DNA from: Pollenia angustigena
Lineage: Eukaryota; Arthropoda; Insecta; Diptera; Polleniidae
Direction: 5' to 3'
Length of the DNA: 64,000 nucleotides
Assembly: GCA_930367215.1 (NCBI GenBank)
Contig: OV884059.1
Span: forward strand, 221,835,803 to 221,899,802
Positions 1 to 64,000 of the stretch are shown here, in pieces. Below the pieces are notes generated by a model that saw only the letters and a program-made list of their open reading frames with translations, was not told the DNA's origin and ran no database searches. The position numbers and the translations under genes were made by a program. How positions within the stretch are numbered: position 1 is the first letter of the stretch; the number at the start of each line of letters is the position of its first letter.

Positions 1-1140
1 AGATATTTAATATATGCATCCTATGGAAGGTATTTCTCCCCTGCGCCTACCCGCTTTATTTTTATATTTAAAAGTGTAATATACCATAAGAGTGACTTCT
101 ACAAAGTTTGAACATTATCACTTTAACAGTTTTTAGGATATCCGATATTAAACATTGGCGTCCTATGGAGTGTAACACTTCCCCCGCTGCTATTTAAATT
201 TTGGGACTCAGAGGATCCTACTACCAAAAGTTCAACAAAATGCTTGCAGCGGCTCTTATTAATATTTCTATCTATGAGGGGAACTGCTCCTCCTCTGTCT
301 ACCCCGCCCATTACTATATTGAAATTTAAAGTTTGCCATAATAGTAGTTTTAACTACGTTTGAAGACTCGCCCTTTAATAGTTCTTCAGTTGAGCGATAT
401 TTAATATATACATCCTATGAGAGGTATTCCCCCCTGCGCCTACCCGCTTTATTTTTATTTTCAATAGTGTAGTATACCATATTAGTGACTTCTACAAAGT
501 TTGAACATTCTCCCTATAACAGTTCTTAAGATATGCGATATTAAACATTGGCGTCCTATGGGGAAAACCACTTTCCCCACTGCTACTTTATTTCAATTTT
601 GGGACTCAGAAGATCCTACTACCAAAATTTCAACAAAATGCGTGCAGTGGCTCGCTATTATTAATATTTCTATCTATGAGGGGTACTGCTCCTCCCCTGT
701 CTCTCCCGCCCATTTTTATATTGAAATTTATAGTTTACGATAATAGTAGCTTTAACCACGTTTGAAGACTCTCCCTTTAAAAGTTCTTCAGTTGATCGAT
801 ATTTAATGTATGCATCCTATGGGAGGGATTTCCCCCCCCTGCGCCTACCCGCTTTATTTTTATTTTCAAAAGTGTAGTATGCCATAAGAGTGACTTCTAG
901 AAAGTTTGAACATTCTCGCTATTACAGTTCTTAAGATATGCGATGTTAAACATTGGCGTCCTATGGGGGATTCCAATACCCCCGCTGCTATTTTATTTAA
1001 ATTTTGGGGCTCAGAAGATCCTACTACAAAAAGTTCAGCAAAATGCGTCCAGCGGCTCTTAAGATATGCGATAATTAATATTGGCATTCTATAGGGGGTA
1101 CCAATTCCCCTGCCCCTATTGAAAAAATAAGTAGCCTATT
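1..1140. repeat. Higher-order tandem repeat, about 398-bp units
   Basis: A long unit starting GATATTTAAT(A/G)TATGCATCC recurs at about 2, 396 and 798, so the period is about 394-402 bp, and the window opens inside the array. Each unit is built from about three diverged subunits of about 130 bp that share the pattern 'CTATGRGGG ... CCCCTGC ... TTTATATT'. Short ORFs here are by-products of the repeat. The third unit runs into the LINE-like tail that follows. The array could be a satellite or the internal repeats of a larger element. No coding content is seen. Confidence 0.75.
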
Positions 1141-1421
1141 TTATTTTTAGGGCTGACGTGAAGTTACTGTAAAAATTTCAGGAAAATCGGTTCAGTAGTT
1201 TCGGAGTCTATAAGCCAACAAACAAACAAACAAACAAACACACAAACATTTTTCATTTTTATATATATAGATAATGGCTAGATCGATTTTGGATTTCAAA
1301 ATCAACTAACCATCATCACTCCTCCTTGTACCTTCCCTAACAATTTTATGGCAATCGGTCGAGCCGTTCTCGAGTTATGGAGTGACAATCAAAATGTACA
1401 CTTCTTTTTATATATATAGAT
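1140..1421 (+). mobile_element. Two consecutive non-LTR-type 3' tails
   Basis: The first tail (about 1165-1272) reads 'GGTTCAGTAGTTTCGGAGTC', then a CAAA microsatellite (about 1217-1250), then TTTTTATATATATAGAT. The second (about 1290-1421) has a related layout, with 'GGTCGAGCCGTTCTCGAG' and again a TTTTTATATATATAGAT end. Short conserved 3' regions ending in an A/T microsatellite are typical of truncated LINEs (RTE-like) or SINEs that use them. No ORF remains, so the clade is inference only. Confidence 0.4.
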
Positions 1422-1902
1422 TTTCATCCTTGACTGCCGCGGCAAATTACTTTCTTTATAAAAAAAAATAAATTTGATGAACTTTTGCCAGATTAAAAAA
1501 TCAAAATTTGGATTTAAAATCATAAACAGTTCAACAAAATAACCACAATACTAACAATTGTTAAAAAGCTAAGGCACGAGCTCTTTATTTACATTTGTCC
1601 CTTCAAGTCAACAAGAAAAAGAAAGACAAAAAGTACGAAAAACAAAAGTAAGGAAGAACATGTAAATCAATTAAAATAGAAAATAGATAATCACTCAAGG
1701 CAAAAATTTCGATCTACCAAAGGTTAAATACAATTTGGTTTAAATATTTATGTTTGACTATTGACTGCCAGCAGTCGTCAATGGCTGTGAGTGTTAAACG
1801 GTAAAACCCTCTGAAGAGATTCAGTGGCTGCAATCGAAACATATAGAAGAAATCTGTCCGTGAAAGCCTGGGTTCGATTCCCGCGGCAGTCAAGAATGAA
1901 AA
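1421..1902 (+). mobile_element. Fold-back/SINE-like element with tRNA-like B box
   Basis: The ends are inverted repeats of 22 bp with one mismatch (1421-1442 and 1881-1902, core CTTGACTGCCGCGG). Near the right end, GGTTCGATTCC (1871-1881) is an exact match to the Pol III B-box consensus, inside a tRNA T-arm-like stretch GGGTTCGATTCCC. No convincing A box lies at the right distance, and the T stem is only about 3 bp plus a wobble, so this is not a working tRNA. It is either a tRNA-derived SINE remnant or a fold-back element that captured a tRNA 3' half. The interior (about 1477-1570) also carries part of the dispersed family at 1906-2056. Confidence 0.5.
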
Positions 1903-1905
1903 ATT

Positions 1906-2056
1906 ACCAATAAATTTTAATTAATTTCATGTTGTAAAATTCTTTTTTTCATAAAAATAATTTAATGAAAATTAAATTTAATGATTAAAATATCAAAATT
2001 TGGATTAAACCCCATAAACAGTTCAACAAAATAACCACAATACTAATTATTGTTAA
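1906..2056 (+). repeat. Dispersed AT-rich repeat (family A)
   Basis: The stretch ATTTTAATTAATTTCATG ... TTTAATGAAAATTAAATTT is followed by CATAAACAGTTCAACAAAAT and AACCACAATACTAATTATTG. Partial copies of the same order lie at about 1477-1570, 9030-9097, 9818-9900 and 15135-15220. No ORF or clear TIR is seen, so it is probably a non-autonomous element. Confidence 0.6.
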
Positions 2057-2787
2057 AAAATTTTACTCAAAAAATATGTAAATAAAATAAGAATTGCACA
2101 ATATTTGGCAAAATTATTTTGAATGAAATTTCCTAACATTTCAATAAAAAAATAACAATTTAATTATTAAAACTATTTTAAACAAAAATAAAATAATTTT
2201 TATTTTATTTATGTTGAACATCTAAGTAAGTGATTATATAGAAACAAGTGTTTTCTCTGTATGTTTCCACATAAAGCAAAACTTTAATTAAAAACGAATC
2301 TTTATATTGCGCCAATTTAATATAAATTTTTATTTCGCAACAGAAAAAACTTTATGCACAAGTCCCCTTAATATTGTTAAAAATACTTCTTAAACAAACT
2401 AGGGAATATGTTGCATATATTAAGGCGAAAAACAAGATTTATTTTTCCATTTGCCAATATTAAACAAAAACAGCAACTCATACAAACTGTATTACAACAG
2501 CTGCTTTTATTCCTGCTTCCATAACTGTGTGGCAACATATTTCCTTGCAGCTGAGTTTATGTAATAAAGCAAAGAAAAAAAATTTAAAAAAATCCAATAT
2601 AAGTCAAAATTACATTTGAGATTTTTCGAATCATTGAAGCAAAAAGTATCTTTAGCTCATAAAACAAAAAGAACTTCCTTAAGTTTCATAAAACACATTT
2701 TATTTTTTTTAAAGTAAAATAACTCGCAAATATATTTTTGTAATTTTATGAGGTTGTTATTAAAAAAAAAAGATAGTTTTTTATAAA
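2057..2787. other. AT-rich spacer, no gene seen
   Basis: Low-complexity A/T-rich sequence with frequent stops in all frames. I see no repeat family, RNA gene or conserved motif here. Confidence 0.5.
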
Positions 2788-3532
2788 CCCAGCGGGAAAA
2801 AGAAGGAGTATGGAGGCCTTCCAGAAGGCCTCTTTACCCCTTCTTTTGGATAAACAAGGCCTTCTCGCTCCATTCCATACTCATATCTTTTTTACACGCG
2901 TTGTCATTGCGGAGAAGGCCTTCCGCTTTCCTTTCTTCCCCAGAGCTTCTCAAAGGCCTTCAAATAAATGGCTCTTAGAAGGCTTTCCAGAGAATGACTT
3001 TCAAAAGGCCTTAGCAAAAAGGTTATCTTGAAGGATTTTTAAGAAAGGTATGTTAAAAGGCCTTTCAATTAATGGCTCTTAAAAGTCCTTTCAGACCATC
3101 CTTCTACAAATGCATTAAAGGTCATATTGAAGGGCTATCAGTCTAAAACATTAAGGAATATTTCCTTGCAAATGAAATTAGAAGACTGAATAGGCTTCAT
3201 GTATGTACATATCAGATCTCCAATATAGAAAATGAAACAACACTTAACTTTTTATATACTTATGTATTTTTTTTTTACAAACGTATGTTTATATATTTTA
3301 TTAAACTTATTGTAGTGTAATAAAACATGTGATACCTATTTTTTTATTGAAATAATCAAATTTGCTAAATATTGTAAAATTGATTGCAAATAAAAGTTTA
3401 TAATAAAATAAAACTTTTAATATTTTTGATATTTGGCCAATTTGTTGTTTAATTGATTTGTTTTTTATTTAAGCTAATAGGGCCTAAGGTTAATTAATGT
3501 AAATAAAAAGCAATTTTTTATTACAGTTTTCC

Positions 3533-3575
3533 CGACGTTTCGTCGATTTTTTGTCGACTTTTTCAAGGGAGCGTC
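3533..3575 (-). ncRNA. Degenerate hammerhead-ribozyme motif of the Penelope-like element
   Basis: Read on the minus strand: TTGAAAAA (in place of core CTGANGA), stem II GTCGA/TCGAC with loop CAAAAAA, then GAAACGTC. The last block matches the minimal GAA-AC-GU-C arrangement (2-bp stem III plus cleavage C) known from Penelope hammerheads. Stem II is perfect, but two core positions are changed (C3 to U, G8 to A), so self-cleavage is unlikely. It lies 3' of the GIY-YIG ORF. Confidence 0.5.
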
Positions 3576-3762
3576 TATTTAAAATTTTAAAAAATATATA
3601 AATTAACATAAATACAAAAAAATTACATTAAAAGAGTTAAACTTACAATATGAGTTTTTCACATTAAATTAAATTTCTCCTTTTACATGTAACATTAAAC
3701 ATATAAACATAAAACATAAATTTAAAGTTAAACACATATCAAAACAAGTATCACTGTCACGA

Positions 3763-4494
3763 TTAAGTAATTGCAACCCTATAATTTGCGCTAATATTGT
3801 TAGTGTCTTCTTTGACATTCATCGTCTTCTTTATGTTTTCTTGTATCCTTAGACTTTCAATTGTAAATCTCTTCTTATCCCCCCTTACTTTATCTAGTAT
3901 TCGCACCCCCTCAAAATCAATTTTATGTTGTGTATTTAAAATGTGTGTTGATAATGCTGTCGTTTCTTTTTTCCTTTGTATATCCATCATATGTTCTCCC
4001 ATTCTAGTTTCAAGGGATCGTTTTGTTGTTCCAATGTATATGAGTTCGCAACTTTGTTCGTTATTCCCTTTACATTGTAATTCGTACACAATGTTGTTTT
4101 GTTTTTGTTTTTCTATTGGAGCTTTTATTGCAGAGAATATAGTGCTAAGTGTTTTATTGGGTTTATAAGCAAAGCTTATATTATTTGTTTCTATTGACGT
4201 TCGTATGTTTTTATTATCAGTGAGGCCCGGGATGTATTTTACACTGTAAAAATATTTTTGTTCTTTTTCTATATTAGTGGGGTTATTATCATTTTTATTT
4301 TTTATTTTCGTAATTGTGTCTTCTATTAGTGTTGATATAAGTTTATTTGGGAAACTATTGCTTTTAAGGATATTGAAAATTATATTTTTGTTTTTAGTGT
4401 GAAAAAGTTCATCGCTTATGTTTAAAACCCTGGAGATGAAATTTTTAGCAGTGTTGATTTTTTGATTTTTCGGTTGGGTTGCGTTGAAATTCAT
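3763..4494 (-). CDS. Penelope-like element C-terminus: post-RT linker plus GIY-YIG endonuclease (partial)
   Basis: This is an open 243-aa frame. Residues about 1-130 are a lysine/asparagine-rich linker of the kind that follows the RT domain in Penelope-like proteins. The GIY-YIG nuclease lies at about 135-205: VYEL (136-139), YIG (153-155), the catalytic arginine in 'RSLETRMGEH' (about R164) and EH at 167-168. C141, C149, H184 and H190 fit the CCHH zinc-binding set found in Penelope endonucleases. In the family, this domain nicks target DNA for reverse transcription. A full protein would have several hundred residues of RT upstream; these are absent, so the fragment cannot mobilise itself. 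The apparent Met start is probably internal to the original frame. The opposite-strand ORF at 3797-4168 is its shadow. Confidence 0.88.
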   Translation of the reverse strand: MNFNATQPKNQKINTAKNFISRVLNISDELFHTKNKNIIFNILKSNSFPNKLISTLIEDTITKIKNKNDNNPTNIEKEQKYFYSVKYIPGLTDNKNIRTSIETNNISFAYKPNKTLSTIFSAIKAPIEKQKQNNIVYELQCKGNNEQSCELIYIGTTKRSLETRMGEHMMDIQRKKETTALSTHILNTQHKIDFEGVRILDKVRGDKKRFTIESLRIQENIKKTMNVKEDTNNISANYRVAIT

Positions 4495-4545
4495 TATCCT
4501 TCCTGTACAGTAGTACAGTACCTATCTTCCTCAATGAACAAAACT

Positions 4546-4800
4546 CAACTAAAATGATTTACATTATTGTTTTTATTTTGTATATTAATATGTACCTACT
4601 TTGTTACTTTGTTTTTATAACGGGATCTGAATTCTTTCGCTTTGGCGAAGAAAACAAAACAAAAAATTTTACTCTTTCTTTTTTCAACTAAAATGATTTA
4701 CCACATATGTTACTTTGTTTTTGTAAAGGGATCTGAATTCTTTTGCTTTTGCTTGTGCAAAAAAAAACAAAACAAAAAAATGTTACTCCTTCTTTTCTCG
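4546..4800 (+). repeat. Tandem duplication of about 130 bp
   Basis: A block starting TCAACTAAAATGATTTAC and running through GGGATCTGAATTCTTT to AAAACAAAACAAAAAA appears at about 4546-4683 and again at 4685-4800, with small indels. It is internal to the AGGCCT-rich element, next to the nested Penelope fragment, and may be the duplicated target flank. Confidence 0.65.
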
Positions 4801-4954
4801 CTTCTCATACCAAGAGCCGAGGCCTTCTATGAGGCATTTTTTAGCAGTTACGTAAGAATAGTAATTAAATCAAAAAATTTTTTAAGCAGGCCTTTAAAAA
4901 GGCCTCAAGAAAGAAGGTCTTCTGAGTTTTCCCGCTGGGGATCACATACAGCGA

Positions 4955-5054
4955 TACGTTTTTATTACACAACCACCATAAGCGTTTGCGTTTTTCATAT
5001 TTCTAACATACCGAACACTAAAGAACAGCTTATAATGTTAATTTTCGAACACTG
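4955..5054 (+). mobile_element. Terminal fragment of the CAGTGTTCGAAAATAAAC hAT MITE
   Basis: The motifs GTTTGCGTTTTTCATA, ACCGAACACTAAAGAACAG and the terminus TTTTCGAACACTG follow the order of the last 100 bp of the intact copy at 31847-32388. The other end is absent. The fragment abuts the TIR element ending at 4939. Confidence 0.6.
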
Positions 5055-6261
5055 TTTTTAAGACCTTTAACTAGTTCTTGATCGTAAATCCAAACAATTG
5101 TACATGAATAACTGAAGAGCATGCAACTTATTTTTAGAGACTTAACTAACAAAATGGCCACAATGGTATTAATGTAAGAAAAAATGGGAATATAACAGAA
5201 TATCAGTGTAATGGTATATCAGTATAATAATATTATAATTAAGCTTTTTAAGTTAACAGGGATACAAAAAGTATTACAAAATAATTAAAGCACACGACTA
5301 CCCATCTAAACTCTAAAAGGCTCTATTTCTGGTCACTATAAAATTTTTAATAAAAAAGAATTTGTTTTTAACTACAATAAAATTTTCGTTAAAGTAAAAT
5401 TGTCAGTAATATTTCACTTGCTCTTATAGAAATTCGTAATTGCAGTTATTTTTTTTTTGTATAGTTGCCATTACAACTTGAAAAATTTTTTTTAAAATTT
5501 TTATAAAATGTGTTGAAATGTGTGTGCAACCTTTCGTGGAATACGTGCTTTACAAGCTGTCATAGAAAATGTTTTTATATTAAGCTATTTGTTTGCAACA
5601 TCAAATGAAAGAAAATATTTTTTTAAAGTATTTCATGGTAAAAAAGGAGCTTTTATATTATAAATGTACATTAAATTTTATGGAATTTTAATAAACACTT
5701 AATTGCATGTCAAATAGTACAAAGAATAGTGATGGGATTAACAAATTTAATTTTAATTATTCTAATTATAAAATAGAGCTCATTAATAATAAATTGTAGG
5801 TTTTTTAATTTAACAAACTTATGCAATATATACTCTACTCTCTGCACTCTTTCACCATAGTTATACATAATTTTAAAGCGTCTAGTAGTTTCCTAACAGA
5901 GAACAGTTTCGTTGCTCTTTTTTATGCTTTGGAATACAATCTCATATATAGAAACCTTTGTTGACAAAATAAATGAGTACAGTAACCAAACGCATACAAA
6001 CCATCAAGAAAACGGAGTGTAAAAACTATATGCAAATGTCAAGGAACACTCCCAAAAGCCGCGAATACTGAACGAATGGTATGAATGGTTTTTATTCTGA
6101 TTGATAACATTGACAACAAAAATTTAACAATATAGTTTTGGCTTTTGCTAGGAAAAAAATCTTAAGTTAATATAATTACAAAAAATACCAATTTTCTTAC
6201 GACAATAACAAAAGTATTTATTGTTTCTAAAATTTCTTCGTAAATCGTTACATTTTTATAC
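5055..6261. other. AT-rich spacer, no gene seen
   Basis: About 1.2 kb of A/T-rich sequence without long ORFs, tRNA-like folds or repeat families that I recognise. Confidence 0.5.
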
Positions 6262-6567
6262 GCACTCCTCAATAGTGAAGTATGATAACCATGACAACAT
6301 GGTTACGTCTTAACTTATTATGGTTACCAAGACAATAACATGATTGCTTATTAACTTATATTGGTTACCATGACAATAACATGATTACTTCTTAACTTAT
6401 TATGGCTACCATGACAATAATATGATTACTTTCTCGCTTATTATGATAAACACGATAAGAATATAAATAAGGGAAAAATATTATTATGTAATAATACGAA
6501 TATATATAATCGCAATATGGTGACTACAATCATGAATCTTATCATAATATGTTTTTTCTTTGCGTGT
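6262..6567. mobile_element. Fold-back-type element with about 60-bp internal repeats
   Basis: 'GGTTACCATGACAATAACAT' followed by GATTACTTCTTAACTTATTA repeats three to four times (6285-6440). It is followed by a segment ending GACTACAATCATGAATCTTA and TTTTTTCTTTGCGTGT (6543-6567), which is the TIR of the CACGCAGAGAAAAA family. A second copy with the same internal order lies at about 21500-21755. Confidence 0.6.
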
Positions 6568-7984
6568 TAACTATCATATGGTCGGCCTTGACCCGCAAGC
6601 TGTACACACAGATTGCAACGAATACTGGACGAATGGTGTGAAGGTTTTCATGTGGCATCATGTATTTCATTGATTGATGTACAACGGCATCACAAAAAGA
6701 GATTGTTAAGAATGAAATAAAAAAAAGAAATGATCTTACACATATCAATGTATATTGTTATTGTTGTCGATTAAAGTCAATGTAAAAGCAATAAATTTAT
6801 GAATTTATGCAGCAAAAGTGGATGTCTTCAAACTGCTCTCTGCTTCCTAAACCTTGTGCTTTATGTGAAATTATAACAAATTTCTAACAATAAAGATATT
6901 AAAACTGCTAAATATTTTAATTTAAATGCTATTTTTTGTCAAAACATTTTTACTGGAACAATCTGTAAAGTTAACTTATAACTAAAACTGCAAATCATTC
7001 CAAACTTCATTTAGTCAAACCAAAATTAAAAAATTGTATTAAACTTTTTTTCCAGAAATCAATGATTACATTACCTTTTAAATTTCCCGAGAACGTTTCC
7101 TTGTCACAGTTATTTTACTCTTACATTATCAAATTAACCAAATCATCAAATCACATTACGCAATTTTTTCCATCAAATTATCTTGTTTTTTTATTCCTAA
7201 CAGCAACATCATTGAAATTGTATCTGAACGATTTTGTCTAATTTAACTGCTACTGCAACGTTTCACATGCGAAATGTTGGCAATTTGTAAAAGTAGTATT
7301 GAATCGTGCAATTGCATAAGGAAATTGTGTGCAAAAACCACCAGCTTTTAGCAATTTGAAACTTTTGATCATGCATCCATGAATGTTCCCATAAACGCAA
7401 GCATACATACATATGTATGTACACACATCTCTACCAATACCAAGGTAACGAAATCTGAACAGCAATCAGAGACAAGTCAATGCATGTGCATGTCACAATT
7501 CGTTTCAGCTCCTCATAAAAATGACATGTCTAGAAAGATAAGGATAAATAATCAAAGAAAGTTTCAATTGCAGTTTTTTTTTTTTGGTTTTAGTAGCAAA
7601 CATTCATGTGAATTTCGAGCAAAAATGCATTTGAGTAAACATTCAAATACCTGACAATACATACATACATGTAAATATACAAATATATTAACTTAAACAT
7701 GCAAAAATACACAATAGAAACGTTTCCGTTAACAATTTCCTCCATATTACAGAAAGCATCAAATATCAAAACTGAAAAGCAGTAGATTAAAAGAAAATTT
7801 TTGCAGGAGTTCGAGTTTGTCTCGTAACAAATTTGAACGATTTGAAATTTTTGTTATCTGTATTTGATAAAACTTAAACGGTGATGTTTTTTGTTATTGA
7901 GAACATTTCTGTAACAAAAATATAAGTATCCCTGCTTGTGGTGCTATGCTTTAGGTAACTTCGTACAGTGGGCCAGTAAAAAAA
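6568..7984. other. Spacer, no gene seen
   Basis: A/T-rich sequence with short CATA/TATG microsatellite patches around 7405-7425 and 7655-7675. The small ORFs show no protein-like composition. Confidence 0.5.
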
Positions 7985-8995
7985 AAAACAAGTAAAATAG
8001 TATAGTCTGCCAAGCTCGATCATATATCACCTTACAACACAGTCTTAAGAGACAATTTTTTGGAAGCGTATCTACCCTATTGGGTATCAATACCCTTGGA
8101 CACGACATATCAAAATTATTTTGTGCGGCTAAGATTCATATTAAAGTTCAGTGTGAGACCTATGGACAATTTTAGACTTATCAGTACAACATTTTGCCAT
8201 GACATCATAGTATTGTATAAATTATTGCACTCAGTTTATAGCTACTAATGGAGTGCTGCGGTCAAACATATAATTTTTAATAATATTTGTTAGGATAACA
8301 ATTTCAATAAAGTGAGCTTGTTCCAAATTTTATTTAAATACACAAAGACTCTATTCCGAAAAAGCTTGCACCCAGAGAAAAAAATGTTTAAATATGGTCA
8401 ACTCCAACAATACTATGTTTAAAGAAAATTTTAACCATATTATGTTCAATTTAACCATATTATTGTCAACGACATCCATACTATGGATAAAATAGTCCTC
8501 CATCAAGAAGCCACAACCATATTATGGTTGCCTCCGAACATATTATGGTTAATAATAACTAAAATATGTTTAACATTTATAATAGCATGGTTGGTTTTCA
8601 ACCATATTGTAATTTTTAACCATAACATGTTTAGAGGCAACCATAGTATGGTTGTGACTTCTTGATGGAGGACTATTTTAACCATAATATGGTTGTTGTT
8701 GACAATAATATAGTTAAATTAAACATAATATGGTTAAAATTTTCTTTAAACATAGTATTGTTGGAGGTGACCATATTTAAACATGTTTTTTCTCTGCGTG
8801 TGTAATGGGACTATGTGAAATTATGGACCGATTCTCACTATTTTCAACGCCTTGGTTCTTGCGAAATCTAGAACCTATTTAACAAATTTCAGCAAATTAT
8901 CTGCAAAATGAATACCTGTACTTTGCGCACAAGACTTACATATATGAACAGTTAGCCAGCCGAATGGACGGACATCATTAGACCAATTCAAGTCA
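7985..8995 (+). repeat. Dispersed repeat (family P), interrupted by a fold-back element
   Basis: The start 'ACAAGTAAAATAGTATAGTC' and the end, TTTGCGCACAAG then CAGCCGAATGGACGGACATC, match the beginning (42258) and end (about 42950) of the longer copy at 42258-43045. Other copies are at 34203-34442 and, inverted, at about 22478-22570. The middle is replaced by the palindromic element 8368-8802. No coding potential is seen. The start folds into a small TCGG...CCGA-type hairpin in the better copies. Confidence 0.6.
8368..8802. mobile_element. Near-complete palindromic fold-back element
   Basis: Two arms of about 215 bp are inverted copies over the whole length, centred near 8585. The ends are CACCCAGAGAAAAAAATG and CATGTTTTTTCTCTGCGTG. 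The arms carry many ATGGTTA/TAACCAT motifs. Symmetry is good enough that two 60-aa ORFs on opposite strands (8483-8665 and 8503-8685) read as near-identical peptides; they are artefacts. It inserted into the family P repeat. Related ends occur at 6567, 19168, 21740 and 33890. Confidence 0.85.
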
Positions 8996-9103
8996 TAAAA
9001 TATAATACATATAAAATTAAAATTATCAAAAAAAAAATTTTATTAATTTCATGCTATAAAATTCCTTTCTTCATAAAAATAATTTAATGAAAATAACATT
9101 CAA

Positions 9104-9802
9104 CCCAATAAGCATTTTGGCTGAGTTCAAGTGGAATTACATTTGAAATCCAGTCACAATTTCCAATTTCCAATGTTGAATTACAGTTGAAACACAGTTG
9201 AATTCAATAGCGAATCCAGCAAAATTCACCATTGAATTACAGTCGAACAAAACAGTACATTTACAGTGTAATTCCAGCCTTGAATAACAGTGTGATTCAA
9301 GTTGAACCAAACCTGTTTTAACACTTGAATTCAAGCATGGAATTGCAGTGGAACTCAAGTCGAACCGAACCTGTTTTTACCGTTGAATTAAAGCATGGAA
9401 TTTCAATGTTTTTCAAGCAACGTTACAACTGTATTTAAATAGTGTTTTCACCAGGGTAGGAAAAAATTCGACTCGCGAGCACAATTCGAGTCAACTCGCT
9501 CGTTTTAAAATTTGTGCTCGCGAGATTCATTTTTAAACTCGCGAGCACAAATTTTTTTCGACTCATAAGATTTTAGTGCTCGACTCGTAAGCATAAATTT
9601 TATTATAAAATCATCATCACCGCCGCCAATGATTTTGCAACAACTCTGTACCATATATAACATATGCTTAAATAAAATTTGTTGTTGTTTTTTAACAACC
9701 TTGAAACAGACTGGCAAGATAATGGATTTCAAATGTAATTCAAGCTTGGATTCACACTGGATTTCCAACATTGGAATTCACAAAAAATTTGCGCTTATTG
9801 GG
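9104..9802. mobile_element. Fold-back MITE with TIR CCCAATAAGC and TTGAATTCAA motifs
   Basis: The left end CCCAATAAGC (9104) pairs with GCTTATTGGG (9793-9802). Subterminal blocks ATTACATTTGAAATCCA and TGGATTTCAAATGTAAT are also inverted. The left arm (9120-9430) is a chain of TTGAATT / AATTCAA motifs. The central stretch 9465-9600 differs: it repeats ACTCGCGAGCAC and its complement, so a second palindromic element may be nested there. No transposase is seen. Confidence 0.6.
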
Positions 9803-9892
9803 AATGAACTTAAGCCTGATAAAAATATCAAAATTTGTTTTAAAAAAAATCATAAACAGTTTAACCAAATAACCACAATATTTATTATCGAA

Positions 9893-10055
9893 AAGTTTAA
9901 CTCTATTGCGTTCTATAACGGACAAAATTAAAAAGTGTTTCGTTTTCCAAGTCAATAGCTCCAGAAATTAGTGGCAGTTCACTTACTAAAAATTTAAATA
10001 TTTTAGAATTTTCTTTTTGACTCGGTTCGCTTAAGCTTTTAGCGCTCCATTTTGT
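9893..10055. mobile_element. Partial copy of the GGAGGG-TIR MITE
   Basis: AACTCTATTGCGTTCTATAA, CAATAGCTCCAGAAATTAG and GACTCGGTTCGCTTAAGC follow the same order as the intact copy at 45570-45828. Only the right half is recognisable, ending near 10055 in GCGCTCCA. Confidence 0.6.
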
Positions 10056-10963
10056 GATATTAAAAATGCTTTTTAGTAAGTTTCTGGATTTTTTAAGAAA
10101 AATTTTGTCATCTCAAAAGTTATTCAAAAGCCATCTCTACACCCATTGTGTTCGGATCGTTTAAATAAAGCTCATATTGACATTTTCGTATTTATTTGTT
10201 ATTGAGGTTGCTGATGCTCAATTCATCTTGTTTCAACTGTTGATGATGTTTAAATCAACAGAATTGTTGTTGCTTTTAGATTTGTTATATCTGTTGTCAA
10301 TAATAATGATAATATGAATAATGAACATGCCAATGATTACGTTGTTACGTATATGCAAACAACGATTTCGCCGTTTTTAGATTAATACATAAAAATAAAT
10401 GACATTTGAAACTGTATTCAATAGGTTTCGAACACATCTACAAAAATAGGAGCGAGGTTCCATAAGTTTTTTTTTTTAAATCTACTTTTCTATAAAATAG
10501 CAAAATTCATTTAGCTTTAAACAAAAAGTTGGCTCACTGAATATAAAAGCATAAAAGTTAACGCTTATAAGAGTTTAAAAAAATATAAAAGTATTAGAGC
10601 ATATGGGCAAATCCCCGAAACAGTCCACCAACCAAATTAATTCAAATTAATTTTTTTTAATGGAATATAAGACTAGGTGTATAATTTCATTTTTATATTA
10701 AAATAATGTATTTCAATAATCATTAATACAATAATTTTAACCAAATCCTACCTCACCCTGATCTCTTAATGTTATACGTAAATTAAGCATTATTATTACT
10801 CATCAACATATTAATTTCGTTAAAAAAAAAATTTATATAATTTTTTTTAAAAAATTAGTTTTGAAATGCAATTCATAAAAATATAATTTGTTTTGTTAAA
10901 ATAAATAAAAAAAAACTCTGGCGTGCGTTGTGAAACGTGCGTGACAAAGGGTTTACGGCTTTT
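10056..10963. other. Spacer, no gene seen
   Basis: A/T-rich, no family recognised. It borders the 8-bp target duplication of the hAT element to the right. Confidence 0.4.
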
Positions 10964-11105
10964 GTCAAAAACAGTGTTGCCAAAAGTAGGGAGCGTAGGG
11001 AAAATCGGACAGATTTTTTGTATTCGCAAAAATGTAGGTATTTTTTCTCATATTGCATTGTATACGAAATAAATGCAAAAAATGAATTTTAATTAATGAT
11101 TTAAC

Positions 11106-11307
11106 ATATTCAACATTTTTTTATTTTTCGAATTTATTCTATAAGCAAAATTTCAGATATGTATTTTATAAAGCTTTTTTGTAATAGTTCTATTCCTTCA
11201 ATTTTTCAGAAATGAAGGAATAGAACTATTACAAAAAAGCTTTATAAAATACATAACTGAAATTTAGCTTATAGAATAAATTCGAAAAAATAAAAAATGT
11301 TGAATAT
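11106..11307. repeat. Long near-perfect palindrome (about 95-bp arms)
   Basis: The left arm ends TAGTTCTATTCCTTCA and the right arm starts TGAAGGAATAGAACTA. The spacer is about 12 bp (ATTTTTCAGAAA). Arms match over about 95 bp with a few mismatches and one small indel. The palindrome is internal to the hAT relic and may be an inverted duplication made during aborted transposition. Confidence 0.88.
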
Positions 11308-11329
11308 AATATAAAGTAACCTTCGGAAG

Positions 11330-11668
11330 GAAATAATTCCCAGTTTCGATTTAATATATAAAGAAATGGAATTCTTAAGTCTCGAACATATTTTGGGACA
11401 AAAAAAAGACGAGTACAATTTAACTAAAGCCCCAATGATCTCTTGTATAAGTGTAGAACAATCGCATAAAATTAATTTTCTGAAATTGTGAAACTAATTT
11501 GTTTTGAAACATGAAGTTGAAACAGTTTTCGATAAAAATGGTATAAGGAAAACCCATAATGACGAGGTTGTGTTTCCAAATTTATCAAAACTGGTTCGGA
11601 TTATGTTTGCTTTACCCAATGCAAATGGTGATGCAGTGAGACCACAAGAAAGCGATACAAATTGAGCC
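11330..11668 (+). pseudogene. hAT transposase C-terminal (dimerisation) fragment
   Basis: Translation with one frameshift gives a stretch reading FPNLSKLVRIMFALPNANGDA near 11575-11640. This matches the hAT C-terminal dimerisation signature, where the usual form is 'YPNL..L....LSLPHSNA.AER'. The upstream part (about 11370-11510) reads as an acidic/leucine-rich helix region. The catalytic DDE domain and N-terminal zinc finger are missing. The fragment sits inside the boundaries set by the 8-bp TSD and supports the hAT assignment. Confidence 0.65.
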
Positions 11669-11748
11669 ACACAACTTTTAGTTTAATTTGTATTATAAGA
11701 TAATTTTTGCAAATTATCAATTCAGTTCAAAAGAAATACATAAATATA

Positions 11749-11945
11749 CGGCCATGTCATGGGAATCGAAATAACGTGAAATTGAAATCGACGAAGATTC
11801 TTAATTAAATTATTGCAAAAATGAAAGCAGCTTTTCCTGAATTCAAAAGTAGTTGAGGTATATTAAAGGAAATATTTTTTTGAGAGAGTTTTCAAAATTT
11901 GTTCGATTTCATTTTCACATAACTTTGATTGCCATGACATGGCCG
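11749..11945. mobile_element. Nested 197-bp TIR element
   Basis: The ends CGGCCATGTCATGG and CCATGACATGGCCG are perfect inverted repeats, with further subterminal similarity (AATCGAAATAACGTGAAA / TTTCACATAACTTTGATT). The TIR resembles that of 23362-23591 (GGTGTCATGGAAATCGAAAA), which suggests one superfamily. No clear TSD. It sits inside the hAT relic. Confidence 0.75.
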
Positions 11946-12483
11946 ATTATTTATAAAATAACCTATTGCTATTGTACCTGAATTAAATTGAAGTGATCAT
12001 ATAATGATTACCTGCCGTATTCATAAAAATAATTTTATTTTAATAAAGGTTTTCAAAACAATTTTTCTATGAAAATTTTACTTGAAAAACGCTTGGTAAA
12101 CTTAATAAATGATTATTGATATGTTTTTTTCATTGAATTAAAAAAAATTTTATATTTAAAAAAAGTACATACATAAATTTTGTTTTTGTTTTATTATTTA
12201 CTTTTGTTATTAGTTAGAGCTTTACTAAACATATGCGAACGAAATTAATTTTTTATAACTATTGTTTCTTCTAATACTTTAATGACTAAAACGCGTAGGG
12301 ATTTTTGTAGGGAAAATTTTTGATACGTGTAGGGAAAAATCGGATTTTTTTTTCAAAAAATCTTTTGGCAACACTGGTCAAAAATCTCAACATTTTTTGG
12401 CTGCGAATAAGTGATTTTAGAATTCTCTTATAGTCATCTTTCTTTTAGGAATTAGATTTTGTATACCTTATGATGGAAATTAA

Positions 12484-13073
12484 AGTATAAAAGTATAAAA
12501 CTATAAAAGTATAAAAGTATAAAAGTGTAAAAGTATAAAAGTAGAAAAGTAGAAAAGTATAAAAGTATAAAAGTATAAAAGTATAAAAGTATAAAAGTAT
12601 AAAAGTAAAAAAGTATAAAAGTGTAAAAGTATAAAAGTATAAAAGTATAAAAGTATAAAAGTATAAAAGTATAAAAGTATAAAAGTATAAAAGTATAAAA
12701 GTATAAAAGTATAAAAGTATAAAAGTATAAAAGTATAAAAGTATAAAAGTATAAAAGTATAAAAGTATAAAAGTATAAAAGTATAAAAGTATAAAAGTAT
12801 AAAAGTATAAAAGTATAAAAGTATAAAAGAATAAAAGTATAAAAGTATAAAAGTATAAAAAAATAAAATGTATAAAAGTATAAAAGTAAAAAGGTATAAA
12901 AGCATAAAAGTATAAAATTATAAAAGTATAAAGGTATAAAAGTTTAGAAGTATAAAAGTGTAAGAGTATAAAAGTATATAAGTAAAACAGTATATAAGTA
13001 TAAAACTATAAAAGTATAAAAGAATATAAGTATAAAAGTATGAAAGTATGAAAGTATAAAACAGCAATTTTAA
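12484..13073. repeat. Octamer minisatellite (TATAAAAG)n, about 590 bp
   Basis: Dozens of head-to-tail TATAAAAG units, near-perfect from about 12550 to 12830 and decaying toward 13070 (variants TGTAAAAG, TATATAAG, TATGAAAG). The repetitive ORF on the opposite strand (YTFILLYF repeats, 12501-12905) is purely a product of the repeat. Confidence 0.95.
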
Positions 13074-13300
13074 ATATGACGTTTTACCGCTTATTTCGTT
13101 TTTTTAGTTTTTGATTGAAAATATAAAGCTTTTTTGTGTCTTAAACGCTTTTCAAGCTGCTCTCATACATCAAATTTCACATTTATATTTTCGTTGTGTT
13201 TTGTACGTTCTAGCAATTTTTATACCGTAATATTCTATATATAATCATGTGCCATGTTTTTATAAACACACGTTTATATCCGTACATGTGTTGGTGTATC

Positions 13301-13688
13301 TACACTCAAAATATTATGTAGCTAAATTTGAACGAAAATTCATTTTAAACAAATTAAAATTCATTTAGAAAACGGATCATTTACATTGCATTTAAAACAA
13401 ATGATTTTTACATTCATTTTTAATTTTTTTATTTATTGAACAGCATATTCGTTAAAATTTAATAGTTTTTACTTTTGAAAATTATATTTAAACCAACAAA
13501 TATCAAACTACATACCAAAATAAATACGGAAAAACGTTACTTTTTGGTAGTTTGTTTTTTGAGTAACAAACATAAATGTTAAAAAATAAAAATATTCGTA
13601 AAATAACTATATATTTATTTAATTTTAACAGTACGGAAAACGAATTTAATAACTAACAATCAGTTACTGTAATAATTTTATGAGTTTA
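13301..13688 (+). mobile_element. About 388-bp dispersed element (family Q), copy 1
   Basis: It begins TACACTCAAAATATTATGTAG and ends CTGTAATAATTTTATGAGTTTA. A full inverted copy lies at 41013-41402, with the same internal landmarks (AACGGATCATTTACATT; TTTTGGTAGTTTGTTTTTTG; AGTACGGAAAACGAATTTAA). The ends are only imperfect inverted repeats. No ORF. Confidence 0.8.
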
Positions 13689-15134
13689 TGTTTGCTTAAA
13701 GCAATCATGCAAAAACATATCGACTTTTATTACATTTTATTCCATTACGAAACGATAAATACTTACACATCTAAAACACAATCCCCATCACACACTCATG
13801 CACATTTGCAAAAATAAATACACGCGGATATGAATAAATTTGGGATTTTGTTGCTCAAATTGTGGGTTGTATGTATTTTACATAAAGTTTTTTAAATTTT
13901 TTTTTTGTAGTTGTTGTTGGTATTATCAACTAGCAATCGAAAAAATGGATCAGTTGCCTTATCTGTTTAAATCAAACTATTGTAAGTGCATATGTATGTA
14001 AATGTAAATAGATAAATTCCCTAAAAGGATATGAAATGTGTTTGTACACAAATACATAGACAAACTTTTTAAAACGATTTATTTTTTATTCAATAAAAAT
14101 TACAGTTTTAATATATAAAATTATCTATTTATTTCGCTAAAGAGCGAGACTATTTTGTTAAAATAATCACTTAAAAGAAATTGTGAACAAATAAGTTTTG
14201 TATTTTTAATAAAATTTTAATTAATAGATATATTAAAATGTTAATCTGGCAATATCATACGTAATAATTTGAAGCGATTTTATTAGTTTTGTAATGGTAT
14301 ATAAAGGATTCTTAATACTAATTTTTTTAGAAATAAAAAGCTTGTCAAAGTTTGCTTATTTTCCAAAACAAATGTTTAAACCAAATTTAAAAAAAAGTCA
14401 TTATTTACCGCAACCTTTTCCCCTATACCACTTTATACAAATCGCACAGCGGTCGTATACTTAATATTTAATTACATTTGTAAATTGCATTCAATATTAC
14501 TAATACGCCTAAGTAGCTGAATTTTGTAATTATGTATTATTTTAGTTTAACCCTAAATCATTATTGTGCTATTATTTACAAAACTACAACATATTATTTT
14601 TTAATTAGTTGTTCAACGTTTTAAAGGCCCTTAATCACACTATTACAAACAACAACAGCAACAAAAAGTCACTGAAAAACATAAATTGTTGCCGCAGCAT
14701 AACAAAAACACTACGATTCAACCAAACTAGCACTTGTTTTCAACAAAAATTACCACAAAGTGGTAGCATTTCTCTTCAGTTAAATTGCGTGTGTACTTTG
14801 TAGAGTAATAATAACAATAATACATGCTAAATACGCATTTTAGTAGTTAATACAATGGAAACGTTTTAAATTATTACGCAGCTTTTTTAATGGCTCTTTA
14901 GTGGCTTAAACTAAAATAATAATATTGAAAAATATTCGCAGAAAATAGCCATAAAGACTACGTAAAGAATGATAATAATACAGAGTTATACCTTAATAGC
15001 CATGTAGTTCAAAAGAGATACTTAATATTGTCATACTAAGGATTGTCATATTATCTGTATAATCTGTATCTAATATTAGCATAAAAATCATAACTTGACG
15101 ACTCAATTGATAATATTTATTAAAATAGAATAAA
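13689..15134. other. Spacer, no gene seen
   Basis: About 1.4 kb of A/T-rich sequence. The 64-aa ORF at 14609-14803 has no recognisable motif, so I do not call it a gene. Confidence 0.45.
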
Positions 15135-15359
15135 AATGATCAATAAATTTTAATTAATTTCATGTTTTAAAATGCATTCCTTCAGAAAAATAATTTAATG
15201 AAAATTATATTTGATGAACTCAAAGGCCTAACCATTATGTGCTTAAGTTAGATAAGCAATTATGCCAATACATGAAATCATATGAAGCAAACCATATTCA
15301 ATTTACGGAAACTTTTTGTTAAGTTTTATGAAACTGTCATTTGCTTAATATATATATTC

Positions 15360-16600
15360 CTCTAACTCCCACTGGAGCATAGGGCACCAATAACAGATGT
15401 TCTCTATCTGACCCGGTTTTGAGCGATATACCTAAGTTCATTCCAAGATATACCCAGTTGGCTCATTTCGGATTCCGTTCAACGTCTCCATGTTGTGCGT
15501 GGCCTGCCGCTTTCTCTGCCATCTTGTTGAAATGGGTTCCATTTAAGAGCTTGTTTAGTTACATTAGTGTCATTTCGACGGATGGTGTGTCCTATCCACT
15601 GCCACTTTCGTTTACGTATCTCGGTTGCTACTTGTATTTGGTTTGTCTTTGATAGCAACTCGGCATTTGATATTGTTCTAGGCCAGTGATAACCACTCCA
15701 TAGACTCGCGAGCCAGTCAATAATCGTATTTTTGACACAGACACGGTCGGCAATTCACATGTATATTACAACTTTGTTCGTTTCAAAACATCAGACTATC
15801 ATCAGTCTCTGCGCCCGCACACAAGCACATAATTTCTTTGTGTGCGTGCGTTCGGGGCTTTCTTAGTTCGGGGCTTGGTTATCACTGTTCTAGGCCAAAA
15901 GATGCGTAGTATTCTTCTTAGGCAGCTGTTAATAAACGTTTGAAGTCGTCTGGTAATGTCACTTGTGACCTTCAAGGTTGTACACCCATATAGGAGAACC
16001 GATTTAACATTCGCCTCGAAAATTCTCAGCTTTGTGGTTTGGCTGATTTTATTACTTTGCCAGATTGGGGCTAGTAAGCCAAAAGATGGCCTAGCCTTGT
16101 TTATTCTAGCGACAGAATTGGTCACTTGTCTCAAATGTCTGGTTGTTGATGGTCATGGGAACTGTTGTTGCCGCGATACTTAGCGTTTTTGTTTTGGCTG
16201 CATTTATTTTTAGCCCTGTGTATTGCAGCTTTTAGTGAAGCTTTATAGCTGTTTGTCTAAGATCAATAATTTTGTGTGAGAGTAAACAAATATCTTCTGC
16301 GTACGCCAGGTAGTTAAGGTAACGATTGTTGTTTTTTCCATTGTATTCCTTGTCTTTTATTTTCAATACCATTGAGAACATCTTCCAAAACCACAAGAAA
16401 TAAAAGAGGTGACAATATGCAACCCTGGCGCACTCCACTTTTTACCATAAACGGGTCAGAAAGATTTCCCTTATGAAGGACAAAGCGCCTGACATGGTTA
16501 TAGCTCTCTTTAATCAAAGTAATTATTTTTTCATGTATATTTCTTCTTCGCAAGGCTAATCAAATACAGTCTCGATTAATTGAATCGAACGCTTATCGCA
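15360..16600 (-). pseudogene. LINE reverse transcriptase relic
   Basis: Minus-strand fragments in several frames. First comes the RT motif 'VKSGVRQGCILSPLLF' (16314-16553). Next is 'LNYLAYAEDICLLS' (16232-16438), the YADD box with the first Asp changed to Glu. Then 'KLRIFEANVKSVLLYGCTTL' (15802-16134) follows. After the nested MITE is removed, a C-terminal 'KWQWIGHTIRRNDTN ... GRPRTTWRR' segment lies near 15450-15640. The order is that of a non-LTR element carrying a C-terminal 'W.GH..R' domain. Endonuclease and 5' parts are gone. Frameshifts and the AED change make it inactive. Confidence 0.8.
15684..15887. mobile_element. 204-bp hAT MITE nested in the LINE, 8-bp TSD
   Basis: The ends CAGTGATAACCA and TGGTTATCACTG are inverted, with TTCTAGGC duplicated at 15676-15683 and 15888-15895. 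Removing the element rejoins the two parts of the LINE C-terminal region. Non-coding. Confidence 0.93.
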
Positions 16601-17557
16601 CATTCCGTACGGAATCAAATGTTTTTTGATTTTGTTATTGTTTTTCTAAATACATTTGGGAGACTTTTTGGTAATTTTTGAAAATTTTTTGGAATATTTT
16701 GAAGCACGGATATGCATGTTATGGTTGGGCCTCAAGCCTGACTAAATATCAAAATTACAAATTTATTAAAATGTTTAAAAAACAATTATCGACTATAGTA
16801 AAATTTGTCTATATCAAACACCCCTATCGTGATAACTTATTCCCACGAAATATTTCCCCCTTTACTAAAATTGCAATCGTGAATAACTTCTAACTTTAAA
16901 TGTTTTCCCTTTTTCTGATGTGTAATTCAATGGGGAATAACATCACAAAAATATTCTCATTTATTAAATTTCCCATGATCGTGAACGTTTTTTTTTTAAA
17001 GCTTTTCCCCCCTTTTTGTGCTTGGTTGTTCACTTTTTTTATCCAGCGAGCTGGAAACAAAATTTTAGTAATTTTTAACTTTTAGATTACTAAAACTACT
17101 TTTAAGGCAAAATCAATAAATAAAGTCCAAACTTATGGTAGAACTCCTGCCAAGTAAGTCAACTTTTTTCTTCTGACGGATTTAAAATCCATTCAGCAGT
17201 GCAAAGTCTCACTTAAGTCTCTAATGCATCTTATACATTGAAGATCTTCTCAAAAAAGGTGGATTATACCATTCCCACTTCGAGTCTCTTTCAACACCTT
17301 TTTTCATATCCTCCCGCTCTAAAAACAACGTAAATAAGCTTACGAGGGGAAGTCAGTGTATGTATTTAAGATATGGGAAAGTTGTACATTCGCCCTATTA
17401 TTGTTAAATAAATCTAAAATGAAAACTAACTAATAATCCTTTTTTATATAAAAATTAAGCCACTTACAACGTACCGGGTAACTCTTAGTAGTTAGACGCA
17501 TCTTACAAAGCACGACAAGTTATTCGTAGTTTTTGTATCTCCTCTTTTTAAACTAAA
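16601..17557. other. Spacer, no gene seen
   Basis: A/T-rich sequence with short ORFs that lack motifs. No repeat partner found in the window. Confidence 0.4.
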
Positions 17558-17941
17558 CCCAGCGGTAACTAGAATGAGTAAAGTAGCCTAATAGAAGGCC
17601 TTATTAAGCAGTCACAAGCAGTCGCCGCATTCCATACTTATTTATTTTTTACACAGGTTGTCATTGGGCGCAAGGCCTTCCACACTTCCTTTATAAACAA
17701 CTTCGATCCCTTCACAAAGAAGGGAGTAAGGAAGGTCACTAAAAATAAAGAGTAAATAAAACTGAACACCTTCTTTTCTCCCTTCTCAAAGAAGGGAGTA
17801 GCGAATGTGTACTGAATATTTCAGAAAGTCTTTTAAAAAGAAGTTTATACCTTCTAGGAGGAATACTTCTAAAGGCAGAAAGGAGTATAGAACCTTCAAA
17901 AAGGCCTGCCACTTGCGGTCCTTTCAATATTTACCGCTGGG
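17558..17941. mobile_element. 384-bp AGGCCT-rich TIR element
   Basis: The ends CCCAGCGGTAA and TTACCGCTGGG are inverted. The body shares AAGGCCTTCC motifs and the block 'TTTACACAGGTTGTCATTG' with the larger element at 2788-4939 (there TTTACACGCGTTGTCATTG). Probably the unexpanded form of the same family. Confidence 0.75.
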
Positions 17942-19049
17942 AAACGATGTCATCAATTTTAAACTTGTACCCCCGTATTTATAAAGGTTTCCATAGGTAA
18001 TAAAGCAAGAAGAACCGTTGCTCCACCTGTGAGAGAAAGTGTTCACGCGGATCCAACTAACTATACCTGCCGACGTACTACTCGATTGGAAATGTCTAGA
18101 ACTTTGGTGCAAACATGTGAATTGTTTTCATATAAACTTCAATGGGCTCAAGAATTATTGCCAAAAGAAGCATAAACAAGGCAACAATATGACAATCCGT
18201 TAGCCGAAATTGTCTTACCCTGAACTAATAATTTTCAGCTACCTCCTTAAGTCCTAATTTTAAAACTAACTATAAATTTTGAGCCCTGGAACTTCAATTT
18301 ATCGTATGTTTAAAAATTGCTTTCTTCATTAAAAAAAAAAGATAAAAATAAGAAAAATTAATTAAAAGCCAGGAACATGATTTTGCAAAATAAAAAAAGC
18401 TTATTTTGCCAAAATTTTAACATAGACGTTATTAAATGTAAGGCCCTCCTAATATTTGCATGCTTGTCCTATATTAATGCGTAAAGTGGCAATTTATTTT
18501 AATGGCTTAATTTTTATTTTAGAAAAACATGCTCAAATATGCGTGCGAAATCTCACTTTTTGGTTTTGTTAAATATTCAAATAAAAATTAACAAAATTAT
18601 CAACACTTCAAGTGTTGTTTAATAATTTGTTTAGCACGCATGTTTTATGTGTTTATGATTGAATTTAGTTGGAAATATAGAAAAACATTTATAGCATTTT
18701 CCAATAAAAATATACACTAAAAATATGGTTTATAAGCAGTTAAATAATTGGGGGATTCACAAGGTAGTCATAAAGATGTAAAGTCATATATCATAAAATA
18801 ATTACAAGAAATATATATGACTGCTGTGGACTACCGCTTATAATTTAGATTTCTGCTGTACACTTATGGGAAATCAATGAACACAGCATTAACATTTTCA
18901 TTTTGTTTGAAACACAACAACAATTATTATTTAAAACAATTGTAAAATATTATTTAGGACATTATGACGATATGACTTGATAGCACACCTTGTAAATCCC
19001 CCAAATATATTTCGTTTTTCTAACTTAAAATTGCAAAATGTGTTAAAAT
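17942..19049. other. Spacer, no gene seen
   Basis: A/T-rich, no recognisable gene or repeat partner in the window. Confidence 0.4.
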
Positions 19050-19167
19050 CAGTGTTGAAAAATAAACACTTGATATCGGTCCTTAGTGTTCGGCTCAGTA
19101 GATTTGTGGAAAACACAAACTCTAATAATGTTTGTGTAGGAAATCATAAAAAAGATAACGTTTCCAT
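19050..19167 (+). mobile_element. Left-end fragment of the CAGTGTTCGAAAATAAAC hAT MITE
   Basis: It starts CAGTGTTGAAAAATAAACAC and continues through TTCGGCTCAGTAGATTTGTG and AACACAAACTCTAATAATG, collinear with the first 120 bp of 29699-30212. It is cut where a CACGCAGAGAAAAAA end begins. Confidence 0.75.
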
Positions 19168-19510
19168 GCACGCAGAGAAAAAAAATACGGTTTGGGCATG
19201 TTTACGGCAACCAAACTATGTATACTATAACAATATATTGTTGTCGTACACAAATAATTGTTATATTTATTAAATATCAGCAATATTAATGTTACTGTAA
19301 ACATATCAATGTTGATCGCAATTATAAATTTGAGTATTGTTGACTGAAAAATAATTATTTTTCTAACAACTAATTAATTATAGCAATCAAAACATATTAT
19401 ATTACTCACAACCATTTCATGATATTTATTAACCATAACATGATAACGTTCTATATATTTATCATAAAATGTTTAAGATGCAATCAAAATATTTTAACTC
19501 TAGTAATATT
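19168..19510 (+). mobile_element. CACGCAGAGAAAAAA-type fold-back fragment
   Basis: The end CACGCAGAGAAAAAAAATAC is followed by AACCAT/ATGGTT-like motifs and 'ATTAACCATAACATGATAAC', as in the elements at 6262 and 8368. The matching right terminus is not recognisable. Confidence 0.45.
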
Positions 19511-19589
19511 TCGTTATCGCCAGTTGTTTGCATCAGTTGTGTTGTTTGTTTTAAATATGCCGTGACTAACGTTGTAAAAGCCACTTTTT

Positions 19590-21412
19590 GCAAAATCAGT
19601 TTTTTTTGCAAATTACGAAATTTGACAGCGTCATTTCTAGTCCTATAAAACTGTGACGTGCCAATTTCTATTATAATAGCATTATTTGTTACGGTTTAAG
19701 GCGTACTAAACTGTATTCCGGGAGTAGGGTTTATATGGTGCCAAAGGCAAATTATGGACCGATCTTCACGAAATTCACAGTGTCATTGCTTGTCCTATAA
19801 AACTGTGACGCACCAATTTCTATTATAATAGCCATGTAATTACGGTTTTAGGCGTACTTAACTGTTTTCCGGGATTAGGGTTTATATGGGGCTTAGCGTA
19901 AATTATGGATCGATCTTTACGAAATTTAACACTGTCATTTCTAGTCATATGAAACTGTGACAAGCCAAAATTTGTTATGATAGAATTATTTTTTATGGTT
20001 TTAGGCGTACTAAACTGTTTTCCGAGAGTAGGGTTTATATGGGGCCTATGGTAAATTGTAGACCGATATTCACGAAACTTTAGAGTCTTGTTTCTAGTCC
20101 TATAAAACTGTGATGTACCAAATTTGGTTCTGATAGCATTATTTTTTACGGTTTCAGGCGTACTAAACTTTTTTCAGGGTGTAGGGTTTATCGGGCCTGG
20201 GGTTAATTATGGACCACTCTTCGCGAAAATTTATAGTCTTATTTCTAGTCCTAAAAAACTGTGACGTACCAAAGTTTGTTATGATAGCGCTATTTTTTAC
20301 GGTTTAAGGGGTACTAAACTCTTTTCCGGGAGTAGGGTTTATATGGGGCCTATGGTTAATTATGGACCGATCTTCACGAAAATTTGTAGTCTTATTTCTA
20401 GTCCTATAAAACTGTGATGAACCAAATTTTGTTATGATAGCATTACTGCTGACGGTTTTAGGCGTACTAAACTCTTTTCCGAGAGTAGGGTGCATATGGG
20501 GCCTAAGGTAAATTGTACACTGATCTTTACGAAACTTTAGAGTCTTATTTCTAGTCCTATAAAACTGTGATGTACCAAATTTGGTCCTGATAGCATTATT
20601 TTTTACGGTTTAAGGCGTACTAAACCGTTTTCCGGGTGTAGGGTTTATCGGGCCTGGGGTAAATTATGGACCGATCTTCGCAAAAATTTATAGTCTTATT
20701 TCTAGTCCTATAAAACTGTGACGTACCAAAGTTGGTTATGATAGCATTATTTTTTACGGTTTAAGGGGTACTAAACTCTTTTCCGGGAGTAGGGTTTATA
20801 TGGGGCCTATGGTTAATTATGGACCGATCTTCACGCAAATTTATAGTCTTATTTCTAGTCCTATAAAACTGTGATGAACAAAATTTTGTTATGATAGTTT
20901 TTTTACGGTTTAAGGCGTACTTAACTGTTTTCCGAGGGTAGGGCTTATATGGGGCCTAGGGTTAATTATAGACGGATCTTCGCAAAATTTTACAGCGTGA
21001 TTTCCAGTGGAATAAGAAAAATTTTTCCAAAATCTTATATCATTCCGTGCATTTTTCCACCATTTATGTTAGTTTTTGTAACAAAATTATCAATTTTTTT
21101 GTAGGTGGTGGTTCCACATTTTGATTCATAGCACTGATCCTACTAAACCGATTTTAATGGATTTCAATCCCAAACTGCTTAGGATAACAACAAGCAATTT
21201 GACACCAAGTTTTTTTTATTTATTTTGAGTTTTTCGAAAGTGAGCGTGTTTTCAACAGACGGATAGACGGACATGGCTAAATCGACTTGGAATTACTCAA
21301 GGACCCAGAATATATATACTTTATGGCGTCTGCGATTAATAATTTAAAAGTTTCACACGGACTGACAAACTTAATATACCCTCTTCACAACTTATTGTGG
21401 TGGAGGATATAA
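19590..21412 (+). repeat. 153-bp tandem repeat array with conserved 3' flank
   Basis: About nine units carry CTAGTCCTATAAAACTGTGA, then TTACGGTTTTAGGCGTACTAAACTG, then TTTATATGGGGCCT with GGACCGATCTTCACGAAA. Unit markers lie near 19637, 19790, 19940, 20095, 20250, 20400, 20553, 20700 and 20855. The flank 21000-21412 holds AGACGGATAGACGGACATGG, AGAATATATATACTTTATGG and ACCCTCTTCACAACTTATTG. The same array and flank recur inverted at 58432-59692. Confidence 0.88.
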
Positions 21413-21499
21413 AAAATAAAGAAATTGTATTAACAATAAAAAAAATTTTAAAGTGCTACAAAATAAAAATAAAGATGCAAAAAATTTAATTTTTTTTTT

Positions 21500-21755
21500 A
21501 TTGTTGTGACTACTTCTTATTTTGTTATGATTAACATGACAATAATATGACTACATCTTATCTTATTATGAATAACAGGATAAGAATACGATTAAATGGA
21601 AAATATTACGATGTAATATTACGAATATATTTGGTCACAATATGATTCAATAATAATCGTAATATGTTGACTACAATCATGAATCTTTTTATAATATGTT
21701 GCTCTTAGATAATGTTTACCACAGCCATGCTTTTGCTTTGCGTGCAAGACAATGC
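21500..21755 (+). mobile_element. Second copy of the 6262-6567 fold-back-type element
   Basis: The blocks ATTAACATGACAATAATATG, AATATTACGAATATATTTGG, TTGACTACAATCATGAATC and TTTGCTTTGCGTGC keep the order of the 6262-6567 copy, with fewer internal repeats. Confidence 0.65.
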
Positions 21756-22054
21756 TTTGTGATCTAAACATTCAGCATGTGCTTGTCATTTAAAATCCAC
21801 TTCTGATCTGAGAACTATTGTCTAGGTAGTTCTTGTTGGACCATGTGGAAACATAGAAACCAGAGATTAAACAGTATATATTTTATGGTGTTTTGAAACT
21901 CGTGCATTTTGCATGCGATCTGCCCAACTATAGTTTCTTAAAAATATTCAAGATCCCTTGAGCATACTTTTGCAAATTGAAGTCCCCAAACTTATTGCGA
22001 TTGCGATTTACAGGACATCTGTTATGCGATTTCAAGTCAGAATCGCAAATGTTA

Positions 22055-22825
22055 GGCCGAGGCCACGCAATGAGCGGCTAAGCGTCAAGAGGCTGAGCGA
22101 TGAGCGTCAAAAAATTAAAACATATGAAATACTACTGAAGTGGCCACGAAATGAGCGGCATGTGAGCGAAATTTTTGACCGGCTAAGCGGCGTCGCTCAG
22201 GAATAAAACTTGTTCTAATTTTTAGTTGTTCTCTGAGCGTCAAAAAATAAACATGGCAAAAGTGGAGCTTATGATTACATCCGTACAAAGCCGACCGAAT
22301 TGTGGCAAGACAGATTACCAAATTTTAAAAATAAAAATATGACCGAGAAATAATTTTTTTGTTTTGTCAATTTGGTGGTTACTTTTAGCAACAGCAAATC
22401 AAAAGCTTTCACAGACATACAGCAGTATTGTATTGGGTAGATTTGTATATAAATGGTTTTATTCCCCTTGCTTGATAAATATGGACACATTAGCATGATG
22501 TGTTTATTAATACTGTGGTGTAGGGTATCATATGATCGGGCTTGACCGACTATACTTTCTTACTGGTTTATAATTTGTTTTTGTTTTAATTGTAAGCTAA
22601 GCGAACGAAGTCTTCGCTCGATATCGACGAACAGGCTGCCATTTTTTTCTAAAAAACGCATTAAATTTTTATGAATGCGATTTTCGCGTAATAACATTGA
22701 ACATTTTAGCATTTAACCGCTCAGAAGTGACGATCAGTAATAAGCCACTTGCCGCTCAAACTTGACGCTTTGACGCTCATCGCTCAGCCGCTTGACGCTT
22801 AGCCGCACATTGCGTGACCTCGGCC
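22055..22825. mobile_element. PIF/Harbinger-type MITE with TTA target duplication
   Basis: TIRs of about 60 bp begin GGCCGAGGCCACGCAATG and end CATTGCGTGACCTCGGCC. TTA is present on both sides (22052-22054 and 22826-22828). GG...CC ends with a 3-bp TTA/TAA TSD are diagnostic of PIF/Harbinger. Subterminal regions are dense in GAGCGKC / GACGCTC motifs. An inverted end of the family P repeat is nested at about 22478-22570. No transposase ORF. Confidence 0.88.
22478..22570 (-). repeat. Family P repeat end, inverted
   Basis: GTGGTGTAGGGTATCATATG followed by ATCGGGCTTGACCGACTATA and CTTTCTTACT is the reverse complement of the start of 34203 and 42258. It also shares ATATGGACACAT and AGCATGATGTGTTT upstream. 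Truncated; nested in the PIF/Harbinger element. Confidence 0.8.
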
Positions 22826-23361
22826 TTAAGCGTTTTACCGTTGCCAGAACATGCTCGTATAAAAAAGTTATGGCATCATCCCCTTTACTTGGAATTGGTA
22901 TTTGTTTAGAAACTTAAGTCAAGTATATACCGATTCTAAATATATTCGCTAAGATGATTTAGGATGCAATTTAATAACTTTGAGCCAAATTATGTTATAA
23001 TACCAACATAAAAAGATGGTTTATGGGTACAAATACTTTATTCCGAAAAAGAGGATTTTTCGCGAGCAGTGCCGTAATACTGGACTATTTTCAATAAGCT
23101 TGCTCCTTACGACAATTACCATATATGTATGTATAAAATAAATTTCATCGAATTATCTTCAAAATTGCAATCTGTATTTGCCTACAAATTTTACCGAAAA
23201 ATTTTTTTCTAATTCGAACCAATAAACTAATTTGCATATTCAAACAATTTATTTTACATTTCGTTTATTGAGAAAAAAAATCTTGATTTTTGCAAATAAC
23301 TGTGATAAATAGTTTAATAGTTTCTAATATTATAAATTAAAAAAAAAAATTAATAAATAAT
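22826..23361. other. Spacer, no gene seen
   Basis: A/T-rich, no repeat partner recognised in the window. Confidence 0.4.
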
Positions 23362-23591
23362 CAGGGGTGTCATGGAAATCGAAAACGTAAAACGAAAGAA
23401 TGTTAAGGGTAGTTTTTAAATAAGATTTCGATAATAAAAAAAATGTATAACAATTATTATGAAAATAATGCTTTATTAAACAGAATTTTTTAACAAAAAT
23501 TGTAAAAAATTGTAAAAATTTTATTAAAAGTTTAATAAAAAGAACTGCAAAATTCTTTCGTTTTACGTTTTGGATTTCCATGACACCCCTG
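23362..23591. mobile_element. 230-bp TIR element, CAGGGGTGTCATGG ends
   Basis: TIRs of 37 bp with one mismatch start CAGGGGTGTCATGGAAATC and end GATTTCCATGACACCCCTG. The CAGGG-type end suggests hAT, but the flanks TAAATAAT and AATATTCA do not form an 8-bp duplication, so the superfamily stays open. The ORF 23330-23581 is a by-product. Confidence 0.8.
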
Positions 23592-23831
23592 AATATTCAA
23601 GCTCGTCCTTAAAAAACGTTTTTGATATTTTTAAAAATTCTCAAACAAATAATTGTGCTGAGCAAAAAAAAAAAAAAAATGTCCTGAAAATCATACAATT
23701 TTCAAACAAATAATTTTGCTGAATTAATCAAAAAAGTTTACCCTTTTTGCTTTATACACAAGCTACTAGAGAAATGACGCGCATTGAAGACATGATGGAT
23801 GAAAAAAAGTAGGTGGCTGGCTTTGGGACAA

Positions 23832-24149
23832 ATTTTTATTTTCGAATAATTTCTTAAATCTTCTTATCATCTGCTGCATTTCTTTCCTTGGCTACCGAAG
23901 AATAATTCGCAATTATCATACAGCAGCAGAATTGACCGATATGGTTTCCATCGTCATTCTACTTTCAAAATTTTATGTATTTTAAACATCAATTTTAACA
24001 AATAGAAATTGGGAATTTTAAAATTTGTTTTTATCAACTTTAAAGCCAACCAAAGCATTGAAGAACTGGATGGTCTTTTTCGTGATCAGAATCAGTCTTA
24101 CCGTGAGGAACAGACCAATTATGAGAATGAAGCCCATTATGTACAATAA
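23832..24149 (+). pseudogene. Possible terminal exon(s) of a membrane-protein gene
   Basis: After an acceptor-like TTTTTATCAACTTTAAAG, the frame 24048-24149 reads NQSIEELDGLFRDQNQSY and ends in EAHYVQ before TAA. The composition is protein-like, and 'SIEELDGLF' resembles the cytoplasmic tail after the last membrane helix of MFS sugar porters (usual form PETK..S.EE...LF). A hydrophobic frame (about 23832-23983) lies upstream. The DNA at 23915-24025 has a diverged relative at 47845-47960. It could be a decayed gene end or part of an unknown repeat. Function is not established. Confidence 0.25.
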
Positions 24150-24250
24150 ATTATGTCTTATAAAGTTTATTTTGTGTTTAAAAAGATTCCGTTATTCGTG
24201 CTTAATTCCCAGTTTTTATTCTTGATAAAAACACTTGAAATTTATTGTTG

Positions 24251-24317
24251 ATGGGATAAGCTATTCCTATGCATTTCACTGGTTGCTTAGGCCAGATCAT
24301 CAGGAAACTTCATCCAT
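24251..24317 (-). ncRNA. Type I hammerhead ribozyme candidate, inverted copy
   Basis: Reverse complement of the motif at 24830-24896, with core CTGATGA, stem II CTGG/CCAG, GAAA and ATGCATA all preserved. It lies in the inverted partial unit. Confidence 0.7.
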
Positions 24318-24829
24318 AAAGATTTTAGACAAACTAAAGATATAAAACCAAATAAAACTGTTAAACGTATAAGACTTATAGCAACAGTTTTACTTGTAAC
24401 AATATCAAAGCTTGAACAAAATACATCAACAATAAATTTCAAGTGTTTTTATCAAGAATAAAAACTGGGAATTAAGCACGAATAACGGAATCTTTTTAAA
24501 TTGAAATTTTTTATTCCCAAAAATTGAAATTACTTTTTGATAATAAACAGGCAAGTGCACGGCCTAAAAAAACACTTAATTGACAACATCTTTTGTAAGT
24601 TGTTGTTTGTTTTTTATTTTGTTTTTCTTAACCTACTTACAACTACAATTAATGTTGAGAGAATTTCAACTAATTGTGGTGGGGAGTGTAAGACGAGATA
24701 AACCCACTTTTTTATTGTTGATGTATTTTGTTCAAGCTTTGATATTGTTACAAGTAAAACTGTTGCTATAAGTCTTATACGTTTAACAGTTTTATTTGGT
24801 TTAATATCTTTAGTTTGTCTAAAATCTTT

Positions 24830-24896
24830 ATGGATGAAGTTTCCTGATGATCTGGCCTAAGCAACCAGTGAAATGCATAGGAATAGCTTATCCCAT
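24830..24896 (+). ncRNA. Type I hammerhead ribozyme candidate, copy 1
   Basis: Stem I has a distal helix ATGGAT (24830-24835) with ATCCCAT (24890-24896, one bulged C), an internal loop GAA/AGCTT, and a proximal helix GTTTC (24839-24843) with GGAAT (24880-24884). The core CTGATGA spans 24844-24850. Stem II is CTGG (24852-24855) with CCAG (24865-24868) and loop CCTAAGCAA, flanked by a T-T mismatch. GAA is at 24870-24872. Stem III is ATG/CAT (24873-24878), followed by A24879 as the cleavage base (NUH = AUA). All invariant core bases are present. Stem III is a palindrome without a loop, as in hammerheads that act as dimers in tandem transcripts. Confidence 0.75.
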
Positions 24897-25299
24897 CAAC
24901 AATAAATTTCAAGTGTTTTTATCAAGAATAAAAACTGGGAATTAAGCACGAATAACGGAATCTTTTTAAATTGAAATTTTTTATTCCCAAAAATTGAAAT
25001 TACTTTTTGATAATAAACAGGCAAGTGCACGGCCTAAAAAAACACTTAATTGACAACATCTTTTGTAAGTTGTTGTTTGTTTTTTATTTTGTTTTTCTTA
25101 ACCTACTTACAACTACAATTAATGTTGAGAGAATTTCAACTAATTGTGGTGGGGAGTGTAAGACGAGATAAACCCACTTTTTTATTGTTGATGTATTTTG
25201 TTCAAGCTTTGATATTGTTACAAGTAAAACTGTTGCTATAAGTCTTATACGTTTAACAGTTTTATTTGGTTTAATATCTTTAGTTTGTCTAAAATCTTT

Positions 25300-25366
25300 A
25301 TGGATGAAGTTTCCTGATGATCTGGCCTAAGCAACCAGTGAAATGCATAGGAATAGCTTATCCCAT
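25300..25366 (+). ncRNA. Type I hammerhead ribozyme candidate, copy 2
   Basis: Identical to the copy at 24830-24896 and exactly 470 bp downstream. Predicted cleavage after A25349 gives, with copy 1, a 470-nt monomer. Confidence 0.75.
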
Positions 25367-25769
25367 CAACAATAAATTTCAAGTGTTTTTATCAAGAATA
25401 AAAACTGGGAATTAAGCACGAATAACGGAATCTTTTTAAATTGAAATTTTTTATTCCCAAAAATTGAAATTACTTTTTGATAATAAACAGGCAAGTGCAC
25501 GGCCTAAAAAAACACTTAATTGACAACATCTTTTGTAAGTTGTTGTTTGTTTTTTATTTTGTTTTTCTTAACCTACTTACAACTACAATTAATGTTGAGA
25601 GAATTTCAACTAATTGTGGTGGGGAGTGTAAGACGAGATAAACCCACTTTTTTATTGTTGATGTATTTTGTTCAAGCTTTGATATTGTTACAAGTAAAAC
25701 TGTTGCTATAAGTCTTATACGTTTAACAGTTTTATTTGGTTTAATATCTTTAGTTTGTCTAAAATCTTT

Positions 25770-25836
25770 ATGGATGAAGTTTCCTGATGATCTGGCCTAA
25801 GCAACCAGTGAAATGCATAGGAATAGCTTATCCCAT
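25770..25836 (+). ncRNA. Type I hammerhead ribozyme candidate, copy 3
   Basis: Identical to copies 1 and 2, and another 470 bp downstream. Predicted cleavage after A25819. Confidence 0.75.
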
Positions 25837-26153
25837 CAACAATAAATTTCAAGTGTTTTTATCAAGAATAAAAACTGGGAATTAAGCACGAATAACGGAA
25901 TCTTTTTAAATTGAAATTTTTTATTCCCAAAAATTGAAATTACTTTTTTGTTTATTTTGTGTTTGATATTAAACTTTATTAAATCATATTTTTGCTTTGC
26001 CATATACTATTTATTTGTTCTTAAAAACTTTTTATACTTTTTAAACTGTATTTATATTTCTAAAATTTTTAAAAAACATGTTTGCTTAAAATTTTTATTT
26101 TGTTTTTTGTTTTGCTTGCGTTGCATATCTAAAATATATTTTTTTTTTAAATA

Positions 26154-28955
26154 ATGATGTTCGACGATAGCTTAAATTACAGTTCCAATGACATTACGTC
26201 TGACATGATTCGAATTTTATGTAAACAGAGATCTGGTATTAATATTTGTCATATTTATGCTCAAAGTTTAAGGTATAAGATAGAAGAATTTTGTTACATC
26301 TTTGAGAATTCCGGTGTTGATGTAGTTTGTGTTTCAGAAACGTGGTTGGGTAAATCCGTTTCGGATAATATTATCGGTTTGAAGGGTTTTATATTGTATC
26401 GTTGGGATAGGAAAGCTAAAGTTGAGATTCAAGGTGGACAATGTGATATTGAACAAGGTAATATTGAACAACGAAAAAAAGAACATCGTGGTGGTGGGGT
26501 AGCAATATATGTAAAAGAAGGGATTTCAAGTAAAGTTTGCTGTACCTCTTTGCCAGGAGAAAAAATTGAATATCTGTTTATTGAAATCTTTGCTTGTGGT
26601 AAAAAAATACTTATTGGATGTGTTTATAGACCTAATCGTAAAATAGATTTAAATATTTTTCAAGAGAAACTTCAAACACTTACTGTATCTTATGAGGATG
26701 TTATAATATGTGGTGAGTTTAATTCCAACTTACTATGTGAAGTTCATTTAATTGATTGCATGAAAACCTTTGGCTTAACTCCAACTAATAGTACAATACC
26801 AACTCATTATACGTCAACAACTGACTCACTGCTGGACATATTTTTCGTTAGCTGTAAGCACAAAGTCTTACTTTATGAACAACTATCAGTACCTTGCTTT
26901 TCAAAACACGATCTGATATTTCTAACGTATGATTTTAAACTGCAAACAGTTAATGATATAGTAACATACTACGATTTTAAGCACATGGACTTTAATATAA
27001 TTTCTAACGAATTTTATAAAATTGATTGGGATTCGATCTATTATATGCCACTTGTTGAAGACCAATTAAACTTTTTTGAACACAATTTGTTGCACATTTT
27101 TAATATGTCTGTGCCTGTGAAAAAAATTAATAACAATTTTAAAAACAAACCATGGTTTAATATGGATATAAAACGAATGATTTCTCGCAGGGATTTTGCA
27201 TACAAAAGCTGGAAGCGATTTAAAACATCGTATTTACATGAAGAGTATTGTAAGATGAGAACAGAAGTCAACAAAAAGATACGATGTGCTAAAACTGCGT
27301 ATTATTACCATCGTTTTAATTCTGCTGTAGGATCGTCAAAAACTTGGAAGACTATTCGTGAAATAGGTGTTGGAAAAACTCAACCAAATACTTCCACTAA
27401 AATAGATGTGGAAATGCTTAACGAGTCGTTTATAAATACTCCTAATGTTCCCGCAAATTATAATTTCTATAATGACATTCACAATCCCACACCAGATGAA
27501 AACAGGTTTTACTTCAATTGTGTAACGCTGTTAGATGTACTCTCAAGCTGTTGTGCTGTAAAATCGAATGCTGTTGGATATGATGGATTGCATCCCAAAT
27601 TTGTAAAAGCTATGTTGCCTGCAGTGTTACCTTATCTAACATATATTTTTAACACAATAATTACGAAAAGTGAATTTCCAAAAAATTGGAAATATGCCAA
27701 AATTATTCCTATACCAAAGTCCAATAATGATTTCAGGCCTGTTGCAATTCTACCATATTTATCGAAGGTGTATGAAAAGCTGCTTTACCAACAAATGAAC
27801 AAATACCTACATGATAATACTTTGATAACTGATAGACAATCAGGTTTTCGTAGTAAGAACAGTTGCGTTACCGCCCTTATTGATGTGTCGGAAGATATAC
27901 GTGAAAGTATTGATGATGGTGATATATGTTTTCTTGTTCTTTTAGATCACTCTAAAGCATTTGACACGGTCGACCACAATATTCTATGCACGAAACTATT
28001 AACAATGTTTCCAATAAGTATTTTTTTACCACTTATCTGGACGTTTCCAATCTGTGTTTTCTAATAACCAAAATTCACGTGCTTTGCCTGTGATTAAGGG
28101 TGTGCCTCAAGGCTCAATTCTGGGTCCACTTCTTTTTTCGATCTATATTAATGATCTAGTTAAACATCTATCATACTGCAGAATTCATTTGTATGCTGAC
28201 GATGTGCAGATATATATAAATAGTAAAATAGAGAAAATTACTACTTGCGTGGATAAATTGAATGCAGATCTGGCTAATGTACACACTTGGGCAACAGCTA
28301 ATGGACTATGCATTAATCCATCTAAATCGAAATGCCTAATTATAACCCGTAAGTCAGTAAACTTGATTACTGAACCAACAGTATCTATTAATAATCAACC
28401 AATTCAAGTTGTAAACTCAACCAAAAATTTGGGTATCATCTTTAATAATACTCTTTCTTGGTCTGATCAGATTAATGCCGCAGCCGGAAAAACCTACTCC
28501 ATGATACGTACACTTTGGACTACTCAATACCTTACCATACTCAATATTCGTATTTTGCTTGCCAAAACCTATCTTATACCTACTTTGTTGTATGGATGTG
28601 AAGTGTTTGCCAACCTTGATTCTACTACTAAGAAAAAACTTACCGTGACTTAAGAAAATATGATCACATCTCAGCATTTGAGAAACGTCTTTTTGCGGTT
28701 AACATTATTGATCTTTTGGAGATAAGAACTTTGTTACTTTTTCATAAAATTCTTTTCACAAGTGAACCAAAATACTTATTTAACAGATTAGTCCCTACTC
28801 GATCTAGAAGATATAATGATTTGATACAAATCAGATATAGAACCTCTTTCTCTGAACATCATTTTTATATTTTTGCTATACGTCTTTGGAACGAGCTACC
28901 GCCAAATCTACAATTTATTAGTAACGCTTTGCAATTCAAAAAAAGAAATTTTTAA
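26154..28955 (+). pseudogene. LINE endonuclease-reverse transcriptase, two frameshifts
   Basis: The APE-type endonuclease covers residues about 28-255: 'ICHIYAQSL' (family norm H.NA.SL, so the catalytic Asn is Tyr), SETWL, GCVYRPN, GEFNSNLL (norm GDFN) and SKHDLIF. The RT follows from about residue 470: 'FPKNWKYAKIIPIPKS', 'DFRPVAILP', 'RQSGFRSKNSCVTALI' and 'LLDHSKAFDTVDH'. A frameshift in the T-run near 28020 moves to the frame 28023-28637 with 'VPQGSILGPLLFSIYINDL', an intact YADD (28192 region) and 'STKNLGIIFNNTLSW'. A second frameshift near 28637 leads to the C-terminus with 'RTSFSEHHFYIFAIRLWNEL', stopping at 28955. In the family, the protein nicks DNA and reverse-transcribes its own RNA. 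This copy is recent but dead. Confidence 0.9.
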
Positions 28956-29040
28956 ACATTACAATTTTTATAAAATTATTTTAAATTATATAATATTATT
29001 TTTTTTACTGTAATAATTATGCTAATTATCATTGTAATAA

Positions 29041-29083
29041 TTCTGTGCGATAATAATAAGATTCTAAATCTTGTAGCACAGAA
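29041..29083 (+). other. LINE 3'-terminal stem-loop
   Basis: TTCTGTGC (29041-29048) pairs with GCACAGAA (29076-29083). An inner helix AAGATT/AATCTT closes a CTA-type loop. It lies directly before the TAAA-type tail, the position where LINE RTs bind their template. Confidence 0.7.
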
Positions 29084-29110
29084 ACACAAATTAAATAAAT
29101 AAATAAAATG

Positions 29111-29690
29111 AATAAATTTAAGATTTTTTTTATAGTTTTGTTTTTGTTGTTTCTACACAAAGAGTGAATTGTTGTTTTCCTACTTTTGTTCCTGTATCTA
29201 CAATAATCTTACTCGCGTTATTCTATACTTCCTATTGTTTTATTTTTTTAATACGTATGTGTTTGTTTTGTTGTTCATATTTTTACGATGAAAATAAAAT
29301 TTCAAAAAGACGACCCCACATTAAAGTGCGTTAAATATTTCTTACTTAAGTTATTAAAAATTGAAACCAATAACACGTATATCATGTTTTTGTATAGTCG
29401 TCAACATTGTTATTCGCCTTTAAAAAAATCAAGCAAATATATTAATAGAAACATTGAAAAAAATTACAGAAATTTAATAATTTTCAAACAAACGTCTGTA
29501 TGGATATATTTAAGCAATAATTATTGCTGTGTTTACATGGACAGACACACGTTAGATCGACAAAGAAAGTTACCTTAAGTCGATGGGTACACCAAATGGT
29601 GGGTCTAGCTTTAATATTTTTGATATGTTACACACATTATCACAAACTCACAATACCCTCTCCACTTGGGTGTACAAATCCGAACTAATA
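29111..29690. other. Spacer, no gene seen
   Basis: A/T-rich. The 96-aa ORF at 29288-29578 has no recognised motif. Confidence 0.4.
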
Positions 29691-29698
29691 CTATAAAC

Positions 29699-30212
29699 CA
29701 GTGTTCGAAAATAAACACTAAATATTGTTTTTAAATGTTCGGTTCGGAAGATTTGTGGAAAACACAAACGCTAATAGTGTTTGTGTAGAAAAGCAATATA
29801 AAAAATAACGTTTCCCTGTTAGTCATCTTTCGAACACAAAAATATTACTGTTTTTACCAAACTCAACAAAAGATGTGAACATTTAATTCCCTTCGGTTTT
29901 TTTTTTTTAAGTCCACAAACTTCAATGTGTTCGGTTCGGCTCGTTAATGTTCGTCCCTTTTGGCTGGTAAAAAAAACATTTTTACAAAAACAAAATACAC
30001 ACACGAAAAAAACATTATAGAACATTAAAATATAATGTTTGTCTACAGTATCACTACAATTTTTCTGTTTTTTAATGTTCGGTTCTTTCTTGAAAATAGT
30101 TACGAACGGTATTAAGGGTTGTGTATGTCTACACAATCACTAAAAAAATAGATATCGTTCCTGGGTGTGTGAGCCGAACGTTAAATAATGTACTGTTTAT
30201 TTTCGAACATTG
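29699..30212 (+). mobile_element. 514-bp hAT MITE, 8-bp TSD CTATAAAC
   Basis: The ends CAGTGTTCGAAAATAAACAC and GTTTATTTTCGAACATTG are inverted. CTATAAAC is duplicated at 29691-29698 and 30213-30220. The inner sequence repeats ACATTAA / TTCGGTTCGG-like motifs. Its inverted sibling is 31847-32388; fragments are at 4955 and 19050. Confidence 0.95.
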
Positions 30213-30431
30213 CTATAAACTGTTGCATCTTTTTCCCTGATTCTGACTTAACAGCTGTCAAAACACATCTATTTTTTTCCGAGGCAGACAAAAAGTCTGC
30301 ACGTTTTGTTGACAGTGTCAGTAAGAAGTCCCCAATATAGTTGACAGAAGTGGCGACTTGAAGATCCCAGGATTCCTTCGGGGTACATGTTTATTATTAA
30401 AAATCACATTTACGTATAAAATATACAAATG

Positions 30432-30676
30432 GCACTTGACCATAAAGAGGGTACTAATTCAAAACTGTTATTTTTTCACTTTTTGAAAACAAAATCGACA
30501 CGTCATATCCAAATCTACCCGCTGTAAAAATATAATGTTATCTTGTCTACTTTTTGATAATGAAAAGGTAGATTTAAAAACACTTTTTATATGCCTTTAA
30601 TGTAAAATTAAAAATTGCTTGGCTTCTACTGAAAATGTTTAAATTTTGAGTTAATACCCTCTTTATGATCAAGTGC
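30432..30676. mobile_element. 245-bp TIR element
   Basis: GCACTTGACCATAAAGAGGG (left) and CCCTCTTTATGATCAAGTGC (right) are inverted with one mismatch, and the match continues about 13 bp inward. No clear TSD, no ORF. Confidence 0.85.
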
Positions 30677-31384
30677 GATATGTATGTATGTATATTGTGT
30701 ATTTGATTTCTATAAGCTTTTATACAAGTTTAACACATGTTTAGTGCTTCAAATCAAATTGTCAATATTGCAAAAGCTAAAAGAAGAAGAATATAAAATA
30801 CATAACTTAAAAAAAAGGTGTCAATATTTCATCACATTTACCTGTGTTTACATAGTCAGTAACAACGATTCCTAAATAGAATACAGGTAAAGTTATCCTT
30901 ACACTACGTATTTTTATCGACATAACAGGGGTATTGAATAAACTAACAACTTTTTATTCTTTTCTTTTTTTTTAAAAAATAACTTTTTTTTCTTTATTCG
31001 TCTTGTTTTCTACACCTTCTGTTACCAGCAGCGTGTTTCAATTTATATTATCGTTTACTTGTATTTTTTTTATTTTATTTTATGTTACTTTTTATTTTAT
31101 TCTCTCCATTTTTCCCCTTTTTGCAAATTTCCTTCCACCTGTAAAAGTATCATAAATTTTAATATTTTGTTGAAAATAAGTTTAATACGGGTATAAAGTG
31201 GAAGGAAAGAAACTGAATTAAATTTGTATAAAAAAATAAGAGTTAATAAAATTAATCCCTTTTCGAAATGAGGCAGGTTGCAATGTTGCTGAGAAATATG
31301 ATTTACTTTTCTTTTAAGTTAATTGTTATCAATAATTAAGTCATGATAAAAAGTTGTTCTGTTTAGAGAAAAATAAAATTATTT
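30677..31384. other. Spacer, no gene seen
   Basis: T-rich sequence without a recognisable repeat or gene. Confidence 0.4.
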
Positions 31385-31760
31385 GTTGCAGAAACACGTT
31401 CTTTGACGCAGTCCAACAAAAAAAGTATAACGGCGCCAAATCGCATGATCTTGGTATGTTCTTCTAGCACTCAATTAGCGTTTACGTTGCTGTGAATGTT
31501 CAGCCGGCTTAATTTGTTGATTGAGTTGGACTTTGTATGAATGCAGATGCAAATCCAAATGCGCCATAATGAGCCGTAAGATAAGCCAAATTGCTGAAAA
31601 CGCCGTTGACTCGACTTATTCAGATTATCCGCCACACTTTCACCAGCTGAAGCGATATTTTCGGCAGTGCGCATATAACCACAATGTACAGAAATTACCA
31701 CATTGTAACGCTTCCAGTCTCTTCAAAATTTTTTAATCCTGTCAATTCCTTGCACGGTGG
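31385..31760 (-). pseudogene. Mariner (rosa-like) transposase relic with large internal deletion
   Basis: The minus-strand frame 31471-31701 reads 'RTAENIASAGESVADNLNKS' and 'QRRFQQFGLSYGSLWRIW', the helix-turn-helix N-terminus of rosa-like mariner transposases. In another frame near 31410-31445 the peptide PRSCDLAPLY follows, matching the block around the last catalytic Asp (D-L-[TA]-P-L). Everything between is missing, so the relic is an internally deleted copy. Confidence 0.65.
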
Positions 31761-31846
31761 GTCAATTACGACGACAATTATCAACCCATTACGATCGAAA
31801 AGTGGACACGTTTAAACGAACCTCCACTTGAGTAGTAACTTTAAAC

Positions 31847-32388
31847 CAGTGTTCGAAAATAAACAGTACATTATTTAGCGTTCGGCTCACACACCGAAGA
31901 ACGATATCCATTTTTTTAGTGTTTGTGTAAACATACACAAACCTTAATACCGTTCGTAACTATTTTCAAGAAAGAACCGAACATTATATAATGTTCGGTT
32001 CTTCGTTAAAAAACAGAACAATTGTAGTGATACTGTAGAAAAACATTATATTTTAATGTTCTATAATGTTTTTTTCGTGTGTGTATTTTGTTTTTGTAAA
32101 AAATGTTTGGTTTTTTTTTTATCAGCAAAAAGCGACGAACATTAACTAGCCGAACCGAACACATTGAAGTTCGTGGATTTTCAAAAAAAAACCGAACGGA
32201 ATTTAATGTTCTCATCATTTGTTGAGTATGATGAAAACAGCATTATTTTTGTGTTCGAACGATGACAAACAGGGAAACGTTATTTTTTTAATGAATTTCT
32301 ACACAAACACTATTAGCGTTTGTGTTTTCCACAAATCTACCGAACCGAACATTAAAGAACGATATTTAGTGTTTATTTTCGAACACTG
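31847..32388 (-). mobile_element. 542-bp hAT MITE, 8-bp TSD CTTTAAAC
   Basis: Same family as 29699-30212, opposite orientation. The ends CAGTGTTCGAAAATAAACAG and GTTTATTTTCGAACACTG are inverted, with CTTTAAAC at 31839-31846 and 32389-32396. Both TSDs follow CTNTAAAC. Confidence 0.95.
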
Positions 32389-32396
32389 CTTTAAAC

Positions 32397-33884
32397 TATT
32401 TTTAAGCGTTCTACGGTTGTTAAATAATCCATATTCGTTAATGGCAAAACTTTCTCTAAATAAATGACACTTCAGATGACAGATATTTAACATATGACAC
32501 CCTTAACAGACCCGCGGCTTTAAAACTACTAAAGGGATAAGCCTGTACATGCAGTTTGTTATTGAGAGGAAGCGGGAAGGCATACAAAACACTTAAAATG
32601 CTGCAAAACAAAAGTTCAATGTATGGCCACGAGTGATGTTTCAAAAGAAAATTCAATGAAGTTTATGCAGCAAATATTCCATAATATAGACGAGGACTAA
32701 GAGTGTACCTATGCAATTGTAGCTTTGTAACGAACCTCATAGCAACACATTACACAAATGTGTATAATTATCATCGTACATACCTGATGACACTTAAGCA
32801 TCCTCTACATTGTAACTACGAGCAAATTCATTAATAAAATGAAAGATGACTATAAAACACCGTATAATAATAAAAGTAAAATGCCACAAGTGTAAGCGTC
32901 TGGTCATGTGTACGTGCAAGTGAATGTTAATTAAATTTTAATCAGGCAATAATTAATTTTAATTTAGTAGCACAGCACAGGATATGATCAAACAGGCTGT
33001 GAAACTCAAATATAATGATACAGCGTATTAATGTTAACTTTACTGATTTTATTGCAACAAAGTCCAAGAAACACTTGAATTTAATAAACTAATGCCAGCA
33101 AATATGCAGACATTTATTAATAAGTACAGTGGGATAATAAAAATATTAGAAGTATGTAAGACACTTCCCAATAAAAAATGGAGCTTCCAACGAAGACATG
33201 AATTTTATATGGCGAGTTCTCACTTTGAAGCAATACATTTTTGCCACATAAAGCGCATTATTCAGCGCATATAAAAATTGTTGGATGCAACGATCAGCTC
33301 TACACACTGAATGTTTTGATACAGTTATTTTTTAGTATTCTCCCTTACAAACCTGCTTCGTAGTAAGGGAATGCCGTAGCACTTGAAATGCAATTTTTTT
33401 TATAAAAGTTGTTGAGAGCTCTTGCACTTAGTTTACTGCATTTCTGTATGTCTTATTGCGTAGCGCATAATTGTGCGCTTATTTTTTTAAATGTACCATT
33501 AGTGATTCGCAAAATAATAAAATTTTTTATTGGGTTGTATAAAAAAAATTGTCTATTTTTTTATTAAATTAAATTCTAGTGCTATACTTAATTAGAATTC
33601 ATATCTTTTAATGACTTTAAAACATGCAATCAATATTCAGACCCACCGTAACTCAATCATTGTAACGAAAATTATCATTACAGCTTTTGTTCTTTATTTT
33701 ATTCGTCGATATGTTGTACGTTACTCGTTGTGATGCCTTTCTACGGTCACAATGTCAAAGACAGATTCCAGTGACTACAAAGGAACAAGAACTTGTTGCC
33801 AAGGGCTTTTTGAAATGTTTCACATCATATCATTGGTAAATTTTTGTTATAATATTTGCATTAGGGCATGCTTATTAATTAACT
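32397..33884. other. Spacer, no gene seen
   Basis: About 1.5 kb with only short ORFs lacking motifs. No repeat partner recognised. Confidence 0.4.
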
Positions 33885-34060
33885 TATACACGCAGAAAAA
33901 ACACGGTTGAAGTTTCGTTTAAAAACCATATTATGGACCCCACAAGTACCACAAAAAAACTAATGTTGTTATTGACAAAATTAACATCATGATTAAAAAA
34001 AAATTGTTTGCATTGGGCCATTCAATGTTAACCAGCCTTGAAACTTCTTATTAAGTGGGA
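33885..34060 (+). mobile_element. CACGCAGAAAAAACA-type fold-back end fragment
   Basis: ACACGCAGAAAAAACACGG followed by AACCATATTATGG matches the terminal arm of the 8368-8802 family. The second arm is not recognisable. Confidence 0.5.
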
Positions 34061-34202
34061 TTTATAAAAAGGTTAAATTTAATTAAGTTGCAACCATATT
34101 TATTATAAAATACAACAATTATATTAAACTATTCAATTATTTGATTGGTTTTATTAAAATTCTCGAGTTCTTTTTCTTTAAATTGTTAACTTAAATACAA
34201 AC

Positions 34203-34442
34203 AAGTAAGAAAGTATAGTCGGTCAAGCCCGACCATATGATACCCTACACCACAGTATTTAAAAACACATCATGCTTATGTGTCCATATAAATATGGATT
34301 TATCTATGTTTATAAACTTGATTAAAATCGGTTTGAAAGTTTGTAAGAGGCAGAAATTCCCCCCTACCTCCCCTTGCGGCCCTATTTTTGAAAAACTGTA
34401 TAGCTTATGTATCCATATAGATATGGATCTATCTGTTGTGTA
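34203..34442 (+). repeat. Family P repeat, short copy
   Basis: It starts CAAGTAAGAAAGTATAGTCG, has GTCAAGCCCGACC and TGATACCCTACACCAC, then two subrepeats with GTGTCCATATAAATATGG and ATTAAAATCGGTTTGAAAG. Collinear with the first 240 bp of 42258-43045, then cut. Confidence 0.85.
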
Positions 34443-34794
34443 AAGAGCACATAAGTAAAGATAGAGAATAAATTATTGAGTGAATTCAAAAGTCACTCAA
34501 TCTCTGTAACCATAAAATTTTAGTTATAAGAAGTGAAAATGAAAAATAAAGAAACAATTATAATCCAAGAATCAAAGGTCTCGCTTATGTTTTATTATAC
34601 GGTAGAACACCACAATATTCATCATTTGGAACAGTACCAGACTCTAAAATATATTTTATTTCGAAAAACTGCTGATATCCGGGATTTCTTTTTGATATTT
34701 TCTCAAATTTTTTTTTATATAGTTGGTCCTCGATCGTGCATAGTCCGTCAAAAACTGTCGATAAAGCATTAGTGCTCTCTGAAATTAATTAACC

Positions 34795-35798
34795 CGCAGT
34801 TTGCCATTTTGTTATAGCAACCAAAATATTTGCAAAATGTATTTTAGAAATGCAAGTTGAGAACTTAGTTCGGATTTGGATTGCACAATTGAGTCGGCAT
34901 TTTGACTGTCAAGTTCTAAAACAACGACTTTAACTTCTTCAAGATGTTCAGCGTAGTACATTGCCGCTTCTAACGAATGAATTCATCTAATCGATGAATA
35001 CCATGTGCAAAACATGTTAACTGAACCATTTTCGGATGCATTGCCTTTAGAGGGGATATATCACTTAGCATATATGCAGCTGCATCCGTTACTACAAGTA
35101 ACATTTTGTTATATTTTATGCCTAAATACAGAAAATTAATATCAAATCTAAACTCGATTTCTTTTCTACTTTACCATCTGGCCACAATATTTGTAACGAA
35201 TCATTACAAAATGCTGCAATAGATGCGCCATTTGCCCTTTCAAGTACTTGCATGTTCAATAAATAGGATTTATTGTCTTTCAATTCTTCTAAGACTCCAA
35301 AAATAAAATTTGCAACACATCTCTGTTCGCTGTCCGTAGTTGCATCTACAGAAATCCATATATATTTGTCTTTGGCTGCTTGACGCATTTTTTCTATAGA
35401 TTCCCTATAAAATTCCGGTATGTATTTCTGGCGAGTGCAAGTCTCAGACGGAACCGACATTTGAGAATATTTCTCAATGAAATTTTTGAAACTGGGTATA
35501 TTTATTGGTATATTTTATTGGTATATTATATTGCTTTACAAAGATCCTTTTGAAATGTTGTGGCAGTTGGAGTCACTAAATATTCCGTAATTAGTTTATG
35601 TGGATGGTTATATTGCTTAGAAGACGCCAATTGGTGTTTCCCACATCTTATATGTTGAGCCACATTAGACTTTTTCGAACAATTTATTTTGCAGCAGCAT
35701 GTATTGCAAAAGAGCCAATTTTCTTCAATTTTAAAGACTCCTTCATATGTTTTTACCATTTTTAATAATAAATTTCTATTACTTTTCTCTTTCGGCAT
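34795..35798 (-). pseudogene. hAT-type transposase relic (BED finger plus DUF659-like core)
   Basis: The N-terminal frame 35526-35798 has a BED-like finger C-x2-C ... H-x5-H within 'WLFCNTCCCKINCSKK' and 'VAQHIRCGKH'. The middle frame 35122-35460 reads 'KYIWISVDATTDSEQRC', the first catalytic Asp region of the DUF659 domain. A third frame (about 34970-35106) reads 'LLVVTDAAAYMLSD' and 'LTCFAHGIHR', matching the second Asp motif (TDNA..M) and the following CxxHxxH-like helix. Frameshifts separate the parts, and the C-terminal dimerisation region was not found. The flanking TIRs were not located. Confidence 0.75.
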
Positions 35799-36599
35799 TT
35801 TTAAAACTTTTTTATTTACTCATATTTTTAACAGCCTTCTATGATTTCAATTGATTGTTTTTAAAATGAAGACAGAGTTGCAATAAGGTAGTAACCAAGG
35901 CGAATTCACGTTTATAATACAAAAATGGGAATTTAAAAAAAAAGAAACACCATTGTAAAAGAAGCAAAAAACAGCAGGTTTTATAAAAAAACAGCTAGAA
36001 AAAAAGCAAAAAAAGCATTTTAGTCTACTCTGATGATGATATATATATAGATAGTTTATTTATAATTTTTATAAAGGTTTTTGCAAATTAAGGCCACGTT
36101 TTGGGGCTGCAATTGCTAAAAATAATTTTGAATAAAGTTCCAAAAAATGAAACTAGGAAGTGGATATTCTTAGTTAAATAAATAAAAGATTTTAATACAA
36201 ATGTCTTCATCAAAATAAATTTTAAAATGTTTGGTCCAAAATTACTGTTTTAAACGGTTGCACGTTTTCCGACTCGCGGACTCGAGGTGTTGCATCTTTA
36301 ACAAACATTTCCTGTTAATCCTTAACTGTAAATTTTGAATTTGATTTTTTTCTTCTTAAATATTTGCGCACAAATTTCCTTGTAGAAATAAGAACACCAT
36401 TGCTCTAATGCATCTCGACTATCTGCAAAAATAATAAAGAAGTCTCACAATGATTTGATTGATTTTTAAGCATTAAAAATAAAAGTTTTGAATTTTTAAA
36501 CACAAGAATAAAAGTACTGTACGTACTTAAATGATATACCAACAAGTAGAGAAAATAGCACCACGATATCATCACAGCGGATGGATATGAATATAACGT
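35799..36599. other. Spacer, no gene seen
   Basis: A/T-rich. It may include the 5' flank of the hAT-type relic. No TIR identified. Confidence 0.4.
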
Positions 36600-37408
36600 G
36601 TCGATTTTTTTCCAAAAAATAAAAATATTAAAATTTTAAGTCCTCTTGTTGACCGAGTGCAATATATTGATTTTTCAGATATTCGAAAAAGTTCGATTTC
36701 AAATTTGACCAAAAATTAAACACATTTTTCATATAAATACTTGCAACAAACCTTTTAAACTTAATATTGTATGACGTTTTGATCGATAGCCTTTTGTCAG
36801 TTTTGGGGTGAAACCCCAACTTTTGGATTTTCGAAGCGCAAACCTGATCCAATGGCGTTTTGCAGGACTCTACGGATATTCAATTTTTATATTATTAAGA
36901 GAGTTCTGCAAAGATCGGAACAAATGATAATTTAAAACTGCATGGTCCGGGCCATATGAATGCATTAAAACTTCCCAACCAAGTTCTCTGAGCTTCTGCC
37001 GGGTCATCACAGATGTGTGTGATCTAGAGTTGTCATAATGGAATAAAACACCTTTTCTGTGAAACAACTTTGGCCGTTTTAATTGAATTTTTTGCATCAA
37101 TATCATAAATTGTTGACAGTTAAGAGCAAAAACAATCATTCGACCAGTTTGTAGAAACTCACAATGAACAGTTTCCGTACAATCTCACCACTTCCTTTCT
37201 TGGTGTCAATACTAGCTTTACTTCAAAGCTTCGCCTTGCTTCGTCCTTGCTTTTTCGTTCATTGTTGTCGCGATTGATCCACTTCTCATCACTCGTATTC
37301 ATTAGCTTTAGAAATAGATTGATTTCGTTTCGTTTAATCCGAGAATCGCAAATGGAAATTCGGCCCATTAAATTTTTCACTGTTAATTCATGTGTCAGCC
37401 AATCATTT
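36600..37408 (-). pseudogene. Mariner transposase relic, 3' part (split by LINE)
   Basis: Minus strand: 'WLTHELTVKNLMGRISIC' (37408 inward), then 'SDEKWINRDNNERK' (37159-37380), the first catalytic Asp block (norm GDEKWI.YDN). Then 'FHYDNSRSHTSVMTRQKL' and 'YHLFRSLQNSLN' (36870-37139), the second catalytic block of mauritiana-like mariners. In 'YGPDHAVLNYHLF' the norm is YSPDLAPSDYHLF, so the third catalytic Asp is lost (D to N). The N-terminus lies beyond the LINE at 40045-40335. Confidence 0.85.
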
Positions 37409-37425
37409 ATTTATTTATTTATTTA

Positions 37426-37453
37426 AGTCTATGGAATTTAATCCGTACAGACT
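37426..37453 (-). other. LINE 3'-terminal stem-loop
   Basis: AGTCT/AGACT outer helix (37426-37430 with 37449-37453) and GGA/TCC inner helix (37433-37435 with 37442-37444), just before the TAAA-type tail. Same two-segment layout as at 29041-29083 and 47123-47151. Confidence 0.65.
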
Positions 37454-37482
37454 ATAATTAAATTACAAACAATATTATTAAC

Positions 37483-40020
37483 TTATGTATTTAAAAACAA
37501 AATAATACTACGTTTAATGACACTGGTACTTAAAGAAAAGTCAACTAAATAATACTTTTCGTTAAAATCTTTATATATTCTCCGAAAAGGATCAGAATTT
37601 GCATAGTTTGTGTGAACGGCTTGAAGATATAATGGTATATAATTGCGAGTTGATCGCTGAGGAACGTTGAGTTTAACATTGTTAAGCAGGAATTCAGAAC
37701 TAACGTTACCATTAAGCAAATTAACTAAAAACGCAATGTTAAGCATTTTTCTTCGGCTTACTAGTGATGGTAATTTAACGCGTGCAAGTCTTACAGAGTA
37801 AGATGGAAGCACTTCAGAAGGATTCCAAGTTGAGTTTCCTAAGCAGAACAATAAAAATTGTTTTTGGACAGATTCTATTCGGTTTATGTGAACATCATAA
37901 TCAGGATCCCAGATAATAGAGCCATATTCGATGATTCGTCTTACCAAAGATGTATATAACAGCTTTGTTATCATAGGATCAGTGAACTCCTTAGCCCAGC
38001 GTTTTATAAAGGCAATTACACCACGAGCTTTATTTATCGTTGATGTAATATGTTTTATAAAATCGAATTTTGGATCAAGTAAAACGCCAAGATCCAAAAT
38101 CTCCTTTACTAATTCAAGTCGACAGTCACCCAAAGTATAGATACCCAGAGGATTCCATTTTCTACAAAAGTGCATATGCTTACATTTTGTTAAATTGAGA
38201 TTCATGATGTTGATATTGCACCAGTTATAGAAATTATCCAAATCATGTTGAAGATTGAGCATTTCCGATGATTTTTTGTAGCTTAAAAATATTTTTACAT
38301 CATCGGCGTGCATTAACACATTACAATTGTGTATTGCACTCGGCAGATCATTTATAAAAAGTGAAAATAAGATTGGACCAAGGTGGCTTCCTTGCGGTAC
38401 TCCAGAATTGACGATAATGCTCTTTGATGTTGTATTATTAAAACGAACACTTTGTTTCCTATAAGTAAGGTATGACTCAAGCCAGCGAAGACTGTTGTTA
38501 GTAAAACCCATTATGGAAAGTTTTTTAAGAAGAAGGCTATGGTTGACTTTATCAAAAGCTTTACTGAAGTCTGTGTATATAACGTCTGTTAGTTGGGTAT
38601 TATTGAATCCTTTATGAATAACAGTGGTTAGATGTAATAGGTTTCCAGACTTAAATAGCGGAATTATATAAGATTTTTTCCAAAGTTGAGGAAAGTAGCC
38701 ATATGTAATTGAGTGGTTAAATATTATTGATAAAGGTGTGGCAAAAGCATAAGCACAGTTAGTTAAAATACAGCTTGGAATACCATCAGGTCCACTAAAG
38801 AAAGATGATTTTACGCTTTTTAGACTGGTTACTATTTGGGAAGTTATAATTGGAGAAAACGATATTGACTGGTGTTCATAAATCACATAAGGGTAATTAC
38901 TGGAGTTGTTGTATTGAGCATCAGAATATGTAGTTGCAAAAAAGTCAGCAAACATGTTACTTATTGACAAATCATCACTGGACTCATTATTTAAGTACTT
39001 CATTATAGTTAGATAGCCTGTTGATTTACGTTTAGAGTTAACAAATTTATAAAATGACTTAGGATCATGTTTAAATTTAACTTTCATTACATTTAAGTAA
39101 TTTTTATATATATTCATGTTAAGTATATTATATTCAGCACGAGATACAGAATATTTACCATAAGCACAAAATGATCCGGATTCTTTATATATTTTGTAAT
39201 ATTTATTTTTTATATTTTTAAGTCTAGACAGCTGTCTTGAGCCCCAGGGAGGACCTGACTGCTTAAACACAGTGACTTTCGGAACACATTCGTCTAAATA
39301 TTCAAAAATAGTTTTATAGAAAGTATCAATCATAGTATCGAAGGAAGATGCTATGAAATTTGAAATAGATAACTTATCAAGCCAATTTGTATTATTTAGA
39401 AGAAAATTTAACTCGTTGTAACTTGTTCGTTTGAAACAGTAGACTTTATTTTTATTGACCATAGCTTTACGTTTAATAAATGGAGTGTTACAAGAAATTC
39501 CAATAGTAGGATGATAACGATCTTCAGGTCTTGAAATTGGAAAAGCACGAGTTAATGAACAGTCAGCAGGTTCATTCACAAACACCAAATCTAATAGTTT
39601 TCCGTATTCGTTGTAAATACCATTAAATTGGAAAAGGCACAAGTCATAAAGGTTATTAAAAAATGCATCAATATAGTCATTGCAAATTGTGGGAGTATAG
39701 TAAAATGAATCTGGTAAGAGTCTCCAAGAAACTGCGGGCAAGTTAAAGTCGCCAAAAACGAATATTGAATCATCTGGCTGGGCACACGATACGACGGATT
39801 TAATGTTCTCGTAATGCTGATTATAAGTTAGAGCATCAGAATTCGGTGGAATATATGAACAGGTTAGGTGTATATGTTTGTGTTTTAGTTTAATACGAAC
39901 AGCAATAAATTCTATTTTCTCGGATGAGAAAAGACAAGAAACAGCAATTAAGACACCACCACCAATTGTAGTAGTTTCTCTATCGAGTCGATATACGTTG
40001 TATCCATTACAAAAAATCAT
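37483..40020 (-). CDS. LINE endonuclease-reverse transcriptase, 5'-truncated and with an RT deletion
   Basis: An open 845-aa frame. The N-terminus starts within the endonuclease ('YNVYRLDRETTTIGGGVLI'), missing the first strand and the usual Asn and Glu motifs. 'FVFGDFNLPAVSW' is present. A basic linker (about 240-420) precedes the RT. In the RT, 'LWKKSYIIPLFKSGN' is joined in frame to 'LLHLTTVIHKGF', so the roughly 45-50 residues that normally hold 'YRPIS....K..E' and 'QHGF..G.ST' are gone. 'YTDFSKAFDKVNH' and 'SGVPQGSHLGPILFSLFINDL' are kept, but the catalytic box is HADD instead of YADD. A stop codon lies a few codons upstream of the Met. In the family it drives target-primed reverse transcription. 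This copy is open but surely inactive. Confidence 0.88.
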   Translation of the reverse strand: MIFCNGYNVYRLDRETTTIGGGVLIAVSCLFSSEKIEFIAVRIKLKHKHIHLTCSYIPPNSDALTYNQHYENIKSVVSCAQPDDSIFVFGDFNLPAVSWRLLPDSFYYTPTICNDYIDAFFNNLYDLCLFQFNGIYNEYGKLLDLVFVNEPADCSLTRAFPISRPEDRYHPTIGISCNTPFIKRKAMVNKNKVYCFKRTSYNELNFLLNNTNWLDKLSISNFIASSFDTMIDTFYKTIFEYLDECVPKVTVFKQSGPPWGSRQLSRLKNIKNKYYKIYKESGSFCAYGKYSVSRAEYNILNMNIYKNYLNVMKVKFKHDPKSFYKFVNSKRKSTGYLTIMKYLNNESSDDLSISNMFADFFATTYSDAQYNNSSNYPYVIYEHQSISFSPIITSQIVTSLKSVKSSFFSGPDGIPSCILTNCAYAFATPLSIIFNHSITYGYFPQLWKKSYIIPLFKSGNLLHLTTVIHKGFNNTQLTDVIYTDFSKAFDKVNHSLLLKKLSIMGFTNNSLRWLESYLTYRKQSVRFNNTTSKSIIVNSGVPQGSHLGPILFSLFINDLPSAIHNCNVLMHADDVKIFLSYKKSSEMLNLQHDLDNFYNWCNINIMNLNLTKCKHMHFCRKWNPLGIYTLGDCRLELVKEILDLGVLLDPKFDFIKHITSTINKARGVIAFIKRWAKEFTDPMITKLLYTSLVRRIIEYGSIIWDPDYDVHINRIESVQKQFLLFCLGNSTWNPSEVLPSYSVRLARVKLPSLVSRRKMLNIAFLVNLLNGNVSSEFLLNNVKLNVPQRSTRNYIPLYLQAVHTNYANSDPFRRIYKDFNEKYYLVDFSLSTSVIKRSIILFLNT

Positions 40021-40044
40021 CGACTGATAGCTGTTTGTTCATTA

Positions 40045-40335
40045 CTGCCTAGTTCTCTAACAACGTCTACGCTGCTTTAATGCTAAACTTTTCAATTTCT
40101 TTCATGATTTCATCGACTCTTTTAGTGTGATTGCTCAACCAGAATGAGGTGCATTATTAACACCATTTTTAAAGCAAACCATTTCACAGCCGTTTTCTTG
40201 GTACAGTATCGTCTCCCCAAACTGCATAAATTTGTTCATAAGTCTGCGACGCATTCTCTCCTTGTCTATAATAGAAAAGCTCAATATGACGGTATTGCTC
40301 CGTATTACTTACATATATTTAAGCGTAGATAACTT
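40045..40335 (-). pseudogene. Mariner transposase relic, N-terminal part (split by LINE)
   Basis: With frameshifts, the minus strand reads 'YRHIELFYYRQGENASQTYE' then 'QIYAVWGDDTVPRK', and further on 'FKNGVNNAPHSG' and 'VDEIMKEIEKF'. This is the paired helix-turn-helix N-terminus of mariner (norm 'GKNA.QT.E.I..VYG...V', 'F..G..N..D.PRSGRP'). Orientation and order match the 3' part at 36600-37408, so one mariner was split by the LINE. Confidence 0.75.
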
Positions 40336-41012
40336 TTCTATTATAAAGTTAATGCGATTTTAATAATTTTTTGTAAAAAGTACAGCCGTAAATGTCACCT
40401 TTCAACCAAGATAACGTGTTGTCTGACTCAATTAATATAACTTTAGATATACATAACATTTTAGAGCCATCTTCTGAAAATTTGTAACCATATAACCTGA
40501 TAAATTAATTTTGAATTCTGTTTCTTTTTCATGATTGTGTATTTCCCGAATTTCATTTCATCCGCCTGGTATGTATCACTCCACTTTTCAATCTTTATAT
40601 TTTTTTAAATTTCTTCAAAATTTTTTTTTCTTAAACCAAAATGTATATTATTTACATAAATACATTTCCTGTCAATTTTTGACATTTAATTATTTTGGAA
40701 TTTTAGTAGGCATCTCACTTTAACAATTATTCATTATTGGCCACTATATGACAGTTATGGTTTTTTGACAATTACATTGTGAATTCATCTCATTCTCTTT
40801 ACAAGCGCATGTACATACATATGTACGTTTATTAACACAAGAACACGTTTCAATTTACATTTTGCTTTTATGAGCTTCAGATTAAGTTTTTCTCTTCATG
40901 CAGTTGCATCTGCACACGTTAAGCAAAATTGTATTTCATTTTGGGATTTGAGTGAAGGAAACCAGTCAGAGTAGATAAAAAGGGCCTGGTTGAATATTAA
41001 GATTTTTATTGC
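40336..41012. other. Spacer, no gene seen
   Basis: A/T-rich, no gene recognised. It may include the mariner 5' end, but no TIR was identified. Confidence 0.4.
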
Positions 41013-41402
41013 TACACTCATAAAATTATTACAGTAACTGATTGTAGGTTATTAAATTCGTTTTCGGTACTGTTAAAATTGAATAAAAATATAGTTATTT
41101 TACGAATAAATTTATTTTTCAACATTTATGTTTGTTATTAAAAAAACAAACTACCAAAAAATAATGTTTTCCGTATTTTTTTTTTGTTAATTTGTTTGAT
41201 TTTTATCGGTTAAAATATATTTTTTAAAAGTAAAAACTATTCAATTTTAACGAATATGATGTTCAATAAATAAAAAACTTAGAAATTACTGAAAAAATCA
41301 TTTATTTTAAATGAAATGTAAATGATCCGTTTTTTAAATGAATTTTAATTTGTTTCAAATGAATTTTCGTTTGAATTTAACTACATAATATTTTGAGTGT
41401 AC
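41013..41402 (-). mobile_element. Family Q element, copy 2 (inverted)
   Basis: Starts TACACTCATAAAATTATTAC and ends ATAATATTTTGAGTGTAC. It is the reverse complement of 13301-13688 over nearly its whole length, with scattered substitutions and small indels. Confidence 0.8.
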
Positions 41403-42257
41403 CTTTAAAGTTAACTTATTAGATACGTAAACACACTTAATAGGCCCTTTAACAGTTGACCCTTTTTCTCTGTTTAATTCCTTTTCTGCACATCTTTTAG
41501 GTTCATTTGTTTGACAGCCATAAAATATCATTGCTCAACATGTATCTACTCGAATGCAAAACTTGATGTTTTACGTCATGGTAAAAAGGATAACAATGTG
41601 CAAACGCATGAAGTGTACATCCAGGGAGTATTTACTTTTGCCATCATTACAATAAAAGTGTGTCTACACACTCAGTTTGTTTGTATGTGTCTAGTTTACA
41701 TAAGACATTTCTTGCTAATTGGATTTTTGACATGTATGAGTTTGTGCCATAATGACAAATATTAAATACAAGTCAAGTTTTCAAACTCGGCTCGTCCTAT
41801 GATTATCTTTCATTAAGAGAAACACACACACATGGACAGGAAAGGAAATGTTAATTAGCTCATTTTTAGTCATCATGTCATTCAGTTGATTAAGTTGCAG
41901 TTTTCATTTGGATTTTTTCTATGTTTTCTCAAGGTAAAAGATATATTAATAAGAAATAAATTAAAATTAAATTGAATAAAGTTATCGTAAATTTAATTAA
42001 AAATTGGTAATATTTTTTGTTGTTTTTCGTGTTCACTTAAACAAGTTTAATTTTCATTTATTTAGATATTTTGTTTAACGGAAATGCAAAACGGAAATAC
42101 ACAATATGAAATTTTTCGATCTCCTTCCTTTGTGTGTGTGTGTATTAAAAATTTATATAAACGTTATTAACGTACAGAAACTTTGAAATTATATTTAATT
42201 ATGTGGTGCACGTACATAAAAACATACACGTTTAAATACAGTGAAGCAATTAAAACA
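41403..42257. other. Spacer, no gene seen
   Basis: No repeat partner recognised. A short (GT)n patch lies near 42130. The ORF at 41511-41765 has no motif. Confidence 0.4.
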
Positions 42258-43045
42258 AGTAAGAAAGTATAATCGGTCAAGCCCGACCATATGATACCCT
42301 ACACCACAGTATTAAAAAACACATCATGCCTATATGTCCATATAAATATGGGTTTATCTATGTTTATAAACTTCATTAAAATCGGTTTGAAAGTTTGTGA
42401 GAGGCAGAAATTGCCCCCTACCTCCCCTTGTGGTTCTATTTTTGAAAAACTGTATAGCTTATGTGTCCATATAGATATGGATCTATCTATGTTTTTAATC
42501 TCATTAAGATCGGCTTAAGAAGAAAAAATTGCCCCTATCTCCCCTCGTGGTCCTATTTTTTAAAAAATGCATCCCTTTTGGGTCCATAAAGATATGGTTC
42601 TATCTATGTTTTGAATTTTATTAAAATCGGTTTGAGAGGCATAAATTGCCCCTATCTCCTCTCATGGTCCGATTTTTTTTTTTTTAATTTATACATTTTG
42701 TGTCCATATAGATATGGTTCTATCTATGTTTTAAATTTCATAAAAATCGGTTTGATAGTTTCTGAGATGAAGAAATTACCCCCTATCTTCCCTCGTAGTC
42801 CTTCGATTTTGTCTATTTTCAATAGACTTGGTCCTTGTGCCAATAAGAACCTGTGTCCCAAATTTAATCAAATTATTTCCAAAATTGCGACCTGTACTTT
42901 GCGCACAAGGTTACATGGACAACCAGCCAGCCAGCCAGACGGACATCGTTAGTTCGACTCAGAAAGTGATTCTGAATCGATCGGTATACTTTAAGGTGGG
43001 TCTAGGACCAATATTGTAAGGCGTTACATACATCAGCACAATTGC
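42258..43045 (+). repeat. Family P repeat, longest copy with about 100-bp internal repeats
   Basis: It begins CAAGTAAGAAAGTATAATCG with the TCGGTCAAGCCCGA hairpin. Five internal repeats follow, each with TGTCCATATAGATATGG, ATCTATGTTT, AAAATCGGTTTGA and CCCCTATCTCC. It ends with 'CCAGCCAGCCAGCCAGACGG' and ATCGATCGGTATACTTTAAGG. ORFs at 42291-42518 and 42611-42952 are repeat artefacts. Other copies: 7985-8995, 22478-22570, 34203-34442. Confidence 0.85.
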
Positions 43046-43049
43046 CACT

Positions 43050-43262
43050 ACACAGCAAAAAATAAAATTTGATTTCAATTAAAAATTTTATGAAAATAAT
43101 TAAAAAGTGTATTCAATTTGCGCCAGTAAACATATTAATAGTATCAACTAAACGTTGAATTGACTTGATTAAACGTTTAATTCACTTGATTAAATTTTTA
43201 ATTGAAACTGATTTTATATTTGATTAATGCTTTAATTGAAAAAAATCAGCAATTTTTTTTTT
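43050..43262 (+). mobile_element. CACAG-AAAAAATAAAATT fold-back family (family K), copy 1
   Basis: Starts TACACAGCAAAAAATAAAAT, then AATTGACTTGATTAAACG and TTTAATTCACTTGATTAAA motifs repeated about every 21 bp. The opposite end is lost. Relatives: 50694-51237 (both ends), about 62685-62912 (inverted) and 63965-64000 (cut by the window end). Confidence 0.7.
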
Positions 43263-43333
43263 TTTATTTGTGTAATGAGTTAACAAAAACTAAAATTTTA
43301 GTAGCTCTTTATTGAAGAAGTAGTAAATTATTA

Positions 43334-43361
43334 TTTTTTTTTTTTTTTTTTTTTTTTTTTT
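43334..43361. repeat. 28-bp poly(T) tract
   Basis: An uninterrupted T run. It could be the reverse-strand poly(A) tail of a retrocopy, but no matching body was recognised to its left. Confidence 0.8.
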
Positions 43362-45569
43362 GCAAATCTACAATATACAGCCATGTCACAGAGTACAATT
43401 CCGTTCGGAAACGGAATTCATTCGGTTTTTTGGTAAGCACTATTTTTAGCTTAGTATGCAGAAACAACATTGTTTATATCATGTGTAAGTGATGCTATTG
43501 AAAGATCTACTATTGTAAAACCACATAAGAACTTGATTAAACAAAAATTGATATTATATAAGAAAAAACTGTTAATACAAAGAAGAAAAAAGCCCAGTCA
43601 GATATAGATTATGTATAGATAAGAGTATAAGTAATGTAATAAAGCTAGCTTGTAATGAATCTATGAACATTTACTACAAAGACAATTTAAGTGAATTACA
43701 ACATGATCCGAAACGATGTTGGAAGTTTTTAAACACAAAACTTGGTAGAAATCAAAAAAAGATTTATTTTTGTAAGAGATTATAGTGATGAAACAATTCT
43801 TGATGATCGTCAAAAAGCTGTGTTTTTAAATAGGCATTTTCTGCAAACAATATCAGAAATAAAGTTGCAAGTTGAAAATACAACTACAGATTCTTGAAAT
43901 TCTTTAAGAACATTATGTCAAATTAATAATAGATTTCATTTTGAATATACAACAGATGATGAAGTTCAAAGTATTATAGTTATGCTGTCACCAGGTAAAA
44001 GTTCTGGTCATGATAATGTTCCAGCTAAAATGTTATTAAAATGTAAAAATCGAATATTAAAAATACTTTTAATAATATGATTAATAGAAGCACATATCCA
44101 GACATACTAAAAATACACAAGGTAGTTCCAATTCCCAAAGCTAGCAATGCTTACACAGCTGATATGTTTCGACCAATTGCTGCTTTGTCGTTCATTGATA
44201 ATGTTCTTGAACGAATCCTATATAATCAGATTACTACATTTATGAACACCTACATTTTATTCAACGATTATCAATATGGTTTTAGAAAAGGATGTGGCAC
44301 CGAAAGGCGGTTGTAAATGTAGTAAATTTTTTTTGTAAGGGCATAGATCAAGGAAATAGGGGAGTAACAGGAATTTTTTATGACTTTTCGAAAGCCTTCG
44401 ATCTGACTGATCACGAAATTCTGCTCAGGAAAATAAAATATTATGGTATCTGTTGAAGAAAACTTATGCTTATAGAAAATTATCTTACAAATCGTAAGCA
44501 GTTTGTTCAAATTAACAATCAAAAAGTTTGTTAAGTGATGTTAAATATGGTGTACCATAAGGCAGTGCTTTAGGACCTTTACTGTTTACAATATATTTAA
44601 ACGATATAAAAAATCTTGAACTATCTGGTAAACTATTTATTTATGCGGATGACATTTCTGTTTACTATCCATACAAGCACGAAACTGTGGTTAAAGCGTG
44701 CATGGAGCGCGATGTATCGTTAATAGCTGAGTTTGCAAGAATAAATAAACTGTTTCTAAATGCAAGTAAAACTCATTTGATAAGGTTTAAGCCGCACAGT
44801 AATCATGATACCGATTTAAGCATTTTCGTTCAAGGAAGGGAAGTGAAAGTTTAATCTGTGAAATACTTGGGAATACGACTGCAAAGTAATCCTGTTTGAA
44901 ATGAACATATATGCAATCATAAAACAAAAATTGCTTAAGCCATTGGTATTTTATATAAGTTTCAAAATAAATTTGATAAATATACAAAATTTTTAATTTA
45001 TCAAGCCTTAATAGAAAGCCATCTGAGTTATTAAGCTGTCCTGTATGGATACAAAAAGAGTGCAGAATTGAATACTCTTCAGCGTATGCAGAACCAAGCT
45101 TTAAAAATTGTAGCAAATCTTCCTAATACACACGCAACTATACCATTACAGTATTTATCGGATATAAGAACATCTCATATAAGAACAAAACGCTTATAAG
45201 AAAAATTTTCAAAAACACCATGTCTTTTTTGCGATTTTTCTAACAAAAAAGGTTTCATATAAGAAAAACGCTTATAAGAAAAAAACTGATAAAAGAACAT
45301 TTTTCTTAAACACCAAAATCACAAAATGTATAGAAAAAGAATTTATATAAGAAACTTCCAACGGCAACACAGAATTTATGTAGTTTGCATGGACAACTTT
45401 GTTTTCTGACAGTTTTACAACAAGAACAAAGTTTTTTTTTTTTACTTTAAGTTTTAGATGAGCGACTGGTACTCATTGAGCTTTGTGTTTTTTGACAATA
45501 AAAACAAAAGTTAAAATTTTAAAAGAAATACAAAACGGGATAAAAAGAAGCGAAATTGCAAAAAAATAT

Positions 45570-45828
45570 GGAGGGTTCAAAGCTGAACCGAACCAAGTCA
45601 TAAAATAAAATTAATACATATACATACATATGTATTTCGAAACTGTTGTGAAATTCTTCGCAAAGTTTAACTCTATCGAGTTCTGTAACGGACTAAATCA
45701 AAGAGTTTTTCGTTCCAAAGGTAACGGTAATAAACCCATGTCAATGGCTCCAGAAATTCACTTACTCAAACTCAAAATTTTATCGAATTTTCATTTTTGA
45801 CTTGGTTCGCTTCAGCTCTGAGCCCTCC
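45570..45828. mobile_element. GGAGGG-TIR MITE nested in the pogo-like element
   Basis: The ends GGAGGGTTCAAAGCTGAACC and its imperfect complement GCTTCAGCTCTGAGCCCTCC flank the insert, with ATAT on both sides (45566-45569, 45829-45832). Excising it with one ATAT joins the pogo frame as AKKY-NIGLSTLSK. A partial relative is at 9893-10055. Confidence 0.9.
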
Positions 45829-45883
45829 ATATAATATTGGACTTTCAACGTTATCTAAAATAGTGAAAAACTCAAAAGACATA

Positions 45884-46331
45884 TACTACGTTTATACGCA
45901 CCACTTATTCGCAAAAAAATATATTGCAAGTAGAGAATATTGCCGCATAAACAATGAATTAAATTTTTATTTGCGAATAGCTAACTCATGAAAACAATTC
46001 CTGATTAACGACACTATTTGCAAATAAGATTTTAAGCATTGCCACACTTTTAACCGTTTTACGTTTCTATTTCGTTGTGGCACATTCATATGACAAAAAA
46101 AGTAAAATTAAATCAAAAATGTGCAAATAAATTTAAAAATACACAATAATTTTTGATCTTTTTCATTTAAAAAATAAATAGTTTATATACATACAGTGCT
46201 ACTAAATGAATAATTTTCCATCTGGCATCACTTAAAAATAAGAATTTTCATTTAGAAATAGACATATAAACAGTAAGTTAGTTAATAGCAAATAATTTTT
46301 ATTTGCGAATAGGCTACGTATAAACGTAGTA
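45884..46331. mobile_element. 448-bp TACTACGTTTATACG-TIR element, nested
   Basis: The ends TACTACGTTTATACG and CGTATAAACGTAGTA are inverted. Subterminal CTTATTCGCAAA / TTTGCGAATAG also pair. ATA flanks both sides, consistent with a 3-bp duplication. It interrupts the pogo-like N-terminal domain shortly after 'IVKNSKD'. Confidence 0.85.
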
Positions 46332-46370
46332 ATAGACAATAATTATTTAAAAGTAAGAAACGTTAACATG

Positions 46371-46513
46371 GGGTCTTCACCTGACAATTTTTTGTCATAC
46401 CTACCAAACGTCAAAGTCCATATAAAAATAACTTTAAAATTTTTGTCAGCGTTTTTTTTTTTTTATATGAAGTTTGACGTTTATTATAACAAAAAATTGT
46501 CAGGTGAAGACCC
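46371..46513. mobile_element. 143-bp GGGTCTTCACC-TIR element, nested
   Basis: GGGTCTTCACCTGACAATTT and AAATTGTCAGGTGAAGACCC are perfect inverted ends. The inner arms ATAAAAATAACT / TATAACAAAA are less conserved. The TSD is unclear. Third insertion within the pogo-like element. Confidence 0.85.
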
Positions 46514-47122
46514 TATGTAACAAAAAAAGAGACAGAAAACCAAAATATGAAAGTCTTATGGCCATAGCTACTTTTATAAGAAATAAGTTTCTTATATAAA
46601 ATAGTTGTATATAAGAAAGAAACGCTTATAAGAAACTTTTTTCCTGGATTTTTTAAGTTTCTTATATCCGATAAATACTGTATATAGAAATATATTTCCA
46701 CGGGTATTGCCAGTTTATGGAATTTATAAATTGAAACTTTTATTATATGTTTTTAAATGTGTTCATAATATTGGATATCATACAATACAATTTCAGAGGA
46801 ACCAATATACAACAAACACCCGACATAATATGAGTTTAATGGTAGCTCGGTGCAGGTTAGAAACAACCAAGCAACGAATCGAATTTGTTGGTACTCATGG
46901 GTTTAACAATTTGCCACAAAATTTGAAAAATGTAAATAGAATTTCATTGTTTAAAAATATATTAAAAATTATTTATTACAACAGTCCGAAGAACTGATAA
47001 AACATTATTGATCTGAAATGTACAAATATTAACTTTTAGTAACTTCTTATTACTTATTACTTTTTTCTTTTGTTAATTATTTTATTTAAATACATATTTG
47101 TAAGCTACATATTTACCAACTT

Positions 47123-47151
47123 GCCTCTAAATGCCTATTAGGCGCAGAGGC
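47123..47151 (+). other. LINE 3'-terminal stem-loop
   Basis: GCCTC/GAGGC outer helix and GCCT/AGGC inner helix, followed by a AAATAAATAATAAAT tail. Same layout as the other two LINE ends. Confidence 0.7.
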
Positions 47152-47309
47152 TTAAGTGGATACTGAAATTATTTAAATAAATAATAAATATGTACAAAAA
47201 AAAAATGATATTTATTTTGTAATACATTTCTTTCCAAATCGTTGCAACTTTTCGGCTTGTATTAAAAATATACCGCAACTCTACATGTAATTACTTATTT
47301 TCTTATAGC

Positions 47310-47475
47310 AATGACACATCTCCCACCAGAGTCGGAGACTGCATCAAACGCGTCATGTAGAACTCTGCATGATGGAAGCCTCACCCGAACAATAAACATC
47401 AGAGCCGTGGTAAGACAAGGATGTGTTCTCTGTCAAGTACTATTCAATATCGTTCTTGACTGTGTGTGCATACAG
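47310..47475 (+). pseudogene. LINE reverse transcriptase fragment
   Basis: The frame reads 'SCRTLHDGSLTRTINIRAVV' then RQGCVLCQVLFNIVLDCV, matching the conserved RT stretch (norm V..GVRQGC.LSP.LFN..L). It is about 50 residues long and cut on both sides. Unrelated by sequence to the LINE just upstream. Confidence 0.65.
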
Positions 47476-48049
47476 AAAAAAATCAATGCAAAATCCTCGA
47501 AAACGAGGTTGAGTTTACATTTTTCGGTAGTGATTTTGCTTCATAGTTACTTCATGTTAATTTAACATGACTTTGAAATAACTTGCGAACAACATTTTTT
47601 TCATGTCAATTTAACATTGCAGTAAAGTTAGATTTATATTGAAATAACAATCCGAATCATTTTGAATGAAAGTTATTTCAAGTTGAAACAACGTGAATTT
47701 CATGTAGAATCAAATTGGTTGGATTGTGATATAACAGTGGGAAGAAGCTTCAGAGACTACATATGCATTTATTTAAGAATAATTCAAAACACTTATCCCT
47801 GTAACAGATGTTTCACTTATTTTGTATTCCCCTTTGTTAACAGAAGCATCAGCAGAATGGCCCGGTATGGTTTTCGTCATCATTCTACTTTGAAAACTTG
47901 TTGTACTATTTAACTAAATAATTTTAACTAAAAGAATGCGGGAATTTGAAAATAAAAAAATGTATGTTTTCCTTTTATGATGTGGTTTTTTTCTATACAA
48001 AACATATAAAACAGGTTTTTATGGTTTCAATATTAAAAAAAAAAATTTA
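47476..48049. other. Spacer with a segment duplicated from about 23.9 kb
   Basis: 47845-47960 resembles 23915-24025 (shared GCAGAAT..CC..TATGGTTT then TCATTCTACTTT and a similar tail). The rest is A/T-rich without motif. Confidence 0.4.
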
Positions 48050-48857
48050 AAAAAAAAAATCGTGAAACTTTATTATATTGTAAAGTAGACAGAATGAGGT
48101 TATGTATGGAACAAGATATCGTGCAGATGGCCGCCGCGGCTTTGCTGGCACACACGCGATCTTTTAATGAAATTTTCAATGACCTTTTTGCATAAATGCT
48201 GCGGTATTTCATTAATGCAGTGTCCAATTTCCTCTTTTAAGGCTTGAGTCGTCGTCGGCTTATTCGCGTAAACCATCGACTTCAAAAAACCCCAAAGAAA
48301 AACAATCTAAAGGTGTTAAATCGCATGATCTAGGCGGCCAATTCTGGTCTCCAAAACGCGAAATAATACGACCGGAAAATGACTGTTGCAGCAATTGAAT
48401 TGTTTCTCTGGCTGTATGGCATGTGGCGCCATCTTGTTGAAACCACATGCCATCCACATTCATTTCTTCAATTCTAGGCAAGAAAAAACTGGTTATCATT
48501 ACCATTGACTGTTTGCGCTTGACCTGCCTCATCTTCATAAAAAAAAGGTCCAATGATTCCTCCAGCCCAAAAACCACACCACACAGTGACACGTTGAGGA
48601 TGCATTTGCTTCTCGTGAATCACTCGAGGATTTTCCTCACCCGAAATGCGACAATTCTGCCTATTGACGAAGCCATCAAGATGGAAATGGGCCTCGTCAC
48701 TGAAGATGATTTGATGCAAAAAGGTCATTGAAAATTTCATTAAAAGATCGCGTGTGTGCCAGCAAAGCCGCGGCGGCCATCTGCACGATATCTTGTTCCA
48801 TACATAAACTCATTCTGTCTACTTTACGATATAATAAAGTTTCACGATTTTTTTTTT
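48050..48857 (-). mobile_element. Snap-back mariner (rosa-like) with about 140-bp inverted arms
   Basis: The C-terminal coding end (48051-48200) is present again, inverted, at 48713-48857 with only a few differences (landmarks GTGAAACTTTATTATAT, GCCGCCGCGGCTTTGCTGGC, GACCTTTTTGCAT). The duplicated arm replaces the transposase N-terminus. The element is thus a long hairpin around a partial transposase. Confidence 0.88.
48060..48740 (-). pseudogene. Mariner (rosa-like) transposase, N-terminus replaced by inverted C-terminus
   Basis: Frames 48474-48740 and 48260-48592 give 'IIFSDEAHFHLDGFVNRQNC' (first catalytic Asp intact), 'HPQRVTVWCGFWAGGIIGPF', then 'MWFQQDGATCHTARETIQLL' (second Asp) and 'NWPPRSCDLTPLDCFSLG' (third Asp of the rosa-type triad). 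The C-terminal 'RVCQQSRGGHLHDILFH' is near 48100. A frameshift separates the parts near 48480. The peptide before IIFSDEAHF (MKFSMTFLHQ) is translated from the inverted arm and is not native. Confidence 0.85.
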
Positions 48858-49328
48858 AAAATATCTGTGTTTTATTTAAAATTTAAAAATTGCGTTCTAG
48901 TTGGGACACCCTTTACATACATACATACAAGCATACATAATTCTCACTGCAAATAATAGGACCAGTCCAAGCACGCGTGTAAAAAGTAGCCCACAAGTAG
49001 GGTTGCCATCCATCATCTTTTGCCCGGACACCGTCCTCTCTTTTGAGCATCCGGGGCTGTCGTACTTCTTTTTCAGCATGTGTCTTTGGTTGTCCGGCTT
49101 TTTACACCTTTATTGAAATATTTTTCTTTATAAAACTAGAGTAAGGTTCTATTACAATTAGCTTTGAAAAATACCAAGTTTAAATTTCTTCTTTGTACAT
49201 CATTAGTTTTACTTTCCATGATAGTCGGCGGCTTATTATAACTTGTCTCTTATTTTTCAAAAACGCCGCCGGTTAAAATTGTCGGCAAAGGGGTATGCTT
49301 GTCATAAATTTTCCCTACAAGAAATCAA
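48858..49328. other. Spacer, no gene seen
   Basis: Contains GTTGGGACACCCTTTACATA, reminiscent of a mariner-type terminus, plus a CATA microsatellite. Nothing further supported. Confidence 0.35.
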
Positions 49329-49470
49329 TGAGCAAGTAGTCACACTTTTCATTTTGGTGTTAAGAAAATGATAGAAAGAATTGACCGAATGTGACCGAAA
49401 ACTTTATTTCGGTCATTTCTTTGTATCATTTTCTTAACACCAAAATGAAAAATGTGACTACTCGCTCCTT
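49329..49470. repeat. 142-bp imperfect palindrome
   Basis: Arms of about 44 bp (AAGTAGTCACACTTTTCATT and its complement; GGTGTTAAGAAAATGATA on both) surround an inner pair GACCGAA/TTCGGTC. It could be a small fold-back element. No TSD found. Confidence 0.85.
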
Positions 49471-49557
49471 CATTTCAGTTAGGGTTGTTTTCCGAAAATA
49501 AAAGTAAGTTTTCAACACAAATGATAGTATAAAAATTGATTAATCTTCTAATTTAAG

Positions 49558-49800
49558 AATGTCAAAACGCAAGTGCACTTTTAACGAGAAGTTTTCTTTA
49601 TGAAAAGAGTAAATGAAGACTGGATAGTGAATTGCAATTCTACAATTTCGATTGCCAATAATAGAGAACAAGACATCTATAATCATTTGGAGACACAGAA
49701 ACATAAAAAGGGATTTTCCAGCCAAGATTGTTCCACGAAAATCGACGCAGTTTTTCCGAAAATTATGGTCGACAGTGAAAAATATACGTGAAACTTTTGA
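49558..49800 (+). pseudogene. BED-like zinc-finger fragment of a hAT-derived gene
   Basis: It starts MSKRKCTFNEKFSL, then a frameshift leads to 'KRVNEDWIVNCNSTISIANN' and 'DIYNHLETQKHKKGF'. The pattern (C)-x-C ... H-x4-H followed by KK is the BED-type finger found at the N-terminus of hAT-derived proteins. One cysteine is missing by deletion. No core domain follows. 3' to it is A/T-rich sequence with AATAAATAAA at 49923-49933. Confidence 0.5.
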
Positions 49801-50693
49801 AACTTCATATTTCAAATTTTCAAATATGTGCAATCCTTTGTTTTTCTTTTTTATTTTTAAGTTTTTGTTTTGTACCATTAAATCAGAATGATTTGTTGTG
49901 TTTTGTTAAGTTTTTATTTTTGTAAATAAATAAAGTTTTTTTGAAAAATCAAATTTTGGTTGTCAATTTTATTTAAATTAGGTTGTTTAAAAGTGTCCTC
50001 TTTTTTCGAGAAAACGTCCTACATTTTTTATGTTCGCGTCCTAGCCTACCCACAAGGTACTAGGACTAGTACAAAAGTAAGCCAAACGTATGGAAAAAAC
50101 ATGGTCTATTTAACATCACGATTCCTAGGGCAGGTCCATATAACCCAGCTTTGGACTACAAAGGAGTACCTCTAAAACTGGTCCATGGTATACTCAATAA
50201 GATTATTTTTGAAGTCGTTAAAAAACGAAGACATGTCGTCTCAGTACAAACAATTTTTAACAATGACATGGTACATGCTTGCATTACATCGGACCAGTCC
50301 ATGGAGTAGTCCATTTTATCAAAATGTATCAGTTGGTCCAATATTATTTGCAGGGTAACAAGATAAACTTTTGATATTTTATAATAAAACAGGTTTTTAT
50401 GGATTCAAGATTGAACAATGTTATTTAAACAGTGAATAATATTAAATAAACGTGATTTAAGGTTATTCTAATATTTTTCATTTAAAATTAATATGAAATA
50501 ATGATAAATTAAAATAAAAGACATACTTTTGCTGGCTGCGTCCGGCAGATCCATTGCTGACATCCGAAACTTTTCCATTCAACACAAAACCCAAAATATT
50601 TAACAAGTGCGTCGAATCTACTCTTCTGTGTGGATGCGAGTCATAAAACGCTGCATTTAAAGAAATCAACGCATTCCGGATTAGTCGCTATCT
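49801..50693. other. Spacer, no gene seen
   Basis: A/T-rich at first, more mixed around 50000-50350. No recognised repeat or gene. Confidence 0.4.
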
Positions 50694-51237
50694 ACACAGC
50701 AAAAAATAAAATTGATTTCAATTAAAACATTTGTGAAATTAATTTAAAAAATTAATTAAATTTGAGTAAACAAATTTATCGTATCAATTAAACGTTTAAT
50801 TCACTTGATTAAACGATTAATTTACTTGATTAAACGTTTAATTCACTTGATTAAATTTTTAATTAAAACAGATTTTATTTTTGAAAATTGGTGAGATATT
50901 TTTCTGTCTACCTAAAAATGTTCTGGCCAGAGACAAAAATAAATAAAAATTTAATCAATTTATATCAATAAAATTTCTACAGAAAATATTGGTAACATCA
51001 AAAAATAGACAAAAATTAGGTTTTTTAAATAAAACAAAGAATATGGCGACTTTTTTGCGCAATAGCGCTAATATTAGCAGTTTTTTTAAGCCAACAATAA
51101 TAATACTGAAAACAGTTAAACAAAAATAATAATATTTAAAATTTATTTTAATTAACCCAATTTTTAATTTAAATTTTTAATATAATTAACATCACATATT
51201 TTATAATTGAAATCAATTTTTATTTTTTTCTGTGCAG
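50694..51237. mobile_element. Family K fold-back element, copy 2 (both ends)
   Basis: Left ACACAGCAAAAAATAAAATT and right AATTTTTATTTTTTTCTGTG form TIRs. Subterminal GATTTCAATT / AATTGAAATC are inverted. The left arm repeats AAACGTTTAATTCACTTGATT three times. A central 50880-51090 stretch is unlike other copies and may be a nested piece. Confidence 0.75.
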
Positions 51238-51636
51238 ATAACAAAACAGGGATGTCAAAGCGGAAATTTTCTGAAGGAGGTGGAGATGGATTGGGCATAC
51301 CCTGCGGAAAACGGAGGGCGAGATCACATAAGCAGCCATTTAATGCATCATACAGGGCAGCCGAATAAACAGACGAGCAGCTCATACTAAGTTGGTGTCA
51401 ACTGAAGTTTTTGGCAACTGGTAGATGTCAATGGAAAAAGTTTGTTATGGCTCTTTTATCCTCGATCATTCGAAAAGAAACTAATGGTGTTTTATTTTCT
51501 AAAAAATAATAATGCATTATAATTGTGTTATATCGGGTGATTTTTTAAGAGCTATAGGAAAGTTTTTAAAACAAACACATAAAATCAGAAAAATGCATGA
51601 AATCTTTATTTGAATCGATAGTACGCTCTATATAAT

Positions 51637-52318
51637 TTAATGTTTGAAGATTATTTCATGCAAATGTTGACCGTGACTGCGCCTAAAATGGTTCATCCGC
51701 TTAGTCCAATTTTGGCATACTCTTTCCAACATTTCGGCCGGTATCTCATGAATAAATGCTTCAGTGTTGTCTTGGCCCCACAAAAAATAGTCTAAAGACG
51801 TTAAATCGCACCATCTAGGCGGCCAATTGACCGGTCCCGAACGTGAAATAAAATGTTCACCGAGCTCGCCTCTCAATAAGTCTATTGTTAAGCGTGCCCT
51901 GTAGCATGTAGCACCGTCTTGTTGAAAACACATGTCATGCAAATCAAGCTCTTGCATTTTGGGCAAAAAAAAGTTGGATATCACCTTACGGTAGCGCTCA
52001 CCATTCACAGTTACGTTACGATTCGCATCATCTTTGAAGAAGTACGGTCCAATGATGCCACCAGCCCATAAACCGCAACAAACTTTGACTCTTTCTGGAT
52101 GCATTGGTAGCTCTTGCCATTCTTCTGGCTGATCTTCACTCCAAAATCGACAATTCTGTTTATTAACGTACCCATTGAGCCAAAAATGAGCTTCGTTGCT
52201 CAACATAATTTTTCGATAAAAAAGTGGATCTTCGGCCATGAACTTTCTTAACAGAGCACGTATTTTGATAATAAAATTCAATAATTTGCAAGCGTTGTTC
52301 GTTTGTAAGACGATTCAT
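51637..52318 (-). pseudogene. Mariner (rosa-like) transposase with N-terminal deletion
   Basis: It begins MNRLTNEQRLQIIEFYYQN at 52318 (true N-terminus), then an internal deletion removes the helix-turn-helix region and shifts the frame. The long frame gives 'KIMLSNEAHFWLNGYVNKQN', where the first catalytic Asp (SDEAHF) is now Asn. 'CFQQDGATCYRARLTIDLL' and 'WPPRWCDLTSLDYFLWG' carry the second and third Asp. The C-terminus 'RRSHGQHLHEIIF' is complete. Clearly a different subfamily from 48050-48857. Confidence 0.88.
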
Positions 52319-52383
52319 GGTTAAATTATAGACCAAACTGAAGATGTTTGATAGTAAAACAAAACACGAAACGTGCGTCAGCT

Positions 52384-54358
52384 CACGGTGGTCCCAATGA
52401 CTAGTTTAGCCCGAAAAAAGTCTTTTTGTCGGATCGTACATATGTGAATTTTTTGTTTGGTTTTGTAATGACAAGTCTTCAGCCTACATAACGGTATACA
52501 ATTTTTATTATATCAGCAATATTAATACTGCAGTACTGTTTTAAAGACAAACAAAAGACTAAGTTTTTTTTTATAACAGAATAGACAATATTTTAGTTCG
52601 GTTTGGTGATCTTGTCAAATAAAACGAAAATATATTCCTTATTATTTGGGGGTTTTATTTATACAATTGGGGTATGTATTTTTATAATTCCTAATATAAC
52701 GACGATTTTGCATTTCGTTCAGAAAAAAATACGTGAAAACTGAGATGTATTCGTTAATTGTGCAATTTTAATTGCATTATAACTTGTGTTAGAGTTTTAA
52801 TTGTGAATTTAACCCGATTTAGCAAAATATTGTATATTATTATCATCTATGATATGTGGCCAGTTAAATGGTAAAAAAATTTCCTGCCGATTTCTGCCTG
52901 AAAGCTTTCATATCAAATCATTTAGTTGCGATGTCTATCACCAAAAAAAATTGTTTAATGTTTGGTTCTTTGAAAAGGTCAAAATACGGACGACCTTCTA
53001 AATCGTTTTTAGAAATAGGGGAATGATCTAAGCAATCTTAAACAAAGCATCTTGCAAACACTTGTTCCCCTAGATCATACGTCAAATAGGCCAGTAAAGC
53101 TACAAAGATAAAGGCTGGAAGAATTTATTTGTTCAGTAGCAGTGGTCACTCAACATACAAGCAGACGTTCAGTGATCATGATACACAAACGGATCAGCAT
53201 TTGTTTGCAGTGTGTTTAGTTCCTTTGGAGTTAAAAAATGATGATAAAGTTATATGGCAAAACCCAAGTCCTTCATCTACGCGCTTTTGCAGGCCAATTA
53301 AAATTACATTTAAAAAAGAAACTAAATCATTGATTACACAAGAAATTGATATTATACAAACGCAAATAGATGCAATTTCTCCAACTTTAATTCAGGTTGA
53401 CGAAAACGTACTACATGTAAACCATCGTTTCTTTTTAACAATGATCGATGGTAAAGTTTTTTCAACAATCGCAAATTTGTCGCCACGAAGATGTGGAATT
53501 TGTGGAGCACCACCTAGTACGGTGTATCGACTTTACACGCCTGGATAAGGATGTTCGGATGTATTTTGCATATAAACTTGATTTGAAAAAATGGCAAGCT
53601 CGGGGAGAATCTGAAAAGGTTTTAATTGAAACAAGGAAGCAAATGATAATTGATAGGATGAAAAGAGAGATGAACTTAAACTTATTCATGGTGCAGACAT
53701 CATTCAAAATGCTGCTCTCACTATTGGAATGTTATCCGAGGAGGCGCTTGAATCCCGCAACAAGGATTTTGGATGTTAGAGAACATCATGCTCGAAAAAT
53801 GTCACAGGAGAATAACATCAAAGATCTTTTTAACAATCTTCTATTTTCATCGGATCCTTACATATCTTCTCTTTCTACAAAGCTGCCGAATAGAAATCCA
53901 GAACCATTGTGTCACGAGTCAATTGCTTTACTTTTAGTACTTCTATTTTAAATGAGGAAAACCTTTCAGGAGATGATTCGGATGAAGCGGAAACCCATTC
54001 AGATGAATAAACATTTATGTAAATTTATCTACATATATATTTAAAATACACAATTATGTTAATTATTTTTAATAAACAAAACCTTACTTATTTTTAATAA
54101 AACCTTTAAAACACAATATTCCTATCTTTTTTTCTATTTTTACAACTTTTATTAATCATTATGCCCTCAGTGAAAATATTTAAATATAAAAATTAACGCA
54201 GTCATTATGTCAACTTGTTTTGTATGAAAATCCGCCCATTTTTGTCGTGAGCTCGCACCGTACTAAGTCACTAATTCGTAGAAATTTTATCCCTTTAAGT
54301 GCTTTTAAACAAGAGTTATGACTTTTTTCGCGCTAAATTCTTCATTGGGACCACTGTG
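52384..54358 (+). mobile_element. Transib transposon, 5-bp TSD CAGCT
   Basis: TIRs of about 39 bp start CACGGTGGTCCCAATGA and end TCATTGGGACCACTGTG, so the outer right heptamer is CACAGTG. CAGCT is duplicated at 52379-52383 and 54359-54363. Five-bp TSD, CAC-type ends and a RAG1-like transposase relic identify Transib, the superfamily from which the RAG1 core descends. Confidence 0.92.
52890..53950 (+). pseudogene. Transib transposase relic (RAG1-core relative)
   Basis: Parts in order: 'GRPSKSFLEIGE' (about 53000), then 'SSSGHSTYKQTF' (53129), where the family has CDG.SG and the first catalytic Asp is lost. Next come 'LFAVCLVPLELKNDDKVIWQ', 'NPSPSSTRFCRPIKITFKKE' and 'TMIDGKV' with the second catalytic Asp, then a CGIC zinc pair. 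A frameshift near 53510 leads to 'RMYFAYKLDLKKWQARGESE'. After about 53690, part of the C-terminal half is deleted: 'KREMNLN' is followed directly by 'HGADIIQNAALTIGMLSEEA' and then 'LLFSSDPYISSLS'. In Transib this protein cuts at the TIR heptamers. This copy is inactive. Confidence 0.87.
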
Positions 54359-54410
54359 CAGCTGTTTAAACCAGTGTTGCCAAAAAGATAAAAGCTAAAA
54401 AATTACCCAT

Positions 54411-54797
54411 GTTACAAAGCGATGCTTTTTTCTAAATTACAATGGAACAAAATAATAGCCACGTTTAACACTCAACACTAATGTATATTTAGCGTGTTAA
54501 GTATTCGATCAAAGTTGAACTTTAGATATTCACCACAGTTGTAGCAATTTTCAACATAAAATTTTCTTTGAATTTTAATAAGCGTTAACAACACTGATAT
54601 TCAATAATGAAAGTCAGCTGTTGGTAAACATTTTGCGCCAAAAATTATTAAATTCAAATTAAATAAAAGTAAAAGTAAAGCAAACAAAAAACAAAAAGTG
54701 TTTATATACAAGAAAATAGTTAAGAGTAAAAATACTTGCTTGCATAAAAAAGTACTTAACGCAGATGCAAAAAAGGGTATTTATTATCTTATGCGCC
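54411..54797. other. Spacer, no gene seen
   Basis: A/T-rich. No repeat partner recognised. Confidence 0.35.
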
Positions 54798-55140
54798 CCA
54801 TACACGGTTCAATTCAGTTGTCAACTGAGTCTTTCAACTCAGTTGACAACTTCATCAACTGAATTGAAAGATTTTAAATTTATTTTAAAATTTAATGAAA
54901 TAAAAGACATTTTTTAAAATACTTAACTACAAAAATTAATTTTGACAGCTGATCAAGAGACTTGAGCACACACAGTACAATCGAATTGAAAGACTTAGCA
55001 GTCAACTTGAAATAATCAAAATCTTTTGATTTTTCTTCAACCAACTCGACAACCGTCAAACTAATCAACTGACAAGGCCATACACGCTTTGATTTGGACA
55101 ACAACCGACTCAGTTGACAATTGAATTGAATCGTGTATGG
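54798..55140. mobile_element. 343-bp TIR element rich in CAACTGA / TCAGTTG
   Basis: The ends CCATACACGGTTCAATTCAG and GAATTGAATCGTGTATGG are inverted, with GTTGTCAACTGAGT / ACTCAGTTGAC following. The motif recurs within each arm, giving several alternative folds. No ORF. Confidence 0.85.
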
Positions 55141-55150
55141 TCTGCTTTAA

Positions 55151-55663
55151 GCCTAGTACTCTGTTCAAATTTGTGAAAAATGTTGAGCAACATTGATTAT
55201 TTCACACGAAAATTTTGACATGTATCAATGTTACTTATCTTGCGAGTTTGCACAATTTGACGTTTTTATTCCTTCAAAATATTCGACATTATTTTGCATA
55301 TGTAAACAAACAATACATTTATTTTACTAAAAATAATTTTTTTAATAAAAAATTCAATAAAAAAAAACGTAAATATTTTAATATGGATGAAAAACTATTC
55401 CCGGTTGTGTTATTTAAATTTTTTTATTTCTTATATAATATAAAGTTCATACATTTTTGCTTTTGCTTAAAATTCCACGCGAAATAAGTGCAGCTTATAT
55501 TATTTCGCAGTTGTAAAAAAATGTTGCCAAAACCTTTCGGAACTTTTTCACAAAACGAACAGAGTGCAGGTCTATCAACATTATTTCATGGCTATTACGC
55601 ACAAGTTTCTTTCATATGCGTTTTGACAGCATTTCACGTGAAATGTTGAACAGAGTACCAGGC
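55151..55663. mobile_element. 513-bp TIR element, GCCTRGTACTCTGTTCAA ends
   Basis: The left end GCCTAGTACTCTGTTCAA pairs with TTGAACAGAGTACCAGGC. An inner TGTTCAAATTTGTGAAAAA and TTTTTCACAAAACGAACAGA pair resembles a second, internal TIR. The 90-aa ORF at 55215-55487 lacks motifs. Confidence 0.8.
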
Positions 55664-55915
55664 TTTACACTCAATTATAACTGGGGGTAAAAAAATGGAA
55701 CAAATTCGCCATTTATTTTTGCAACATATTTAGAAGGGAAAACGAGAATTTTTGACATTTTTGCATATATTTTTAGAATAGAACAAAAAGACGCGCAAAT
55801 GGTCGCATCATACATGGAACATTATTGTCAGTTTAGATCGTGGGTTTTTAAGAATAAACGATAACTATATTTTGTATTACAATTAGATATTTATGAAATT
55901 TTTTGTTTTTGATAT

Positions 55916-57460
55916 TGTAACGCAGTTTACTTTCCCAGCTGAGGTATGACTCAGTCTGTTCAGGATCAATTCTAAGGTCTGCTATGTTCACTTACAATAA
56001 TTTTAACAAAGCTTTATTTACGAAATCTAAATCTACGCTAAATACTTAGAACTAAGACGGCTTTCGGCTGATTCGGCGTGGCTGTAGACAGCAACGGGTG
56101 CTGAGGCAGCGTGATTCCGTGCACGTACGGCTGATGACATTAGGAACGGCTAGATGTTGTTGGCAGTAGGCGCGTAAGGTAGCGTTCCGTGGGGCAGCGT
56201 TAAGTTACTGAGGATTCGATCAGGCAGAGAAGATAATAAACGGGTTTCGGTTACAGGTTGTTAGTATCTTCATCTACGATCGAAACTATGCCGAGCACGG
56301 AGCATTCGGTGCGCCCCGTAGTTGGCTGTACACATGACTAACTACTTCGAATAGTTGGGCCGAGCGCTTCGCACACAGGAGGATCTCCCAACCTCGTGTG
56401 TCCGGCTAACTACGGCCTCGGATAAGTCGGTGGTTGACGGTTGTCTGGCCAAGGTGTGACTAACTACGGTCTTAAATACTAGAAATTACTTAAAAATACT
56501 TCGGAAACCACGAGAATTCGGAAACCGTGGCGTTCGGCTAAATACGGTTCGGTTAAATACAAGTTACTTAATCAGGTTCGGTTAAATACGGGTTACTTAA
56601 TCAGGTTCGGTTAAATACGGGTTACTAAATCACGTTCGGTTAAATACGGTTTGGTTAGGTACCGGGTAGAGTAGTTCGGACACCATACTAAATACGGTTC
56701 TGGTTAATCAGGTTCGGTTAAATACGGTTTGGTTAAATACAAGTTACGTAATCAGGTTCGGTTAAATACGGGTTACTAAATCAGGTTCGGTTTAATACGG
56801 GTTACTAAATCAGGTTCGGTTAAATACGGTCGGCTACCGAATGAAATTCGGAGGCACCGGCAGTCGGCTGAACACGACTAATTACGGGTTGAGTGCTGGT
56901 TCGTATTCACTACTGGTTAGAACACGTGGACTACTGGTTTGTATTCAGTCGGCTACCGAATGAAATTCGGAGGCACCGGCAGTCGGCTGAACATGACTAA
57001 TAATACGTTAAATACGGGTTTGTATTTAGTCGGCAAAATACGGTTTGGGTTAATCAGGTTCGGTTAAATACAGTTTAGGTAAATACGTGTAAAATACTTC
57101 GGACACCAAGATAATTCGGAAGCCTTGGCGTTCGGCTAACTACTTCGGACACCAAGAGAATTCGGGAGCCTTGGCGTTTCGGCTATGTTCGACTAGCTAC
57201 TAACTACGGTCTACATACTAACTACCGAGAGTAAATACCGGGGTTGAGGGCAATATCTACTCTGTTTGTTTCGAGCAAACTTTGGTCTACTTATTCAAAA
57301 ATAAAATAAACTACATGAGACTTATAAAGTGAAAAATTTATGTAAGCAAATAGTAAGTGGTTAATAAAATAGTAAGGGTATTCACAGTGTTAGGTTACTT
57401 ATACTTTATAATGTTAGCATTAAATGTATATGTAGGGTAAGTTTGTAACGTCACGTTACA
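55916..57460 (+). mobile_element. Solo LTR, 1545 bp, 4-bp TSD ATAT
   Basis: It starts TGTAACG and ends CGTTACA, with ATAT at 55912-55915 and 57461-57464. Base composition is distinctly richer in G/C than the surroundings. The middle (56530-57110) has short tandem blocks of AGGTTCGGTTAAATACGGGT with TACTAAATC spacers (about 29-bp unit). A larger duplicated block GTCGGCTACCGAATGAAATT is at about 56828 and 56946. No internal coding region or second LTR is present, so this is the product of LTR-LTR recombination. Long LTRs with internal repeats fit Gypsy lineages, but the lineage is not established. Confidence 0.85.
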
Positions 57461-57929
57461 ATATTTTTGATTAAAAACTTTTTTAGAATTATCTAGAATT
57501 TTTTTTATTATTACAAAGTGGGGATTTCATGCGAGCAAAGAGGACAAAGAAAGTCATTTGGGGATTCGGGATTTTTTTGGGGATTTAAAAAAATATTCGG
57601 TGTTTTTTGGAGATTTTATAAATTTTTAATTAAATTGTCCCTTCTTTTATTATTTACGCATATTTTTCTTTGTTTCGTTCATAAAATACGAAAACAGTAG
57701 CAAAACTTGTACCTTAAAATGTTCATGTTTTTTTTTAATTTTTATCAAAATTTATGAAAATTCTGAAATATTTTGGCATACGCTCTTATCAACAACTAAT
57801 ACAGTGTAAAGGGTCCTAATAAAGATTACCATTTTTGTTAAGTGTGTAAACTTATGTTATTATTCTTGAGTGAGTGTTTTAAAAATCAAGAATTAAAGAA
57901 ATGAATCTAAAACCGTTGACAACACATAC
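57461..57929. other. Spacer, no gene seen
   Basis: A/T-rich with a GGGGATT-rich patch at 57520-57610. No motif recognised. Confidence 0.35.
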
Positions 57930-58400
57930 AATTTAAAATTTTTTTAAGACAATTTTAAGGCAAATATGTCTTTCCCTAATGCCCCGCAACCCAGGGCAAT
58001 GACAAAGAAAGTTAAGCACAGTCTCCTCTTCGTCCTTGTTTTGACAACTTCTACAGTAGTCGTTAAATTCCAGACCCATTCTTCCAGCATGAGTCCCCAC
58101 CGTCCAGTGTCTAGTCACAACCGATTTCACCGTCCTAATCTGGTCCCTGCTGAGCCCAAGTAGAGAGCTAGTTCTCCGTTCATCCTATCCAGGCTATAGG
58201 ATCCTGGATGTAGAGCAGGTGGACTCACAGGTCCACCGCATTTGTGCAACCCTATAAGACTAGCGCCATACGACCACCCTGCTTGGCCAGCCCATCTGCT
58301 ACCTATTTGCCCGGGCACTCTGAGTGTCCTGGTATCCATATTAGCGTTACCCTTGAATGCTTCGCAGTCTCATTCAAAGATATCCGACATTCTACGATTT
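57930..58400 (-). pseudogene. LINE C-terminal fragment with RNase H-type end
   Basis: Minus strand: 'NMDTRTLRVPGQIGSRWAGQ' (degenerate form of 'WVPGH.GI.GNE.AD', the RNase H end), then in a second frame 'TRHWTVGTHAGRMGLEFNDY' and 'CRSCQNKDEEETVLNFLCHC'. This C-terminal region follows RNase H in I-superfamily and related LINEs. The RT is not present. Confidence 0.75.
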
Positions 58401-58431
58401 ACATTTAGATCAGAAAAAAAAATATTAACTT

Positions 58432-59692
58432 TTTTATACCCTCCACCACAATTAGTTGTGAAGAGGGTATATTCAGTTTGTCATTCCGTGTGAAACTTTT
58501 TTACTATTCATCTCAGACCCTATAAAGTATATATATTCTGGGTCCTTGAGTAATTTTAAGTCGATTTAGCCATGTCCGTCTGTCTGTCCGTCTGTCCGTC
58601 TGATGAAAACACGCTCACTTTCGAAAAACTCAAAAGAAATCCACAAACTTGGTGTCAAATTGCTTGTAGTTATCCTAAGCAGTTTGGGATTGAAATTCAG
58701 CAAAATCGGTTCAATAGGATCTGAGCTACGAATCAAAATGTGGAACCACCACCTAAAAAAAATTGATAATTTTGTTACAAAAACTAACATAAATGGTGGA
58801 AAAATGCACTGAATGATATAAGATTTCGCAACAATTCGTTTTATTCAACTAGAAATCACGCTGTGAAATTTCGTGAAGATCCGTCAATAATTTACCCTAG
58901 GCCCCATATAAGCCCTACTCCCGGAAAATAGTATATTAAGCCTAAAACCCTAACTAACAATGCTATCATTACAAATTTTGGCAAGTCACAGTTACATAGG
59001 ACTAGAAATTAAACCGTTAAGTTTCGTGAAGATCGGTCCATAATTTACCATAGGCCCCATATAAAACCTACTTCCGGAAAACAACTTAGTACGCCTAAAA
59101 ACGTAAAAACTAATGCTATCATAACAAAATTTGGTACATCAAAGTTTTATAGAACTAAAAACAAATCTTTGAAATTTCGTGAAGATCGGTTCATAATTTA
59201 CCATAGGCCCCATATAAACTTTACTCCCGGAAAACAACTTAGTACGCCTAAATCCGTAAAAAATAATGCTATCATAACAAAATTTGGTACATCAAAGTTT
59301 TATAGGACAAGAAATAAAACTGTGTAATTTCGTGAAAATCGGTCCATAATTTACCCTGGGCCCCATATAAACCCTACTCCCGGAAAACAGTTTAGTACGC
59401 CTAAATCCGTAAAAAATAATGCTATCATAGCAACATTTGGTACATCAAAGTTTTATAGAACTGGGAAAAAGACTGTGAAATTTCGTGAAGATCGGTCCAT
59501 AATTTACCCTAGGCCCCATATAAACCCTACTACCGGAAAACAGTTTAGTCGCCTAAATCCATAATTAATAACAAATCGTCACTGTTTAAGATAATAATAA
59601 CATCATACAGATATTACTCCTTAAACATTCGAACTGTCGGTGGAGGGTATCAAAAATTCGGCACAGCCGAATATAGCACTCTAACTTGTTTG
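58432..59692 (-). repeat. 153-bp tandem array, inverted copy
   Basis: It opens with ACCCTCCACCACAATTAG and AAGTATATATATTCTGGG, has GCCATGTCCGTCTGTCTGTC, then about five units with TCGTGAAGATCGGTCCATAA and CCCCATATAAACCCTACT. It is the reverse complement of 19590-21412 with fewer units. It closes with GGTGGAGGGTATCAAAAAT and a CGGCACAGCCG hairpin. Confidence 0.88.
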
Positions 59693-59789
59693 GTTTTGAT
59701 TTCTAGTTTGGGGATTTTTGGGAATTTTTTTTTTTTTTTTTTGATTTTTTGGGGACAAGGAAAAAAGTACCTGGCAGCCCTGGTTCTAG

Positions 59790-60345
59790 GCATTTATGGC
59801 AAAAAAACAAAATATTTGCCAAAAGCTCGCCACGGCTTTGGTGACATGCCTGTATCCGATGGTCCATATTTTCAATGACTCTGAGACGTAATTGAGGTTC
59901 ATTGTCGCTAATGTGCCTAATTATCTCATACTTTAGCTCTGGAATTATTCTTGGCTTATTAACGTACACTTTTTCTTTTAAATTCACATGATCGTGACAG
60001 CCAATTAACATTGCCACGACGTGAGATACCACGCCCATTTAATTTCTCGCGCAAAAGCGCCATTGTTTCGTTGGCTGTGTGGCAAGTTGCATCATCCTGT
60101 TAGAACCACATATCGTCCAGGTCCAAATCCTCAATTTCTGTTCGCAAAAACTTCGTTATCATCTCTTGATAGCGAACATCATTCATGATAATTGCTTCGC
60201 CGCCCAAAAACCACACAAACAGTCCCTCTTTGTGCATGCGTCGGCCTTTCGTGGAATCTCATTTGTATAAATGCGGCAAATGCTGCTTGTTAACAAATCC
60301 ATTGAGGCGAAACTGTGCCTCGTCGCTGAAGATGATTTCCTTTAT
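59790..60345 (-). pseudogene. Rosa-like mariner transposase relic
   Basis: Minus strand: 'EIIFSDEAQFRLNGFVNKQ' (60345 inward, first Asp present), 'MNDVRYQEMITKFLRTEIED', 'DDATCHTANETMALL' (norm QDGAT), 'NVNWLSRSC', then directly 'EKVYVNKPRIIPELKYEI' and 'MDHRIQACHQSRGE'. The block 'DLTPLDYFLWG' with the last catalytic Asp is deleted. Third, distinct subfamily in the window. Confidence 0.82.
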
Positions 60346-60420
60346 AGTCACCATTTATTTCTGTCTTTACGGACTGCTTAATTGTGTACCTCTCTATGGT
60401 TGAATTTATCAAAAACTGAA

Positions 60421-61919
60421 ACGAAGAAATTTCAAATTAAGCTGGGCAAAAAACTTGACGATAAGATGTGACTAACAATTAACATCGTGCATTATGGTTG
60501 GACCACCCTATATTTAAAACAACTAATTCCCCACCACCAATAAAGATGAGTGATATATTGATTTTGTAGTGACCGGATTTAACATAAATTATGTGTATTT
60601 AAGACAAACTAGCCATGTTCGTCCGTATGTCTGTTGGTAGAGCAATAATGCTCGCAATATAATGAAATGATTTTAGAGATGGGTCAAATAACTTTATTTT
60701 TAATTTTAAATAGATCCATATTTTCATTTTTATTTGAAATATTGAAAAAAAATCCTTATAACACGTGTGGAACATTTCATTTAACATTTCATATTTTGTG
60801 TTTTGCACATGGGAAAACACATTTTGTACTGACAGTTTATGGAACTTGAAAGTAAAACAAAAATAATCATTTTGTATAATGGCTGTCATTTTTACAAAGT
60901 TTTATCTCTTTCGGCTTTATATTGATTTCATTCAAACTACGTTTTAGTAGAATTTTATTACAATCCAGAATACGAACACTTTATAGGATCTCCGATGAAT
61001 AATTTAATGTTTTTTTTCAAGCAAAACAACCGAATCAATATACCTGAATATCTTTGGTAATGGATTCGATTATGAAATAAAATTAAAATAATTTTTTTAA
61101 TGAAGAGAATTTTAGTCCATTTAAATAATTTGTTTTCAAATTAACCTAAAATTCATCTTTTATTGCAAAATCTTAAATAACAAAAATCTGCTAGGCAATA
61201 GGAACTAAATTTTTTTTCATTTTTCTTTATTTATGCATTTATATATTTAATGTTATTGGTTTATACATTTTTTCAGTACAAAAGTGGATTTACAAAGATA
61301 CTACATAAAAATATGCCACTGTACCTGTACCTTAATAAACATTTTAACTACATCCATATTTATTGAAGTTTCCCCCTTACTCGTTTATACGCGTTATTGT
61401 GTTTAACAAGACCCATCCCTGCTTCTTTTAATATCATTATCCACTTTAATACCCATTTAATTCTGATTAAATAGCAGGTACAACACCAAATATAAAAATA
61501 ACCAGAAGTGTGTAGTAGTTGCAACATACAAGTGCAACACTAGAGAACAACTAACAACTTTAGTTGGAAAAATATTATGAAATTTTCTCATTATAAATAA
61601 TTGGATAAACTTCGTAATAAGAATTTTATTTAAATTAAAAGAAATGCTAATTTTTATGGAAATTCACTTGAAAAAAAAAATGTTGAAGAAAACAAGGTTA
61701 ACAATTTAAAATAACACGGTGCTTAAGTCAGGGAGCGAAAAAGTACAAGGATTTTCGTAAAGTAAATTTGTATTATTATTTTGCTGATGAGATGAGACAG
61801 ACTCTCCGCAAGATTTTTGGCCCTCTACGAGTTAAAGATGGATTCCGAATTGGAATAAATAACGAGCACTTAAATACAAAGACTCCGTTGGCTTAGAGAC
61901 ACGTCGCGAATGGAAAATG
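60421..61919. other. Spacer, no gene seen
   Basis: A/T-rich, 1.5 kb, with no ORF showing motifs and no repeat partner in the window. Confidence 0.4.
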
Positions 61920-62270
61920 ATGCTACACTCAAAAGAAAAATCAATCCATCCGTACTTTAATCAATCCGAAGTAGTATTAATAGTACGGTGAGCACAGATT
62001 TTCTTGAATCAAGTACAGAAAGATTGATTCAAAAACGGATTTCTAATCGCAAAATACTTCAATTATCCATATGCAATCCCGATTTCGTACTTGAAATAAT
62101 CCGAAAATGAGATTGAATCAATCTCAAAATGAGCTTGATTCAAGTTCTGATTCTATCCTGGATTCGTTCTAGATAAATTAGAAAGAAAATATTATTATGA
62201 TTGATTTACTTACCCGTATTACACCTTACAGAATGATAAAACACCAACATCATGCTCGATATGGTTTTTA
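61920..62270. repeat. Repeat segment with ATTGATTCAA / TTGAATCAAT motifs
   Basis: Begins CTACACTCAAAAGAAAAATC, with GATTGAATCAATCTC and GCTTGATTCAAG palindromic motifs. A related end (GAGAGTTTTTCTTTCTGTGTA) lies at 62992-63012 and may be the other terminus of a larger nested element. Confidence 0.4.
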
Positions 62271-62379
62271 CTTTAGAAATCTTGTGTACATATTTGCCCA
62301 AAAATATAAACTAAATGAGAAGCAATAGTTCAAATTTACTTTATATGTATAGAAAATCAAAACATGTGTAAGCCGGAGG

Positions 62380-62625
62380 CACAAAGTATACAGAGATGAA
62401 AAAAGTGACGTATGAAAAATTCCTAAATCATTTGCGAGGGCAGCTTTCGAAAAAAGAGAAAGAAAACGTTTTTTGTTAGTGAAGTGACAATGCATAAAAA
62501 CAGGCCGCTACTATCTACACAAATTGCATAATCAAAACAAAAAACGCAAAAAGGACAGCTTTCGAAGAAAAAGACATAAAAAAACACAATATTTTCTGTC
62601 TCGTGACGCCTCTGTATACTCTGTG
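62380..62625. mobile_element. 246-bp TIR element with 7-bp TSD CCGGAGG
   Basis: The ends CACAAAGTATACAGAG and CTCTGTATACTCTGTG are inverted with one mismatch. CCGGAGG occurs in direct orientation at 62373-62379 and 62626-62632. The body holds a direct repeat CAGCTTTCGAA. A 7-bp TSD is unusual; it would fit some P-superfamily elements, but that is inference. Confidence 0.8.
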
Positions 62626-62684
62626 CCGGAGGTTTAAACACAACGAAAAGTAAAAGTAATCCCATTTAGGATTGTTTTGAGTAC

Positions 62685-62912
62685 ACAGAAAAAATTCTCC
62701 AAAATTTTTCACCAATTAAAGCATTAATCAAAAATAAAATCAATTTTAATTAAAAATTTAATCAAGTGAATTAAACGTTTATTCAAGTAAATTAAACGTT
62801 TAATTAATACTATTAACTGGTTTAATTGATACTATTAATTTGTTTACTGGTGCAAATTTAATTAATATCACAAATTTTTTAATTGAAATCAATTTTTATT
62901 TTTTTCTATGTA
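62685..62912 (-). mobile_element. Family K fold-back element, copy 3
   Basis: From ACACAGAAAAAATTC through AAGTGAATTAAACG repeats to GATACTATTAATTTGTTTACTGG and AATTTTTATTTTTTTCTATG. It matches 43050-43262 in reverse, including GCACCAGTAAAC-type landmarks. Confidence 0.7.
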
Positions 62913-63034
62913 CGTTTTATTGTTATTCGTACTTGAATTTTTGGGTACGAATCGTACTTAAAGTAATCATAAAAAACTTGATTTATTTTGAGAGTTTTTC
63001 TTTCTGTGTACGACCCGTAAGGTAGGCAACGTAG

Positions 63035-63190
63035 AAAATTGCGATCTCCGTTGGAACGACAAGGTGTAACAAAACCTTACAGCACTTAGTGTCTTCAACT
63101 AGCGTCAGTATGCAGAAGACAGAAATAACTGGCGTTCTACTCTACGTCAGGCTGAAGCCAACTCACAGTTGTTACTAGAAGCCAACTAAA
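63035..63190 (+). pseudogene. Possible LINE C-terminal scrap
   Basis: Around 63105-63190 the frame reads 'YAEDRNNWRSTLRQAEANSQ'. This resembles the 'A.DR..WR......A' tail of non-LTR proteins. Short and with stops, so tentative. Confidence 0.35.
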
Positions 63191-63317
63191 GTAAATTAAG
63201 AATATTATTTTAATGCAATAGACCAATTTTTGCATTATTTGCACAATCGTATTATTTTGCACTGGCTGAATAATAAAACTTCCACTAAACAATTCATTTT
63301 TTCAGATAAAGTTGTAC

Positions 63318-63920
63318 GTGGACGAGTCAATAAGTCCGTGGGTATTAACATTTTCCACCTCTTAACTGAAAGGGCAAATCTGCTCCTGTCAAGAGGCATC
63401 TGACATAAGCACCTATCAAAGTCATTAAAACGCCATTTAGTTTGTGGATAACAGCCGTTGATAGCAGACTACCTCGTGATTAAAAGAAATAAATGTGTTT
63501 CTAGTCTGAGTTCACACTAAGAAAGTTTTCATTCAGAAAGTCTGAGTTTATCTCATGTTCTCTTTTCATCTCACCAGTAAAAAAAGACTTCCTAAAACAA
63601 CATTTTCTATGGCAAAAATATATAACTTGGGCTAAGAATTGTTTCCACATCCGCCCAATTCCCCAGATTCAGCAAGCAATACATAGTCAGTATTATTCCT
63701 TGTTTCCAAGCCTGAAGAGATGGTTCGCTGGATGAAGATTTGTCGAGAAAAGCATCTTGCAAACAAATACCGTTTTTGGTGACCTGAAAAATCTTATATT
63801 CTTTGAAAATAATAAAAAAAAACTGGAAAAACGAAGTATGACAGAGTGTATGGAGTCCAAAGGAGACTCCGATGAAAAATTAAATGATATTTTTTTCAAG
63901 AAACTGTGTTTATTTTAAAA
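63318..63920 (+). pseudogene. Very degenerate mariner relic
   Basis: ACGAGTCAATAAGTCCGTGG near the left resembles a mariner terminus. At 63690-63915 a frame reads 'SLFPSLKRWFAG', then 'RFVEKSILQTNTVFGDLKNL' and 'KKLEKRSMTECMESKGDSDE'. These match the mariner C-terminus (norm 'LFPNLKRWLAG.RF', 'GIKKLEHRW.KCIELKGDY'). The catalytic region between is not recognisable. Confidence 0.6.
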
Positions 63921-63964
63921 GTCACGGGTTTATTGCCCCGCCTTTGTACCTTATGCATCATTCA

Positions 63965-64000
63965 AAAAAAAATATCCAAAATGTTTCACCAATTAAAGCA
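63965..64000 (+). mobile_element. Family K copy, cut by the window end
   Basis: CCAAAATGTTTCACCAATTA then AAGCA matches 62699-62725 of the copy to the left. The rest is outside the window. Confidence 0.5.

Follow-up and report, generated by a model that had tools for sequence, protein, structure and literature searches.

According to PMC7761336, animal repeats that carry hammerhead ribozymes hold no conserved motif from which their helper could be deduced. Penelope-like elements have been named as likely helpers on the basis of shared hammerheads and co-occurrence (PMC7761336, PMC7229834), and the locus described here bears on which enzyme moves such repeats. The metazoan non-LTR retrozymes, reported from coral, mussel and axolotl, are non-coding, low-GC tandem repeats with type I hammerheads, a predicted highly self-paired RNA, target-site duplications of more than 4 bp and units of about 170–400 nt (150–450 bp) (PMC7229834, cited throughout from excerpts, as are PMC3846280, PMC4245944, PMC2837043, PMC6155905 and PMC7761336).

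Minimal hammerheads without helix III, arranged in tandem, have been reported from Penelope-like elements (PMC7761336, PMC6155905). Those with a GIY-YIG endonuclease, represented by Pen2a_Av of the rotifer Adineta vaga (PMC3846280) and PAc/Poseidon of the anole Anolis carolinensis (PMC11167929), combine direct terminal units with an inverted partial 5' unit, an overlap at the junction, a short target-site duplication, an offset of 30–40 nt between their ends and an internal start some 85–92 nt past the cut of a hammerhead that lacks a real helix III. The last distance was obtained by subtraction for the anole element, in which the hammerhead cut lies 26 nt, and the start of reverse transcription 111–118 nt, into the ORF; its "tail" is the stretch of 30–40 bp that separates two start sites (PMC11167929). 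Acting on both strands by cutting and extension, the anole protein favours AT-rich targets, and it initiates within the RNA independently of homology to the target. The anole hammerhead cleaved solely when its protein was present, hammerhead mutants left insertion unchanged, and no RNA ends were found at the cut (PMC11167929). In rotifer Penelope-like copies, palindromes at head-to-head junctions have been interpreted as traces of self-priming (PMC3846280).

In a 64-kb stretch of the genome of the fly Pollenia angustigena (64,000 nucleotides, hereafter the window), we analysed a tandem array of 470-bp units. The whole insertion, 1770 bp long (24180–25949, + strand), consists of an inverted partial unit, 3.24 direct units and one extra T at 25949. 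Direct units 1 (24424–24893, 470 bp), 2 (24894–25363) and 3 (25364–25833) follow one another on the + strand at a spacing of exactly 470 bp; they are succeeded by 115 bp of a fourth unit (25834–25948, + strand), which begins past the predicted cut and is therefore without the ribozyme core. No mismatch separates the direct units over the 470, 470 and 115 bases compared. The inverted 5' partial unit (24180–24436, - strand) overlaps direct unit 1 by 13 nt (24424–24436) and is identical to the reverse complement of 24711–24967 at 256 of 257 bases. The sole difference, at 24344, could be a later mutation or could stem from a second RNA template. The unit has a GC content of 28.9%, and within the units alone no stop-to-stop frame exceeds 80 aa; none of three short array frames, the 80-aa one included, matched Pfam up to E 1. 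The array also holds no ORF for a reverse transcriptase (RT) or GIY-YIG endonuclease, and so lacks what defines Penelope-like elements as autonomous. Elsewhere in the window the unit finds short AT-rich matches at most (best 25 nt, 88%, E 0.007). The first-pass annotation had claimed three direct units at an exact 470-bp period, one inverted partial unit and an absence of coding sequence, and our analysis confirmed each of these, adding the partial fourth unit. No earlier description of this 470-bp element appeared among the open-access literature matches listed.

A feature on which the first-pass annotation was silent is a 15-bp target-site duplication, GTTTATTTTGTGTTT, present as an exact match at 24165–24179 and 25950–25964. 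The two copies abut the array edges at 24180 and 25949 exactly, and 12 of their 15 bases are A or T. In a control of 20,000 random 1770-bp intervals, drawn from the same window with a tolerance of 5 nt at both edges, eight reached a flanking match of 15, all of which fell on this locus, and the longest match away from it was 13. Because this exact duplication sits at both edges, we read the array as a retro-insertion. It is one young insertion, distinct from a broken LINE at 26154–28952. Neither end bears a poly(A) or simple-repeat tail, apart from the T-runs of the unit itself and the extra T. A Pol III-type reading of the terminal T-runs was set aside, since the unit has several internal T-runs.

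The outer ends of the insertion can be placed on the unit itself (24967–25008, + strand), at 24967–24970 for the inverted end and 25008 for the right end. The inverted end thus lies 88–91 nt past the predicted hammerhead cut, and the right end lies 129 nt past the cut, 38–41 nt beyond the inverted end. With the two ends taken as independent, uniformly placed on the unit and judged by limits from one published element, that of the anole, the joint chance of both positions is 0.0009, or 0.005 with wider limits. At the head-to-head junction, the 13-nt overlap is palindromic and equals one arm of a 13-bp stem of the unit. The junction at 24424 is 14 nt past the expected cut of a further upstream unit, and is thus near, not at, the 5' end of a hammerhead-made RNA. 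The anatomy of a Penelope-like insertion is accordingly found here in its inverted partial 5' unit, joined head-to-head with a palindromic overlap, in two internal ends at the expected spacings and in a short duplication at an AT-rich site, the end positions having been compared with just one anole and one rotifer element.

The hammerhead motif was located by a descriptor search, which returned four sites on both strands of the 64 kb, all of them inside the array. Three are minimal type I motifs on the + strand, at 24830–24896 (C3 at 24844, predicted cut 24879/24880), 25300–25366 (C3 at 25314, predicted cut 25349/25350) and 25770–25836 (C3 at 25784, predicted cut 25819/25820); the fourth, also minimal and of type I, lies in the inverted unit on the - strand at 24251–24317, with C3 at 24303. 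A looser descriptor added one weak site, at 14779 (-). The core was assigned with the standard hammerhead numbering and consensus (CUGANGA, GAA, A15.1-U16.1, H17). Its bases read CUGAUGA, GAA, A15.1-U16.1 and A17, so that the invariant hammerhead bases are present. The helices around them are weak. Stem I has five pairs, two of them wobbles, plus a distal helix worth just 0.4 kcal/mol; stem II has four pairs above a U.U at its base; and helix III is a single pair closing a palindromic UGCA loop. The earlier claim of a complete type I hammerhead in every unit therefore holds for the invariant core in the three full units and the inverted piece, and goes too far with regard to the helices and to the partial fourth unit, where the motif is absent.

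Both helix oddities have precedents in the axolotl, where a one-pair helix III with a palindromic tetraloop is found in Amex1 and a U.U at the base of stem II in Amex2; the array joins in one ribozyme what these two have one each (PMC7229834). The Amex1 and Amex2 monomers cleave poorly, reaching 6% and 22% within an hour, whereas their dimers do much better (PMC7229834). Simulation yielded six descriptor matches in 400 64-kb sequences (3 in 200 in another run), and the descriptor was met in 8 of 48,364 dinucleotide-shuffled units, or 39 of 48,364 with stems of 3, all of these chance figures being understated because the descriptor postdates the discovery of the motif. All six simulated matches had a worse hammerhead energy, between +0.6 and +11.1 kcal/mol against -3.4 kcal/mol for the array motif. 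The covariance-model check with Rfam that the first-pass annotation had proposed matched no hammerhead family, either at gathering scores over the whole window or up to E 10 over 24100–26200 and 24815–24910. Up to E 10, the only family hit over 24100–26200 was STnc240, with three rows, one per direct unit, at E 3.1, which we took as chance; the whole window at gathering scores, and the 96 bases of 24815–24910 up to E 10, gave no hit to any family. Hammerhead patterns gave no match in collections of viral and prokaryote contigs, where a fly element is not expected. On balance, we regard the motif in the array as very probably real.

Folding predictions place the motif within a larger structure. 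In the 200-nt fold, the 5' arm TTTATTGTTGATG (24711–24723, + strand) pairs with the 3' arm CATCAACAATAAA (24894–24906, + strand), whose letters are the same as those of the head-to-head junction at 24424–24436, and the resulting 13-bp stem encloses a long hairpin and the hammerhead. This 200-nt region, which was chosen for having the 13-nt arms at its two ends, has a z of -6.05, and none of 200 shuffles was as stable; for the whole unit the z is -4.47 (0 of 100 shuffles as stable), and for a circular fold of the unit -4.5 against 60 shuffles. The stability of region and unit is owed mostly to the 13-bp stem and the long hairpin beside the hammerhead. The 86-nt hammerhead region itself is no more stable than its shuffles (z -0.34; 69 of 200 as stable). 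For the 71-nt core region, the free-energy minimum is a competing fold, at -14.5 kcal/mol against -3.8 kcal/mol for the hammerhead fold, a gap of 10.7, and its UUCCU/AGGAA pairing covers part of the hammerhead core. Two 71-nt cores arranged as a hammerhead dimer were calculated at -13.3 kcal/mol, compared with -29.0 for two monomer minima and -33.6 for the best dimer fold. Cleavage as a lone monomer is doubtful, and the predicted ribozyme would perhaps be active as a dimer.

We consider it probable that the array is an ORF-less, non-autonomous element, Penelope-like and retrozyme-like, made of head-to-tail pseudo-LTR-type units with a minimal, dimer-type type I hammerhead and deposited in one recent insertion. 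Unit structure, identity, duplication, inversion, motif and end positions are seen directly; the activity of the ribozyme, processing and circularity of its RNA and the use of Penelope-type machinery are what we infer from them. Against this reading stand the missing RT/endonuclease ORF, the Rfam result, the competing fold, about 11 kcal/mol better, and the single locus. The first-pass annotation had offered a retrozyme or a Penelope-derived non-autonomous satellite. Its non-coding, tandem and hammerhead-like character stands, and the insertion anatomy points to the Penelope-derived option; its complete hammerhead fold is an overstatement, and its self-cleaving, possibly circular RNAs are putative. 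Unlike Penelope-like elements, the array consists of pLTR-type units alone, head-to-tail, 470 bp long and with no ORF, and its duplication is 15 bp long, against lengths of 8, 9 and 10 bp for those rotifer copies that are quoted, some copies having none (PMC3846280). With the retrozymes it shares the tandem, non-coding, low-GC repeats, the type I hammerhead (with the reservations given for its helices), the predicted highly self-paired RNA and a duplication of more than 4 bp; its unit is slightly above their size range. Its insertion ends suggest a Penelope-type enzyme; the retrozyme paper calls this a strong candidate, with no demonstration at insertion sites in the excerpts (PMC7229834). Retrozymes are marked by linear and circular RNA in tissues, which for the array is putative. 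An insect comparison is offered by the pDo500 satellite of Dolichopoda cave crickets, whose repeat, going by its name, is presumably about 500 bp long. Like the array, it repeats in tandem in an insect and contains a hammerhead, whose stem I has been proposed to be extended; unlike the array, it is satellite DNA with a hammerhead sequence of its own and, in the excerpts, no comparable insertion anatomy (PMC2837043).

The main choice is between a Penelope-type enzyme and a LINE, and we prefer the former because of the end positions relative to the predicted cut; the behaviour of the anole protein on DNA strands, target and RNA described above also fits the insertion (PMC11167929). A retrozyme of the metazoan non-LTR type already published, inserted by a LINE through target-primed reverse transcription with twin priming to give the 5' inversion, would account for the tandem, low-GC, non-coding and highly self-paired repeat, its hammerhead and a duplication of more than 4 bp, as in PMC7229834. 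Broken LINEs do occur in the window, and 5'-inverted L1 inserts mostly have duplications of 10–20 bp, with a peak at about 15 (PMC4245944). Yet such 5' inversions were, one insert excepted, those of human L1 in human cells (PMC4245944), the insertion ends lack the poly(A) or simple-repeat tail, the unit exceeds the published 170–400 nt (PMC7229834), and the ends lie relative to the ribozyme as in the Penelope pattern; we judge insertion by a LINE to be unlikely. One particular LINE deserves separate mention, in that the array ends about 205 bp upstream of an EEP-RT ORF starting at 26154, whose N-terminus aligns with its relatives, so that the 470-bp units might be promoter monomers in its 5' UTR. 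The idea is highly improbable and was rejected because the 15-bp duplication closes at 25964, between the array and the ORF; moreover, the flanks of array and LINE together share no match longer than 8 bp, and the LINE has two frame breaks relative to its relatives, whereas the direct units are identical.

A different kind of objection is that the hammerhead-like motif is coincidental and that the array is a non-coding tandem retro-insertion of another sort, whose real structure is the 13-bp stem with its hairpins. The failure of Rfam to match a hammerhead, the UUCCU/AGGAA fold that overlaps the core with an advantage of about 11 kcal/mol, the unremarkable stability of the 86-nt region and the post hoc descriptor, in a setting where many windows were scanned for such motifs, all speak for coincidence. 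It is countered by the rarity of the motif in shuffled units, by the worse hammerhead energies of every match in the simulated windows, by the presence of each of the helix III and U.U oddities in an axolotl ribozyme proven to cleave (PMC7229834) and by the Penelope-like distance of the motif from the insertion ends. We therefore hold coincidence to be quite unlikely.

Under the non-autonomous, Penelope-like reading, the insertion would have arisen in four steps, all of them inferred from the end product, which alone is observed. The units would be transcribed into multimers, in which the hammerheads, weak singly, may cut when two units pair through the AUGCAU palindrome or when a protein assists, giving 470-nt RNAs, some of them perhaps circularised. 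A Penelope-type protein supplied by another locus would then make cuts staggered by 15 bp at an AT-rich site. Two internal points of the RNA, some 90 and 129 nt beyond the hammerhead cut, would serve as starts for reverse transcription, and both strands of the target would be extended. Finally, the two cDNAs would join head-to-head across the 13-nt stem arm, so that an inverted partial unit would end up next to 3.24 direct units. The cutting step may be dispensable, because in the anole system hammerhead mutants inserted equally well and no RNA ends were found at the cut (PMC11167929). A tentative extension, to which we give limited credence, is that a Penelope-type enzyme reverse-transcribed a single hammerhead-made circular RNA of 470 nt without interruption and so wrote the direct units into the genome. 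Rolling copying of one circular RNA would be consistent with direct units that are identical, as would a freshly made multimer.

The array is young enough to keep its integration scars, and these can be compared with the start sites that biochemistry has mapped for a Penelope protein. Were the rule of two end sites to hold for further copies, sequence alone would suffice to name the helper, and the action of a Penelope protein on an ORF-less unit RNA would be directly testable. Should the direct units prove to be the transcript of a circular RNA, they would form an insertion-level record that ties the circle model of retrozymes to the machinery of Penelope, and the hammerhead arrays found in tandem in animals would be non-autonomous partners of Penelope.

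A possible trace of the helper class lies in the same window, in a frame at 3763–4521 (-) that encodes 243 aa from its ATG (3763–4494) and is related to Penelope-like RT/endonuclease proteins, with 19 protein matches. Identity to the nine best of the 19 is 57–69%, and the named relatives (3 of 19 rows) are from Musca domestica, Haematobia irritans and Musca autumnalis. RVT_1 (PF00078) is recorded on 5 of the 19 relatives and was confirmed in both relatives examined, P0137 and, below the curated cut-off, P0124; one of the 19, P0141, bears PF01541 (GIY-YIG). The frame itself has no Pfam match above cut-off and resembles a Penelope-like remnant. No array-unit sequence of note was found near it. 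This remnant could belong to the autonomous class that supplies the helper.

The other elements in the window include the EEP-RT LINE at 26154–28952 (+), which is broken into three blocks of different frame relative to its relatives. These have an ORF of about 930 aa, the best among the matches listed being 64% identical, and at least three named rows, all Haematobia irritans, occur among the 120 listed of 286. The six organism-named rows listed for this LINE and the Penelope-like frame are thus all of Musca or Haematobia, in indirect support of the fly named in the first-pass annotation. For a duplication of its own, just A/T-rich matches up to 10 bp were found. The viral and prokaryote contig collections, which say little for a fly element, gave 1 and 26 pattern stretches, respectively, none of them confirmed. 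Two more RT remnants of other LINE-like elements are present at 37483–40020 (-) and 44056–45121 (+). A frame at 51637–52281 (-), 214 aa long and without a Pfam match, resembles a mariner-type transposase remnant. At the window edge, a 405-bp tandem repeat (2–1058, 2.6 copies) shows no hammerhead by either descriptor. A 153-bp tandem repeat occurs at 19615–20995 and again at 58838–59571, 38 kb apart, and by eye the consensus units of the two look reverse-complementary.
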